Part shown: positions 1 to 6,733 of the stretch, in pieces
Position numbering within the stretch: the first letter of the stretch is position 1
Layout: each line of letters begins with the position of its first letter
From: Pseudolabrys sp.
Lineage (GTDB): Bacteria > Pseudomonadota > Alphaproteobacteria > Rhizobiales > Xanthobacteraceae
Direction of reading: 5' to 3'
DNA length: 6,733 nt
Assembly (NCBI GenBank): GCA_026125925.1
Contig: JAHCKF010000198.1
Coordinates: 1-6,733, forward strand
The notes under the pieces: generated by a model
The model's input: the letters and a program-made list of their open reading frames with translations, nothing else
Databases searched by the model: none
Told to the model about the DNA's origin: nothing
Program-made: the position numbers and the translations under genes

Positions 1-599
1 CGCGCAAGGTGTCGGTCGGCGCCTTCGTATCGGGCACTGGCAACCCGCTCGCCAGCATCGTCTCGACCGACCCGGTCTATGTGAATTTCAGCGTCGGCGA
101 GCGCGAGCTGATCGGCATCCGCGCCATGATCGCCGAGCGCGGCCTGACGCCTGAGGACCTCAAGAAGGTGCCGGTGGAAGTCGCGCTGCAGACCGACACC
201 GGCTATCCGCACAAGGGCACGCTCGATTACGCGGCGCCGACGGTCGATGCCTCGACCGGCACGCTGGCCGGCCGCGCCATCCTCAACAATCCCAACAACG
301 TCCTGCTGCCCGGCCTGTTCGTGCGCGTGCGCGTGCCGCTCGGTCCGCCGAAGGATGCGCTGCTGGTGCCGGACACCGCGCTCGGCACCGATCAGGCGGG
401 ACGCTATCTGCTCGTCGTCAACAAGGACAACGTCGTCGAGCAGCGCCGCGTCGAACTCGGGCCGCTCGACGGCACCTTGCAGGTGATCGACAAGGGCGTT
501 GCCGCCGACGACCGCATTATCGTCAACGGCATGCTGCGCGCGGTGCCGGGGCAAAAGGTCGATCCGCAGACGGCGGCCGCGCCGGCCAAGTCCTCGTGA
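1..599 (+). CDS. RND efflux periplasmic adaptor (MexE/OqxA-like), 3' part
   Basis: This is the C-terminal 198 residues of a membrane fusion protein that links an RND pump to an outer-membrane channel across the periplasm. The frame is open to the left edge (first whole codon at base 3), so the true start lies outside the window; the GTG at base 9 is internal. Near the edge, GAFVSGTGNPLASIVSTDPV followed by YVNFSVGERE is the entry into the beta-barrel domain seen in MexE/OqxA-type adaptors. Further on, LDYAAPTVDASTGT and NPNNVLLPGLFVRVRV are the typical barrel and membrane-proximal motifs, and the end (RRVELG, then GMLRAVPGQKV) matches the family C-terminus. The signal peptide, lipoyl and hairpin domains are not visible. 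The stop is 13 bases before the pump ATG, so the two genes are surely co-transcribed. The family call is firm; the substrate is unknown. Confidence 0.93.
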   Translation, partial: RKVSVGAFVSGTGNPLASIVSTDPVYVNFSVGERELIGIRAMIAERGLTPEDLKKVPVEVALQTDTGYPHKGTLDYAAPTVDASTGTLAGRAILNNPNNVLLPGLFVRVRVPLGPPKDALLVPDTALGTDQAGRYLLVVNKDNVVEQRRVELGPLDGTLQVIDKGVAADDRIIVNGMLRAVPGQKVDPQTAAAPAKSS

Positions 600-600
600 C

Positions 601-604
601 GAGG
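601..604 (+). promoter_or_regulatory. Ribosome binding site of the RND pump gene
   Basis: GAGG lies 8 bases before the ATG at 613, in the short gap after the adaptor stop. It supports 613 as the start over the longer open frame that begins at 499 inside the adaptor gene. Confidence 0.6.
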
Positions 605-612
605 GCCGGGCG

Positions 613-3600
613 ATGATCTCCAAATTCTTCATCGAGCGTCCGGTTCTCGCCAACGTCATCGCCATCCTGATGATCGTCATCGGCGGCGTGGCGCTGTTTC
701 AGTTGCCGGTGGCGCAATATCCGGACGTCGTGCCGCCGACCGTGTCGGTGACCACACGTTATCCAGGGGCCAGCGCCCGTACGGTGATCGACACCGTGGC
801 GCTGCCGATCGAGCAGCAGGTCAACGGCGTCGAGGGCATGCTCTACATGCAGTCCTACGCCGCTTCCGACGGCTCCTACAATCTGACCGTCACCTTCAAG
901 ATCGGCACTGACCTCAACTTTGCGCAGGTGCTGGTGCAAAACCGCGTGGCGACCGCGGAAGCGCAATTGCCCTCGGCGGTGCAGGCGCAGGGCGTGGTGG
1001 TGCAGAAGAAGTCGACGTCGATGCTGCAGATCGCGACGCTGACTTCGACCAATCCGAAGCACGACAGCCTGTTCCTGTCGAACTACGCCACCATCAGCCT
1101 CAAGGATGAACTGTCGCGGCTGCCCGGCGTCGGCAGCGTCACGGTGTTCGGCGCCGGCAGCTATGCCATGCGCATCTGGCTCGACCCGCTGAAGATGAAA
1201 TCGCTCGGGCTCAACGTCAACGACGTCGTCAATGCGTTGCAGTCGCAGAACAGCCAGGTGACCGCCGGCCAGATCGGCGCGCCGCCGGGACCCGATACGG
1301 TACCGTTCCAGTACACGCTCAATGTCATCGGCCGTCTCAACGACATCAGCGAATTCGCCGACGTCATCGTCAAGACCGGGCCGACCGGGCAGATCACGCG
1401 CGTGCGCGACGTCGGCACGGTCGAACTCGGCGCGCAAACCTACGGCGCCATCTTCAAGGTCGACAACAAGGCGTCCGCCGGCCTCGGCATCTCGCTGTCG
1501 CCCGGCGCCAATGCGCTCAGCGTCGCCGAAGAGGTCAAGACCCGGCTGGCCGAGCTCTCCAAGAGCTTTCCGCAGGGCATGCAATACGACGTGCCGTTCG
1601 ACGTCACGGTGTTCGTCGATGCTTCGATCCACGAGGTCTACAAGACGCTGGTCGAGGCGGGCATCCTGGTGCTGATCGTCATTCTGGTGTTCCTGCAGGA
1701 CTGGCGCGCCATGCTGGTGCCGGCGACCACGGTGCCGGTGACGATCATCGGCGCCTTCGCCGCCATGGCGGCGATGGGCTTCACCGTGAACTTCGCAACT
1801 TTGTTTGCGATCGTGCTGGCCATCGGCATCGTGGTCGACGACGCCATCATCGTTGTCGAAGGCGCGGCGCATAACATCGATCACGGCATGAACGGTCATG
1901 ACGCCGCCATCGAGGCGATGCGGCTGCTGCTCGGGCCGATCATCGGCATCACGCTGGTGCTGCTGTCGGTGTTCCTGCCGGCGGCGTTCCTGCCTGGCCT
2001 CACCGGGCAGATGTACGCGCAGTTCGCGCTGGTCATCGCCGCCACGGCTCTGATCTCGGCGGTCAACGCCGTGACGCTGAAGCCGACGCAATGCGCGCTG
2101 TGGCTGCGGCCCACCGTGCCGCCGGAAAAGCGCAACCTCTTCTATCGCGGCTTCAACAAGGTCTACGACAAGGCCGAGGGCGCCTATGAGCGGCTGATGA
2201 AGCGGCTGGTCAACCACGCCGGCAAGGTGACGGTGCTGGCGCTCATCGCGATCGGCGTGACGCTGTACGGCTTCTCGCGCATCCCGACCGGCTTCATCCC
2301 GGTGGAAGACCAGGGCTACATGCTGGCCACGGTGCAGTTGCCCGATGGCGCATCGCTGCCGCGCACCCAGGCGGTGATGGAGAAACTCGACGCCATCGCC
2401 CGCAAGAATCCCGGCGTCGATAAGGTCGTGACCATCGCCGGCATTTCGGCGCTCGACAACTCGTCAAACCTGTCGTCGGCGGGCGTCGCCTACATCATCC
2501 TCAAGGACTGGGCTGTGCGCGGCAAGGCACTGAGCCTGTTGCCGATGTACCAGTCGCTGTCGCGCGACGTCGCGGCCATCGAAGAGGCGACGGTGCGCGT
2601 CCTGCCGCCGCCGCCGATCCAGGGCATCGGCAACGCCGCCGGCACCACGGCGCAGATCGAACTGCGCGATTCATCGACCGACTACGTCAAGCTACAGAGC
2701 ATCGTCGATACCTTGATGGATAACGCTGCGTCGCAGTCGAACATTCAGGCGGTGATCTCGTCGTTCCGCGCCAACGTGCCGCAATATCTCGTCGACGTCG
2801 ATCGCGTGAAGGCCCAGGCCGTCGGTGTGCCGGTGGATCAGGTGTTCTCGGCGCTCGGCGGCTATCTCGGCTCGGCCTATGTCAATCAGTTCACCCAGTT
2901 CGGCCGCACCTTCCAGGTAGTGGTGCAGGCGGATTCGCAATTCCGCCTGCGCACGCAGGATCTCGACAACATATCGGTGCGCAACAATCAGGGCAGCATG
3001 ATCCCGCTGTCGACGCTGATCGACATCAAGCCGGTGAGCGGGCCTTCGCTGGTCAGCCTGTACAATCTCTATCCGTCGGCAACGGTGATCACGCTGCCGG
3101 CGCGCGGCCATTCGACGGGTGAAACGATGAGCCTGATGGAGCAGATCGCCAAGCAGTCGTTTCCGCCGAACACGGTTATGGAATGGACCGGGCTGTCGTA
3201 TCAGGAAAAGCTGGTCGGCAATCAGATGTACTTCGTCTTCGCCATGGCGCTGCTCTTGGTTTATCTGGTGCTCGCCGGACAGTATGAGAGCTGGTACCAG
3301 CCGGCCGCGGTTATCCTGGCGGTGCCGATTTCCCTGATCGGACCGGTGCTGACGCTGCTGTTCCTCGGCATCGAAAACAATCTCTATACCCAGATCGGCA
3401 TCGTGCTCCTGATCGCGCTATCGGCCAAGAACGCGATTCTTATCGTCGAGTTCGGCCGCGAGTTGCGCGAAAGCGGCAAGGGCCTGCTGGAGTCCGCGGT
3501 CGAGGCGTCGCGGGCGCGGTTCCGCCCGATTCTCATGACGTCCTTCGCCTTCATCCTCGGCGTGCTGCCGCTGGTGTTGGCGACCGGCGCCGGCGCCAAT

Positions 3601-3756
3601 GCGCGGGCCTCGATCGGCATCACCGTGTTCACCGGCATGCTGGCCTCGACCTGCCTCGCGGTGCTGTTCGTGCCGTCGTTCTTCGTCGTCATCCGCGGGT
3701 TCGAGGAGTGGATGAAGCGCGACAAGGCTGCCCCGCACCCGGCACCGGCGGAATAA
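613..3756 (+). CDS. RND multidrug efflux permease, AcrB/MexF (HAE-1) type
   Basis: This is a proton-driven inner-membrane pump that works as a trimer and exports hydrophobic or amphiphilic compounds through its adaptor and an outer-membrane channel. It has 1047 residues, the usual length (AcrB has 1049). The start MISKFFIERPVLANV is the conserved N-terminus with TM1. TM2-TM6 span about residues 347-505, TM7 starts near 538, and TM8-TM12 run from about 868 to 1030, with the two large periplasmic loops between. The proton-relay residues are present: D409 and D410 in GIVVDDAI (TM4), K939 in SAKNAIL (TM10), and R969 and T976 in RFRPILMTS, equivalent to AcrB D407, D408, K940, R971 and T978. DVVPPTV and FGAGSYAMRIWLDP resemble the MexF/OqxB branch more than AcrB itself. 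It looks intact and functional. The substrate cannot be read from the sequence. No outer-membrane factor gene follows it. Confidence 0.96.
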   Translation: MISKFFIERPVLANVIAILMIVIGGVALFQLPVAQYPDVVPPTVSVTTRYPGASARTVIDTVALPIEQQVNGVEGMLYMQSYAASDGSYNLTVTFKIGTDLNFAQVLVQNRVATAEAQLPSAVQAQGVVVQKKSTSMLQIATLTSTNPKHDSLFLSNYATISLKDELSRLPGVGSVTVFGAGSYAMRIWLDPLKMKSLGLNVNDVVNALQSQNSQVTAGQIGAPPGPDTVPFQYTLNVIGRLNDISEFADVIVKTGPTGQITRVRDVGTVELGAQTYGAIFKVDNKASAGLGISLSPGANALSVAEEVKTRLAELSKSFPQGMQYDVPFDVTVFVDASIHEVYKTLVEAGILVLIVILVFLQDWRAMLVPATTVPVTIIGAFAAMAAMGFTVNFATLFAIVLAIGIVVDDAIIVVEGAAHNIDHGMNGHDAAIEAMRLLLGPIIGITLVLLSVFLPAAFLPGLTGQMYAQFALVIAATALISAVNAVTLKPTQCALWLRPTVPPEKRNLFYRGFNKVYDKAEGAYERLMKRLVNHAGKVTVLALIAIGVTLYGFSRIPTGFIPVEDQGYMLATVQLPDGASLPRTQAVMEKLDAIARKNPGVDKVVTIAGISALDNSSNLSSAGVAYIILKDWAVRGKALSLLPMYQSLSRDVAAIEEATVRVLPPPPIQGIGNAAGTTAQIELRDSSTDYVKLQSIVDTLMDNAASQSNIQAVISSFRANVPQYLVDVDRVKAQAVGVPVDQVFSALGGYLGSAYVNQFTQFGRTFQVVVQADSQFRLRTQDLDNISVRNNQGSMIPLSTLIDIKPVSGPSLVSLYNLYPSATVITLPARGHSTGETMSLMEQIAKQSFPPNTVMEWTGLSYQEKLVGNQMYFVFAMALLLVYLVLAGQYESWYQPAAVILAVPISLIGPVLTLLFLGIENNLYTQIGIVLLIALSAKNAILIVEFGRELRESGKGLLESAVEASRARFRPILMTSFAFILGVLPLVLATGAGANARASIGITVFTGMLASTCLAVLFVPSFFVVIRGFEEWMKRDKAAPHPAPAE

Positions 3757-3766
3757 GCGCCGCCGG
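3745..3766 (+). other. GC-rich hairpin across the RND pump stop codon
   Basis: CCGGCGG (3745-3751) and CCGCCGG (3760-3766) form a perfect 7-bp stem with an 8-base loop that contains the TAA stop. There is no T-run after it, so it is not a standard intrinsic terminator. It may protect the transcript's 3' end or may simply reflect high GC content. The structure is seen in the sequence; any role is inferred. Confidence 0.35.
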
Positions 3767-3872
3767 GCCACAATCTGGTCGCACTCAAAAGGCTATGCTA
3801 GGGGACGGCCCTCAAATCCCCCGGCCCCTTGCTGTGGGCCCCGTTACCGGCCTATGGCCGACGAATGAGCCG
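3757..3872 (+). other. Gap before cpoB; no gene, possible promoter
   Basis: These 116 bases separate the efflux operon from cpoB. They are rich in G and C runs and short stems, such as CGGCC/GGCCG at 3848-3860 around TAT. TTGCTG at 3829 and CTATGG at 3852 are spaced 17 bases apart and could be a weak sigma-70-like pair, but the match is poor. There is no clear operator. The frame of cpoB stays open through the gap back to an ATG at 3708, which overlaps the pump gene. Confidence 0.25.
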
Positions 3873-5060
3873 ATGAACACGAAAACTCCGACTAAGCCCG
3901 CCTCGCTCACGCCCGGCACGCTGTTCCGCTTCAGTTTGGCGATCGCCGTGGGTGCCGCGCTGGTCCTGACGGCGGTTTATTCCGCGCATGCGCAGGACCG
4001 CGGCGGCAACTTCCTCGACAATCTTTTCAACCGCGGCGAAGGCCAGCAACAGCAGCAGCAGGGCGGCTACGACCCCGGTCAGGGGCAGGGCGGCGGCAGC
4101 GGCGACCTGGTCTCGCGCATGGACCGCCTGGAAAACGCGCTGCGCCAGCTCACCGGCACCATCGAACAGTTGCAGTACCGCAATCAGCAGCTCGAGCAGC
4201 AGGTGCGTGCGCTCCAAGGCGGCGGCGCTGGCGGAGGGCTGCCGCCGACCACGGTAGTGCCGAACAACCAGAATCCGATCGTGCCGCCCGGCCAGCAGCC
4301 GGTGGTCCGCCCGGGTGTGCCGGGCGCGTTGCAGCCCTCGAATCCGGTGCAGCCCGGCAAGCGCTCCGACGCCTTCGACCCGTCGCGCAATCCGGCGGCG
4401 CCGGGCGCGCCGCGCACTTTAGGCTCGATCTCCGAAGGCAGCACGCCGCAGATCGCCGCCGACGAGCCGGTCGGCGTTCCGGGCGGCCGCCAGGCCGGCG
4501 CGCCGCTCGATCTGCAGACCTTGTCCGGCACCCAGCCGCCGCCGGCCTCGCCGGTCGTCGACCCTGGTCCCGCGCCCGGTCAGGTCGCCAGCACCAATCC
4601 GGCGCTCGGCATTCCGGCGCCGTCGGCCAATCCGCCGCGTAATGTCACCAACCAGCTCGCGACCTTGCCGCCGACGGCGAGGCCGCAGGACGAATACGAC
4701 CTCGCTTACGGCTATGTGCTGCACAAGGATTATGGGCTGGCCGAACAGGCCTTCCGCGATTTCCTGAAGAAGTATCCGAACGAGGCTCTGGTGCCCGATG
4801 CGCAGTACTGGCTCGGCGAGAGCCTGTTCCAGCGCCAGCGCTACCGCGACGCGGCCGAGTCCTTCCTCGCCGTCTCGACCAAGCACGAGAAGGCCGGCAA
4901 GGCGCCGAATGCTCTGCTGCGGCTGGGCCAGTCGCTCGCCGCCATGAAGCAGAAGGAAGCGGCCTGCGCGACCCTCAACGAGGTCGGCCGCAAATATCCC
5001 AAGGCGCCGGCCAATGTGAAGCGCGGCGTCGAGCAGGAAATCAAGCGCGTCCACTGCTGA
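3873..5060 (+). CDS. cpoB: Tol-Pal associated periplasmic TPR protein CpoB (YbgF)
   Basis: In E. coli, CpoB works in the periplasm with TolA and coordinates peptidoglycan synthesis with outer-membrane constriction at division. I chose the ATG at 3873 (395 residues) because a signal peptide follows: basic start, hydrophobic core at residues 20-36, and likely cleavage after AHA (A40/Q41). In-frame ATGs at 3708 and 3795 would put up to 55 unlikely residues before it. No strong Shine-Dalgarno is visible. The mature protein has a six-Gln run (58-63), a coiled coil (about 78-115, the trimerisation region in the family), a long Pro/Gly/Ala-rich linker (about 116-270), and a TPR domain (273-394) with AEQAFRDFLKKYP, DAQYWLGESLFQ and APNALLRLGQSLA. 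The linker makes it much longer than E. coli CpoB (about 260 residues). tilS and ftsH follow, as in many Hyphomicrobiales, but pal is not the upstream neighbour here. Confidence 0.93.
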   Translation: MNTKTPTKPASLTPGTLFRFSLAIAVGAALVLTAVYSAHAQDRGGNFLDNLFNRGEGQQQQQQGGYDPGQGQGGGSGDLVSRMDRLENALRQLTGTIEQLQYRNQQLEQQVRALQGGGAGGGLPPTTVVPNNQNPIVPPGQQPVVRPGVPGALQPSNPVQPGKRSDAFDPSRNPAAPGAPRTLGSISEGSTPQIAADEPVGVPGGRQAGAPLDLQTLSGTQPPPASPVVDPGPAPGQVASTNPALGIPAPSANPPRNVTNQLATLPPTARPQDEYDLAYGYVLHKDYGLAEQAFRDFLKKYPNEALVPDAQYWLGESLFQRQRYRDAAESFLAVSTKHEKAGKAPNALLRLGQSLAAMKQKEAACATLNEVGRKYPKAPANVKRGVEQEIKRVHC

Positions 5061-5064
5061 TTTC

Positions 5065-5183
5065 TGTCGTCCCCGTGAAGACGGGGACCCATACGCCGCA
5101 GCGCTAGTGGGTTAAGGGTAATCCTCGCCCTGTTTCTATTATAAACTCCGGGATTATGGGTCCCCGCCTTCGCGGGGACGACA
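5065..5183. repeat. 119-bp palindromic element (paired inverted REP-like arms) between cpoB and tilS
   Basis: Two 29-base arms, 5065-5093 and 5155-5183, are inverted copies matching at 27 of 29 positions. Each arm also folds on itself: an 8-bp stem GTCCCCGT/ACGGGGAC with loop GAAG on the left, and GTCCCCGC/GCGGGGAC with loop CTTC on the right. The two differences between arms fall on paired positions, so both hairpins stay perfect. The 61-base middle includes the most AT-rich patch of the area (TATTATAAA near 5137-5145). The element begins 4 bases after the cpoB stop and ends 11 bases before the tilS ATG. Its translations (VVPAKAGTH..., MGPRLRGDD) are peptides I recall as frequent spurious products of dispersed repeats in rhizobial relatives. 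A BIME-like dispersed repeat is the best call; copy number cannot be seen here. Confidence 0.85.
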
Positions 5184-5194
5184 ACCGAGCGCCT

Positions 5195-6463
5195 ATGCCA
5201 GTCAAAGATGCGACGGCAATTTCGGTCAGCGAAGCCAAGGCTCTGTTCGCCGATCTCCAGACGGCGAAGGCGCTGGTGCTTGCCGTGTCGGGCGGGCCCG
5301 ACTCGATGGCGCTGATGGTGCTGATGGCGCGCTGGCGCAAGGCGCTCAAGCGCGGCCCGAAACTCGTCGCCGTCACGGTCGATCACGGCCTGCGCGCCGA
5401 GGCCAAGCGAGAGGCGCGCGATGTCGCCAGGCTTGCCAAAGAACTCGGCCTTGCCCATCGCACCTTGCGCTGGACCGGGTCCAAGCCGAAGACCGGCATT
5501 CCGCAGGCGGCGCGAGAGGCGCGCTACCGCCTGCTGGCCCAGGCCGCGCGGCAAGCCGGCGCCTGCCATGTCCTGACCGCCCACACCCGCGACGATCAGG
5601 CCGAGACCGTGGTGATGCGCATGAGCCGCGGCAGCGGCCTCGCCGGGCTGGCGGGGATGCGGAAGATCTCGGCCTTGCCCTTCGCTCGGCACGCTCCCTC
5701 CCCCCATAGGCGAGCGAACGCTCGCCGTCCGGCGAGCTATGAGGGGGAGAGTTGGGGAGGGGGGTACGCTGTAAACCCAAGGTCCAAAAAAACACCCCCC
5801 CACCAACGCGCTGCGCGCGGCGACCTCCCCCTCAAGGGGGGAGGTGAAAGAAAGGATGGCTCTGCCGTCATCATCCTCGCCCGCCCCCTGCTCGAAGTTC
5901 CCAAAGCCCGGCTGATCGCCACGCTCGAAGCCGCCGCCGTCGGTTTCGCCGAGGATCCGACCAACCGTGACGCCGCCTTCACCCGGGCGCGGCTGCGGGG
6001 TCTGATGCCGCAATTGGCGGCCGAAGGCCTCGACGCCGCGCGGCTCGCGCTGCTGGCCGGGCGGCTCCGCCGCGCCGACGCCGCGATCGAGGCGGTTGTG
6101 GAGATGGTCTGGCACGGCCTGGCGGGTGGGGGTGAAAAGGGGACCCTGATCTTCAACGCCGCCGATCTGGCGCGACTGCCCGGCGAGATCCGGCTGCGGC
6201 TGATCGGCCGCGCGGTGGACCGCCTCGGTACGGAGGGGCCGGTCGAACTGGGCAAGCTCGAAGCGCTGGTCGAGGCGCTCGGCGCGGCCCTCGCCGGTGG
6301 TAACCGCTGGCGCCGCAGTCTGGCCGGTGCCCTGGTAACGCTGCAGCGCGACAACGTGACCGTCGAAACCGCGCCAGCCCGCCGATCGGGGCATGGCGGC
6401 GGGCGCCGAAATGCCTTAACCAAGGGCCGACCCAAAGGCGCGGCAGCGGCAAAATCGCGCTAA
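5195..6463 (+). CDS. tilS: tRNA(Ile)-lysidine synthase TilS, with an in-frame repeat insertion
   Basis: TilS uses ATP to attach lysine to C34 of tRNA-Ile(CAU), making lysidine so that the tRNA reads AUA and is charged with isoleucine. It is cytoplasmic and normally essential. The PP-loop ATP site SGGPDS is at residues 32-37, followed by VTVDHGLR and HTRDDQAETVVMRMSRGSG, all typical of the family. After an interruption the conserved part resumes with ARPLLEVPKARLIATL and EDPTNRDAAFTRARLR. The protein is 422 residues, ending in a basic, Arg/Lys-rich tail. Residues 163-221 have no TilS character and come from a palindromic repeat; without them it would be about 363 residues, normal for alphaproteobacteria. 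I chose the ATG at 5195; an in-frame ATG at 5156 lies within the upstream repeat and would add MGPRLRGDDNRAP, which looks repeat-derived. Neither start has a strong Shine-Dalgarno. The frame is unbroken, so it is probably functional. Confidence 0.94.
   Translation: MPVKDATAISVSEAKALFADLQTAKALVLAVSGGPDSMALMVLMARWRKALKRGPKLVAVTVDHGLRAEAKREARDVARLAKELGLAHRTLRWTGSKPKTGIPQAAREARYRLLAQAARQAGACHVLTAHTRDDQAETVVMRMSRGSGLAGLAGMRKISALPFARHAPSPHRRANARRPASYEGESWGGGYAVNPRSKKTPPHQRAARGDLPLKGGGERKDGSAVIILARPLLEVPKARLIATLEAAAVGFAEDPTNRDAAFTRARLRGLMPQLAAEGLDAARLALLAGRLRRADAAIEAVVEMVWHGLAGGGEKGTLIFNAADLARLPGEIRLRLIGRAVDRLGTEGPVELGKLEALVEALGAALAGGNRWRRSLAGALVTLQRDNVTVETAPARRSGHGGGRRNALTKGRPKGAAAAKSR
5697..5844. 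repeat. Palindromic repeat inserted in frame within tilS
   Basis: The core is bounded by a 9-bp inverted repeat, CCTCCCCCC (5697-5705) and GGGGGGAGG (5836-5844). The left half folds as CTCCCCCCATAG (5698-5709) with 5737-5749, 12 bp with one bulged A, and has a further GCGAGCG/CGCTCGC stem inside. The right half has a perfect 9-bp stem ACCTCCCCC/GGGGGAGGT (5823-5831/5837-5845) and a 5-bp CGCGC/GCGCG stem (about 5808-5820). GTTGG-GGA-GGGGGG (5751-5764) and CCCCCCCACCAAC (5795-5807) are imperfect inverted copies around a 30-base centre, so the element is a pair of facing related units. The non-TilS coding stretch is slightly wider, about 5681-5857 (177 bases, 59 codons). Reverse-strand peptides such as SPLEGEV are ones I recall from repeats in this order. 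Confidence 0.82.
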
Positions 6464-6603
6464 GATATGTGAGAATCGAGCCCTTTCCATGCAGGGACAG
6501 GGTGCCTACATTGCCTGAGGAACGTGGGGACGGTCATTCCCGCGGTTTCGTGTAACCGACAAGCCGCGCCGCCTTGAGCCTTGCGCGCGGGTAGGAACGT
6601 CCG
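6464..6603 (+). other. Gap between tilS and ftsH; leader of ftsH
   Basis: These 140 bases hold no convincing gene. They contain a weak stem CGGTT/AACCG (6543-6547/6554-6558) with a 6-base loop and a 9-codon open frame at 6489 without a ribosome site. I see no T-rich terminator after tilS and no clear sigma-70 or sigma-32 promoter, although ftsH is often heat-inducible. The leader could carry an ftsH promoter that I cannot recognise. Confidence 0.3.
6593..6596 (+). promoter_or_regulatory. Ribosome binding site of ftsH
   Basis: AGGA lies 7 bases before the ATG at 6604, within the sequence TAGGAACG. This is the best Shine-Dalgarno match in the second half of the window and supports the ftsH start. 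Confidence 0.65.
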
Positions 6604-6733
6604 ATGAATGCCAATTTGCGGAATTTCGCCCTCTGGGTGATTATCGTCCTTCTGCTGCTCGCTCTCTTCACGCTGTTTCAGAATCCCAGCCAGCGCACCA
6701 GCGCGCAGGATATCTCGTTCTCGCAGTTGCTCT
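6604..6733 (+). CDS. ftsH: ATP-dependent zinc metalloprotease FtsH, 5' end only
   Basis: FtsH is a hexameric AAA+ protease in the inner membrane that degrades misfolded membrane proteins and regulators. Only the first 43 residues are visible; the gene is cut by the right edge. MNANLRNFALWVIIVLLLLA is the characteristic N-terminus of rhizobial FtsH. The first membrane helix is at about residues 8-25, followed by QNPSQRTSAQDISFSQLL, the start of the periplasmic domain. The AAA+ and HEXXH zinc regions lie outside the window. The position after tilS agrees with the usual cpoB-tilS-ftsH order in this group, which raises confidence despite the short stretch. Confidence 0.92.
   Translation, partial: MNANLRNFALWVIIVLLLLALFTLFQNPSQRTSAQDISFSQLL

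Follow-up and report, generated by a model that had tools for sequence, protein, structure and literature searches.

In REPIN/RAYT systems, an inverted pair of palindromic units surrounds a variable spacer. GTAG/CGTC REPs are short palindromes, often arranged as dimers, that have been found inside genes of many bacteria besides Rickettsia, and among proteobacteria the CGTC REPs predominate in alphaproteobacteria, according to the main text of PMC3733652. Genes for DNA synthesis and repair and for RNA-binding proteins, including excinuclease ABC, DnaE2, RNA helicases, and tRNA pseudouridine synthases, are prominent among the targets named there, and in recB two Xanthomonas species have different REPs at nearly one position. 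The terms tilS, mesJ, and lysidine are absent from that main text, which is accompanied by a separate supplementary table of target genes. Rickettsia palindromic elements and related cases are covered in PMC10969869, PMC2996958, and PMC5656822. A first-pass annotation of the DNA considered here had regarded an in-frame palindrome as notable for occurring outside the Rickettsiales; it is no first in that respect, since in-frame palindromic repeats are already published from genes of many other bacteria (PMC3733652, main text). We found no report in the open-licence literature that links TilS or lysidine to palindromic elements, and among the papers listed in a broader look none, judged by title and the start of the abstract, concerned this site. 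As far as that literature goes, tilS as a target and the extent to which one of its sites has been reused are new.

We analyzed a 6,733-nt stretch of DNA from Pseudolabrys sp. (contig JAHCKF010000198.1), hereafter called the window, in which a palindromic element lies in frame within tilS. As with Rickettsia palindromic elements, we observed dispersed palindromes of about 150 bp that sit in frame in housekeeping genes, but the host here belongs to the Hyphomicrobiales and not the Rickettsiales, and the likeness considered here is one of behavior. As with intragenic GTAG/CGTC REPs, the units are short, palindromic, often dimeric, and located inside genes. In contrast to those REPs as reported in the main text of PMC3733652, a single TilS loop is occupied here, across many species, by repeats of two or more unrelated families, and the ends of the window's family lack a GTAG or CGTC tag. 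Our best explanation, to which we assign a probability of about 0.85, is that TilS tolerates an in-frame, REP-like repeat in a loop that has been repeatedly reused. The features of the window on which this reading rests are as follows.

5195 to 6463, forward strand: tilS, encoding tRNA(Ile)-lysidine synthetase, 422 aa (PF01171, TIGR02432, and structure matches)
About 5681 to 5845, forward strand: in-frame insert, residues 163 to 217 (by comparison with uninserted TilS loops and the nearest relative)
5697 to 5844, forward strand: core of the palindromic element, 148 nt, with a variable spacer between two inverted arms (from the fold, the alignment of copies, and genome matches)
5697 to 5765, forward strand: left arm, from a sub-family that is dispersed and has a long hairpin loop (69 nt matched at 94 to 97% in genomes G040, G042, G033, and G025)
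5794 to 5844, forward strand: right arm, bearing an additional GC hairpin (by inspection of the 33-copy consensus)

The identity of the gene is supported by profile and structure comparisons. The ORF at 5156 to 6463 matched the PP-loop domain PF01171 (162.8 bits, E value of 9e-48, cut-off of 27) and the TilS model TIGR02432 (154.8 bits, 2.5e-45, cut-off of 93.6), and the top matches of the predicted structure were all TilS chains (3a2k, 2e89, 2e21, 1ni5, and 1wy5), with TM-scores on the query near 0.4 because the model leaves the insert without structure. We place the start of tilS at ATG 5195; the ORF tool extended TilS to ATG 5156, which falls within an upstream inverted repeat (5065 to 5093 and 5155 to 5183), because of that repeat. 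The two 29-nt arms of this repeat are 93% complementary and separate the upstream gene from tilS. Conserved columns on either side of the insert were intact in the alignment with relatives, and relatives in our genus census contained a single tilS per genome, which in one genome (G016) was divided over two contigs. We take TilS to be essential in the window's organism.

In the window, 74 residues separate the end of the conserved GLAGM segment from the RPLLEVPKARL segment, whereas the same loop spans 12 to 19 aa in relatives without the insert. In line with the comparison proposed in the first-pass annotation, the extra stretch is absent from these relatives, and we did not find in the relatives a homologous, nonpalindromic segment of equal length. 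The tilS frame was indeed open across 5681 to 5857, as had been claimed. Of the proposed insert boundaries (5681 to 5857, residues 163 to 221), the start was retained, and the end moved to about 5845, leaving a slightly shorter insert of residues 163 to 217. RNA folding of 5675 to 5860 gave -91.1 kcal/mol (z of -2.70), and 2 of 200 shuffled sequences folded equally well; by folding alone, the palindrome is only moderately unusual, and its dispersal is stronger evidence for an element than its fold.

We counted copies of the element in the genomes of relatives, using a genus set of 43 Pseudolabrys-like genomes around Pseudolabrys sp. Root1462. The 148-nt core of the window, which had been proposed as a palindrome inside tilS and might have been unique, recurred with matches in 32 of the 43 genomes, and identity over its first 69 nt reached 97%. 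A cleaner copy of the element from the nearest relative (G025) had matches in 38 of the 43, with up to 38 per genome in a search that scored at most 20 candidates per genome. Both results are behavior expected of dispersed palindromic repeats such as the Rickettsia elements. Neither the core, the G025 copy, nor positions 5675 to 5860 had a match in Pseudolabrys sp. Root1462 itself. Across the family, 383 of 391 genomes gave a match; among the 30 loci listed from this search, 8 new ones were examined for the TilS loop, of which 6 could be parsed and 2 contained inserts (L166 and L167).

Alignment of 33 full-length copies revealed two inverted arms, as in the terminal inverted repeats of MITEs, and a spacer between them that varied in length and sequence. 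The arms vary together: the loop base of the left arm equaled that of the reverse-complemented right arm in 23 of 28 scorable copies, and none of 10,000 permutations performed as well. The window's left arm belongs to a different sub-family from that of the nearest relative, and part of the insert was therefore either exchanged or separately inserted. Any randomly taken frame of an element copy was open in 45% of cases, and the length of 12 of the 33 copies was divisible by three. A search of Rfam with the window found no family, and no terminal GTAG or CGTC tag was seen by inspection at the ends of the 33-copy consensus. The element shares with REPIN/RAYT systems its build of two palindromic units in inverted orientation with a variable spacer between them but differs from them in the matter of a transposase, since a Y1_Tnp match was found in only 5 of the 43 genus genomes (4 above the cut-off; 5 of 14 controls matched). 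A RAYT as the mover of the element is thus unsupported, and there is no obvious RAYT partner among these 43 genomes.

Element copies also interrupt other genes. Among the 30 loci listed from the G025-copy search, we compared 20 of the 45 ORFs of at least 150 aa that cross element copies against Pfam; gene names beyond the Pfam labels are our own reading. The RNaseH domain of UvrC (L128) and the DEAD domain of an Lhr-like helicase (L130) each contain a copy. In an HrpB-like helicase (L120), a copy falls between domains, as does a half copy in a DNA polymerase III alpha-like protein (L134). Together with TilS, these represent in-frame insertions in genes of unrelated function. Several of the four are repair or helicase genes. 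We did not count as intragenic the copies at MutY (with a Pfam match in L129 and L131 and none in L122), at a metallophosphoesterase-like protein (with a match in L116 only, of four), or at a xanthine-dehydrogenase-like protein (L125), a polymerase-like protein (L137), and an acetyltransferase (L121), because the element precedes the domain in each of these and a later start is possible. In L122, L129, and L131, the copies lie between an apparent N-terminal peptide and the MutY core (in L122 by resemblance), and the MutY N-terminal junction is a possible second recurrent site. The metallophosphoesterase-like case comprises copies just ahead of a similar downstream protein in four genomes (L115, L116, L118, and L133), where they may be coding or upstream.

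Repeats of at least two unrelated families recur in the TilS loop. A readable loop was present in 39 of the 43 genus genomes (three had no tilS match and one had a weak match), and it was open in frame, with no stop or frameshift, in all 39, compared with the 45% noted above for randomly taken frames of element copies. Nine of the 39 carried repeat-derived sequence in the loop, a count that includes L102 (G026), a case of uncertain repeat origin, and excludes L089, a 22-aa loop with no recognized repeat; the remaining 30 had no recognized repeat there. Five of the nine were labeled type A, the type in the window, with three of these being partial (one of them the uncertain G026 case), and four were type B, one of them partial. 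Among 120 TilS proteins, a list that favors insert carriers since the query itself carried the insert, 35 of 37 interior insertions of at least 12 residues were at this loop, and the other two were at core positions 255 and 345. We rejected a prevalence estimate from this list (48 of 119 parsed proteins with an insert, comprising 26 A, 16 B, and 6 other, after P0097 was dropped) because an insert-bearing query favors insert-bearing matches, and we used the genus census instead.

We assessed how the inserts are distributed by building trees of TilS. In a tree of 156 sequences with the loop cut out (98 with no insert, 31 A, 20 B, and 7 other, as classed by regular expressions without hand curation), 27 changes between insert and no insert were counted, and starred branches forced 13 changes for the no-insert state, 8 for A, and 10 for B. 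A tree of 119 proteins gave 20 changes for the no-insert state and 14 for B, with 8 forced in each case. These were quick trees with SH-aLRT support only and many weak branches, and the counts are of changes, with gains and losses pooled.

Type B has the anatomy of a CGTC REP, with a CGTC tag, an 8- to 9-bp stem beginning with AT, and a CCA tail; by inspection of a single copy, L106, the order is CGTC, ATTCCGGG, loop, CCCGGAAT, and CCA. A type B insert had matches in 39 of the 43 genus genomes. In 19 of 20 labeled cases, type B started at the same residue of TilS (18 by pattern and one, VMPG, by eye), and the remaining case, P0028, is a composite of both types. Within the P0028 loop, a type A element adjoins the end of the type B element, as though a repeat had landed in a repeat. 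The start of type A inserts varies within the loop. Host codons for x-(L/V)-P-G at the type B start resemble the repeat's own end (ATTCCGGGG), and microhomology at the loop may therefore help type B to land. A simple CCGGG target fared poorly, with the motif occurring in 9 of 28 uninserted genus loops. That repeats are directed to the TilS loop by its sequence, and do not simply find it tolerant, is a tentative proposal that we consider possible but rather doubtful. If it is true, unrelated repeats keep rewriting one TilS loop across a bacterial family in a natural insertion-scanning experiment.

Comparison of the window with its nearest relative revealed different selection inside and outside the insert. 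The flanks of tilS had an omega of 0.22 over 367 codons and the insert had an omega of 1.28 over 42 codons, the latter value coming from a single pair aligned across a divergent stretch with 34 synonymous sites (Fisher P = 6e-4 for the contrast, with rounded substitution counts). These values suggest purifying selection on the flanks but none on the insert, and the gene looks functional. The window's loop (222 nt) exceeds the relative's (183 nt) by 39 nt, which is a multiple of three, and the two have a similar 3' junction. In the AlphaFold model (mean pLDDT of 76.5, pTM of 0.62), residues 166 to 223, numbered from the codon before the ATG, had a pLDDT below 50 and no confident structure, although few comparable rows for the insert may also contribute to these low values. 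Strands at 159 to 161 and 228 to 230 flank this stretch, and their order suggests that they form a hairpin.

These findings support a model where a dispersed, REP-like palindromic dimer lies in frame in the loop that ends the TilS PP-loop domain. Translation would turn it into some 55 flexible residues whose presence the enzyme tolerates. The insert would then evolve with little amino-acid constraint while TilS as a whole remains under purifying selection. At least two unrelated repeat families would have reused the loop repeatedly, because insertions that break the frame or that damage the enzyme elsewhere are presumably lost. Judged by sequence comparison, the insert is well supported as an in-frame, selfish-type palindromic repeat in what is probably a working TilS. 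The first-pass proposal of such a repeat is thus upheld by the dispersed copies, the relatives lacking it, the selection on the flanks, and the unstructured stretch in the model, with the amendment that it is not a single curiosity.

Other explanations account for parts of these data. Use of the same TilS loop in many species and the stable RNA fold could indicate that the insert is kept for a function, either by altering TilS activity, stability, or expression or through an mRNA hairpin that tunes translation. We consider this improbable, given that the inserts vary in sequence and length between species, come from unrelated families, and show no amino-acid constraint in the pair compared, and that 30 of the 39 genus genomes have no recognized repeat at the loop. 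Because the insertion adds about 55 residues to a conserved region, the gene might instead be decaying, but the low omega of the flanks, the lack of stops, the single tilS per relative genome, and the intact conserved columns on both sides make decay very improbable. Still harder to credit is a palindrome that escapes translation by ribosome bypass or RNA processing: the mRNA could form the hairpin, but neither bypass nor removal needs an open frame, and yet the loop was open in every readable genus genome and the length difference between the window and its nearest relative was a multiple of three.

A tolerated repeat in a reused loop is also compatible with a history of a few old insertions followed by many losses, an alternative to repeated insertion that leaves the nature of the insert unaffected. 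Several observations fit old insertions, as two similar peptide classes account for 22 of the 31 type A loops, a RAPSP-like leader occurs in 14 of the 31 (8 strictly) and could be encoded by only 1 of the 33 dispersed copies, partial forms (L094, L099, L100, and L102) suggest decay, and type B begins at one residue position. Against this history, starred branches force at least the numbers of changes given above for A and B, and type B is about as scattered on the tree as shuffled labels (18 changes versus 19.1, with 121 of 500 shuffles as low). Furthermore, LPG or VPG at residues 6 to 8 is kept in 57 of 93 uninserted loops of at least 15 aa, so that each loss would need precision. We therefore regard a few old insertions as unlikely, while allowing this history appreciable weight.

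The TilS loops form a comparative set in which at least two repeat families occupy one place of one enzyme in many species, and this set allows one to measure how repeat-encoded protein sequence is gained, drifts, and decays. They extend the published in-frame REPs to tRNA-lysidine synthetase and indicate that such repeat-encoded peptides, where they appear in protein databases, can genuinely belong to proteins. One TilS protein (P0020) has a second repeat-like insertion, with PHPNPLPGG, elsewhere in the same protein. In addition, the TilS loop of L167 contains a further palindromic insert that fits neither of the two main types.
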